This document shows positions 1 through 41,541 of a stretch of DNA of 41,541 nucleotides, piece after piece. A program made the translations under genes and the position numbers. Below the pieces are notes generated by a model, which made no database searches, was not told the DNA's origin, and worked only from the letters and a program-made list of their open reading frames with translations. This DNA comes from Candidatus Nanohalarchaeota archaeon (GTDB lineage: Archaea > Nanohalarchaeota > Nanosalinia > Nanosalinales > Nanosalinaceae), in the NCBI GenBank assembly GCA_022729355.1, contig JALDAN010000003.1, forward strand, positions 1 through 41,541, given 5' to 3'. Every line of letters starts with the position of its first letter. Position 1 is the stretch's first letter.

Positions 1-108
1 CTGTAGTTCGACTCTGCCGTTACTGATTTTTTCAGCGAGGTTGTGGAGTTTATCAGAGGCCTCTTCCCTGCCCATCCTACTCGTTGTCTTCAACAGTTTT
101 CGTGACAT
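1..108 (-). CDS. amphi-Trp-like domain protein, N-terminal part (runs off the window edge)
   Basis: Reverse-strand ATG at 108 gives MSRKLLKTTSRMGREEASDKLHNLAEKISNGRVELQ..., resembling the start of amphi-Trp domain proteins; open to the window edge. Confidence 0.5.
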   Translation of the reverse strand, partial: MSRKLLKTTSRMGREEASDKLHNLAEKISNGRVELQ

Positions 109-180
109 ATACAATACAACAGCAACGAAGAGGTTTATCTTTTTCGACAATATACCACTATGTTAAAGAAAAATTGGATT

Positions 181-252
<72 letters not shown>

Positions 253-312
253 CTGTCTGTATGTTTTTTGTTGTGGTATTGTAGTTTTTTATTTAGGCCT
301 GTCTCTTTGTTT

Positions 313-1188
313 TTAGACGACGAGTATTACTCCTGCGATAAGTAGTATTGAGGCGATGATTTTCTGTATTATATGTCCTTCTTTGAATAGTTCTTGTCCG
401 AGGAGGACTGTCAGTGGGACCTGTAGTTGGAGTACTGGGACGACTTTGGAGGCCTCTGCCTGTGAGAATGCGATGTACAGTACCAGGTATGCGATTGCTG
501 TCATGAGGCCTGCGTATGCGTACATTTTCCTGTAGTTGAGTATTTCTTTCAGTGATTTGTTTACGTGGTTTGAGTCTTTTTTTATCATGTAGGCGTTGAG
601 TGCTGTTGCCATGGAGGCCAGTATCAGGAAGGTGTAGATCTGGGGTGAGAACTGTTCTGTAACGAATCTGTCTATTATGGATGTTGCGCTGAAGAATACT
701 GCTGATGCAAGTGCGAGCTGAGCACCTCTATCGTCTAGAAGATTTTTCACAGGATCCAGTATTTCGTGGCCTCCTTCAAGCAGTATGATGTAGGATGCGA
801 ATGTGACGAGGCCTATCCCCAGTACTTTTTCTGTTGACATTGTTTCTCCAAGCAGAAGTACTCCGAGGAGGCCTACGAATACAGGCTGCACACGGTTTAA
901 AGGCATAGCTACTGATATCTGGGTTTTGGATAGGCTGTAGTTGTACGCCAGCATCCCGGCCACGTTCCCTAGGCCTGAAAGAAGTGTTAAAACAGCAAGT
1001 AACGCTGTAAGGCCTGTATCAGATGTTGAAAGATAGTAAAGGAGTACCGGGGTATAGAAAAATGCGGCGAGCGCAGAGTATATCGCTGTGAATCTTACAG
1101 CGTCGATGTGATCCATTAACTCCTTGGATATAACAGCTACTGCCGTAAAAAGTATTGCTGAAACTGTAGCGTATAAAATCCATTCCAT
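313..1188 (-). CDS. EamA/DMT-family transporter
   Basis: 291 aa, about 10 hydrophobic segments; MEWILYATVSAILFTAVAVISKEL... and repeated EamA-like halves. Confidence 0.8.
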   Translation of the reverse strand: MEWILYATVSAILFTAVAVISKELMDHIDAVRFTAIYSALAAFFYTPVLLYYLSTSDTGLTALLAVLTLLSGLGNVAGMLAYNYSLSKTQISVAMPLNRVQPVFVGLLGVLLLGETMSTEKVLGIGLVTFASYIILLEGGHEILDPVKNLLDDRGAQLALASAVFFSATSIIDRFVTEQFSPQIYTFLILASMATALNAYMIKKDSNHVNKSLKEILNYRKMYAYAGLMTAIAYLVLYIAFSQAEASKVVPVLQLQVPLTVLLGQELFKEGHIIQKIIASILLIAGVILVV

Positions 1189-1260
1189 CTATGAGTGAAA
1201 GGCCTCTGAGTACGTAAAAAATCGTTTCTGGATAAAAGAGTAAGATATGTGAAGGTTTTT

Positions 1261-1422
1261 TTATCCTGCGAACTGTGCGTTCTTCTTCCTTAGATCGCTG
1301 TATCCGCATTTTCTGCAGCTTGTTTTCTCAGGATTGTCTGTCCTGTTCTTTGCGTTGCACTTCCTGCAGACATACACATTATCGAAGACTCTTTTCTCAG
1401 CTTCCTCAAATTTCTGTGCCAT
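1261..1422 (-). CDS. rpl40e: 50S ribosomal protein L40e
   Basis: 53-aa ORF below the ORF-track cutoff: [53 protein letters not shown]; CxxC...CxxC zinc ribbon typical of L40e. Confidence 0.9.
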
Positions 1423-1480
1423 AAATTCTTTGCTACACCTCTACTAATAGTTGGAGAGGCCTAGTTTTAAAAATAGAACG

Positions 1481-3076
1481 TCAGTATCCGACGAGATCCA
1501 GTGGCTCGTCTCTCCCCTCTACGAGTGCGAAAACACCTTCCGGTGTCTCAACAATCACTGAAGGCCTTCCTGAAGAAGCAGAAGTATTCCCGTTAATCAC
1601 CTGTCCTCCGTTCCTTTGCTCAGGTACTCCTGAATCAACTCCTGTATGGCCAACTATTTGATTTCCTGCGTCTCCAGGAATATTTTCCCAGGCCATCCAT
1701 GTCATACCTGCAGTTTCATCTCTCGTGCTGTCATCTCCTAAACCGAAAAGCATTTGATACCGTCCATCTCTTCTCGATATTCTATCGTTTATCTCTTCTT
1801 CGTTGGATCGAGAACCGTTCGAAATATCTTCAAGAATAGGCTCGGCCACAAGTTTCTTGAGTGCTGAATTTGCCTGCTTCATCTTATCTTGGCTTGCATA
1901 TCTGGCTCCGCCATGAACATAGAAATAATGATATCCTTCAGCCATCATCTTGATATTATCGTTCATTATAGCTTCGGCGAACTGCCTCTTCATCCCGAAG
2001 TCTCTTGAAATATCTCCATTATCAGCATCGTATATCAGTGAAGCTAACTCAACTTCATCACCTGCGGGAGGAAATTCCCCCAATCCTTCTCCTATAGCTG
2101 TGGAATGAACCCTTTGCTCTTTTTTTATTCTTGCTTTTGGAATAAGTATAGGACGATCATGATTACCCATAGTCATCTCACCTCTACCAGACGAAAGTAT
2201 ATTGAAAACACTCTGCCACACCCTGCCCGGCTCATCACCTCTATCCAACAGATCGCCGTTCATAACAAATCTGTATTTATCACCGCCTGTCCACTCAAGA
2301 ACACGACCGGTCTCTGAAACAATAGGACTCCACCCATGCCTCTCCAGAAGACTCAAGGCCTCTCTCATGAAACCGTAATCACTCTCAACATCAGAAATAG
2401 ATATTATCCACGGCTCATCAGGAGAAGGCCTGCCATACTTACCATCGTAAGGTCCGTCCGCAGGACTTCCAGAACCTGAAGTCTTGACCATTGAGTCTTC
2501 TCTCAGAATTGTGCTTACACGCTCCGCTCTCTCATGTAGCTCTGATTCAAGGCCTGTAATATCAACTCCTCTGTTTTCAAGTACGGTCTCCAGAGTATCC
2601 TCAAGCTGTGCAATCATCTGGCCTTTAGAATTCAATTGCTCTAGTTTTCTCCCTAACTCGTTGATTTGATGCTCTTCTTTGCCAGCTACTTTTCCAATAT
2701 CATGATCTTTAAGCATCTCAGCAATTCTCTGAAGCTCCCTGTCTTCATCATAGGCCTGCGAAAGATCATTTCTGAGTTCATCTTTCAATGATTTCAGTCT
2801 TTTAGCATTGTTCAGAGAGGCCTCTATTTTTTGTCCTATCTCTGCCTGTCTGGCTTGCTGTATCTCTGTCAGGTACTGGCGCAATGCTTCACGTGCGTCA
2901 TTTGAAAAGGTCAGGCTTACTGAGTCAATGCCGAAATCTACTGCATCTTTATGAATTGTCAGGCCGTGTTCATTCAATATCTTTCTAGCGAGCAAAGTCT
3001 TCTGTTCTTCAGTCAGATCTTCATCCGATGTTATGCTTTCTGCTATAGCCCTTACTGCGTCTCTGTAGCCAGTCAT
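1481..3076 (-). CDS. PPP/ApaH-like calcineurin-type metallophosphoesterase with N-terminal coiled-coil region
   Basis: Motifs SDVESD, NGDLLDRGD, GNHD, VHGG, VGHTG; long charged N-terminal helical region. Confidence 0.8.
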   Translation of the reverse strand: MTGYRDAVRAIAESITSDEDLTEEQKTLLARKILNEHGLTIHKDAVDFGIDSVSLTFSNDAREALRQYLTEIQQARQAEIGQKIEASLNNAKRLKSLKDELRNDLSQAYDEDRELQRIAEMLKDHDIGKVAGKEEHQINELGRKLEQLNSKGQMIAQLEDTLETVLENRGVDITGLESELHERAERVSTILREDSMVKTSGSGSPADGPYDGKYGRPSPDEPWIISISDVESDYGFMREALSLLERHGWSPIVSETGRVLEWTGGDKYRFVMNGDLLDRGDEPGRVWQSVFNILSSGRGEMTMGNHDRPILIPKARIKKEQRVHSTAIGEGLGEFPPAGDEVELASLIYDADNGDISRDFGMKRQFAEAIMNDNIKMMAEGYHYFYVHGGARYASQDKMKQANSALKKLVAEPILEDISNGSRSNEEEINDRISRRDGRYQMLFGLGDDSTRDETAGMTWMAWENIPGDAGNQIVGHTGVDSGVPEQRNGGQVINGNTSASSGRPSVIVETPEGVFALVEGRDEPLDLVGY

Positions 3077-3087
3077 TTTATCATTCC

Positions 3088-4224
3088 TCAGTTTGCAGGC
3101 GTCAGATCAAAGCTGGTTGGAAAACTGTATTCTGACGCAATATCTGTCCAGTGTTCATCCAAGGTTTGACTCCATTCTCTGAACTGGGACGAACTGTCTT
3201 TGTTGAAAGATTGAAGTTCTGCATCTCTTCCATTCCTCTCTACAAGTATTTTACGTGGTGTTGCAAGCATACCTGTGTATCCTTCGCCTTGATCATCGAA
3301 GTTCTGTAAATCTCTTCTAGACCAGTTCTCTGCAAACTGTGGTCCATGCTGCTGAATAGTTCCTACCGAGTGAGTATGAAAGTCGATAAAACTGTATCTC
3401 GGATATTCCTCAAGCAAATCATTTACAGCATTGACATAGGCCTTATCTGGAGAAACATTTCCTTCTGTACCTGCCCCTGAAAGAAGCATTTTGAGAGCAA
3501 TAAGCTCGTCCCCTTCTTTACGACAGATAAGATGGCCGCAGACTTCTTCTTGATAGTTTCTGGCGAATTCCTGCATCTGTTCAAGGAAATCTTCAGGAAC
3601 ACTGACCTTTATTGCTCCACTTCTTGAACGTTGAGAAGAGGCCTGAGCATTATTTAGTATGAGGCCTAAAACCTGCTTCCTGTGTCGAAGAGAGGCCGTT
3701 ATTTGATGGGTGTTGACATACTGTTCCAGTGTTTGAAGTTCATTCATCAGGGAGTTCAGTTTCTTTCTTCTTTCAAGTATGCCTTCAAGATTTCTGCCGG
3801 CCTGCATCATCTGTTCTTCTTCATATTCAACTTCAGCCAACAGATGAGCATCTTTTAATCTTCTTGCTATATCTTCAAGTTCATTACCTTCATTCACGGC
3901 TGTCTCAAGATCTGCAGTTAACTGCCTTGTCAAGGAGAGCAGCATGCTGTACTCATTCTTCTTGTTGGGAACGACCTGTGTGGAGTCAAGCTGCTGAGCC
4001 CACTCCATGTTTGAATCAATTGCTGAAACATATGAACGCAGGAACTCCTCCTCATCAGAACTTACAGATATACTTACAATTTCAGATACTATCGTCTCAA
4101 CATCATCCAAATCCGTATCATACGACAGTATGGAGGCCTCTATATCAGAGCCATCCCTGTTGTCAGGGACATGCATATTGTTTTCTAGAAACCTTCTGAA
4201 CTTTCTGTGATACTTTTCAACCAT
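3088..4224 (-). CDS. JAMM/MPN-type metalloprotease domain with N-terminal coiled-coil region
   Basis: EEVCGHL... followed by FIDFHTHSVGTIQQHGPQFAENWSRRD (E, HxH, SxxD JAMM pattern). Confidence 0.7.
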   Translation of the reverse strand: MVEKYHRKFRRFLENNMHVPDNRDGSDIEASILSYDTDLDDVETIVSEIVSISVSSDEEEFLRSYVSAIDSNMEWAQQLDSTQVVPNKKNEYSMLLSLTRQLTADLETAVNEGNELEDIARRLKDAHLLAEVEYEEEQMMQAGRNLEGILERRKKLNSLMNELQTLEQYVNTHQITASLRHRKQVLGLILNNAQASSQRSRSGAIKVSVPEDFLEQMQEFARNYQEEVCGHLICRKEGDELIALKMLLSGAGTEGNVSPDKAYVNAVNDLLEEYPRYSFIDFHTHSVGTIQQHGPQFAENWSRRDLQNFDDQGEGYTGMLATPRKILVERNGRDAELQSFNKDSSSQFREWSQTLDEHWTDIASEYSFPTSFDLTPAN

Positions 4225-5044
4225 CGTTCTCTCCCAGAAGATTAATCACGGTTCTTATCCTTTCAATATCATTTTCAAGTTCCTCGACTTCCTCCTCCAT
4301 TAACTCATTCAGTTCTTCTTCGGCATCTGAAAGTATCCTTATAACTTGCTCAAGCTCTTCAGCAGTTTGTTCGGCCTCCCTGTCAGCTTGATCTTCATCA
4401 CCGGCTTCTATCTCCTCTTCCTCACGAGCCTCTTCCTCTTCAATCCTCTCTTCCATTACTTCTGCTCTGCTCAAGGCCTCCTTCGTTTCCTGTATTCCTT
4501 CAGCCATCTGTTCTGCCCCTCTAGCAGTAGCTTTCGCAGATGCACCTGTAACATATGCAGATCCTCCTATGATGCCTCCTACACCTCCTATCAGGACGAA
4601 GATAATGCCTGCTAACAACATAAACGTGAATGCTAGAAGAATCAGTGCCTGCCAGCCATTTATGAGGCCTGCAAATCCAGCCGATCCAACAATTGTCAAA
4701 GTGATTAGAAGAGTAAGTACAGCCAGTATGTTCCTATCATCTTCATTTGTAAGACCCATAGCGTCCTGGAAAGGCCTATTCATTCTGCCGTCTTCGAAAT
4801 TATCATCGAGATAGCGGATTGCTACTTTGAATATGATGTAGGTAGAAACCCACATTACTGCAAAAGTTGCTAGGACTCCCAGTAGCTCGTATGGATTCCT
4901 GACACTGACCCCGAAAAGCTGTCCAAGTAACTCAGGTATAGAAGCCGTCTGATCGTAAAAACTTCCGCCACCACCGGTTATCTGAGCAGATGTCGACGGA
5001 ATAAAAATATAGAGGGCAGCGACAAGCTTTTTCCAAGACTTCAT
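4217..5044 (-). CDS. Multi-pass membrane protein with signal-like N-terminus and long acidic C-terminal coiled coil
   Basis: MKSWKKLVAALYIFIPSTSAQ..., several hydrophobic helices, then an E-rich coiled coil; overlaps the JAMM start by 8 nt (operon). Confidence 0.7.
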   Translation of the reverse strand: MKSWKKLVAALYIFIPSTSAQITGGGGSFYDQTASIPELLGQLFGVSVRNPYELLGVLATFAVMWVSTYIIFKVAIRYLDDNFEDGRMNRPFQDAMGLTNEDDRNILAVLTLLITLTIVGSAGFAGLINGWQALILLAFTFMLLAGIIFVLIGGVGGIIGGSAYVTGASAKATARGAEQMAEGIQETKEALSRAEVMEERIEEEEAREEEEIEAGDEDQADREAEQTAEELEQVIRILSDAEEELNELMEEEVEELENDIERIRTVINLLGENDG

Positions 5045-5261
5045 GCCGTTAAATTTGAATTACTTGGTTATAAGAGTTAAACCTGCAGACACCGCAAACC
5101 AGTTCCCACACTTTTCCCACGCTGAATTAAAAACATACAGCCATGTAACAAAGAATAGAACCAACAATGAAAGGTGACCGCGTTCATCCCTCAAACCGAG
5201 GGAACGAATACATGTAAAAACACTCAAAATCTTCTATACAGCTCCAGCTCTACCAATAAAG

Positions 5262-5513
5262 GTGGAGACGTTCACCTCTGCAAAATTCAAAGCAGAGCTT
5301 GACTCACGTGGACGAGTAACAATACCGGCCCGGATAAGAAACCGGAAAGGCCTTCAACCTGGAGAAAAAGTAAAGCTTTCAGTTGAGGCCGGAAAAGTAG
5401 TCTGCAGAAGCTTTGAGACCAGTCGAGAGGCCTTGAACTTTGTACAGAGTCTTGACGGAGTAGAAAGTTTTTCCTTCAGTGATGGCGTCTTGGAGGTGGT
5501 GCTCCGTGAGTGA
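5262..5513 (+). CDS. AbrB/SpoVT-MazE-like DNA-binding domain protein
   Basis: LDSRGRVTIPARIRNRKGLQPGEKVKL swapped-hairpin AbrB signature. Confidence 0.8.
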   Translation: METFTSAKFKAELDSRGRVTIPARIRNRKGLQPGEKVKLSVEAGKVVCRSFETSREALNFVQSLDGVESFSFSDGVLEVVLRE

Positions 5514-6087
5514 AGTCGAGTTCTTTGACTTGACTTACGATGAATCGGAGTACTCTCTTTCAGATGAGGCCTTTGAGACTGCCCTGATAGGTACTTATCA
5601 GAGAGTCTTCAATCAATCGCCTTACAGGGAGAATTTTGATTACCAGCTTGCCGAGGAGATTATTCAGGGAATAGAAACTAGTGATACTGAGGGAGTAGTT
5701 GCAGTGGATTACGGCATTCCTGTCGGATTTGCCTGGGGAGAAGTCCTCCAACCAAAAGATCAGGGCGATTTTCCTGATGAAGTGCCGGAAATCTTCTTTG
5801 ACGGAGAGGCCTACTACTTTGCAGAGCTTGGAGTACTTCCATCATACAGAGATCAAGGTATCGGAAAGGAACTTAAGAAAAGGGAGCTGCAGGAAGTCAT
5901 GCAGAGAGAAGATCTGGATAAAGGCCTTATGAGGACATCGATAGAGGAGAATGAGAAGAAGCTGGGCCTTGACAATGATCTAGGATTCAGGCCTCTGGAG
6001 AGAGACGGGGAGATAGTGACTGAGGAAGTTGATACTGTAGGCCGTGATGACAGCGATCTACGTGGCTACTTCTGGAGGCGTCTCTAA
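5506..6087 (+). CDS. GNAT-family N-acetyltransferase
   Basis: AELGVLPSYRDQGIGKEL acetyl-CoA-binding motif; probable GTG start at 5506 overlapping the preceding stop. Confidence 0.8.
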   Translation: MSEVEFFDLTYDESEYSLSDEAFETALIGTYQRVFNQSPYRENFDYQLAEEIIQGIETSDTEGVVAVDYGIPVGFAWGEVLQPKDQGDFPDEVPEIFFDGEAYYFAELGVLPSYRDQGIGKELKKRELQEVMQREDLDKGLMRTSIEENEKKLGLDNDLGFRPLERDGEIVTEEVDTVGRDDSDLRGYFWRRL

Positions 6088-6166
6088 TGACTTTTCTTCC
6101 TTCTTCTTTTTTCTTTAACTTATTTAGTATTAGAGGCCTTGATTGTTTCTGTGGAGGATTTGATCT

Positions 6167-7471
6167 ATGAGTATTAATCTGGAGAGCTTGAAAGGTACGT
6201 ATGACAGGTACCCCGATGAGTGGAGTTCCTGGAGAGAATTGATTGAAACAGTTGATGAGGTGGCGGATGAGTTCGGTTTCCGGCAGTTGAATCCGCCAAG
6301 TATTGAGAGACAGGAGCTCTGGACAGAGAAAGAAGAGGACTCCGTCACAGATGAAATGTACGCATTCACGGATAAAGGCGACAACGAGATTACATTGGTG
6401 CCTGAGCAGACTCCTACAAGAGCCAGACTCATCCAGAAAAGAAAGGATCTGAAGAAGCCTGTAAAATGGTATGATACTTCGAAGAGATGGAGATATGAGG
6501 ACGTCACAAGAGGGAGAGACAGAGAATTCATGCAGGGAGACTTCGACATCTTCGGCATAGAATCAGTAGAGGCTGATGCAGAAATTCTGGCTGCGGCTGC
6601 AACAGTATTCAGGAAACTGGAGCTTGATGACAGAGTTGTTCTGCGTGTAAGCGACAGACAGATAGTGGAAGGATTCCTTGAACTGAATGATATACCTGAA
6701 GTCGAGAAAGTGATGAAGGTACTTGACGACGAAGAGAAGATGACCAGAGAAGAATACATCGAGGAACTTGAAGAAATAGGCCTGAAACAGGAGGAAATAA
6801 GGAAAGTAGATACACTGACAGATATCTCAGGCGCAAACCTTGAACAGCAGCTGGAAGAACTTGAAGAAAAGACACCAGGCGAACTAAATGATAGAGTGGA
6901 ACGTATGAAGTCTCTTGTAGAGGCCTTGGAAAGCTATGGAGTCGAAGATATGATAGAGATCGATTTCTCCATCGTCAGAGGCCTTGCATACTATACAGGG
7001 CTTGTGTTCGAGGCTTTTGACTCGGAAGGAGAGTTAAGAGCATTATTTGGTGGAGGTAGATACGATGAACTGGTCGGAGAGTTCGGTGATCAGGATGTGC
7101 CTGCAGTAGGATTTGCTTTCGGATATTCTCCTACGATAGAGTTGCTGAAGAAGGAGGAAAGGTGGCCTCTGAAAGAAATTGAGACAGATGTATATGTTCT
7201 CTCAGTCAGTGAAAGCGTGAGGAATGTGGCTCTTGACTATGCGACAAGACTTCGAGACGAAGGCCTTGCTGTGGAGACTGATCTGGCTGGTAGAGGATTT
7301 GGCTCACAACTAGGCTATGCCGATGATATCAATGCAAAACGTGTATTGATAGTTGGAGAACGTGATCTGGAGAACGATGAAGTAACGATGAAGCATATGG
7401 AAAGCGGGAAAGAAGAAAAACTGGATAGATATGAAGTAATCGAACATCTCAAAGGAGAGGGCTTCTTCTAG
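6167..7471 (+). CDS. hisS: Histidyl-tRNA synthetase
   Basis: 434 aa class II aaRS; KGTYDRYP..., LVPEQTPTRARL, RWRYEDVTRGRDREFMQGDFDIFG, GLAYYTGLVFEAF. Confidence 0.93.
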   Translation: MSINLESLKGTYDRYPDEWSSWRELIETVDEVADEFGFRQLNPPSIERQELWTEKEEDSVTDEMYAFTDKGDNEITLVPEQTPTRARLIQKRKDLKKPVKWYDTSKRWRYEDVTRGRDREFMQGDFDIFGIESVEADAEILAAAATVFRKLELDDRVVLRVSDRQIVEGFLELNDIPEVEKVMKVLDDEEKMTREEYIEELEEIGLKQEEIRKVDTLTDISGANLEQQLEELEEKTPGELNDRVERMKSLVEALESYGVEDMIEIDFSIVRGLAYYTGLVFEAFDSEGELRALFGGGRYDELVGEFGDQDVPAVGFAFGYSPTIELLKKEERWPLKEIETDVYVLSVSESVRNVALDYATRLRDEGLAVETDLAGRGFGSQLGYADDINAKRVLIVGERDLENDEVTMKHMESGKEEKLDRYEVIEHLKGEGFF

Positions 7472-7964
7472 GCCTCTCCTCAACATCACTGAAAAGCCTG
7501 CCTTCAGTATCGACGGCAAACTCTGAGGCCTTAAAAACGTCTTTTTCTCCTTCAATATTTCTCAGGACAGTATCAAGAGTTTCACAGTCATAATGGCCTG
7601 ACATGATTCCTTCTATAACGTATGTTTTATTTCCTTCCTGAAATGTTTCCATCTGCTCCTCTGGCGTACATCCTATCTGTCCAGGAGAGATATGTGCAGC
7701 ATAAAGTCCATCATTGTGGATGGACACTGTGCCTATACAGTAACATAACTCCTCCATATAAACTGCTTCTGTATAAAATCCACTCTGATCGACATCTACC
7801 TCAGCGAATCTTCCCGAATAAGTTTCAGTCTCCAGAACACCACTCCAATTTTCTTTACTCACATATAACAACAAATCTATGAGTTTTTTATAGTATGTTT
7901 CAGAAGTCTTTGAGGCCTTTCTGCTTCTCCTCTTCATCCCTGTAGAAATTATATTCACGTGCAA
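7449..7964 (-). CDS. Hypothetical protein
   Basis: 171-aa ORF with acidic composition; overlaps the downstream end of the neighbouring CDS; start uncertain. Confidence 0.55.
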   Translation of the reverse strand: MHVNIISTGMKRRSRKASKTSETYYKKLIDLLLYVSKENWSGVLETETYSGRFAEVDVDQSGFYTEAVYMEELCYCIGTVSIHNDGLYAAHISPGQIGCTPEEQMETFQEGNKTYVIEGIMSGHYDCETLDTVLRNIEGEKDVFKASEFAVDTEGRLFSDVEERPRRSPLL

Positions 7965-8277
7965 TCCACCGCGTCAGGAGATTGACTACAGCATCCACTT
8001 CCCTATCCTTCAGTTCTCTGTCATCCGGAATCCTGTGTGTCAGAGACAGGCCTTTTCTGGATGCTGCGTGACATGCATGCATCGCTTTGTACACCGGATT
8101 CCCGGCTTTTGGTGTCTGAACACCATCGTTCTCAGGCCTTTCTCTCAACTTGTTCTCCACGATTCTGCGGGCCTGCTCCTTGATTTCCCTGATGCCATGC
8201 TGTCTGACGAGACGGTAGTCGTGCTCGTTCAGTCTTGGCATCTTGCTGGTGCGTCCAGGGAGTTTAAGTTTTCTCAC
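7900..8277 (-). CDS. DUF4186-like protein
   Basis: ...NDGVQTPKAGNPVYKAMHACHAASRKGLSLTHRIPDDRELKDREVDAVVNLLTRWI resembles the DUF4186 pattern. Confidence 0.6.
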   Translation of the reverse strand: MRKLKLPGRTSKMPRLNEHDYRLVRQHGIREIKEQARRIVENKLRERPENDGVQTPKAGNPVYKAMHACHAASRKGLSLTHRIPDDRELKDREVDAVVNLLTRWIAREYNFYRDEEEKQKGLKDF

Positions 8278-8527
8278 AGAACTAAATGCTTTCTGAAAAT
8301 TTTAAAGCTCGATCAAGTCTACAGTCCTGCATCCATCTCATCGATTCACTGTTCCTCTGTCTTACCTGCTCTTCTCTCCTTTCAACGTATCTCTCGCTCT
8401 GAAAAACCAGTTTCTAGACTCCATTCAAATCTCAAAGAATCAAAGAACTTGCAGAAAAATTGAATAAAAAGCTGCTTAATCTCCCGGAGCGACGTATTAC
8501 TTAATTTTTACCAAGGAAAGAATTTGT

Positions 8528-9721
8528 ATGCCTTACAAAATCGGATTGGTAGGGAAGCCGAGCGTCGGAAAATCAACCTTCTTCAATGCTGCCACCATGA
8601 ACACAGTGGATGAGGCCTCTTATCCTTTTACAACTATAGAGCCAAGTGTTGGAGAGGCCTACGTCAGAGTGAAGTGTGCCGCACCGGATTTTGGAGAGGA
8701 ATGTGATCCGCGTGTAGGCTACTGTCATGAAGGAACACGTTACGTGCCTTTAAAGCTTGTGGACGTTGCAGGACTTATCCCTGGTGCGCATGAAGGTAAA
8801 GGCTTGGGGAACAAGTTCCTGACAGATCTTAATGAGGCAGACGTGCTCATCCATATCGTGGATTTCTCTGGAGAGACGGATATAGAGGGTGAGCCTACTG
8901 AAGGACATGATCCACGTGAAGACATTGATTTTCTTGAGGAGGAACTGGATATGTGGTATCTGGAGATCCTTGAGAAAGGAATCGATCGCTACGAATCCAA
9001 GATGAATCAGCAGGACGTTAAGCTGGAGGAAGAGCTTGCAGAGCAGATGAGCGCCTTCAAAACAAACAAGAACGAGATAAAACAGTTGATTCTGCAGGAA
9101 GGCCTCGAACTTGATCCTGATTCATGGAGTGAAGAAGATAGAGAAGGCCTCGCTCGAAGTATCAGGAAGGAGACAAAGCCTATGATCATCGCAGCGAACA
9201 AGATGGATACAGAGAAAGCGGAGGAGAACTGGAGAGAGATTACAGAGGATCCTGATTACAGTCATCTGGACTTTGTTCCTGTGTCTGCTCACGCAGAGAA
9301 AGCTTTGAAGAATGCAGATGAGCAGGACGTGCTTGACTACTTTCCCGGAGACAGCGAATTCATTATAAATGAAGATCTTCCGGAGGAAAAGGAGAAAGGC
9401 CTTGAAAAGATAAGAGAGTTTATAGAGGAGTACGGGAGTACAGGTGTTCAGGAGGCTTTGGAGACTGCTCTTTTCGATAAGCTTGGAGTGATGGCCGTCT
9501 TCCCTGGAGGAGCAGATGGTTTAGGAGATGAGCACGGAAATATTCTGCCGGACTGCTTCCTTGTACCAGAAGAATCAACTGCAGAGGATTTCGCTTACAC
9601 TATTCACAGCGATCTGGGTGAAGGATTCCTGCATGCTATAGATTGTAGAGAGAACAGGCAGATCGGTGCAGAACACAAACTTGATGATAGAGACGTTATT
9701 GAGATAGTTTCGTCAAATTAA
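8528..9721 (+). CDS. OBG/YchF-family GTPase (archaeal, TGS domain)
   Basis: GLVGKPSVGKST, DVAGLIPGAHEGKGLGNKFL, NKMD; C-terminal TGS-like region. Confidence 0.92.
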   Translation: MPYKIGLVGKPSVGKSTFFNAATMNTVDEASYPFTTIEPSVGEAYVRVKCAAPDFGEECDPRVGYCHEGTRYVPLKLVDVAGLIPGAHEGKGLGNKFLTDLNEADVLIHIVDFSGETDIEGEPTEGHDPREDIDFLEEELDMWYLEILEKGIDRYESKMNQQDVKLEEELAEQMSAFKTNKNEIKQLILQEGLELDPDSWSEEDREGLARSIRKETKPMIIAANKMDTEKAEENWREITEDPDYSHLDFVPVSAHAEKALKNADEQDVLDYFPGDSEFIINEDLPEEKEKGLEKIREFIEEYGSTGVQEALETALFDKLGVMAVFPGGADGLGDEHGNILPDCFLVPEESTAEDFAYTIHSDLGEGFLHAIDCRENRQIGAEHKLDDRDVIEIVSSN

Positions 9722-10086
9722 GGGTTTGCTTTAAGCAGTAAAACTGTTGGCAACCCCATAAAAATTATAGTTACAAACCCTATGGTCGTCCAGAATTCCT
9801 GTCCAAGAGGAAATCCTGTAATAGGTCCTGTTGCAGCTATAAATATTCCTATAATACTGTAGATATCAAGTAAAAACTTGTATCTATCAGCTTTTCTAGA
9901 GTAAAACCCTCCAACTATCATAACAGCTCCGTACAAAGACAGTAAAATTGTAGCAGTAGTTGGGAAGGGAATCTCCATAATCGGCTGTGCAACAGATGGA
10001 AGAGCAATAAAAGACAGTCCAATCAATATAGCCGAAAGAGATCTCTGATCCATAAGTTTACTATACATCAAGACGTTGAAAAACAC
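9718..10086 (-). CDS. Small membrane protein
   Basis: 122 aa, four hydrophobic segments; start could be the internal MDQRSLS. Confidence 0.6.
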   Translation of the reverse strand: MFFNVLMYSKLMDQRSLSAILIGLSFIALPSVAQPIMEIPFPTTATILLSLYGAVMIVGGFYSRKADRYKFLLDIYSIIGIFIAATGPITGFPLGQEFWTTIGFVTIIFMGLPTVLLLKANP

Positions 10087-10151
10087 TTCGACTGAAGCCG
10101 ACTATACCATTAAAAAATCTGCCATCCAATCCAGATAATACACTGTAAGAA

Positions 10152-10225
10152 GGGCTCTTAGTTCAGCTTGGCGGAACGCTTCCTTGGCAGGGAAGAGGCC
10201 TCGGGTTCAAATCCCGAAGAGTCCA
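10152..10225 (+). tRNA. tRNA-Ala (GGC anticodon)
   Basis: Acceptor GGGCTCT/AGAGTCC including the G3-U70 alanine identity pair; D-stem GTTC/GAAC; anticodon stem CTTCC/GGAAG with loop TTGGCAG; T-arm TCGGG-TTCAAAT-CCCGA. Confidence 0.95.
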
Positions 10226-10404
10226 CTACTTTCCAACTTCAATTAATTCCACCAAACGATTCTTGAAGGGCTTAGTCCTCAGGTCAAACAGAAATTGCAA
10301 AAACCAGCGATTCACTGACTTCCGGTCTCCAGTAGCGGGAAGAATCGCCCGCAGAGGCCTTGTCTATGAGGCAGTTCTCGAAACATCATGCCTAAGCATC
10401 CAAG

Positions 10405-10425
10405 ACGTATAAAAATACGTTTTTT
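10405..10425 (+). terminator. Hairpin plus T-tract, terminator-like
   Basis: ACGTAT-AAAA-ATACGT perfect stem followed by TTTTT. Confidence 0.35.
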
Positions 10426-10575
10426 ACTGGATTTGTTGAGAATTGGTAGAGAATTAAGCCTATATAATTACTCTATTATTATAGAAACCTTAAAGAAATA
10501 TGAAATATATAGTATAGAAATCTTGAAGGATTCTATTAAACATTTAAAAATCTTCACAGTAAATTACCACTTGAG

Positions 10576-10695
10576 AAGCACGTAGGAGCAATAAGATATT
10601 AAACGTCTATGTGAGTGTAGACACGTGCTTGTCAGTATAGGAGGTTGATCCTCCCTGTTGTATCCGTGCGTGAAACGAATCTGAACAGGGAGGAT
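10576..10695 (+). ncRNA. Candidate structured RNA (strand uncertain)
   Basis: AAGCACGT(10576-10583)/ACGTGCTT(10623-10630); GTCTA/TAGAC; ATCCTCCCTGTT(10648-10659)/AACAGGGAGGAT(10684-10695), a 12-bp perfect stem followed by a T-rich run; no good ORF. Confidence 0.4.
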
Positions 10696-11116
10696 ATTTT
10701 GCTAATTTTTCTCCAGTTGTTTGCTTGCCTAATTCAGAGGCTTCTCAACTTTCATCGAAACCCTTTTCAGGTGGATCGAACACTCCTTACGGAGGCTCGA
10801 TCTCAATTTCTAACGTGAGACTGAGTCTCACAGGTCTATTTTCAATTTCCAGAATTTTTTATACTCAAGCGTGTTCACGTGCTTTTACACAAGAATAGGA
10901 TTAAAAAACATCTCTTTGATTTTAGATTGAAGTAGAGGAAGCTGTGGAGGATTAACCTGAAGTCGTGATAGTATTACAACCCTCTATTTTTCGATCATAT
11001 CGTTGTAATAATTTCACCTGGTTCCAAGATCTCCGAACCACTGATTTCAGTTTCCTGGACGTGACTCACAGCTCTCTTCTACTTCAACAGACCTTAAATT
11101 CCACCGAGACTTAGTT

Positions 11117-12100
11117 GTGTGTATGGTCTCTGGAAAATTGACTGTAGGCGACTATCTCAGGGACGAGTACGTTACAGTTGATATTGAGGCCTCGAAGGAT
11201 GAGGCTCTGGAGAAGTTCCGCAAAAGTGATTTCGATGACAGGCCTTCTCTGTACTACATTTTCATTGAAGAGGAAGGCCTTTTCCGTGGTGTGGCATCTG
11301 TAAAGGATTTGATGAATGCTGAAAGCCTGAAGGACGCCATAGAGACCGATATTGTAAGTTTCAGGCCCGAAGATGATCTTGAAAACGCAGCTCGTAAGAT
11401 AGCCAAGTATGATTATCAGGCCTATCCTGTTGTCCGCGACAGTATTTTGCAGGGTGTCATCCGGCTTGATGAAGTGCTTGAACTCGTCGAGGATGAGGAT
11501 ACAGATGATATATTCAAAAAGGCCGGAGTAGTCGACGACAAACAGTTTTACAGAAGTGAAAAAATGCTTCATTCCTCGATACTGAAAGAAGTATATGCGA
11601 GACTCCCGTGGCTGCTTTTCGCATTGATAGGAGGCCTTGTAGCCGGAGGAGTGATCGAGGGATTCCAGGAATCACTTCAGACGGCAGTAGTACTGGCATT
11701 CTTCATCCCGTTGATTATGGATATGGGAGGAAACGTTGGAACACAGTCATCGACTATACTCGTTAGAGGCCTCACACTTGACCAGATACACGAAGACAAC
11801 TACACAGGATTCATAATGCGTGAAGGCCTCGCAGGACTTATTATAGGGCTCACAGTAGGCCTTCTCGGAGGAGCAGCGGCCTTCCTCTGGCAGGGAAGCA
11901 TCCAGATAGCAGCCGTCATCACGGTATCGATGGCGTTGACTTGCTTCACAGCAGCCATGATAGGATATTTAATTCCTTTAATAACCAATAGAGCTGGTAG
12001 AGATCCTGCTGCAGTATCCGATCCTATGGTGACAACTGTAAAGGATATAACAGCGCTGTTGATCTACTTCACGGTCGCCAAAATTCTTCTAGGGTTATAG
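11117..12100 (+). CDS. mgtE: CBS-domain MgtE-family Mg2+ transporter
   Basis: Two CBS-like repeats followed by MgtE membrane domain: MDMGGNVGTQSSTILVRGL, DPAAVSDPMVTTVKDI. Confidence 0.88.
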   Translation: MCMVSGKLTVGDYLRDEYVTVDIEASKDEALEKFRKSDFDDRPSLYYIFIEEEGLFRGVASVKDLMNAESLKDAIETDIVSFRPEDDLENAARKIAKYDYQAYPVVRDSILQGVIRLDEVLELVEDEDTDDIFKKAGVVDDKQFYRSEKMLHSSILKEVYARLPWLLFALIGGLVAGGVIEGFQESLQTAVVLAFFIPLIMDMGGNVGTQSSTILVRGLTLDQIHEDNYTGFIMREGLAGLIIGLTVGLLGGAAAFLWQGSIQIAAVITVSMALTCFTAAMIGYLIPLITNRAGRDPAAVSDPMVTTVKDITALLIYFTVAKILLGL

Positions 12101-12162
12101 CAAAGAACCGGTTGCACCGTTAGTTACGGCATAGTTATAAAAATTCTAGTTCGTTGTTGGTT

Positions 12163-12471
12163 ATGGACGAATCAGAGTATCTTCTGAAGAAGACGTTGAA
12201 GGGTGAATCATATACTAACGCTATGGAGACTCTTTCCAGAGCCGGAGATGCTCTTTCACCCAGAGAAGTGAAAGACCGTAATGAAGATTACGATGACACA
12301 GACAGAATGGTAATCAAGGTTCAAAACGATCTGAAATACCTGACAGAAAACGGTCTAGCTGTAGAAACTTCTTTCAACAGATACGAGCTTACAAGCCACG
12401 GAGCAGAAGTAGCCAAACATATACTGGACGACAGCGAAACTGTAGATCATTTGCTCACAGGCGGATCATAA
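12163..12471 (+). CDS. Small winged-helix-like protein (putative regulator)
   Basis: MDESEYLLKKTLKGESYTNAMETLSRAGDALSPREVKDR...LKYLTENGLAVETSFNRYELTSHGAEVA; helix-turn-helix plus wing pattern. Confidence 0.6.
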   Translation: MDESEYLLKKTLKGESYTNAMETLSRAGDALSPREVKDRNEDYDDTDRMVIKVQNDLKYLTENGLAVETSFNRYELTSHGAEVAKHILDDSETVDHLLTGGS

Positions 12472-12488
12472 ACAAGAATACAACCTTT

Positions 12489-13613
12489 TCATTCTCTGTA
12501 GACTTTGAGGCCTATCAAGACTCCGAATATGTTCAAAGCTGTCATCGATAGAAGCAGTTGAGGATTGTAAATCACTGACATGTAGAGCTGTGGGACAAGT
12601 ATGATGCTGACTCCTATCATGTACTCCAGGAATTTATTGGCGTGGAAAAGGCTTTCATTCGGTGAAAGGCCTGTTACTTTCACTGCTACAGCCATATTGT
12701 AGATAGTCATCGACGCCACCGTTGACACCGCAAGGATTAAATTGTCGCTGTAGAAGATGCCGGATACCAGTACTGCAACTACTCCAAGAGGAACAGCTGT
12801 ATACAGGAAGGCCTCCTTCTTCGCCTTTAATACATCAGATCTGTCCAGAGGAAGATGAGTGTAATCATCCAGCTCATCGAATCTGTTCAGCCAGTTGTAC
12901 ACTGTGAGGCCTACGAGCCCCATTATAACGCTGTAGGAAAGCAACGGATTCAACAAGAACATGTCAGTGACAGGGAAGTAAAGCACGAGCACCCAGTAGA
13001 AAGCTGTGAGGAGGCCTACTGAGAAGATTATCTTCATGAAGCCTCCTGATGATCTGTAGATGTCAAGTATGCTTTTGCTTGCCACAGGATTTAAGCGTTC
13101 TGAACTGTATCCCAGAAATTTACGTACTTTGATTCCCGAAGAAGTTGCTGTAAAAAGTGTACTGACCGCCATGGAGGCTACGAAGAGGCCTGCTGCCACA
13201 GGGATTACATGTATTTGAGATAGGCCTGTTGCTATCAGGAATCCTGCGATTAGTGGTATCAGCACCATCATGCTGTAGTATGCTACGTCTTTTACAACGA
13301 ATTCTGTGATCAGTCTCTTGGAGGAGACCGGTAGTGTTCTGGATGTGAATACGAGGTAGTTTGTTCTTCCAAGTATGTTTTTGAATGCGTCGCGGCTTGA
13401 AAATCCTGCTGCTCCTACCGCGAAGCCGAGGAAAATAGTGAGGCCGTAGACAAAGTTCTGAAGTGTTTCAATAGTTATAGTTGAGTAGTTGACGGCCGAC
13501 CAGTTCCATAGAAGGGAGAAAAACAGTATAGTGAAAGGAAATGCTGCGAAACTACGGCCTCTGTACATTTCGGAGTTCTTCCGCCATTCCTCCTTTATCA
13601 TCTTCCAGATCAT
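12489..13613 (-). CDS. ABC transporter permease (ABC-2-like)
   Basis: 374 aa, multiple TM segments; directly downstream of an ABC ATPase. Confidence 0.75.
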   Translation of the reverse strand: MIWKMIKEEWRKNSEMYRGRSFAAFPFTILFFSLLWNWSAVNYSTITIETLQNFVYGLTIFLGFAVGAAGFSSRDAFKNILGRTNYLVFTSRTLPVSSKRLITEFVVKDVAYYSMMVLIPLIAGFLIATGLSQIHVIPVAAGLFVASMAVSTLFTATSSGIKVRKFLGYSSERLNPVASKSILDIYRSSGGFMKIIFSVGLLTAFYWVLVLYFPVTDMFLLNPLLSYSVIMGLVGLTVYNWLNRFDELDDYTHLPLDRSDVLKAKKEAFLYTAVPLGVVAVLVSGIFYSDNLILAVSTVASMTIYNMAVAVKVTGLSPNESLFHANKFLEYMIGVSIILVPQLYMSVIYNPQLLLSMTALNIFGVLIGLKVYRE

Positions 13614-13623
13614 GTAAAGGCCT

Positions 13624-14301
13624 CTACTTGGATGGGAAAAGTCTGGACTTCAGGTTTTCTACGTCTTTTATCTCCTCCTGTATCTCTCCATCCTTCAGGA
13701 AAAGCACTCTATCACACATCTCCTCAGCAAGGGAGACAACATGTGTACACATCACGACTGTTCCTCCCCCGTCTCTGAACTCTCTGAATATTTTCTTAGC
13801 CTCCTCCTGAACAAATGGATCGATATTCACCAGTGGCTCATCTATGAACACGAGATCCGGGTCATGAAAAAAGGCCTGTATAATCATCAGTTTCTGCCTT
13901 TCCCCTTTGGATAACTGCCTTGTCTGCTTCTCCATCTTACCTTCTAGGCCTAGTCTGTTGACCCACCTGCTTTCATCGATTTCCTCTCCACGGATATCCG
14001 AGACGTACTGAAGATATTCTCTACCTGTCAGGAAACTGGGAGGATCCTCTCTTTCCGGGAGAATTCCGAGGCCTTCACGCACCTTCACTGACTCCTTTAC
14101 AGGATCTTTTCCAAGAACTGAGGCCTCCCCGTCATCCGGCTTGGTCTGTCCTGTCAGTATATCGATCAGTGTTGATTTTCCTGCGCCGTTCGGTCCAAGT
14201 ATCCCTACAATCTCTCCCTCTTCAACCTTCAGGTTTACGTCTTCAAGGGCTTTTACATCTCCGAAGTACTTCTTCAGGCCTTCTGCCTTTACAGGAGTCA
14301 T
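13624..14301 (-). CDS. ABC transporter ATP-binding protein
   Basis: GILGPNGAGKST, QLSKGERQKL, LVFIDEPLVNIDP. Confidence 0.93.
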   Translation of the reverse strand: MTPVKAEGLKKYFGDVKALEDVNLKVEEGEIVGILGPNGAGKSTLIDILTGQTKPDDGEASVLGKDPVKESVKVREGLGILPEREDPPSFLTGREYLQYVSDIRGEEIDESRWVNRLGLEGKMEKQTRQLSKGERQKLMIIQAFFHDPDLVFIDEPLVNIDPFVQEEAKKIFREFRDGGGTVVMCTHVVSLAEEMCDRVLFLKDGEIQEEIKDVENLKSRLFPSK

Positions 14302-14420
14302 CGTTGAATAATTGGTCAGAACAGTATTTTAATTGCCGGGTTGCTAAGACTAAACGATGGGTCAGTTCTTTAACTTTTGCCTCGAAGCTTGAATCATATA
14401 CAGGAAGGTCTAGATTTTTC

Positions 14421-15503
14421 ATGGAATCGGAAAAAAATGGCGAACACGTTCTTGCACACATAAAAGATGAGAAAAGACAGGTAACAGAGTTCCTTGACAA
14501 CTATCTGAAGGAATGGGAAGAAATGGAGCCTGATGCAAGCAGATGGAGACCTGACATCCGTAAAAGAATGCAGGAGATGGCGAAAGCCGGTAAAATCGTC
14601 AGAGGAGCTCTTGTAATCAAAACAGAAAAAGCATACAGCAACAGTCCGAGCAGCGAAACAGTCAAAGTTGCAGGAACAATCGAACTACTCCACACAGGCC
14701 TCCTGATGCACGATGATATAATCGATAAAGATGATCAGAGAAGAGGCCTTCCAACTTTTTCGAAACAGTACAGAGATCTCGGAAAAAAGGAGAACGTTGA
14801 CAACAGAAAGCATTTCGGAGATAGCATGGCGATCGCAGGCGGAGATATCGCATACTTCATGGGGCAAGGCCTCCTTGCAGATCTGGATATAAAGCCGGAG
14901 AAGCGCCGTAAAATCACGGAACTGGTGTTCTCAGAGTTCTCAGCTGTAGGCCTGGCAGAGCAGGTTGATATCTACTCTGGATACTCCAGAAACGAGATAT
15001 CAGAGGAGGAAATCATGCGGCTGTACAGAGATAAGACAGCTCGCTACACTTTCTCACTTCCTTTCAAGGCCGGTGCGATAATGGCAGAGGCCTCTGAAGA
15101 TGAGATAGAGAAGCTTTACAGTCTCGGGGAGAAGATCGGGATCATCTTCCAGTTGAGAGATGATGAATTGAGTCTTTTCGGTGACGAGGAGGAGACAGGT
15201 AAGTCACTGGGATCTGATCTGGAGGAGAACAAGAAGACTCTTCACAGACTGAAGTTTCTGGAGAAACTTCCGGAAGAAGATGTAGAGGAGATGAGGGAAA
15301 GACTGAGGAAGGATCTGACAGAGCAGGATAAGAAGGATATAATAGATAGGATGAATGATCTTGATGTCAGAAGCGAAGTAGAGAAAAAGATGAACGAACT
15401 GAAACAAGAGGCCTTTGAAGAAATAGAGGAATTAGAGGCTGACGAAGACTTCAGAGAGTTCCTGAAGTCCCTGACAGTGTTCTGCCTGAAGAGAAAAAAG
15501 TGA
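14421..15503 (+). CDS. Polyprenyl (trans-isoprenyl) diphosphate synthase
   Basis: LLMHDDIIDKDDQRRGLPT first Asp-rich motif; FQLRDDELSLFG second motif; likely start MESEKNGEH at 14421 rather than the ORF-track start. Confidence 0.87.
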   Translation: MESEKNGEHVLAHIKDEKRQVTEFLDNYLKEWEEMEPDASRWRPDIRKRMQEMAKAGKIVRGALVIKTEKAYSNSPSSETVKVAGTIELLHTGLLMHDDIIDKDDQRRGLPTFSKQYRDLGKKENVDNRKHFGDSMAIAGGDIAYFMGQGLLADLDIKPEKRRKITELVFSEFSAVGLAEQVDIYSGYSRNEISEEEIMRLYRDKTARYTFSLPFKAGAIMAEASEDEIEKLYSLGEKIGIIFQLRDDELSLFGDEEETGKSLGSDLEENKKTLHRLKFLEKLPEEDVEEMRERLRKDLTEQDKKDIIDRMNDLDVRSEVEKKMNELKQEAFEEIEELEADEDFREFLKSLTVFCLKRKK

Positions 15504-15511
15504 ATACTGAT

Positions 15512-15895
15512 CTATCTGTGAGGCCTGTATGCAAGAACGTATACTGCTATAGACAGCAAGGCGAGGGAGAGAACTGTGAAGAATACGCTTTGAGGCATCA
15601 ATTCTTCTGTGGAGAGGCCTGTCATGTACATTGATACTGCGAAAGGTATGAAGACTAAGGCTTTCATCAATTCTACTGTCTTCTTGTGAGCACTTTTATC
15701 GTATTTTCTGCCAATTCTCAGTACGAGATGTATGAATGCGAGAAAAATCAGAAGCATGTTCGGCAGGACAACTGCTGTAGTTATATCACCCAGTTGAAGA
15801 GCATGAAAAACCCCTGTCAGGAATGATGATACAGCTACAGTTAACACTACCAATGTATCAAATACAATTCTTTTTGTCCTGAAATCTATTGCCAC
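15512..15895 (-). CDS. Small membrane protein
   Basis: 127 aa, four hydrophobic segments. Confidence 0.6.
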   Translation of the reverse strand: MAIDFRTKRIVFDTLVVLTVAVSSFLTGVFHALQLGDITTAVVLPNMLLIFLAFIHLVLRIGRKYDKSAHKKTVELMKALVFIPFAVSMYMTGLSTEELMPQSVFFTVLSLALLSIAVYVLAYRPHR

Positions 15896-16019
15896 GAGTT
15901 TACAATAATGAAGACAGAAGTTTATAACCTGTGACTCAAATCCAGGAGAACTGTCTTTTCAGACCTCCATTTGATTTATTATCTTTAGCTAGAGAATTAC
16001 ATATTACAGCGGATTTCTC

Positions 16020-17162
16020 ATGAAGAAAACTGTTGATCTCGGCGACAGGAAAGTCACACTGGTAGGTACCGCACACGTATCAGAAGAAAGCCGCATAGAG
16101 GTCAGAGAAGCCATAGAGGAGATAAAGCCGGATTATGTTGGAGTAGAACTTGACGAAGACAGATACGAATCACTGAGAGAGGGAAGCGGATGGGAAGACC
16201 TCGACATGCTGGAAGCCATAAAAAGCGGGAAAGGATACCTCCTACTTCTTAACCTAGTGCTTTCGATATACCAGAGACGTATAGGCCTCGAACAGGACTC
16301 CAAACCCGGAGAAGAACTACTCGAAGCAGTAAAGGCCTCAGAAGAAAACGATATAGAATACGGACTTATCGACAGAAACATCAATGAAACACTCCGCCTG
16401 GCGATGAAGGAACTGAGTCTATGGGAGAAGATGAAGCTTTTCAGCTCCTCACTTGTGGAAGGCGGAGAAGAAATAGACGTCGAAGACCTGAAAAACGACA
16501 ACATGCTTGACACACTTGTAAAATCACTTGAAGAAGAGTTCCCTTCACTGAAAAAAGTCTTCCTCGACGACAGGAACCGTTACATGGCCGAAAACATACT
16601 TGAACAGGACTTCGATCACGCAGTCGTAGTAGTCGGCGCAGCCCACGTAGAAGGCCTCGCAGAAGAACTGAAAAAAGATATAGAGGAGATACAGGCCTAT
16701 GAAGAAGATAGAGGCCTCTCTATTCCATGGATGAAGATCGGAAAGTACGGCATCCCAACCGCGATAGTTTCGATGATTATATACAGTTTCTACACAGGTT
16801 TCACTGAAGGTGCGATCAGTCTTGGAATATGGGTGATAGCAAACAGTTTACTGGCTACACTCGGAGCTATAGTAGCACGTTCACACAAACTGACATGGGG
16901 AACATCCTTCCTTGTTTCACCAGTATCCTCTATAAATCCTTTACTGCCGGCAGGCCTCGTAGCAGCTTACGTTGAGTCAAGTTTGAATCCTCCAACTGTT
17001 AAAGAGCTTGAACAGATTGCAGAGATGACAAGCTACAAAGAGCTCTGGGATAATCAGGTAGGAGTCATCCTGTTAACTTTCGTGCTTGTAAACCTTGGAA
17101 GCGGAGGAGCAGCAATAATTTCGGGCATATTCATATTCATGAATATAGTACTGGGCTTCTAA
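16020..17162 (+). CDS. TraB/PrgY-family membrane protein
   Basis: VTLVGTAHVSEESRIEV...PDYVGVELDEDRY, VVVGAAHVEGL, C-terminal TM region. Confidence 0.88.
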   Translation: MKKTVDLGDRKVTLVGTAHVSEESRIEVREAIEEIKPDYVGVELDEDRYESLREGSGWEDLDMLEAIKSGKGYLLLLNLVLSIYQRRIGLEQDSKPGEELLEAVKASEENDIEYGLIDRNINETLRLAMKELSLWEKMKLFSSSLVEGGEEIDVEDLKNDNMLDTLVKSLEEEFPSLKKVFLDDRNRYMAENILEQDFDHAVVVVGAAHVEGLAEELKKDIEEIQAYEEDRGLSIPWMKIGKYGIPTAIVSMIIYSFYTGFTEGAISLGIWVIANSLLATLGAIVARSHKLTWGTSFLVSPVSSINPLLPAGLVAAYVESSLNPPTVKELEQIAEMTSYKELWDNQVGVILLTFVLVNLGSGGAAIISGIFIFMNIVLGF

Positions 17163-17875
17163 TTCATCATATACTTCCTTTCCCAGGCCCTTATCCTCTC
17201 ATCCCAGTTCTCAAATAAATCGTCATCCAACTCCTTTTCCTTCTCATCTCTGGCTTTCTCAACACCTCTATCCTCTAACTCCTTTCTCCTCTTCTTCTTT
17301 CCAGGCCCTACTCTCTCCTTCTTCACCGGCTCCTCCTGATCCCTCAACCACAGGCCTATCAAAGATCCTGTGAACAGTCCGAACAGGTGTGCCTCGTAAG
17401 CTGTCCCTGTAGCTACTCCGAGGCCTGCCAGGTTAATCATTATGTATATAGCCAGTACAACGTACATCGGTACAGGTACTCCAAGAGCCAGGCCTATCTT
17501 TCTAGGCTTGTAGACTGCAAGCGCAGCCATCACTCCCATTGCTCCCCCTGAAGCCCCGATGATGTAGGAGTCAGTGTAGAAGATGAATGCAGTCAGATTC
17601 GCGAATACTGCGGATACAAGAAACGTGTAAATAAACGTCTCACGTGACGTCATGATCTCATAGATGGTGCCGAACACACCTATGAAAAACAGATTGTTCA
17701 AAAGATGTTCTCCACTACTATGACCTAGAAAAGACAGTAGAAAGTTGATTGAAGGAGATTCCCCGGCCTGATAACCAGGATCAAAAGGAGTCAATGACTG
17801 TAATGCAAAAATCAGGACAAGAAGAACACAGAACTTCAATGCCGCGTAATCAGTGTCCTGAAGAGTTCGTGGCAT
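17159..17875 (-). CDS. Rhomboid-family intramembrane serine protease
   Basis: HLLNNLFFIGVFG, GASGGAMG catalytic Ser, EAHLFGLFTGSLIG catalytic His. Confidence 0.88.
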   Translation of the reverse strand: MPRTLQDTDYAALKFCVLLVLIFALQSLTPFDPGYQAGESPSINFLLSFLGHSSGEHLLNNLFFIGVFGTIYEIMTSRETFIYTFLVSAVFANLTAFIFYTDSYIIGASGGAMGVMAALAVYKPRKIGLALGVPVPMYVVLAIYIMINLAGLGVATGTAYEAHLFGLFTGSLIGLWLRDQEEPVKKERVGPGKKKRRKELEDRGVEKARDEKEKELDDDLFENWDERIRAWERKYMMN

Positions 17876-17956
17876 AAATATTCCTTATTCTTCTGAAGCT
17901 TTTTTATCCTTCAACAGATCAAAAGCTGAACCTCATTCACTGCCAGAGTGAAGTGA

Positions 17957-19537
17957 TCAGAGCTTGGAGAGAACCTCTTTCGCTCTTTCCTGTCCGATAG
18001 ACATGATTAACGTGGAGAGCCGAGGCCCGTTATCACGGCCCAGCAAAGCCCTGTAAGATGCATCGAAGAAATCTCCGGCATCGAGGCCTGACTCCTTCTG
18101 CACATCCCAGATCTCTCCATCCAAGTCATCAGCATCCTCGTACTCCTCTTCAAGTGCTTCTTCAAGCAGATTCAAGGCCTCCAGCTCTTCCTCTGAGAAA
18201 TCGTCTCCAGGACTTTCATTAATCCTGTACACGTAATCTTCTGGAGCATATTCTCTAGCCCAGTTCTTCGCCCTCCTCAATCTATCAAGGACTCTCTGCT
18301 CGTCTTCCTCGCTTAATTCTTCCGGCACGTGGCCGGTCCTTCTCAAGGCTTCAAGTCCTTTACTACTCCACTGATCTTCGGGAACTGTCTGTGCGACAAA
18401 AGCTGCATGCTTGAAAGGCACTCTGAGAGGCCTTTCATCCGGTATCTCCACCATAGCCAGTTCGTACACGCGTTCCTGATGTTCACGCTTCCTGTCGTTT
18501 TCCAGGCCTTCTCCAAAGTAGTTCTCCTCAAAACGGTCGAATCTATCGTATATCTGAATGATCTCTTCTGATTCGAACGGTATCTCAAAGGCTTTGTTCG
18601 GCTTTGTCTCGGAGAACAGGAATCTTATCATTTCAGGGCTGTACACTTTCTTCAGTTCACTTACTGTAAATACGTCTTCGCCGCTGCTGGATGATATCTT
18701 GGCTCCATCCTTTGTCACAAATTCGTACATCTGGTGTACAGGAGGCTCCTTGTCGTATATTTCCCTGGCGAGTTCATCGCCTGTGTCACGTGATCCTCCT
18801 GCTGCCGAGTGCTCTTTCCCTGCTGGCTCGAAATGTACGTCCTCATATTTCCATCTCATCGGCCAGTCTATACGCCACGGCTGCTTGACGTTTCCTTCAC
18901 GAATGTCAAGCTCTCTTTCCTCGTCACATTTCTCACAGTAATACATAACGGTGTACTCGCCGTCCCAGTCACGTACTTCAGTGAAATCTTTCCCGCACTC
19001 TGTGCAGTACACTCTTAACGGATAGTAAGGCTCTTCCAAAGGCTCCTTTCTGTACTTGTCAAGTATTTCCTTTACTTTGTGCCTTTGTTCAAGGCCTTTC
19101 CTGATAAGTTCTGCGTATTCTCCATCATTGAATTTCTCTGACTGCCTGATGAACTCTATATCCATATGCATATCTTCAAGCTCTTCCTCAAGCTTCGCCT
19201 CAAAGTGCTCTGCATAAGAATCGTGCTCGCCTTCAGGATCCGGCACCTCTGTCAGAGGCTTCCCTATATGCTTCTTGAACACGTCTGGAACGTTCGCAGG
19301 AACCTTCCTGAACCTGTCGTAATCGTCCCACGAATAAATGAATCTCACATCCTCTCCCTGCTCCTTCAGAGACTTTACCACGAAGTCAGTAGTGATGATC
19401 TCCCTGAAGTTACCGGCATGAACAATACCTGAAGGAGAAATACCGGAAGCACAAACATACGTTTCAACATCTGAAAACTTCTTGCGAGTCCCAAAAGCCA
19501 GTTGATCACTCCAAAATATCGGCCTCTCATCACTCAT
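17957..19537 (-). CDS. lysK: Lysyl-tRNA synthetase, class I
   Basis: CASGISPSGIVHAGNFRE (HIGH-type), KISSSSG (KMSKS-type), FIYSWDDYDRFRKVP. Confidence 0.93.
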   Translation of the reverse strand: MSDERPIFWSDQLAFGTRKKFSDVETYVCASGISPSGIVHAGNFREIITTDFVVKSLKEQGEDVRFIYSWDDYDRFRKVPANVPDVFKKHIGKPLTEVPDPEGEHDSYAEHFEAKLEEELEDMHMDIEFIRQSEKFNDGEYAELIRKGLEQRHKVKEILDKYRKEPLEEPYYPLRVYCTECGKDFTEVRDWDGEYTVMYYCEKCDEERELDIREGNVKQPWRIDWPMRWKYEDVHFEPAGKEHSAAGGSRDTGDELAREIYDKEPPVHQMYEFVTKDGAKISSSSGEDVFTVSELKKVYSPEMIRFLFSETKPNKAFEIPFESEEIIQIYDRFDRFEENYFGEGLENDRKREHQERVYELAMVEIPDERPLRVPFKHAAFVAQTVPEDQWSSKGLEALRRTGHVPEELSEEDEQRVLDRLRRAKNWAREYAPEDYVYRINESPGDDFSEEELEALNLLEEALEEEYEDADDLDGEIWDVQKESGLDAGDFFDASYRALLGRDNGPRLSTLIMSIGQERAKEVLSKL

Positions 19538-19645
19538 AACGATACGCCTCTACCAGTATTATCTGATTTTCTATCTACTTCATATTGAAATCCAGGCCTT
19601 GAGGAACTCATCATAAAATCTAGATTTATCAGACAGACTTTTTAC

Positions 19646-20044
19646 TCATTCGGGAACATCAAGAATCTCCAAGGCCTTGAGCTCACCCAGAGTATCCTTT
19701 TCCTCTACCCCATGCTTCTTTACCCAGCTGTATTCCGAGTGCTCATGATTCAGCTCTACCTTTGAGGCCTCAACCTTAACGAGAAAAGGATGTAAACGCC
19801 ACTTCCCAAGCTCTCCCTCATCAACGTAACTTTCTCCTTTATCAGTTATATCTCCTTGAAGGCCTGTTTCCTCCTTCAGCTCCCTCAAGGCTGCCTCGGA
19901 GGCTTCCTCACCTTGTTTGATCTTGCCTCCGGGTAAAGCCCATTTGCCAGTGCTCGATGTCTCAATGCTTCTCCTGAGAAGAAGTATCTCTCCGTTTCGG
20001 ATCGGAACTGTAACTGCAACATCCCCTTTGATAGAGTCTTCCAT
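19646..20044 (-). CDS. NUDIX hydrolase
   Basis: GGKIKQGEEASEAALRELKEETGL Nudix box; start MEDSIKGDV at 20044 preferred. Confidence 0.9.
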   Translation of the reverse strand: MEDSIKGDVAVTVPIRNGEILLLRRSIETSSTGKWALPGGKIKQGEEASEAALRELKEETGLQGDITDKGESYVDEGELGKWRLHPFLVKVEASKVELNHEHSEYSWVKKHGVEEKDTLGELKALEILDVPE

Positions 20045-20058
20045 AAAACCGGTTTCCA

Positions 20059-21345
20059 ATGATGGAGTTTATTAAAGACTGCAGTTCAATGCACGGATAT
20101 ATGTCGGCGATCCTTGAGACAGCGAATCCAAGACTGATATTTTTCATCGTATTCACGGCAGGCCTCGCATACCTAATGTACAGGGATCGCAAGAACGTTG
20201 AAAGACATTCTATACTGTTTTACAGGCGGACGGAGAGAGGCCTTGACTTGATCGATAGGATAGCAGAAAGATTTCCGCGTTTCTGGAACTTCTACGGCTG
20301 GACAGGCCTCGTGATAGGATTACTTTCTATTCCATTCGTACTTTTGAATATCGTTATCTCATTCAGCCAGATGTTTGAGGCTGAGACAGGTGGAGGTCCA
20401 AGCATTGTAGCCCCAGGCCTGACAGGGGAAACTACTTTCCAGTCAGGTATTTCCTTCGTGCCTGTAGAATACTGGGTTATCGGAATCGGTATCCTGATGG
20501 TCGTCCACGAGATGAGCCATGGAATAGTTGCCAGAGCCGAGGATATGGAGATCAACTCTGTCGGATGGATTGTACTCGGGATTATTCCTGGAGCTTTCGT
20601 TGAGCCGAAGGGAGAAAACATGCTTCCGGAGAAAGGAAAGGACGGCGAAATTAAAGAAGCAGATGCAGAGGGAGACGGCCTCTGGGATCAGGGAAGTCTG
20701 ACTTCACAGCTGAAAGTACTGGCAGCAGGAAGCTTCGCCAACTACATCACAGCAGTAGTTATGACAGTAGCTGCACTGGGAATCTTCCTGAGCGTAGCGC
20801 AACCAGTTGGCGTAGCCTACATGGCTGAAGATGATCTTCCTGCTCAACAGGCAGGGCTCAACAACGGAACTATGTACAGTATCAACGGCGAACAGGTAAG
20901 ATACGGAAGCGATGTGCAGAGCGTGATGCAGCAGTACCAGGCAAATGAGACGATAACAGTCAACACCTCTGAAGGAGAGTTCAACGTCACTTTAATGGAG
21001 CGTGAAGGAGAGGCTCACATGGGCGTGATGATGTCACCAGGAGAAGGATTGACAGCAGCATTCTTCGATATGGTAAACGACAATAGAGAGATTAAAGAAG
21101 AATACGAGGACTACAGCGGATTCCTGGGATGGCTTCTGGGAGGACTCCAAATAGTAGCACTTCTAAACTTCCTGATAGGCCTCTTCAACATGTTGCCGAT
21201 CAGGCCTCTTGATGGAGGACAGATAGTAGCAGCAATAATAGGCCACTACACCAAAGACGGAGAAACAGCTGTCAATTATATTTCACTGCTCGGATGGGCG
21301 GTAATACTGAGTGCAATTGTTCTTTCTATCGCTACAGGCCTCTAG
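20059..21345 (+). CDS. Site-2-protease-like M50 metallopeptidase with PDZ domain
   Basis: HEMSHGIVARAEDM zinc motif, NMLPIRPLDGGQIV second motif, intervening PDZ-like domain. Confidence 0.9.
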   Translation: MMEFIKDCSSMHGYMSAILETANPRLIFFIVFTAGLAYLMYRDRKNVERHSILFYRRTERGLDLIDRIAERFPRFWNFYGWTGLVIGLLSIPFVLLNIVISFSQMFEAETGGGPSIVAPGLTGETTFQSGISFVPVEYWVIGIGILMVVHEMSHGIVARAEDMEINSVGWIVLGIIPGAFVEPKGENMLPEKGKDGEIKEADAEGDGLWDQGSLTSQLKVLAAGSFANYITAVVMTVAALGIFLSVAQPVGVAYMAEDDLPAQQAGLNNGTMYSINGEQVRYGSDVQSVMQQYQANETITVNTSEGEFNVTLMEREGEAHMGVMMSPGEGLTAAFFDMVNDNREIKEEYEDYSGFLGWLLGGLQIVALLNFLIGLFNMLPIRPLDGGQIVAAIIGHYTKDGETAVNYISLLGWAVILSAIVLSIATGL

Positions 21346-21473
21346 AAGTGTTAAGAAAACTGTTTGATTGAGGAGTTACTGTTATAAGTTTAATTGTTTT
21401 ATTGTAGGCTTGTGAAAACCAGTACCAAATCTGGGTTCTCAAAACGTTTCACTATCAAGAGGTAGTACCACAA

Positions 21474-21674
21474 ATGAGCGAAGATATGGAAACAGCGGAA
21501 TGCCCTTATTGCGGCGAAGTCTTTGAATCCGACGAAGATGGAGATGCCATCACGAAGGAGGGTATCCACAGAGCAGAAGAACATGTAAACAACGGTGGCT
21601 CCAAGGATACAGGCTCCTCATCCAAAGGATCCAACATCGTCAGGAAGTGGAAGACCGAAGGCAAGAGGGCTTAA
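21474..21674 (+). CDS. Small C2H2-like zinc-finger protein
   Basis: ECPYCGEVFESDEDGDAITKEGIHRAEEH; 66 aa, acidic N-terminal and basic C-terminal part. Confidence 0.65.
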   Translation: MSEDMETAECPYCGEVFESDEDGDAITKEGIHRAEEHVNNGGSKDTGSSSKGSNIVRKWKTEGKRA

Positions 21675-21775
21675 ACGACAACCCTACGTATCCCGAACCT
21701 TTCTTTTTATCACCAGCGGGCTTTGACTCCCGATGGGCGATGACCTTTTATTTTTTTCTCAGGGAGTTCTCTTAC

Positions 21776-22081
21776 GTGACGCATACTATAACTTTCACGG
21801 ACAGAGATGAAGAAGTAGAAGCAGAGGACGGGCAGACTGTTCTACAGGCAATACTGCAGGGAGGAATCGAATACATGCATGCGTGTGGAGGATTCTGCAA
21901 CTGCACCACATGCAGAGTAAAAATAGACGAAGGAATGGAAAACGTCAGCGACATGAAAGAAGACGAGAAAAACACGTTGAGAAGATTCCAGGGAGAAGAA
22001 ATACTGGAAGGCCCATACAGACTCAGCTGCCAAGTAAAAGTCCACGGAGACATCAAAATAAGCGAACCAGAATGGTACTGA
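21776..22081 (+). CDS. 2Fe-2S ferredoxin
   Basis: HACGGFCNCTTCRVKI (Cx5Cx2C) and distal LSC; probable GTG start at 21776. Confidence 0.87.
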   Translation: MTHTITFTDRDEEVEAEDGQTVLQAILQGGIEYMHACGGFCNCTTCRVKIDEGMENVSDMKEDEKNTLRRFQGEEILEGPYRLSCQVKVHGDIKISEPEWY

Positions 22082-22085
22082 AACC

Positions 22086-23156
22086 ATGAAAGACGTAATC
22101 ATAGTCGGGGCCGGCCCCGTCGGATCACAGCTTGCAAAAAGATACGCCGAACAAGGCCTTGAAGTAACAGTCTTAGAGAGAAGTGAAGAAGTCGGAAGGC
22201 CTCTCGCATGCAGCGGACACGTCTCACCAGACATCCAGAACTTCCTCTCCAAAGAAGACTTTGAAGAAATCCATCAGAATAGTATAGTCGGAGCCAGATT
22301 CCACAGCGGAGAAAAAGAATACAGATTCTACAGAGATGAAACAGTATCCAACGTTATAGACAGAGTAGGCCTCGACAAAAAGAAAGCAGAAGAGGCCAGA
22401 GAAGCAGGTGCAGAAATAATACTGGAAGAAACAGTCGAAGACGTAATCGAAAGCAGTGAAAGCGTCAGAGTAGAGACGGAGAACGATACCTACAAGGCCT
22501 CTATCGTCGCAGGATGTGATGGAGCTTCCTCCACTGTACGTGATGCAGTCGATCTCCCGGAGCCAGATCACTTCTACCAGGGAATACTTTGCTTTACGGA
22601 TGAGGAAGATGACTCTGATTTCGTGGATGTTTTGCTCGACGTTCCAAAGTTCTTTGGCTGGAGGATTCCACGCGGCGACTCTGTAGAATACGGGGTAGGA
22701 GTTCCAAAGGGAGAGAATACGATGAAGTGGCTTGACGAAGTAACTTCAAAATTTGATGTAGAGGAGGAAGACAGGAGGAATATCTGTGCCGGTGCAATTC
22801 CTATAGAGCCTCCTGAAAGCGTATCGACGAACAGAGTGTTTCTAGTTGGTGATGCTGCCGGACAGACAAAGCCGTTTACTGGAGGAGGAATCCTCTACGG
22901 TATGAGGGCTGCTGATATAGCAGCGGAGACTATCGATCCAGAAGATCCTGATACAGGGGATTATGAGGAGGCCTGGCGTGAAGAGCTTGGATCCGATATC
23001 TTTCTCGGGAAGTTTATTGAGAAGATGTATTCGATGCCTTGGACTGTGCAGAGACTGGGGATGTGGTTTTTCCAGGGAGAGATCGGTGTTCATATGGACA
23101 GGCCTACAACATTGTTAAGCAGAAAGCAGTTGAAGGCTATGCTGCCTTGGAGATAG
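22086..23156 (+). CDS. Geranylgeranyl reductase-family FAD-dependent oxidoreductase
   Basis: DVIIVGAGPVGSQLAKRYAEQGLEVTVLE; CSGHVSPD; VFLVGDAAGQTKPFTGGGILYGMRAA. Confidence 0.88.
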   Translation: MKDVIIVGAGPVGSQLAKRYAEQGLEVTVLERSEEVGRPLACSGHVSPDIQNFLSKEDFEEIHQNSIVGARFHSGEKEYRFYRDETVSNVIDRVGLDKKKAEEAREAGAEIILEETVEDVIESSESVRVETENDTYKASIVAGCDGASSTVRDAVDLPEPDHFYQGILCFTDEEDDSDFVDVLLDVPKFFGWRIPRGDSVEYGVGVPKGENTMKWLDEVTSKFDVEEEDRRNICAGAIPIEPPESVSTNRVFLVGDAAGQTKPFTGGGILYGMRAADIAAETIDPEDPDTGDYEEAWREELGSDIFLGKFIEKMYSMPWTVQRLGMWFFQGEIGVHMDRPTTLLSRKQLKAMLPWR

Positions 23157-23210
23157 GATTATAAAAAACTTCCAAGAGGATAACAGGCACAGGGAGCTGA
23201 AAAATTTCTC

Positions 23211-23882
23211 ATGCACATCGGAGTTATACCGGATGGAAACCGTAGATACGCCAACAACCACGGCATAGGGAACTACAAGGCCTACAGGAAGGCTCGAGAT
23301 ACGATAAAGGATGTGACAAAGTCTCTGAACGGTTTCTCAGAAGAAGTCGATACTATAACGTTCTACCTTTTATCTGAGGAGAATCTGCGGCGTGACGAGG
23401 ATGAACTCGAGACACTTTTCCAGTTGCTTGAAGACAACATCGATGACATGGGACAGTTCTTCCAGGACAGAGATTTCGACGTTAACTGGGCATCTACAAA
23501 GCCCGAAGCACTTCCAGAAGACCTTACAGAAAAGCTTGAAGAGCTTGAAGAAGAGTACAGTGGAGATGACACTAGAGTGAATCTTCTGATCTCGTACTCC
23601 GGGAAGCAGGATATAGTGAAGGCCTCCAGAAAAATATCTGAGAACGGAGAGGCCTTTAATGAAGAGGAGATTTCAAGTCATCTTGAAATAGGATCTGATA
23701 TCGATTTTGTGATTCGTACAGGAGATAATCCTGATAGAGAATGCTTATCCGGTTTCCCTATCTGGAATGCGAGTTACGCTGAGTACTATCATATCAAGAA
23801 GAATTTTCCTGCTATCAACGCAGAGGATGTAGAAGAAGCTCTTGAGCACTACAAAGCGTTGCGTAAGAAGAAAGGCGAATAA
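23211..23882 (+). CDS. uppS: Undecaprenyl/cis-isoprenyl diphosphate synthase
   Basis: HIGVIPDGNRRYANNHGIGNYKAY; FVIRTGDNPDRECLSGFPIWNASYAEYY. Confidence 0.9.
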   Translation: MHIGVIPDGNRRYANNHGIGNYKAYRKARDTIKDVTKSLNGFSEEVDTITFYLLSEENLRRDEDELETLFQLLEDNIDDMGQFFQDRDFDVNWASTKPEALPEDLTEKLEELEEEYSGDDTRVNLLISYSGKQDIVKASRKISENGEAFNEEEISSHLEIGSDIDFVIRTGDNPDRECLSGFPIWNASYAEYYHIKKNFPAINAEDVEEALEHYKALRKKKGE

Positions 23883-23901
23883 CAGAGAGGCCTGATTTTT
23901 C

Positions 23902-24009
23902 ATGGTTGATATGGAATGCTGGAACTGTGGTAATCAAATGGAGAAGCATGTTGCCTGCGAACTTATATGCCCGGAATGTGGTATGATAAGGGACTGCAGC
24001 GACCCTTAA
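23902..24009 (+). CDS. Zinc-ribbon microprotein, 35 aa
   Basis: MVDMECWNCGNQMEKHVACELICPECGMIRDCSDP; paired CxxC motifs; below ORF-track cutoff. Confidence 0.65.
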   Translation: MVDMECWNCGNQMEKHVACELICPECGMIRDCSDP

Positions 24010-24034
24010 ACTATCTAAATCTAAAACAAAGCCC

Positions 24035-24124
24035 CTATACAGTATTATTTTCTCTTTTGCATTCGTTACATAGACCGAAGAATGTGTAATTGTCACATCC
24101 CTTTCTTAGGCATTTCTTGAACAT
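24035..24124 (-). CDS. Cysteine-rich microprotein, 29 aa
   Basis: MFKKCLRKGCDNYTFFGLCNECKRENNTV; four cysteines in a zinc-binding-like spacing; convergent with the 35-aa microprotein. Confidence 0.45.
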   Translation of the reverse strand: MFKKCLRKGCDNYTFFGLCNECKRENNTV

Positions 24125-24278
24125 CCTTACTCACTTAAATCTTTACAGCTCCTCACTGCAGTTCCTTCCCCAATAAAGAAAAACGGAGGAAAGTTTTATG
24201 AGTGAATCCACGCTCCTGAACAACTTTTTCTTAGAAGTGTAACAAACTTCAAAAGCTTCACCAGACAGTATAGATTCT

Positions 24279-24779
24279 ATGGAGTACAGGAACGAACTGG
24301 CTGCATTCGGCGTCGTGGCCTTCATATTTATCGGAGCTATTGTGATAACAGGAGGAGAGCCAGAAAGCAACGAGCTTGGCGAAGCATCTGTTGTAGAGGC
24401 CTCATTTGTAGAGGATGGAGAGGAGCTGGCAACTGTACAGCTTGAGACGGCTTATACTCCCGAAGAAAGAGCTGAAGGCCTTATGTTCCGTGAAGAGCTT
24501 GGAGAAGATGAGGGAATGATTTTTGTGTATGATGAGGCTGAGGAGAGAAGTTTCTGGATGAAAAATACTTTGATTCCTCTTGATATGATTTTTGTGGATT
24601 CTGAGCGAACTGTAGATAGTATAAAGAAGGCTGATCCTGAGCCGGATGTTCCTGATGAAGAACTTGAAAGCTATGAGAGCGATGGGCCTGCTCAGTTCGT
24701 TATTGAAGTAAATCAGAATTATTCAGATGAACATGGCATCACTGAAGGAACAGATGTCGATCTTGAAATAGCAGATTAA
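24279..24779 (+). CDS. DUF192 protein, membrane-anchored or secreted
   Basis: ERAEGLMFREELGEDEGMIFVYDEAEERSFWMKNTLIPLDMIFVD. Confidence 0.9.
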   Translation: MEYRNELAAFGVVAFIFIGAIVITGGEPESNELGEASVVEASFVEDGEELATVQLETAYTPEERAEGLMFREELGEDEGMIFVYDEAEERSFWMKNTLIPLDMIFVDSERTVDSIKKADPEPDVPDEELESYESDGPAQFVIEVNQNYSDEHGITEGTDVDLEIAD

Positions 24780-25366
24780 CTTTCTAGATTCGTATAATTA
24801 GGACTGGAGTCAGTGTTTAGAACCCCTACTACTCTGTGTGTTACCTGTTCTTGACTTATTCTGGAGGATTGATCATTGTTGTCTCCACGCATCAGAAGAT
24901 AGTCACTTGTCGCTAAGTAGTTTGCCTGAACTCTGTGAATAACGTATCCATCGCCTTTCTCGTATCTGAGTATTTCTCCTTCTGATATACTTCCTCCGTC
25001 GTATTCTTCGAGTAGTACTGCGTTACCTGAGAAAATTGTAGGCTGCATTGACTTCCCTTCAGGATAAGCTACGGCATCAACAGAGACAGAGGCCTCTCCC
25101 TCCCCTACCGAGTAGTCTACATCAGTGTAAGAGGCCTGTATAAAGTTAGTATTCCCTGTTGATGAGTCGCTTCTAAGGTTATCTGTGCTGTGATCCTCCG
25201 TGACAGTTTCCGGCAGTGTCAGATTGTACTGCGGACTGTATACTGTCTCAGTCTCCTCCCCAAGATTTGAGAGCTCGTATGTCGTGACTGCTCCTCCCAT
25301 ATATCCTATGGATAGCACCAGTACAACAAGTAATACTTCACCGAGATTGGAGAACCCCTTACCCAT
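24776..25366 (-). CDS. Signal peptidase I-like (S26B)
   Basis: GKSMQPTIFSGNAVLLE catalytic Ser; GYVIHRV; RGDNNDQSS. Confidence 0.83.
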   Translation of the reverse strand: MGKGFSNLGEVLLVVLVLSIGYMGGAVTTYELSNLGEETETVYSPQYNLTLPETVTEDHSTDNLRSDSSTGNTNFIQASYTDVDYSVGEGEASVSVDAVAYPEGKSMQPTIFSGNAVLLEEYDGGSISEGEILRYEKGDGYVIHRVQANYLATSDYLLMRGDNNDQSSRISQEQVTHRVVGVLNTDSSPNYTNLES

Positions 25367-25505
25367 ATGTTACTACTTACAGATAACACTTTAATACCTT
25401 TCGATTTTGTTGTTACTTTATCCAAACAAAAAGATGGTGTGGTGTTTCGATAACTTATAATAAAAGCCGATTAGAAGTAAGTATTGTGTAGAGGCCTTTA
25501 CACCA

Positions 25506-26042
25506 ATGTCATCGGAGCTAAGGATCAACTCGGTGCGGAAGAGAATTGTAGATGAGCATGAAGAGCTTCTGCATCATGAAAGTGCTAAAGGCATTCTACT
25601 TGCCACAGCTATAATCTTGGCGACTTTTGGAACCGCAGCAGTTCTTATGCCTGAAGATCCTACAGGCGATTTTTCAGCAGAGTTTGAAATAACTAACATG
25701 GAGATTGAAAATGTACATATCAGAGGTGTTGAGGCCTCACAGAACGAACTCAGTTTTGTACAGGATTATGAAATAACTAATCCTAATCTTCTGGAAGCAG
25801 AATTTGTAGGAGCAAGTTACAGAGTTGAAGTTGATGGAGAGCCAGTAACAGAATCTTTTGTGGAAGGAACAAGTGTAATAGACTCAGGGCAGAATGAAAT
25901 GGTGGCATTTGAGCACAGTGCTCCTGTAGAAGGATTTGAAGGATTTGAAGAAGTTACTGTTGAAGGGAAAAAAGTATTTGAAGTAGGCAACAGAGAGTTC
26001 GAGAAACATTACAGACACTCATTCACAACTTTTCTTCCCTAG
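25506..26042 (+). CDS. LEA14/WHy-like domain membrane protein
   Basis: One TM segment then EITNMEIENVHIRGVEASQNELSFVQDYEITNPNLLEAEFVGASYRVEVDG. Confidence 0.6.
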   Translation: MSSELRINSVRKRIVDEHEELLHHESAKGILLATAIILATFGTAAVLMPEDPTGDFSAEFEITNMEIENVHIRGVEASQNELSFVQDYEITNPNLLEAEFVGASYRVEVDGEPVTESFVEGTSVIDSGQNEMVAFEHSAPVEGFEGFEEVTVEGKKVFEVGNREFEKHYRHSFTTFLP

Positions 26043-26087
26043 AATAATTTTTCAAGAATTATAATATTCAAACAACAAGAAGTAAGT

Positions 26088-26504
26088 ATGTATCAGGATA
26101 TTCTGCTACCTACAGATGGAAGTGAGGCCTCCAGATCAGCAGTAAAGCATGCAGAAGAGATAGCAAATAAGTTTGATGCTAGAATCCATGTACTGTTTGT
26201 AGTAAATGCATCTACACTGCCTGATCAAATGGCTACCGGAGTTAAAATGGAACAGATGATAGCCACTGGAAGAGAAGTAACAGAATCCATCAAAGAAGAA
26301 CTTGATGCTCCTCATATCAAAACAACTGTGGAGACAGGAATGCCTCACAGAGCCATAAAAAAATACACAGAAGAGGAAGATATTGATCTTGTGACTATGG
26401 GAAGCCATGGAAGATCAGGCCTCAACAGAATGCTACTCGGAAGCGTAACAGAGAAAGTGCTACGTACAGTTGAAATACCTGTGCTAACAGCCAAAAACGA
26501 ATAA
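26088..26504 (+). CDS. Universal stress protein (UspA family)
   Basis: DILLPTDGSEASRSAVKHA; TMGSHGRSGLNRMLLGSVTEKVLR. Confidence 0.95.
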   Translation: MYQDILLPTDGSEASRSAVKHAEEIANKFDARIHVLFVVNASTLPDQMATGVKMEQMIATGREVTESIKEELDAPHIKTTVETGMPHRAIKKYTEEEDIDLVTMGSHGRSGLNRMLLGSVTEKVLRTVEIPVLTAKNE

Positions 26505-26598
26505 ATTACCTCTCTAGTATAACGACCAATCTGCAAAATAGAATACCGTAGTACCTAATCTGTATCAACCATTTATTTGTAGAGCCGCATTACTGATT

Positions 26599-27735
26599 AT
26601 GAAACTATCACTTCATGAAACAGATCAGGATCCTGTCCAGGAACGTAGAACAGAACTTGTAGAGAGAAAAGGCCTCGGCCACCCAGACAGCATATGCGAT
26701 GGAATAGCGGAAAAGATCTCCAGAGAACTTTCTAAGGAGTACAGAGAAAGATTCGGAAGTATTCTGCACCACAATACGGATGAGGCGCAACTCGTTGCCG
26801 GAGAAGCAAATCCAGGCCTCGGAGATGGAGAAATCATCAAACCAATATTCATACTTCTAACCGGTAGAGCTACAAGAAAATTTGAGGGAGAGAAAATCCC
26901 TGTCGACAGAATAGCACTGGAAGCAGCTGAAGAATACATCAATTCCAACTTCAAAGCACTGGATTCCTCACAGATAGAGTTCGATTCCAGGATAGGAGAG
27001 ACATCCACAGATCTGGAAGCCGTCTACGAAAGAGATAAGACACTCTCCAACGATACAAGCTTCGGAGTAGGCCACGCACCGTTCTCACCGACAGAAAATA
27101 TTGTTAAAGAAGTTGAAAGAAAAGTCAGAGGCCTCAAGACATCAGGAGAAGACGTCAAAGTAATGGGCTTCAGACAGGAAGACACAGTTACTCTTACAGT
27201 TGCAGCAGCAGGCCTCTCAGAAAGAATAGATTCAATCAAGGAATACAGAGACCACGCTGCTTCAGTGAAGCAGACTGCAGAGGAAATAATAGAGAGTAGA
27301 GGCCTTGAAGCAGATGTCTACGTTAATACTGCCGATAATATAGATGAAGAAGAATTGTACGTCACTGTTACAGGTACTTCTGCCGAGATGGGTGACGACG
27401 GAAGTGTAGGCCGAGGTAACAGGACTAACGGATTGATCACCCCACACAGATCCATGAGCATGGAGGCCGCCTCAGGAAAGAATCCTGTCACCCATGTAGG
27501 AAAGATATACAATCTCCTTGCAGATCAAATATCAAAGAGTATCTACAATGAAACAGGAGAGTACGCCGAAGTCAAGCTTCTCTCCCAGATTGCAGCACCT
27601 ATAGACGATCCAAAGCTCGTGGATGTGGAAAGCTCGGCTTCAGAGAAAGAAATCAGAGAGATCGTACAGCGCCATCTGGACGATATAGAAACCATCACAG
27701 AGAAGTGCCTCAACGGAGAAATAAACACTTTCTGA
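26599..27735 (+). CDS. mat: Archaeal-type S-adenosylmethionine synthetase
   Basis: [17 protein letters not shown], archaeal MAT layout, [32 protein letters not shown]. Confidence 0.93.
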
Positions 27736-27796
27736 GGCCTATAATTTTTTCTCAATTTTCAATAAAAAAAAGTTAAGGAAGCCTGTATTAGGCCTT

Positions 27797-28192
27797 TCAG
27801 TCCGCAAGGACTTTTTCTTTGTGTTCCTGGAAAAACGTTTCTGTATGTCTATCCAGTTGGAGGGTTTCGATTTCTTCAGTTCTGAACCATTCAATGTGTT
27901 CTTCTGAGGCCTCTACTGTAGCTGGTTCGGGTTCTTCTTCTGTAGGTGATTTTTCTCCTGCGACGTACCAGTGGATTCTCTCGTTTCCTGATCCGATCTC
28001 TGTTTTAGTGATTTTCTCTGTGAATTCGATTTCTACACCGGTTACTTCACGGGTCTTGCTTCTTGCTGCTTCCCTCAATGTTTCGCCTTTTTCTATCTGT
28101 CTTGTGATCGAGCTCCAAGCCTCTCCATCTGATTCCTTATTTAAAAGTAGAAACTCTTCTTCTCTTCTTATCAATAATGCAATCCTATCCAT
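27797..28192 (-). CDS. NUDIX hydrolase-like
   Basis: RQIEKGETLREAARSKTREVTGVEIEF degenerate Nudix box. Confidence 0.7.
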   Translation of the reverse strand: MDRIALLIRREEEFLLLNKESDGEAWSSITRQIEKGETLREAARSKTREVTGVEIEFTEKITKTEIGSGNERIHWYVAGEKSPTEEEPEPATVEASEEHIEWFRTEEIETLQLDRHTETFFQEHKEKVLAD

Positions 28193-28302
28193 AACATATA
28201 ATGGAACAGGTACAGACTTGAAGGTAAGGGCTGATTTTCCATGAAATACTCTTCAAATCAAAGGAATCTTAATCTTTGAGGAAGAACTGTATCGCAAGAA
28301 CC

Positions 28303-29286
28303 ATGAAGTTTGAGGATCGCGTGTATGGAAAACAGACTGTGGAAAAAGAAGTAATCAAAGAGTTAATAGAGTCTAAGCCTGTTCAGAGACTGAAGAAAGT
28401 GCATCAAGCAGGGCCTTCACCTTTCTTCATAGAAGATAAACCATATATAACGCGTTTTGAACACTCCATCGGCGTATTCCTTCTATTGAGAGAATTCAAT
28501 GCCTCACTGGAGGAGCAGATAGCAGGCCTCCTTCACGACGTCCCGCATACAGCTTTTTCACACGTAGCAGACTTCGTATTCGAGGATGAAGGCCATGAAT
28601 ATCACGAACGCTTTATGGAAGATATCATCTACGACTCTGAAATACAGGAGATGCTAAAGAGACACGGATACAGTACGGAGAAAATTCTGGACGAATCAAG
28701 ATTTGGACTGATGGAGAGAGAATTGCCGAAGCTTTGTGCAGACAGACTTGACTACTCGATGAGAGATCTGCAATCTCATTTCAACGATGATAATAGGCCT
28801 GTACTTGAAGCATTAACAGTGAAAGACGGCGAATTCGTCTTCAAAGACAGAGAACAGGCCCAGAGATACACAGAATTATTTATAAAGCTGGATTCGCAGG
28901 TGTATGCCAGTCCAGAAGAAGTCGCTATACACGAGATATTCTCTGACATTATACGTAAAGGCCTTGAAGAAGGAAAGATAGATGAAGAAGACCTGTTTGG
29001 AACGGACAGGGAACTTATGGAGAAACTGAGGAATATAGAGGATGAAGAAGTTCAAAGGAAGTTTGACATACTGGATAACGGCATTGAAGTCGAGATAAAC
29101 GAGGAAGAATACGACTTGAAAGGCTCAACGAAAGCAAGAGCTGTTGATCCTCCAGTAATTCACAACAGCAATACTGTAAAAGTCTCTGAATTTTCACCGG
29201 AGACAGATAGAAGAATCAGGGAACATCTTGAAAGGATTAACAGAGGCCTGAAGATAAATATCGTGAATCAGTCTGTCGATCTATAA
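28303..29286 (+). CDS. HD-domain phosphohydrolase
   Basis: RFEHSIGVFLLLREF, AGLLHDVPHTAFSHVADF, ADRLDYSMRDL; likely start MKFEDRVYG at 28303. Confidence 0.88.
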   Translation: MKFEDRVYGKQTVEKEVIKELIESKPVQRLKKVHQAGPSPFFIEDKPYITRFEHSIGVFLLLREFNASLEEQIAGLLHDVPHTAFSHVADFVFEDEGHEYHERFMEDIIYDSEIQEMLKRHGYSTEKILDESRFGLMERELPKLCADRLDYSMRDLQSHFNDDNRPVLEALTVKDGEFVFKDREQAQRYTELFIKLDSQVYASPEEVAIHEIFSDIIRKGLEEGKIDEEDLFGTDRELMEKLRNIEDEEVQRKFDILDNGIEVEINEEEYDLKGSTKARAVDPPVIHNSNTVKVSEFSPETDRRIREHLERINRGLKINIVNQSVDL

Positions 29287-29323
29287 AAGAATTTCAAGGC
29301 CTTCACTGTTTTAGAGGAAAGTG

Positions 29324-29398
29324 GGGCCCGTAGCTCAGCTTGGACAGAGCGAGCGGCTTCGGACCGCTAGGTCCAGGGTTCAAATCCCTGCGGGCTCG
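29324..29398 (+). tRNA. tRNA-Arg (TCG anticodon)
   Basis: Acceptor GGGCCCG/CGGGCTC; D-stem GCTC/GAGC; anticodon stem AGCGG/CCGCT with loop CTTCGGA; T-arm CAGGG-TTCAAAT-CCCTG. Confidence 0.94.
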
Positions 29399-29489
29399 TT
29401 TACCCCGAGCCTTCTATATGCAGCTAGAGAATCTTAGTCTGTAAAACTTTCTTAAGTCTGTTGTTACATAATGATGACAGTGAATTGCT

Positions 29490-29737
29490 TTGGATAATGA
29501 AACAACTAGAAGAAATATTCTTTCAGCTTTAGGCCTTGCAGCTGGAGTTAAAACTGTTGATCTATTGAACGAGGAAGACTCAAGATGTACAGAGGTCAAC
29601 GGTGCAGAGAGTTACAGCGTCCCTCCTCCAGATCAAGAATATCAGATTGATCAAAGCGAGTATACGTAGAATTCGACTCAACAAATGATTCAGATATATA
29701 TGAATTTGAGGACGACTGTAACACAAGTAATTTGTAA
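29490..29737 (+). pseudogene. Frameshifted Tat-signal ORF remnant
   Basis: TTG-started frame LDNETTRRNILSALGLAAGVKTVDLLNEEDSRC...QSEYT* ending at 29669; +1 frame continues YVEFDSTNDSDIYEFEDDCNTSNL* to 29737. Confidence 0.45.
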
Positions 29738-29756
29738 TTTACCTATGAAAAAATAA

Positions 29757-30956
29757 TTGATGAAGAAGACATCGATCTTACTGATTACCGCACTTCTGTT
29801 CTCAATACCTGCTGCAGCACAGATAACAGAAGGCCTCGAGAATGAGATACAGGATACGGATGAAGATAAATTGATTGATGTAGTGATTCTCTTTGATGAA
29901 GAAGTTGATGAACTTAGTACAAACATAGATCTCCCGGATAACTACGATAATTACAATATTTCTGCTGTGGAGCTAGAGGCCTCTGAAATATACCGCCTGG
30001 AGGAGATGGATGCTGTTGAAAGGATCGAAAAAGATAGAGTATTTGAAACGCAGTCAGTTACAGCAGGATTACCGAAAGGGTTCTATGGAGGCCTTACAGG
30101 AGAGAATGTTTCGGTAGGCGTCATGGATACCGGTGTGGAGGCCTCGCATCCCTATCTTGATGTCCGTAAATCTCTGGACTTTACCGGTGAAGGCGTAGGA
30201 GATTTTGACGGCCACGGAACTCATGTTGCAGGAACTATAGCATCCCAACATCCGTTCTATGGTGGAGTAGCACAAGGCAGCGATATATACGACGTTAAGG
30301 TATTGAACGGATCGGGAAGCGGTAAATCATCAGATATTCTTGAAGGCCTTGACTGGAGCAAAGAAAATGATATCGATATACTATCAATGAGTATTGGTTC
30401 TGTAGTATCACGATGCAACGGTAGAGATATAATTTCAAGAGCAAGTAACAGGCTCGCTGATTCAGGTACTGCAGTGATTGTAGCAGCAGGAAACGAAGGT
30501 CCAGGAAACTCTACAGTGACCTCACCAGGATGTGCAGAAAGAGTTCTCACAGTAGGAGCTGCAGATCATGAAGATAATGTAGCCAGCTTCAGCGGCAGAG
30601 GCCCTACAGCAGACGGAAGAGTGAAGCCGGATATCGTCGCACCCGGAACCTCGATAATCTCTACTTTCACTGGAGAAACATTCAGAGCACTTTCAGGGAC
30701 ATCAATGGCAACACCGTATGTATCAGGGCAAGCAGCACTGATGATGGAAGAAGACCCAAGCCTTGAACACGACGACATCAAAGCAACGATTACAGGCACA
30801 GCAATAGATCTCGGAGAACCAGAAAATCTTCAAGGCCATGGAAAAGCAAATATATCAGCATCTATAGATGCCAATCACTCCATGTATAAAACAGAAACCA
30901 GAAGAGGAGGCCTCTGGGAGAGAATAGTTGACTTACTGATAGACCTCCTCAGATAA
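29757..30956 (+). CDS. Secreted subtilisin-like (S8) serine protease
   Basis: Signal peptide; MDTGVEASHP, GHGTHVAGTIASQ, GTSMATPYVSGQAA; propeptide-like N-terminal region. Confidence 0.94.
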   Translation: MMKKTSILLITALLFSIPAAAQITEGLENEIQDTDEDKLIDVVILFDEEVDELSTNIDLPDNYDNYNISAVELEASEIYRLEEMDAVERIEKDRVFETQSVTAGLPKGFYGGLTGENVSVGVMDTGVEASHPYLDVRKSLDFTGEGVGDFDGHGTHVAGTIASQHPFYGGVAQGSDIYDVKVLNGSGSGKSSDILEGLDWSKENDIDILSMSIGSVVSRCNGRDIISRASNRLADSGTAVIVAAGNEGPGNSTVTSPGCAERVLTVGAADHEDNVASFSGRGPTADGRVKPDIVAPGTSIISTFTGETFRALSGTSMATPYVSGQAALMMEEDPSLEHDDIKATITGTAIDLGEPENLQGHGKANISASIDANHSMYKTETRRGGLWERIVDLLIDLLR

Positions 30957-30963
30957 AGAGATT

Positions 30964-32385
30964 TCAGTCCTCTTTCAGGCTTTCAACAGTTCTTATCTGC
31001 ATCATATTGGTGGTGCCAGTGACTCTTGTAGGGACTCCTGCGCTGAGAACTAGTTTATCATCTCCTTGCGCCAAATCCAGTGACTCCATCCTCATTGCAG
31101 AATCCTTCAGCATCTCATCAACAGTTTCAGGGAATTCATGATAATAAGGATTCACTCCCCATGTAAGCTGGAGCTGCCTCTCCACTGTTTCAGAATCAGT
31201 AAACGCTATGATCGGAGTATCAGGCCTGTACTTGGATATCTGGCGAGCTGTACTTCCAGAGGATGTATGTGCGACAATGTATTTTGCCTCAGAATCCCTT
31301 GCCGCCTGCCATACGTTCTTCGAGATAATTTCACGTGTTGAACGAGAGTCCTCTTTGACTGTGTGATGAACGCGTCCTCCGATCGAGGCCTCTGCTTCTC
31401 TCACTACGTCTGCCATAAAGTCGACTGTCTTGACAGGATAATCTCCTATTGCTGTCTCTCCGGAAAGCATTACTGCGTCTGTGCCATCCAGTACTGCATT
31501 AGCCACGTCTGATATCTCTGCTCTTGTTGCCGTAGGATTCTCTGTCATGGATTCAAGCATCTGTGTTGCAGTGATAACAGGCTTCCCTGCTCTATTGCAT
31601 TTCTTGATCATCTCCTTCTGCATCATCGGAAGTCTGGCGGCCGGAAGCTCTACTCCCAGATCCCCTCTCGCCACCATGATGGCATCAGAGGCCTCCAGTA
31701 TCTCATCAAAGTTTTCAACTGCCTTCGCATGCTCGATCTTGGAGATAATCCTCATCTGGGAATCATATTCTTCCAGAAGCTCTCTGACTTCCTCTACATC
31801 TGATGCTTCCTTGACAAAGCTCAATGATACGAAGTCGTATCCTTTCTCTGCAGCAAATCTGATATCATTTACATCTTTCTCTGTAGGAGCTGAAAGGCCT
31901 ATATCCTTTCTGGGTACGTTTACTGCTTTTCTTGAGGAGACTTCTCCTCCGAAGACTACGGTGCAGTGTGCAGTGTCCTCTACCTTGTCTACCTGCAGCT
32001 CTATCTTACCATCATCGATTCTTACTTCATCTCCAGCCTCTATATGTTCTAGAAAGGCCTCGTAGTTTACTGATAGTTTTTCTTCATTTCCTGTGATCTC
32101 ATCTGTAGTAAGCTCTAGTGTGTGTCCCTGTTCAAGCTTTGTTCCTTCTTCTACCTTTCTGAGTCTTATTTCAGGGCCTTTGGTATCAATCATCACTGCT
32201 GTTTTCTCTGATACATCCCGAATTTTATTGTAGATTTTTTCGTGCTGTTCATGATCGACATGCGAAAAGTTCTGTCTTATGACGTCTACTCCTGAATCAA
32301 TTATCTTTGATAGTGTCTGTTTTGAGTCTGTTGCCGGTCCGATAGTTGAAACAATTTTTGTGTTTTTCATACTAATCTTTTTCAC
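30964..32385 (-). CDS. pyk: Pyruvate kinase
   Basis: KIVSTIGPATDSKQTL, MIDTKGPEIR, IMVARGDLGVELP, ISKIEHAKAVENFDEIL; likely start MKNTKIV. Confidence 0.95.
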   Translation of the reverse strand: MKKISMKNTKIVSTIGPATDSKQTLSKIIDSGVDVIRQNFSHVDHEQHEKIYNKIRDVSEKTAVMIDTKGPEIRLRKVEEGTKLEQGHTLELTTDEITGNEEKLSVNYEAFLEHIEAGDEVRIDDGKIELQVDKVEDTAHCTVVFGGEVSSRKAVNVPRKDIGLSAPTEKDVNDIRFAAEKGYDFVSLSFVKEASDVEEVRELLEEYDSQMRIISKIEHAKAVENFDEILEASDAIMVARGDLGVELPAARLPMMQKEMIKKCNRAGKPVITATQMLESMTENPTATRAEISDVANAVLDGTDAVMLSGETAIGDYPVKTVDFMADVVREAEASIGGRVHHTVKEDSRSTREIISKNVWQAARDSEAKYIVAHTSSGSTARQISKYRPDTPIIAFTDSETVERQLQLTWGVNPYYHEFPETVDEMLKDSAMRMESLDLAQGDDKLVLSAGVPTRVTGTTNMMQIRTVESLKED

Positions 32386-32493
32386 AACTCCTATGCCTGT
32401 TTATACCTTCTAGATAACACTTTTCAGTTTAAAGCTAATTTGGAATCCCTGTGCCTAATTTATAAAGATAAGACAGGAAATCTTTGGTGTATA

Positions 32494-33816
32494 ATGGATT
32501 GGATGAAGGGCCTCAAGGAGTTCCTTGCCCGTCTTCATCGCCAGGTGACTGAAATGACTGAAGAGGATATTTCTGAAAAAATGGAAGAGAATGATAAAGA
32601 AAAGAAAAAACAGGAACAGAATCAGAAGTCACAGGAATCAGAAAAGAAAAAAGACGGACAGGGAAAGAACACTAAAGGCAAAAAACAGAAAGTACAGTTC
32701 CCACAGTACTTCCAGCAACAGCAGGACAGGAAAAAGAATCCAAACGGAACAAACCTGACCACACCAGTACTCAGAGGAGTAGTAGTATCCGAATACGACG
32801 GAGAGAGAATCTGGGTAGAGGCCTCAGGCAACATGAAAGGCCGCTACGGAGTCGAAGTACCACAGGGATACGACGTAACCGACTTCAAACCAGGAACAGA
32901 AGTAGCTCTTGATCCAAACAGCTTCAAAGTAACAGATATTGTAGATAAAGGAAAAGACGCAGAATTCAACTCAGTGCAGACAGAAGTCACCTTCCAAGAT
33001 ATCGGAGGCCTTGACCACGTAGTCAAGTCACTGAAATCGAACGTCGGAGCACAGTTAGACTCTGACAAGAAGCAAAAGATAAGTGAATGGGGAATGGACA
33101 TGGACAAGTCCACCCTGCTGATCGGAAGGCCTGGAACAGGAAAAACACATCTTGTAAAGGCCCTTTCCAACGAGTACGACGCAGAGATGTTCATGATAAA
33201 CGGTCCACAGCTCGTGGAGAAGTTCATCGGGGAAGGAGCAAAGAAAGTCAAAAGACTTTACGAACAGGCCCGTGCATCGGACAAGCCTTCAATCGTATTT
33301 ATCGACGAGATTGATGCGATCGCTAAGAAACGGCTTGATGATAGGAGGCACGGAGGAGAGGAAGTTGAAAGGACTATGAGCCAGCTTCTATCAGAGCTTG
33401 ATGGCCTTGATACAGAGGAAGAAGGCAACGTCATCTCAATCTTCGCATCCAACACGCCGGATATCATGGATCCAGCACTTCTCAACAGATGCAGCGCTAT
33501 AGAAGTACCTGTACCTGACAGAGATGCAAAGGCAGAGATCCTGAAAGTCCACACACGTAAGATTGATCTTTCAGATGAAGTCGACATCGAAGGGCTTGTA
33601 GACGAGATGGATGACGACTTCACAGGAAGAGATATCAAGCAAATCGTAAGACAGGCCTCAATTAACGCTCTTGACAGATACGAGGACTATGATGAGGCTG
33701 AAGCTGAGACAGAGGACTTCATGAGCGCCATCCAAGATCTCAAGGAGGGATACATCGGAGTTGAGAAAGACTTCCTTGGAGAACAGGATATGCATCCTGA
33801 CGAAATGTTCGCATAA
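32494..33816 (+). CDS. PAN-like proteasome-associated AAA ATPase (divergent)
   Basis: VTFQDIGGLDHVVKSLKS, Walker A GRPGTGKTHL, Walker B IVFIDEIDAI, OB-like domain upstream. Confidence 0.87.
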   Translation: MDWMKGLKEFLARLHRQVTEMTEEDISEKMEENDKEKKKQEQNQKSQESEKKKDGQGKNTKGKKQKVQFPQYFQQQQDRKKNPNGTNLTTPVLRGVVVSEYDGERIWVEASGNMKGRYGVEVPQGYDVTDFKPGTEVALDPNSFKVTDIVDKGKDAEFNSVQTEVTFQDIGGLDHVVKSLKSNVGAQLDSDKKQKISEWGMDMDKSTLLIGRPGTGKTHLVKALSNEYDAEMFMINGPQLVEKFIGEGAKKVKRLYEQARASDKPSIVFIDEIDAIAKKRLDDRRHGGEEVERTMSQLLSELDGLDTEEEGNVISIFASNTPDIMDPALLNRCSAIEVPVPDRDAKAEILKVHTRKIDLSDEVDIEGLVDEMDDDFTGRDIKQIVRQASINALDRYEDYDEAEAETEDFMSAIQDLKEGYIGVEKDFLGEQDMHPDEMFA

Positions 33817-33831
33817 CGGAGGCATAGAGAA

Positions 33832-34038
33832 GTGAGTGTGGAGAAAGAGTTCTGGCTTGAGAAAGAGGATGCAGCTGAACTTCTAAGAGATATTGCAGAA
33901 GCAGTTGAAGAGGAAGAACAGCTGAACGTAGATATGGGAGATGAGAAGCTTATACAGCCGCTCGGCGGAGAAGTCCCTCTCAGAATTTTTCAGGACGACG
34001 AAGGAACAGAGATAGGCTTCAGACTTATGAAAGAATGA
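33832..34038 (+). CDS. amphi-Trp-like domain protein
   Basis: GTG start; SVEKEFWLEKEDAAELLRDIAEAVEEEEQLNVDMGDEKLIQPLGGEVPLRIF. Confidence 0.6.
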   Translation: MSVEKEFWLEKEDAAELLRDIAEAVEEEEQLNVDMGDEKLIQPLGGEVPLRIFQDDEGTEIGFRLMKE

Positions 34039-34293
34039 TTAACTGTATCTCCTCTCCACATGACCGAGGATCTTCTCCATCTTATCCTCTTTCTCCATAG
34101 TACTTGAAGCAAGCAGAAAATCCTGTGAGGCCTTGTAAAGAACTCCATCAAAACCATCTAGGCCTCTGACAGAATCCTTTTCCAGGAAAGCAAGTACTTC
34201 TTCTAGTGAACGATACAGCAACAGCCTTTTCTCAGCCACATCCTCTCTCTGAAGTGCCTGTTCATACTTCGTATTCGCTTCTTCAAGACTCAT
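34039..34293 (-). CDS. Hypothetical helical protein
   Basis: 84 aa from MSLEEANTKYEQALQRED; overlaps the upstream gene end by 11 nt, consistent with an operon. Confidence 0.5.
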   Translation of the reverse strand: MSLEEANTKYEQALQREDVAEKRLLLYRSLEEVLAFLEKDSVRGLDGFDGVLYKASQDFLLASSTMEKEDKMEKILGHVERRYS

Positions 34294-35185
34294 CGCCGAG
34301 CTCCTCCAGTAACAGCTCTCTGGCCTTACCTGCATCAGCCTTTCCATTAGTCCTCTGCATTATCTGGCCGATAAAAAAGTTTACAGCTGAATCCTGGCCA
34401 TCACGGAAATCCCTGACAGCATACGGATTTTCTTCAACTACATCCTCAACCACTTCTTCCAGATCGAAATCAGAGGCCTCCGGAAGACTTCCCTCAGTCG
34501 AAAGATGTTCGACAAGGTTCTGCAAGTGAGTCTGTCCGTCAGCACGCTCCAGAACATCCTCAATACGCTCCAGGTCAAGCCCTTCTCTATCAAAAGCCTT
34601 CAACGCATCAAGCACACGGTCAACACTGTAATCCTCTGAAAGATCCATGAAAGTCTTTCTGTACCCGTTTCTTACCACGAAACGTGCAGAGGCCTCCTCC
34701 AAGCCTTTCTCACGGACTTCCCTGATATCTTCTTCAGTTGATACCGCGAAATCATCTATTTCATAACTGAATTCGCTTTCTTCAAGGGCCTCTCTGAAGG
34801 CCTCTACGTCGATTATTACTGCTTTTTTTGTTTCTCCGACTGTATGAGATACTTCTTCTTTCTCGAATATTCTTTCATCTACCAGGTGCCTGAGTTGGGT
34901 GCTGAAAGGATGTACTGTGCCAGATTCAAAGCCTGTGATCTCTTTTGATTCTTCAGGCGGAATCATTCTGTATTCCGAGCCGAGCTTTCTCTCGGAAAGA
35001 TTTCTGTCACCCGGCAAAAGTACGTGATACTTTTCTCCATCAGACTCTATGATAAGTGATTTAACAATCTGTGATGTCTCAAGGCCTCTTTCACGGGCAG
35101 CATCGTCGCAGCTTTTCGTAGGATTGTCCTGGACTACCTCACTGTAATCTATCTCTTTTTCGTCGAGGTATTCATCGGCTTTGAT
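34283..35185 (-). CDS. YbaK/ProX-type aminoacyl-tRNA editing domain fused to a GatB tail (helical/YqeY) domain
   Basis: Frame extends upstream of the ORF-track start: IKADEYLDEKEIDYSEVVQDNPTKSCDDAARERGLETSQIVKSLIIESDGEKYHVLLPGDRNLSERKLGSEYRM...SGTVHPFSTQLRHLVDERIFEKEEVSHTVGE; C-terminus NPYAVRDFRDGQDSAVNFFIGQIMQRTNGKADAGKARELLLEEL. Start codon unclear (possibly ATC at 35185). Confidence 0.7.
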   Translation of the reverse strand: MKADEYLDEKEIDYSEVVQDNPTKSCDDAARERGLETSQIVKSLIIESDGEKYHVLLPGDRNLSERKLGSEYRMIPPEESKEITGFESGTVHPFSTQLRHLVDERIFEKEEVSHTVGETKKAVIIDVEAFREALEESEFSYEIDDFAVSTEEDIREVREKGLEEASARFVVRNGYRKTFMDLSEDYSVDRVLDALKAFDREGLDLERIEDVLERADGQTHLQNLVEHLSTEGSLPEASDFDLEEVVEDVVEENPYAVRDFRDGQDSAVNFFIGQIMQRTNGKADAGKARELLLEELGDES

Positions 35186-35191
35186 ATTTTC

Positions 35192-35536
35192 TCACCTCAG
35201 TTCCTCGTCTTCCGGATCGAAAGGCGGGGAAGTGATTATCAAGGCCTTGAACTCTCCTTCAAGAGCATGCCCCGTCTCCTCAGGCACGAAAACGAACTCT
35301 CCCTTCTCTACTTCGTGAGTTTCTTCACCGACGTGTATCTTTCCTTCTCCGTTGAGAATGTAGTAGGCCTTCTGGCTTCTCTCATTGAATATTTTTCTGT
35401 CCTTATCTCCTTCAGGATGATAGCCATCTACCTTTGAAAGCACTGAGTCAAAGTTGGCGTCTTCTGGTGCCTCGAAAAGATCGGTTATCTCTGTACTGTC
35501 ATCCACAAAGTAGGAGTCGCCTTCCTCAAACTTCAT
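35192..35536 (-). CDS. Cupin-domain protein
   Basis: YHPEGDKDRKIFNERSQKAYYILNGEGKIHVGEETHEVEKGEFVFVPEETGHALEGE. Confidence 0.85.
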   Translation of the reverse strand: MKFEEGDSYFVDDSTEITDLFEAPEDANFDSVLSKVDGYHPEGDKDRKIFNERSQKAYYILNGEGKIHVGEETHEVEKGEFVFVPEETGHALEGEFKALIITSPPFDPEDEELR

Positions 35537-35541
35537 AATCT

Positions 35542-36963
35542 TCAGTCCTCCAAGACTTCCAGTATTTTTTCACGAGCTGTTTTAGGATCAGCCTTACCCT
35601 GACTCTTCTGCATCACCTGTCCGACAAGGAAGTTGATGGCCTCTTCCTCACCTGACTCAAAGTCCTCAACAGCATCACGATTCTCATCAATAGCAGCCTC
35701 CACAAAAGAATCAATCTCGGACTCATCCGCCTTCAGAAGATCCTCTTCCTCAACAATCTCTTCAGGCCTTCTTTCCTCTCCAACTACTTCCCTGAGAAGC
35801 ATCTCAGCATTTCTATCCGAAATCTTTTCCTCACTGATCAAATCAAGCATGTACTGAATCGACTCAAAATCAAGGCCTGACTCACTGTAAGTCAATTCAT
35901 TGTAGTTCAGAACTTTCTTCAGATCGCCTGACATCCACGAAGCCACCAGACTAGAGTTGAACTCCTCTGCTAGTTCTTCGAAGTCCTCTGCCAGGGAGGC
36001 CTCTGTAATCAGTGATTCGACTAGTTTGTCTTTGAGGCCGTATTCCTCCTTGAAGCGTTCGAACTTCTCCTGCGGCAGCTCAGGAAGAGACTCTTTAATC
36101 CTTGTCCTTAATTCTTCATCGAGCTCCTGTCTTGTGAGGTCGGGATCGAAGATATATCCATAGTCTTCTTCCGTCTCCTTTTCTCTCATGGCTTCTGTGG
36201 CTCCTGTTCCCTGATTGAAGCTTCTTGTATGCTGTTCAACTTCCCGGCCTCTCTTCTTCCACTGTTTCTGACGTGAGATCTCGTAGTTGAGGGCTTTTTC
36301 GATATCTTTCGTTCCTGTAATATTCTTTACTTCGACTCTTTCTCCGCCTTCTATCGATACGTTAGCGTCAGTCTTGATAGAGAAATCTGATTCAGGCCTG
36401 TAAAGCCCCAGATACTGCATCATCTGCGCCAGTTGCTGTAGATATGCACGGGCCTCTTTCGGGCTTCTGAAGTCCGGATCCGTCACGATTTCGATTAAAG
36501 GTGTGCCTGCTCTGTTGTAGTCGACTTTCGAGTAATCTGAGTCAGATACGTTGCCTCCTACGTGTTTCATCTTCGCCGGATCTTCCTCGATGTGAATACG
36601 CTTGATGCCTACCTCCTTCTTTTCATCTCCTACCTTGATCTGTTTCTCTCCGTCCTCGCCAACAGGTATCTCGTACTGAGTGATCTGGTAGTTTTTGGAC
36701 ATGTCAGGGTAGAAATAAGTTTTCCTGGAGAAAAACACGTCTTCATTTACTTCACAGTCAAGTGCTTCAGAGGCCTTTACAGCCTGATTTACGACTTCTT
36801 CATTCAGTCTTGGCTTGCTTCCGGGATGTCCGAGGCATGTCTCACATACATGAGTATTTGGCTCATCCGCTTCCTCATTCGGGCAGCCACAGAAAAGTTT
36901 GGTCTCTGTATCAAGCTGAACGTGTGTTTCAAGGCCTATCTTCACATCAGTCATAGAAAACAA
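35542..36963 (-). CDS. gatB: Asp/Glu-tRNA amidotransferase subunit B
   Basis: KIGLETHVQLDTETKLFCGCPN, CETCLGHPGSKPRLN, KNYQITQYEIPVG; YqeY-like tail. Confidence 0.95.
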   Translation of the reverse strand: MFSMTDVKIGLETHVQLDTETKLFCGCPNEEADEPNTHVCETCLGHPGSKPRLNEEVVNQAVKASEALDCEVNEDVFFSRKTYFYPDMSKNYQITQYEIPVGEDGEKQIKVGDEKKEVGIKRIHIEEDPAKMKHVGGNVSDSDYSKVDYNRAGTPLIEIVTDPDFRSPKEARAYLQQLAQMMQYLGLYRPESDFSIKTDANVSIEGGERVEVKNITGTKDIEKALNYEISRQKQWKKRGREVEQHTRSFNQGTGATEAMREKETEEDYGYIFDPDLTRQELDEELRTRIKESLPELPQEKFERFKEEYGLKDKLVESLITEASLAEDFEELAEEFNSSLVASWMSGDLKKVLNYNELTYSESGLDFESIQYMLDLISEEKISDRNAEMLLREVVGEERRPEEIVEEEDLLKADESEIDSFVEAAIDENRDAVEDFESGEEEAINFLVGQVMQKSQGKADPKTAREKILEVLED

Positions 36964-37017
36964 CTGGAACTGAAATTCTTTTTTAACTTACCTCCAAAAA
37001 ATCTGGGAATAGTTTCT

Positions 37018-38436
37018 TCAGTGATCCCTGTTCCAGACGAATTCTGCCATCTGTCTATACTTCTGACAGGCCTCCTCATTTATTAGATCCATATCATACA
37101 GTTCATCAACAGCTCCGAACGCCGTATCAAGATACTCTCCGGCTTTCTCGTTAGAGGCCTCCTCTCCGTATTCATTGATTACAGTCGTCAGCCACTGATT
37201 CTCCCAGTCTTGTGCCTGCCCTATTTCTACACCCATTTCTTCTGCTGTCTCCTGCATCTCCTCAGTAACTTCATCGTATGCGCCGTCAAAGACGTCAAGG
37301 AACAGTTCAGCGTATTCCTCTTCTTCCTGACGCAGTGCTTCCTCTGTCTGTAATGCCGGGAAAGTTATCTTCCTGTTCTCTATATCGGTGATAGACTTAC
37401 CGGTGTTTTCAGGCCTGAAAACTTCTATAGCATCGTCGCCAGCCTGGAACAGTCTGTTGAAGTTTGTCATGTATTCATCGAACAGGCCTCTTATCTGTCG
37501 TCTTTCAGTTTCTTCATACTGTGAGTCACGGAGATGGTCTTCCACCATTATATCCACTCCGGATTTGAACAGTGCTCCGGTCTTTCCGGCGATCATCTGC
37601 TCATAATCATCAATTGAGGCCTCTCTGAGCTGCATATCCTCCATGTCGATATCTCTTTTCTGTCCATCATTAAGATCGGCTTCCATCTGGAAGAATATTT
37701 GTGAGGCTGTCTTCGGGATTCCATTGAACTGTTCGTATGAATCATTCACTATACTGTTTATGGCCTCGTTACCCCAGGCCTCCACTTTATTTCCATCAAG
37801 CACTGATTGTTTCCAGCTATCCTCGCCGTAAAGCGCCCTGTTAACCCTCTCTGTAGTAAGCTTTCCACGTCTCAAGACGTCATCATCCATGTCATCATCG
37901 TGTTCAAGTGAAGAGGCATGGATTATTTCCTGGGCAGCACCAACCATTGCACCTTTGTAAGAAGTCTCTCCTTCAAGACCGAACTCTGTCAAAAGCGTCA
38001 TGAAAGGCCTCAGTCTTTTTCCTCCTCTCAGGATGTAGTCAATCGAGAAAGCATCGGAGGCCTCTACTTTATCTTCGAAAATCGAGTTTTCTATCGCCTG
38101 ATCATGTCCGTGATTGTCAGCATCTACTGCTAATTTCAGTATTCTTTCGTAGAGCTGTCCTTGTCCGTGTCTGCCTCCGTTCTTTATTTCTTCGACCATT
38201 TCTTCGTCATTTGTGATGCCTATTTCCTGTTCAAGCGACTCTATTACTTCGGAGGCTACTTTCTTGAGAACTTCTGTGTAGATGAAGTTGTCTACAAGAT
38301 CTTCCTTGGTACTGACTAGAAGTTCTTTGGAAGTATTTTCTCCTTCAAGAACTGAATCTATTTGCTCGAAGTCAGATTCAAAAGACTCAAAGTCCGGATT
38401 TACTCCTCCCCTAGTTTTCACTTCCCCTGCAGACAT
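37018..38436 (-). CDS. Divergent polyprenyl diphosphate synthase-like protein with N-terminal extension
   Basis: YILRGGKRLRPFMTLL, SSLEHDDDMDDDVLRRGKLT, FQAGDDAIEVFRPENTGKSITDIENRKITFPAL. Confidence 0.8.
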   Translation of the reverse strand: MSAGEVKTRGGVNPDFESFESDFEQIDSVLEGENTSKELLVSTKEDLVDNFIYTEVLKKVASEVIESLEQEIGITNDEEMVEEIKNGGRHGQGQLYERILKLAVDADNHGHDQAIENSIFEDKVEASDAFSIDYILRGGKRLRPFMTLLTEFGLEGETSYKGAMVGAAQEIIHASSLEHDDDMDDDVLRRGKLTTERVNRALYGEDSWKQSVLDGNKVEAWGNEAINSIVNDSYEQFNGIPKTASQIFFQMEADLNDGQKRDIDMEDMQLREASIDDYEQMIAGKTGALFKSGVDIMVEDHLRDSQYEETERRQIRGLFDEYMTNFNRLFQAGDDAIEVFRPENTGKSITDIENRKITFPALQTEEALRQEEEEYAELFLDVFDGAYDEVTEEMQETAEEMGVEIGQAQDWENQWLTTVINEYGEEASNEKAGEYLDTAFGAVDELYDMDLINEEACQKYRQMAEFVWNRDH

Positions 38437-38465
38437 ACATCAAAATAGATCACGAAAATATTTAA

Positions 38466-39839
38466 CTATTGATCAGTCATAAAGGTGTCTGCGATATTCA
38501 GGACTTTCTGCTCTTCAAAATGATTTCCTACAATATGGAGGCCTGTTGGCATATCTCTGCTTTCGCCATTAGGTACGCTTATCATCGGCATACCTGCAAG
38601 ATTCGGGCCTACTGTTAAAGTATCTATAGCATAAACTTCTTCAGGACTCATAGATTCTGCTTCATCTATCTTAGGTGCTATGTTCGGCATTGAAGGACTG
38701 ATAACTGCATCGTAGTCCTCAAATTTTTCTCTGTATTGATTAATTATCTTTGTTCGTACTTCAGCCGCCTTGATGTAGTACTGATCCCTGTATCCTGCCT
38801 GGCGAGTGTACGTTCCAAGAAGAATTCTTCTCTTGGCTTCTTCTCCAAATCCTTCGCTTCTTATTTCCGAAAAGTATTCGTTGAAGTCTTCAAACTCTTC
38901 AGGATCTTTTTCAAGCCCGTAACGCATCCCAGCCATCTTCGCCAGATTCGTGGAGGCCTCACTCATCGCCAGAACATAATAGGCCGGTACAGCAACGTCT
39001 GCTGAAAGAAGAGGCATATCCACCTCCTCAACTTCAAAGCCTTTCTCCTCCAGTATATCGATGGATTTCTGGAAGTTCTCCATAACTCCTTCCTCAACAC
39101 CTTCAAGCTCCAGATACTGCTTCGGAACAGCCAACCTGCCAGAGATATTTTCAAGATTCTGGCTGTAGGCCTCTACCTCTCTATCTACTGTTGTCTGATC
39201 GCCTTCATCTTTGCCTGCGATTACTTCGAGGCCTTTCGCTGCTCCGTAGACTGTTTGCGCCAGTACTCCGATCTTGTCTAGTGAGTTGGCGTAATCAACG
39301 AGGCCGTGACGTGATACTCTTCCGTAAGTTGGCGTGAGGCCTACTACTCCGTTGTATGCAGCAGGATTTGTGATTGATCCTCCTGTAGACTCTCCAATAG
39401 AGATAACAGGGTGATCAAGTGCCGCTACAATAGCTCCTGCACCTCCCGAAGACCCACCGACTACTCTTTCCGGATCGTGTGGATTTCTAGGTGTTTCAAA
39501 AGCACAGTTAGTGGAAAATGAACCGAATCCAAATTCATCCTGCTGTGTCTTGCCGTAAAAAGTTGCACCTTCCCCTTTGAGTCTTTCTACAACAGTAGCA
39601 TCAAATACAGGCCTGTAATCCTCCAGTATCTTGCTTCCTGCAGAAGTAGTAACATTTTCAGTACAGATCGCATCTTTAACTACGAAAGGAATCCCGTTCA
39701 AAGAGGCCTCCTGCTCCTCAGCATCTATTTTCTTTATTTCCCGCATGAAGTTGAGTTCATCGTTTTTCTCCTTCAGTTCCTGTTCAAAGCTTTCGTGATC
39801 GAACTCCTGACTTCCTTCAACGTATTTCTTCAGGCCCAT
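38466..39839 (-). CDS. gatA: Asp/Glu-tRNA amidotransferase subunit A (amidase signature)
   Basis: FVVKDAICTENVTTSAGS, VVGGSSGGAGAIVAA, GGSITNPAAYNGVVGLTPTYGRVSRHGLVDYANSLDKIG. Confidence 0.92.
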   Translation of the reverse strand: MGLKKYVEGSQEFDHESFEQELKEKNDELNFMREIKKIDAEEQEASLNGIPFVVKDAICTENVTTSAGSKILEDYRPVFDATVVERLKGEGATFYGKTQQDEFGFGSFSTNCAFETPRNPHDPERVVGGSSGGAGAIVAALDHPVISIGESTGGSITNPAAYNGVVGLTPTYGRVSRHGLVDYANSLDKIGVLAQTVYGAAKGLEVIAGKDEGDQTTVDREVEAYSQNLENISGRLAVPKQYLELEGVEEGVMENFQKSIDILEEKGFEVEEVDMPLLSADVAVPAYYVLAMSEASTNLAKMAGMRYGLEKDPEEFEDFNEYFSEIRSEGFGEEAKRRILLGTYTRQAGYRDQYYIKAAEVRTKIINQYREKFEDYDAVISPSMPNIAPKIDEAESMSPEEVYAIDTLTVGPNLAGMPMISVPNGESRDMPTGLHIVGNHFEEQKVLNIADTFMTDQ

Positions 39840-39922
39840 ACCGTCGTCTTCACTGTGAAGCTTAAAAATTCAATCAGACAACAAACGTAGAACATAAATA
39901 TTTACCCTTCAGTAACAATTCC

Positions 39923-40366
39923 ATGTGGGAGATGGAGTTCTACGAAGATGAAGTAGAGGCCTATCAGGCTTTTGAAGGATTTGCCGGTCCTTTTGAATCA
40001 ATATACTACATGGGTTGTGGGATCGACAGGACTCCATCAGAGGCCTTTGAAGGAGATGTTCTTCATGTTGATCATGATCCAGTCTCGGTGCAGTATCTTA
40101 CAAGTAAAGGCCTTGAAGCAGTTGAGGCTGATGTAACGGAGTTCAGGCCTGAAGAAGATTTTGATCTAGTGGTGATATCCCACTTGACTTCTGACGATCC
40201 TCTGATCCGGGAGAATCTTTCGAGAGAAGCTTATGTTATCTGTGATAGACAGCGTAGAGCACATATGTTAATTGAAGAAGGTTTTAACCTTGAGGCAGCA
40301 TACAGTGAAGGCCTCGAAGAAATAATTGAGATTCAGGATGCTCAGAAGTACTTATTCAGCGTCTAG
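39923..40366 (+). CDS. Rossmann-fold protein, SAM-methyltransferase-like
   Basis: IYYMGCGIDRTPSEAFEGDVLHVDHDPVSVQYLTSKGLEAVEADVTEF. Confidence 0.6.
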   Translation: MWEMEFYEDEVEAYQAFEGFAGPFESIYYMGCGIDRTPSEAFEGDVLHVDHDPVSVQYLTSKGLEAVEADVTEFRPEEDFDLVVISHLTSDDPLIRENLSREAYVICDRQRRAHMLIEEGFNLEAAYSEGLEEIIEIQDAQKYLFSV

Positions 40367-40480
40367 TTTTTCGCATTCATCTATATGGAATGTTTTGCCA
40401 CATTCCTCGCATTCCGGGAATAAAGGCCTGTATCCGTTGAACTTCATTTCTCCTCCGCACTCAGGGCATCCAAGTTCCAT
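40352..40480 (-). CDS. Zinc-ribbon microprotein, 42 aa
   Basis: MELGCPECGGEMKFNGYRPLFPECEECGKTFHIDECEKLDAE; CPxCG plus CxxC; convergent 15-nt overlap with the preceding CDS. Confidence 0.7.
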   Translation of the reverse strand: MELGCPECGGEMKFNGYRPLFPECEECGKTFHIDECEKLDAE

Positions 40481-40514
40481 ATAGGAATTAAATTAATCCC
40501 CGAGTTTGATATTT

Positions 40515-41541
40515 TTAGTTAAATTCCATCCTGTACTTGACGAACGGTCCTTCCGCCACCTGGTTTGACAGTGTTGATGGAATACTGATTTCATATGTGT
40601 ACTCGCCATAGAGGCCTTGTCTTTTTTCATCGTAGGCCTCTGTAATGAATACTAGATCTTGTGATCCATCGTATCCCTCTCCATCCTCGGAATCATACAT
40701 GATGCCTGTGACAAAGTTTGAAGAGTTAGTTGAGTTGGCTACAGGCACGTCACATACTTCTTCATTTGCTATGGTATAGCATCTGGTCTTATCGGAGAAT
40801 CCGTCTCCTTCTTGATCATACTTCCATTCTAGTGAGTCAGGATTAGCTGAGATGTTAAGTGCTTCATCTGCTTCCGATAGATCACCTGATTCATTAAGAG
40901 GCCATAGATCACGTATACTGTACTCTGCCTGTTCATCAGAATAAAATAGATTGCCTGTTGGAGTATCTCCCTCCCATTCTGTCAATGCGAAATCTGAAGT
41001 TCCTAAAAGATCTACTGATCTGCTCTCCCCATAGAACACATGGTAACTGGAGATATTGACGTCAAGAGAACCAAAGTTGTTCGATTCATTTGTCTCATCA
41101 ATCCTATTTTCAGGATCCGCCTCAATACTGTAGTTATACCGGCCTATATCTGCTTCAAAACTAAAGTTGACAAGTTTAGATGAGTTACTCTCTACAGTCG
41201 AGTTCTGAACTTCACTCTCTTCAAACAAGAAGTCTGAGCCATCAAAGGAACTTTCCGTGAAATTGAATTCTGCCTCCAAATCTTCAGCACCGGTATTCGA
41301 AACATTAGCAGTGAAATCTGTTACCTGTCCCTCAACAGGATCAGACTCATTAAGAAAAACGTCTTCAACAACAAGATCTGTCCTGTTATGCTCAACCTGA
41401 AACGGCTGAGTACTCCAATCGCTGAAATCCCAGCCTATACCTCCAGTATTAGATCTATTCAGCTCAACTTCCTGAGAGAAAGCTCTGTACTGTCCTGAGC
41501 TTACAACAGGAAAACCTCCAAACCCGAAAGAGACATCCGAA
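40515..41541 (-). CDS. Large surface/secreted protein with CARDB-like domains (partial, runs off the window)
   Basis: ...HNRTDLVVEDVFLNESDPVEGQVTDFTANVSNTGAEDLEAEFNF...YSIEADPENRIDETNESNN (CARDB-like); frame open to 41541. Confidence 0.65.
   Translation of the reverse strand, partial: SDVSFGFGGFPVVSSGQYRAFSQEVELNRSNTGGIGWDFSDWSTQPFQVEHNRTDLVVEDVFLNESDPVEGQVTDFTANVSNTGAEDLEAEFNFTESSFDGSDFLFEESEVQNSTVESNSSKLVNFSFEADIGRYNYSIEADPENRIDETNESNNFGSLDVNISSYHVFYGESRSVDLLGTSDFALTEWEGDTPTGNLFYSDEQAEYSIRDLWPLNESGDLSEADEALNISANPDSLEWKYDQEGDGFSDKTRCYTIANEEVCDVPVANSTNSSNFVTGIMYDSEDGEGYDGSQDLVFITEAYDEKRQGLYGEYTYEISIPSTLSNQVAEGPFVKYRMEFN

What the first reader, a model, noticed from the sequence alone, without database searches (positions are those of the whole stretch)
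1481..5044. Operon linking a membrane coiled-coil protein, a JAMM/MPN protease and a PPP-like phosphatase
Three same-strand genes, 4217/4224 overlapping and 11 nt between the next pair. JAMM proteases remove ubiquitin-like (SAMP) conjugates in archaea, and PPP/ApaH-like enzymes remove phosphates or hydrolyse nucleotides. The first gene has a signal-like N-terminus, several TM helices and a long acidic coiled coil. The set looks like a membrane-tethered modification-removal or signalling module; this combination is not one I recognise. Function is inference.
Basis: partly seen in the sequence, partly recalled or inferred. Interest (0 to 1): 0.72.

Follow-up and report, generated by a model that had tools for sequence, protein, structure and literature searches.

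The report
Dockable enzyme cassettes in a nanohaloarchaeon
A tiny salt-lake archaeon that probably lives attached to a larger host archaeon carries a membrane protein and a set of enzymes that share one docking domain but have swappable business ends (a de-ubiquitinase-like protease, a phosphatase and, in relatives, other domains); they look like candidate tools for acting on the host, but export has not been shown.

Summary
The three genes are real and form one operon on the - strand, read membrane protein, JAMM, PPP. In the same genus (Ca. Nanosalina, Nanohaloarchaeota) that domain is also fused to a RamC_N/SpvC-type phospho-lyase and to an unknown domain, always behind the same membrane gene and usually near hisS. 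The membrane protein is homologous to the membrane/coiled-coil protein of a family-wide locus with a CpaF/T2SSE ATPase and TadC/T2SSF platform, matching the published DPANN type IV filament 'CCP' loci. In two genera that protein carries an N-domain-like coiled coil at its C-terminus. The JAMM domain models as an MPN fold with all catalytic residues. The PPP domain is closest to haloarchaeal metallophosphoesterases, but one metal-ligand His is Glu. All three Nanosalina genomes lack an E1 enzyme and a free SAMP-like protein, which the rest of the family mostly has, so a JAMM substrate inside the cell is doubtful. Best reading: a docking-domain cassette system tied to the filament machine, most likely effectors aimed at the haloarchaeal host (about 50%). 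The rival is regulation of the machine itself. Export is not shown.

The parts
4217..5044 (-). Membrane protein, 275 aa: signal peptide ending ...STSA/QITGG, three TM helices (about aa 54-72, 106-124, 134-152), acidic C-terminal coiled coil predicted cytoplasmic. Homologue of the membrane/coiled-coil protein of the filament locus.
   Evidence: (hits G008 1.9e-23, G009 2.7e-12, G013 2.3e-7)
3640..4224 (-). Shared N-domain of the JAMM protein, aa 1 to about 195, all helical
3088..3639 (-). JAMM/MPN+ domain, aa about 196-378; E227, H283, H285, S302, D305
2480..3076 (-). Shared N-domain of the PPP protein, aa 1-199
1481..2470 (-). PPP-superfamily metallophosphoesterase domain with motif I SDVES (His replaced by Glu), NGDLLDRG, GNHD, VHGG, GHT
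5068..5073 (-). TATA-like element TTATAA 24-29 nt upstream of the membrane gene, probable single promoter of the operon
   Evidence: by eye, no statistical test
5479..7471 (+). Conserved flank: GNAT acetyltransferase (5479-6087) and hisS (6167-7471). GNAT plus hisS also flank the cassette in G002, hisS also in one G001 copy. Evidence for a fixed genomic position, not part of the system.

Best explanation
A cassette locus of the symbiotic genus Ca. Nanosalina. A membrane protein homologous to the coiled-coil membrane component of the nanohaloarchaeal type IV filament machine is followed by soluble proteins that share one helical docking domain and differ in the C-terminal enzyme: JAMM peptidase, PPP phosphatase, RamC_N/SpvC-type phospho-lyase, or an unknown domain. 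The docking domain is homologous to the coiled coil that two relatives carry on the membrane protein itself. Most likely step by step: (1) the membrane protein sits in the cytoplasmic membrane with its coiled coil inside (inferred from topology); (2) the N-domains bind that coiled coil, so that different enzymes are loaded on the same platform (inferred); (3) the enzymes are passed to the attached haloarchaeal host, where JAMM would cut ubiquitin-like (SAMP) conjugates and PPP or lyase would remove phosphate from proteins (inferred). Shown: gene order, shared domain, variable C-termini, MPN fold, homology of the membrane protein to a component of the filament locus, absence of an E1/SAMP pathway in the genus.
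For: Shared N-domain on different enzymes. Changing C-termini within one genus: JAMM, PPP, RamC_N (PF25816 2.7e-9, over cut-off) and unknown. The same enzyme types occur as stand-alone proteins without the N-domain in other genera: JAMM in G008 and G009, RamC_N in G012, G014, G016, G018, PPP in G004, G010, G016. The membrane gene is always first and homologous to a component of a locus with T2SSE ATPase (1.6e-15) and T2SSF (1e-6). The N-domain profile matches the C-terminal coiled coil of that component in G015 (20.7 bits) and G009 (19.9 bits), while control coiled coils and reversed sequences stay at or below 8.4 bits. MPN fold. No E1 over cut-off in 3 of 3 Nanosalina genomes but present in 16 of 16 others of the family; chance from incompleteness about 0.003; no free ThiS-like ORF or Urm1. 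Haloarchaea, the host class, do have SAMPs and JAMM control (PMC4443979) and hold the closest matches found outside Nanohaloarchaeota to the PPP domain. Published loci of this type in DPANN (PMC11291902) and a call for 'yet unknown effectors' (PMC10266531).
Against: No signal peptide or known export signal on the JAMM and PPP proteins. No immunity-type partner. Export, binding and enzyme activity are not shown. The N-domain match to the membrane/coiled-coil protein is found in only 2 of the 11 genomes with a full-length such protein and is a coiled-coil match of modest score. The cassette in G000 is on a different contig from the filament locus (C46 against C21). The PPP motif I change may mean an inactive enzyme. 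JAB domains of toxins may be nucleases rather than peptidases (PMC3482391). The host of this organism is not known here; dependence on haloarchaea is taken from related cultures.
Confidence: 0.5

Rival explanations
1. Regulators of the filament machine: the enzymes dock on the membrane protein and remove phosphate or other modifications from pilus components or their regulators inside the symbiont, as PP2A and kinases do for the archaellum of Sulfolobus.
For: No export signal on the enzymes; coiled coil predicted cytoplasmic; genes for ATP-grasp (RimK-like) and Asn-synthase enzymes sit next to the same membrane gene in other genera; PP2A regulates the archaellum (PMC7472852).
Against: C-termini change between congeners, which is unusual for regulators of a conserved machine. 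The JAMM has no visible ubiquitin-like system in the genus. The cassette is not in the machine's own locus in G000.
Confidence: 0.28
2. Contact-dependent antagonism against rival symbionts or other archaea: a polymorphic-toxin-like set in which the JAMM is a Tox-JAB-2-type toxin.
For: Conserved N-domain with swappable C-terminal domains; weak match of the JAMM region to DUF4329 = Tox-JAB-2 (E 0.0034, under cut-off) with the same E, H[ST]H, S, D signature (PMC3482391).
Against: No immunity gene next to the enzymes; PPP and phospho-lyase are host-manipulation rather than killing domains; DUF4329 match is under its cut-off.
Confidence: 0.1
3. Internal housekeeping: a membrane scaffold with two unrelated enzymes that act on the symbiont's own proteins; the shared coiled coil is only an oligomerisation domain.
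For: Stand-alone PPP and JAMM genes exist in related genera; coiled coils are common in this genome.
Against: The N-domains are specifically homologous and always follow the same membrane gene; restricted to one genus.
Confidence: 0.12

Closest known systems
DPANN type IV filament 'CCP' loci (Ca. Nanohaloarchaeum antarcticus; PMC11291902)
   Same: Membrane/coiled-coil protein beside a CpaF-type ATPase and TadC-type platform; the window membrane protein is homologous to that component in G008, G009 and G013.
   Different: In Nanosalina the membrane part is a separate short gene at a second site, and the coiled-coil part is fused to enzymes. The paper likens CCPs to viral attachment proteins; charge and topology here suggest a cytoplasmic coiled coil. 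Identity of the loci is inferred from the description, not from accession numbers.
Bacterial polymorphic toxin and effector families (shared N-terminal delivery domain, swappable C-terminal domain; Tox-JAB-2/DUF4329)
   Same: One conserved N-domain with several enzymatic C-termini; a JAB-type domain among them.
   Different: No immunity genes, no repeats, no known trafficking domain; archaeal; PPP and phospho-lyase in place of nucleases.
Haloarchaeal HvJAMM1-SAMP1 system (PMC4443979)
   Same: JAMM/MPN+ motif and fold.
   Different: Here fused to a docking domain, in a genus without E1 or free SAMP genes, and divergent enough that Pfam Prok-JAB finds nothing in the genome.
Haloarchaeal PPP metallophosphoesterases (Halorubrum, Halobellus, Halarchaeum plasmids)
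   Same: About 24-29% identity over 90% of the domain, motifs II-V.
   Different: Fused to the N-domain; motif I His replaced by Glu.
SpvC/OspF and LanL/RamC phosphothreonine-type lyases (PMC4159009)
   Same: RamC_N domain on the N-domain in Ca. Nanosalina J07AB43 (E 2.7e-9).
   Different: No kinase or cyclase domain; the gene is cut by an assembly gap.

Membership tests
JAMM/MPN+ metalloprotease | Catalytic set E...HxH...SxxD | tested here: met
   E227, H283, H285, S302, D305, conserved in G001, G008, G009
JAMM/MPN+ metalloprotease | MPN fold | tested here: met
   AF2 model (pLDDT 64) finds MPN/JAMM or JAB proteins, or complexes containing them, in all of the top 50 PDB matches; best E 1.4e-3
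JAMM/MPN+ metalloprotease | Curated profile match (Prok-JAB) | tested here: not met
   No Prok-JAB in own genome; G001 homologue 14.4 bits against cut-off 25
JAMM/MPN+ metalloprotease | Isopeptidase activity | not testable with these tools
   needs assay
Tox-JAB-2 (DUF4329) | Profile over cut-off | tested here: not met
   17.8 bits against cut-off 28.6
PPP-superfamily phosphatase | Five motifs with metal ligands | tested here: inconclusive
   four of five intact; motif I His to Glu
PPP-superfamily phosphatase | Homology to Metallophos families | tested here: met
   tblastn 5e-14 to a haloarchaeal metallophosphoesterase that itself scores PF00149 2.1e-10; window domain 20.2 bits, cut-off 21.5
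Polymorphic effector/toxin system | Conserved N-terminal domain with variable C-terminal enzymes | tested here: met
Polymorphic effector/toxin system | Known trafficking domain or export signal | tested here: not met
   no signal peptide in the sequences; no family match for the N-domain
Polymorphic effector/toxin system | Adjacent immunity gene | tested here: not met
   none between or directly after the genes
DPANN type IV filament locus component | Homology of membrane gene to the locus component | tested here: met
   1.9e-23 (G008), 2.7e-12 (G009), 2.3e-7 (G013)
DPANN type IV filament locus component | Next to ATPase and platform genes | tested here: not met
   ATPase cluster is on contig C21, cassette on C46

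The most novel reading that the evidence does not exclude
A host-directed effector system of DPANN archaea: enzymes that strip ubiquitin-like and phosphate marks are loaded, through a domain copied from the filament machine's own coiled coil, on a membrane platform and delivered into the haloarchaeal host.
Probability: 0.4. Interest if true: 0.88.

Novelty: new variant of a known kind. Interest (0 to 1): 0.7.

Why it matters
How DPANN archaea act on their hosts is an open question; effectors have been proposed but not named (PMC10266531). This locus gives named candidates with predicted activities, a docking domain that can be used as a search tag, and a link to the filament loci already suspected in host interaction (PMC11291902). 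If true, it would be a case of an archaeon attacking the archaeal ubiquitin-like and phospho-signalling systems of another archaeon.

Tried and rejected
Viral origin: no viral contigs relative for JAMM, membrane protein or PPP domain and no phage match for PPP. Anti-phage defence: PADLOC gives only weak coiled-coil matches. SAMP/E1 operon: rejected. Pfam Dynactin_p22, Tetraspanin, UPF0242 and similar hits are under cut-off and in coiled-coil or TM regions. C-terminal domain of the G002 protein: no family, no plasmid or phage match, AF2 below 50 pLDDT. Fold search of the N-domain gave only generic helical bundles. The 540-560 aa proteins with weak N-domain matches in all three congeners (G000 C48, G001 C7:114k, G002 C49; E about 2e-4) are a separate coiled-coil family and were not counted. 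In G001 the apparent fusion of a RamC_N domain with a JAMM is across a 20-N gap and is treated as two genes.

Full report
Observation. The window lies in a nanohaloarchaeon of the genus of Ca. Nanosalina: G001, in the same genus, is Ca. Nanosalina sp. J07AB43, and the assembly holds 886 kb at 89.6% completeness. The three genes are as described: 4217-5044 (275 aa), 3088-4224 (378 aa) and 1481-3076 (531 aa), all on the - strand, read in that order. A TATA-like element lies 24-29 nt before the first ATG and SD-like motifs before the other two, which fits one operon with a leaderless first gene. GC3 of the three genes is 0.38-0.39 against 0.45-0.52 for six other window genes; this is a mild difference.

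The shared domain. BLASTP of the PPP against the JAMM protein gives 7e-9 over residues 60-191 and 57-190. A five-row profile finds full-length N-domains in G000 (two), G001 (two, plus a broken one) and G002. AF2 models it as helices with pLDDT mostly 60-89 in two different proteins. Its C-terminal neighbours differ: JAMM (window, G001 twice), PPP (window; in G001 only its N-domain remains, broken by a frameshift and then an assembly gap), RamC_N (G001, PF25816 2.7e-9 over cut-off; 40% identity to LanKC over a short stretch), and an unidentified domain (G002). The membrane gene always comes first.

The enzymes. JAMM: no Prok-JAB match at cut-off, but the catalytic residues are all present and conserved, and the Foldseek top 50 are all MPN/JAMM or JAB proteins or complexes that contain them, such as CSN6, AMSH-LP, Rpn11 and Cap3. 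The model is of modest confidence (pLDDT 64, lowest at 296-342), so this rests on motif and fold together. PPP: tblastn to haloarchaeal plasmid metallophosphoesterases, 5e-14 at 90% coverage. Motif I is SDVES where haloarchaea have SDxHGYL and stand-alone nanohaloarchaeal PPPs have TDIHGYL or TDIHSYL. The enzyme may be altered or inactive.

The machine. The membrane protein profile hits longer proteins in G008 (1.9e-23), G009 (2.7e-12) and G013 (2.3e-7). In each the gene lies in a cluster with small membrane proteins, ArlC-like coiled coils, a T2SSE ATPase and, where seen, a T2SSF platform protein. The ATPase has strong matches (E at or below 1e-158) in 16 of the 19 genomes searched; in G001, G002 and G015 only weaker paralogues were found, and these assemblies are incomplete. 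G000 has the cluster on contig C21, where the contig ends inside a coiled-coil gene that may be the local copy. This matches the DPANN type IV filament loci with CpaF, TadC and coiled-coil proteins of PMC11291902. The N-domain profile scores 20.7 and 19.9 bits on the C-terminal coiled coil of this component in G015 and G009, against at most 8.4 bits for 16 control coiled coils and for reversed sequences. Homology of the N-domain to the machine's own coiled coil is thus likely but not certain. Charge counts in 15 homologues fit a cytoplasmic coiled coil: 3-6 K/R in the loop after TM1 in most, and 0-1 in the TM2-TM3 turn where both helices were called. The gene slot next to this component in other genera holds ATP-grasp (RimK) and Asn-synthase genes.

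Substrate logic. A ThiF/E1 over cut-off is present in 16 of 16 other genomes of the family and in none of the three Nanosalina genomes. With completeness of 90, 82 and 85% the chance of missing all three is about 0.003 if losses are independent. Free ThiS/SAMP-like ORFs under 90 aa occur in 12 of the 16 and in none of the three; the Nanosalina ThiS matches lie in ~650-aa proteins, probably the TGS domain of threonyl-tRNA synthetase. Urm1 is absent from the whole family. A JAMM in such a genome has no evident ubiquitin-like substrate at home, whereas haloarchaea use SAMPs and JAMM (PMC4443979). The step from this to host targets is inference.

Mechanism and rivals. Modular docking on the membrane protein is the part I hold most likely (about 0.75); delivery to the host about 0.5; regulation of the machine about 0.28. 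PP2A-type control of an archaeal type IV filament is known (PMC7472852). The variable C-termini within one genus, together with stand-alone versions of JAMM, RamC_N and PPP in other genera, speak for recruitment of enzymes to a docking tag, as in effector systems, rather than for conserved regulation.

Limits. Few sequences (five N-domains, five JAMM rows), gapped G001 scaffolds, one unknown C-terminus, no assay, and no metagenome scan was available.

Noticed in passing
L110 (G016) 437-1111 and 1126-2061: A stand-alone RamC_N (SpvC/LanL-type lyase) gene followed by a 224-aa gene with an ADP-ribosyltransferase-like look (VYHSTTADSALGIMEEEAY) by eye; no Pfam match.
   Followed up: partly
L105, L106, L107, L109: Stand-alone RamC_N lyase proteins of about 300 aa in four nanohaloarchaeal genomes, without kinase or cyclase genes seen next to them.
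   Followed up: partly
L083 8533-9594; L084 7511-8551 and 5877-7475; L042 7376-8569: RimK-like ATP-grasp genes (the one in L042 by eye only) and an Asn-synthase gene in the slot beside the membrane/coiled-coil gene of the filament locus.
   Followed up: partly
L085 7108-7869 and 6175-7107 (G006): A second case of a split component: 253-aa membrane protein ending in a zinc ribbon (CYNCG...CSNCG), followed directly by a 310-aa coiled-coil protein.
   Followed up: no
L019 8035-8619 (G009): A 194-aa gene directly after the stand-alone JAMM with a possible C...H...D layout; no family found.
   Followed up: partly
L078 9915-12182 (G000 C21): A 755-aa coiled-coil protein without family match between the 5-TM gene and the contig-end coiled-coil gene of the filament locus.
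   Followed up: no
window 5262-5513: MazE/AbrB-like small protein (PF04014 7.5e-6) divergent from the operon, directly before the GNAT gene.
   Followed up: no
L017 5148-7763 (G001): An 836-871 aa protein without family match beyond the tRNA next to the second cassette array.
   Followed up: no

What the first reader, a model, noticed from the sequence alone, without database searches (positions are those of the whole stretch)
34283..35185. Aminoacyl-tRNA editing domain fused to a GatB-type tRNA-binding tail
N-terminal half matches YbaK/ProX trans-editing domains (NPTKSCDDAARERGLETSQIVKSL, LPGDR, SGTVHPFS...LVDE...EVSHTVGE). The C-terminus aligns with the tail of the nearby GatB: VVEENPYAVRDFRDGQDSAVNFFIGQIMQRTNGKADAGKARELLLEEL vs AIDENRDAVEDFESGEEEAINFLVGQVMQKSQGKADPKTAREKILEVL. 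It sits in a gatB-cupin-YbaK run. Inferred function: a proofreading factor using the GatB tail to find amidotransferase substrate tRNAs (Gln/Asn) and hydrolyse mischarged amino acids. I do not know of a described fusion of this type.
Basis: partly seen in the sequence, partly recalled or inferred. Interest (0 to 1): 0.75.

Follow-up and report, generated by a model that had tools for sequence, protein, structure and literature searches.

The report
tRNA-proofreading enzyme with amidotransferase tail
Salt-loving nanohaloarchaea carry, right behind the gene of the enzyme that finishes asparagine-tRNA, a protein that joins a tRNA-proofreading enzyme to that enzyme's tRNA-gripping tail. Another archaeal phylum has fused or inserted a related proofreader directly into the same enzyme, which suggests an undescribed quality check on this route of the genetic code.

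Summary
The ORF at 34283-35185(-) encodes an INS/YbaK-superfamily editing domain (Pfam tRNA_edit, 2e-16) joined to a GatB helical/YqeY tail (GatB_Yqey, 6e-17). AlphaFold models it at pLDDT 93, and the editing half matches solved INS enzymes. The catalytic Lys and the GXXXP loop are kept.
It is a conserved nanohaloarchaeal family, found in 12 of 28 genomes of the phylum. In 11 of the 12 it sits in a gatA-gatB operon. Relatives without it have gatB joined directly to the same downstream gene, so the site is cleanly occupied or empty.
These genomes use GatDE for Gln. Window genome: non-discriminating AspRS, no AsnRS found; so GatCAB there, and the likely target, is tRNA-Asn. Its D-loop is short; tRNA-Asp and tRNA-Glu have long ones.
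In another archaeal phylum a related INS domain is fused to the N-terminus of complete GatB, or inserted into GatB's zinc-knuckle loop. INS and GatB are therefore joined in three topologies. I found no description in the open-access papers searched.
Best reading: a trans-editing deacylase that grips short-D-loop tRNAs through a GatB-type tail. The tRNA and especially the amino-acid substrate are inferred, not shown.

The parts
34283..35185 (-). INS-YqeY fusion gene (300 aa), probable ATC start at 35185, stop 34285-34283
   Evidence: start aligns with ATG/TTG of all relatives
34751..35185 (-). INS/YbaK-superfamily aminoacyl-tRNA editing domain, residues 1-145
   Evidence: Pfam PF04073 2.4e-16; AF2 model pLDDT about 95 in this half; Foldseek 1wdv TMt 0.80, 2z0k 0.78, 1dbu 0.80
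35060..35062 (-). codon of Lys42, the conserved catalytic lysine of the INS superfamily
   Evidence: invariant in all relatives aligned; aligns with the corresponding Lys of E. coli YbaK, YeaK and ProRS-INS
34907..34921 (-). GXXXP loop, residues 89-93 (GTVHP)
   Evidence: G89, T90, H92, P93 invariant; same columns as the GXXXP loops of the references
34298..34747 (-). GatB-type tail: helical plus YqeY domains, residues 147-296
   Evidence: Pfam PF02637 6.2e-17; profile match to GatB 3al0/2df4 and, over residues 149-297, to GatE 2d6f_C; best structure hits of the tail model are GatB
35192..35196 (-). GGTGA ribosome-binding sequence, overlapping the cupin stop codon, 6 nt before the ATC start
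   Evidence: sequence
35192..35536 (-). small cupin protein between gatB and the fusion (present in G000, G003, G005, G018; absent in others)
   Evidence: Pfam PF07883 3.2e-9; neighbourhood tables
35542..36963 (-). gatB (Asp-tRNA(Asn)/Glu-tRNA(Gln) amidotransferase subunit B)
   Evidence: NF004012 3.3e-168
38466..39839 (-). gatA
   Evidence: Pfam Amidase 9.9e-115; homologous gene in the same operon in relatives
34039..34293 (-). 84-aa conserved gene directly downstream (ATG overlaps the end of the fusion gene); follows the fusion in 9 genomes and follows gatB in genomes lacking the fusion

Best explanation
The gene encodes a trans-editing aminoacyl-tRNA deacylase of the INS (YbaK/ProXp) superfamily in which the amidotransferase tail (helical + YqeY domains) supplies the tRNA grip. 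Mechanism: the tail holds the elbow/D-loop of tRNAs with small D-loops, foremost tRNA-Asn, the GatCAB substrate in this lineage. The INS domain, sitting where the GatB catalytic cradle would be, receives the CCA end and hydrolyses a wrong amino acid, probably a small one of the Ser/Thr/Ala class. Shown by sequence and model: both domains, conserved catalytic residues, operon with gatA/gatB, INS-GatB fusions in another phylum. Inferred: catalysis, tRNA identity, amino acid.
For: Domain matches; AF2 pLDDT 92.9 with INS fold hits; Lys and GXXXP kept. Present in 12 of 28 nanohaloarchaeal genomes and next to gatB in 11 of the 12. The same site between gatB and the 84-aa gene is empty in relatives. 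Carriers all have gatB; of the four genomes where gatB was not detected, two (G021, G024) were typed as having AsnRS. The window genome has ND-AspRS and no AsnRS found, plus GatE. tRNA-Asn has a short D-loop, Asp/Glu are 3 nt longer. Another phylum has INS fused to, or inserted in, GatB. The INS domains fall in a clade with E. coli YeaK, a Ser/Thr-tRNA deacylase (PMC11286415). GatB/GatE tails select small D-loops (PMC4810234, PMC4027206). Between two congeners, dN 0.10 against dS 1.9 for the INS half.
Against: No biochemical data. Several other tRNAs (Thr, Gly) also have short D-loops. Half of the gatB-bearing genomes lack the gene, so it is not required for the Asn pathway. The tail evolves faster than the INS half and lacks about 25 residues of the GatB helical domain. 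Its structural match to GatB is moderate (TM 0.51).
Confidence: 0.58

Rival explanations
1. Safety valve of the indirect pathway: the INS domain hydrolyses Asp-tRNA(Asn), the obligatory misacylated intermediate, when it escapes amidation by GatCAB.
For: Operon with gatA/gatB; carriers have gatB, and the window genome uses ND-AspRS with no AsnRS found; the recurrent INS-GatB unions in another phylum fit an enzyme that sees Asp-tRNA(Asn).
Against: Characterised INS enzymes act on small residues (Ala, Cys, Ser, Thr, Abu: PMC11295145, PMC11286415); the domain groups with YeaK. It would run a futile cycle against GatCAB unless kinetically gated. The absence from genomes without detected gatB is not significant by itself (0 of 4 against 12 of 24, hypergeometric about 0.09, computed by hand).
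Confidence: 0.15
2. General-purpose Ser/Thr(-like) trans-editing enzyme: the tail is an unspecific tRNA-elbow anchor that raises affinity, as with the C-terminal domain of plant ProXp-ala; the gatB neighbourhood reflects only where the tail came from.
For: YeaK/ProXp-ST1 grouping and its broad tRNA range (PMC11295145); plant ProXp-ala CTD improves tRNA binding (PMC9425024); short D-loops are not unique to tRNA-Asn; in G027 the gene is away from gatB.
Against: Conserved gatB linkage in 11 of 12 genomes and INS-GatB fusions elsewhere. The tail clade is separate from the neighbouring GatB tails on a long stem, so it is not a fresh copying accident.
Confidence: 0.22
3. Non-catalytic accessory subunit: a scaffold or regulator that brings tRNA or AspRS to GatCAB.
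For: Operon position.
Against: Catalytic Lys and GXXXP invariant in carriers, with the INS half more conserved than the tail. Lys is lost (Arg) only in the tail-less G024 relative, in a genome without detected gatB.
Confidence: 0.05

Closest known systems
YeaK / ProXp-ST1 (INS superfamily, Ser/Thr-tRNA deacylase)
   Same: INS fold, catalytic Lys, GXXXP; nearest characterised relative in the tree
   Different: single domain, no tRNA-binding tail, not linked to gatB
Plant ProXp-ala with C-terminal domain (PMC9425024)
   Same: INS editing domain with an added helical C-terminal domain that helps bind tRNA
   Different: a CTD of unknown origin that dimerises; substrate Ala-tRNA(Pro)
Protist ProRS with N-terminal YbaK/ProXp-ala domain; bacterial ProRS INS
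   Same: INS domain joined to, or inserted into, a tRNA-charging enzyme
   Different: partner is ProRS, not an amidotransferase
GatB / GatE tail (helical + YqeY) and GlnRS-YqeY (2hz7)
   Same: homologous tRNA-binding tail
   Different: the head is an amidotransferase or synthetase catalytic domain, not a hydrolase
INS-GatB fusions of the G066 phylum (this work)
   Same: INS domain of the same wider clade united with GatB
   Different: GatB is complete; INS is N-terminal or inserted in the zinc-knuckle loop

Membership tests
INS superfamily (YbaK/ProXp trans-editing deacylases) | INS/YbaK fold | tested here: met
   PF04073 2.4e-16; Foldseek 1wdv, 2z0k, 1dbu TMt about 0.8
INS superfamily (YbaK/ProXp trans-editing deacylases) | conserved catalytic Lys and GXXXP loop | tested here: met
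   K42 and G89-P93 in all 12 carriers
INS superfamily (YbaK/ProXp trans-editing deacylases) | hydrolysis of a mischarged aminoacyl-tRNA | not testable with these tools
   needs deacylation assays
ProXp-ST1 / YeaK subfamily | phylogenetic grouping with YeaK | tested here: inconclusive
   same larger clade, support 98/79, but on its own long stem and not nested among YeaK-like sequences
ProXp-ST1 / YeaK subfamily | single-domain protein | tested here: not met
   carries a GatB tail
GatB (amidotransferase subunit B) | GatB_N catalytic cradle | tested here: not met
   no PF02934 match in the fusion; bits far below all GatB equivalog cut-offs
GatB_Yqey tail domain | homology over the helical + YqeY region | tested here: met
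   PF02637 6.2e-17; GatE 2d6f_C aligned over residues 149-297; tail model's best hits are GatB
GatB_Yqey tail domain | binds the tRNA elbow/D-loop | not testable with these tools
   known for GatB and GatE (PMC4810234, PMC4027206); not measured here

The most novel reading that the evidence does not exclude
A dedicated proofreading step exists in the tRNA-dependent (transamidation) route to Asn-tRNA. An INS editing module has been joined to the amidotransferase in three ways: on a separate GatB tail, at the N-terminus of GatB, and inserted inside GatB. It deacylates wrongly charged tRNA-Asn at or near the transamidosome.
Probability: 0.42. Interest if true: 0.78.

Novelty: new variant of a known kind. 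Interest (0 to 1): 0.64.

Why it matters
Trans-editing enzymes are described as essentially single-domain proteins that lack dedicated RNA-binding domains (PMC11295145), and I found no description of editing tied to the amidotransferase pathway in the open-access papers searched. A hydrolase carrying the amidotransferase's own tRNA-reading tail, plus INS-GatB fusions in another phylum, would make fidelity of the indirect Asn pathway directly testable. It would also show how one elbow-reading module is reused to aim different chemistries at the same tRNA.

Tried and rejected
Recent tandem copy of the neighbouring gatB tail: rejected; fusion tails form one clade (100/100) on a long stem outside the nanohaloarchaeal GatB tails. 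Common origin of the two fusion types: left open; LG+G4 joins them, LG+C20 does not, AU test p 0.39. Compensation for missing Ser/Thr editing: no support; tRNA_SAD proteins are present in all 28 genomes with or without the fusion, and the archaeal ThrRS editing domain occurs only in two genomes without it. Prolyl-tRNA function inferred from the name YbaK: not favoured, because the window genome has a separate solo YbaK in a different clade. Other archaea: in a further sample of 397 genomes, INS-GatB fusions were listed only in the G066 phylum; the match list was truncated. Single-sequence scan of genome contigs found nothing; the alignment scan gave the named organisms.

Full report
OBSERVATION. 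The minus-strand frame 35191-34283 is open. Every full-length relative starts at the equivalent position with ATG or TTG followed by K/R-A-(D/H) ('MKAD'), and in the window a GGTGA lies 6 nt upstream of the ATC. I take the ATC as the start, or as a base change/sequencing error in the start codon.

DOMAINS. Pfam finds tRNA_edit (PF04073) at 21-131 with E 2.4e-16 and GatB_Yqey (PF02637) at 193-296 with E 6.2e-17. NCBIfam matches GatB, GatE, GlnRS-YqeY and YbaK/ProRS models only as partial hits below their equivalog cut-offs. A profile of ten relatives hits, among solved structures, GatB tails (3al0, 2df4, 3h0l), the INS protein 1wdv, GlnRS-YqeY (2hz7) and, over residues 149-297, the GatE tail (2d6f_C). 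The C-terminal half is therefore the helical plus YqeY tail, not just the YqeY end. AlphaFold2 on ten sequences gave pLDDT 92.9, pTM 0.78. Foldseek's best PDB hits for the whole model are INS proteins (1wdv TMt 0.80, 2z0k 0.78, 1dbu 0.80), with GatB further down. For the tail alone the two hits under E 0.001 are both GatB (9a6e 2.9e-5, 3ip4 6.7e-4, TM 0.51). The catalytic Lys (K42) and the GXXXP loop (GTVHP, 89-93), described as the catalytic features of the superfamily (PMC11286415), are in all carriers and align with E. coli YbaK, YeaK and ProRS-INS.

DISTRIBUTION AND SITE. The search with the fusion found 12 carriers among the 28 genomes of the phylum held: G000, 001, 002, 003, 005, 006, 007, 010, 012, 016, 018 (cut by the contig end) and 027. 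Named records are nanohaloarchaea: Nanosalina J07AB43, Nanosalinarum J07AB56, SG9, M3_22, B1-Br10 bins, QJJ-5. In 11 of 12 the gene follows gatB directly or after a small cupin gene; in G027 it is elsewhere. In nine genomes a conserved 84-aa-type gene follows it. In G004, G008, G009, G013, G015 and G017 gatB is followed directly by that same small gene and the same convergent AAA gene, and G011 has only a gap of about 460 bp. This is a clean occupied/empty site. Between two congeners (G010, G016) the INS half has dN 0.10, dS 1.9; the tail is less conserved (69% identity against 83%); dS is near saturation.

PATHWAY CONTEXT. All 28 genomes match the GatE model, 26 over its cut-off, G000 among them. 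GatB was detected in 24; in G014, G019, G021 and G024 it was not, G014 and G019 being 79% and 61% complete. The class II synthetase family PF00152 gave one full-length match in G000, on C12, and that protein is the aspartate--tRNA(Asn) ligase model NF003483/TIGR00458 well above asnS. The SG9 (G003) and G010 enzymes scored the same way. I read this as ND-AspRS without AsnRS in G000, with the caution that the genome is 89.6% complete. Two gatB-lacking genomes, G021 and G024, have an AsnRS by NCBIfam; G019 has several PF00152 matches that I did not type. The inference is that GatCAB here makes Asn-tRNA(Asn) while GatDE makes Gln-tRNA(Gln). G000 tRNAs: tRNA-Asn has its anticodon at 34, tRNA-Gln at 35, tRNA-Asp and tRNA-Glu at 37, so the D-arm differs by 3 nt. 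GatB and GatE tails are known to select small D-loops (PMC4810234), and deleting them abolishes GatFAB activity (PMC4027206). tRNA-Thr (33) and Gly (34) are also short, so selectivity is plausible, not proven.

INS-GatB UNIONS ELSEWHERE. G066, from another archaeal phylum (93 genomes held), has a 619-aa ORF with INS in front of complete GatB. Similar proteins occur in G208, G173, G218, G197 and G200, with contig-cut copies in G219 and G170 and a split copy in G186. Reading them shows two topologies. INS lies N-terminal to GatB in G066, G208, G173, G170 and G186. In G218, G197, G200 and G219 INS is inserted inside GatB, between 'KLFCxCPT' and 'PNSxxCxxCLGMPG', in the zinc-knuckle loop. Most GatB of that phylum and of 397 sampled archaea show no INS in the rows listed (lists truncated). 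In an INS tree (148 columns, LG+C20) nanohaloarchaeal fusions form one clade (99/89), GatB-fused INS another (100/100), and both fall with E. coli YeaK and related solo proteins (98/79), apart from the solo YbaK of the window genome. A single origin of the two fusion types is neither required nor rejected. A tail-less relative in G024, which has AsnRS and no detected gatB, has Arg in place of the catalytic Lys.

INTERPRETATION. Shown: a conserved gene for an INS-superfamily protein with intact catalytic residues carrying an amidotransferase tRNA-binding tail, encoded with gatA/gatB, and repeated physical union of INS with GatB. Inferred: tail-guided binding of short-D-loop tRNAs, chiefly tRNA-Asn, and hydrolysis of a small wrong amino acid at the CCA end by the INS domain in place of the GatB cradle. 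YeaK is a Ser/Thr-tRNA deacylase (PMC11286415), which makes a small residue more likely than Asp. I put the hydrolase-with-tRNA-tail reading near 0.85, tRNA-Asn as main target near 0.45, and a Ser/Thr/Ala-class substrate near 0.4.

LITERATURE. Full-text searches (open-access papers only) for YbaK+GatB, trans-editing+INS, transamidosome+deacylase, the Pfam names and nanohaloarchaea+amidotransferase gave no description of such a fusion. A 2024 review states that INS members are single-domain apart from ProRS INS and that trans-editing domains generally lack RNA-binding domains (PMC11295145). Plant ProXp-ala with a tRNA-binding CTD (PMC9425024) and protist ProRS with an N-terminal INS domain (PMC11286415) are the nearest precedents.

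Noticed in passing
window 35183-35185: The gene appears to start with ATC (AUC) where all relatives have ATG or TTG; non-canonical start, point change or sequencing error.
   Followed up: partly
window 34039-34293 and downstream of gatB or the fusion in 15 or more nanohaloarchaeal genomes: Conserved small helical gene of unknown function in the gatAB operon, sometimes carrying an N-terminal extension (L038, L042, L045); Pfam gives no family.
   Followed up: partly
window 37018-38436: Prenyl-synthase-like gene lies between gatA and gatB; homologues in the same operon in G010 and, split, G001.
   Followed up: no
L052, L053, L054, L055 (G218, G197, G200, G219): INS editing domain inserted in the zinc-knuckle loop of GatB, a different topology from the N-terminal fusions in the same phylum.
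   Followed up: yes
L035:4418-4837 (G024): Tail-less relative of the fusion's INS domain with Lys to Arg at the catalytic position, in a genome with AsnRS and no gatB detected; possibly a relic.
   Followed up: partly
G008, G020, G023 (L070-L072): Three nanohaloarchaea have a long (about 600 aa) PF00152 protein, bacterial-type AspRS in the one typed (G008), unlike the archaeal ND-AspRS of the others; none carries the fusion.
   Followed up: no
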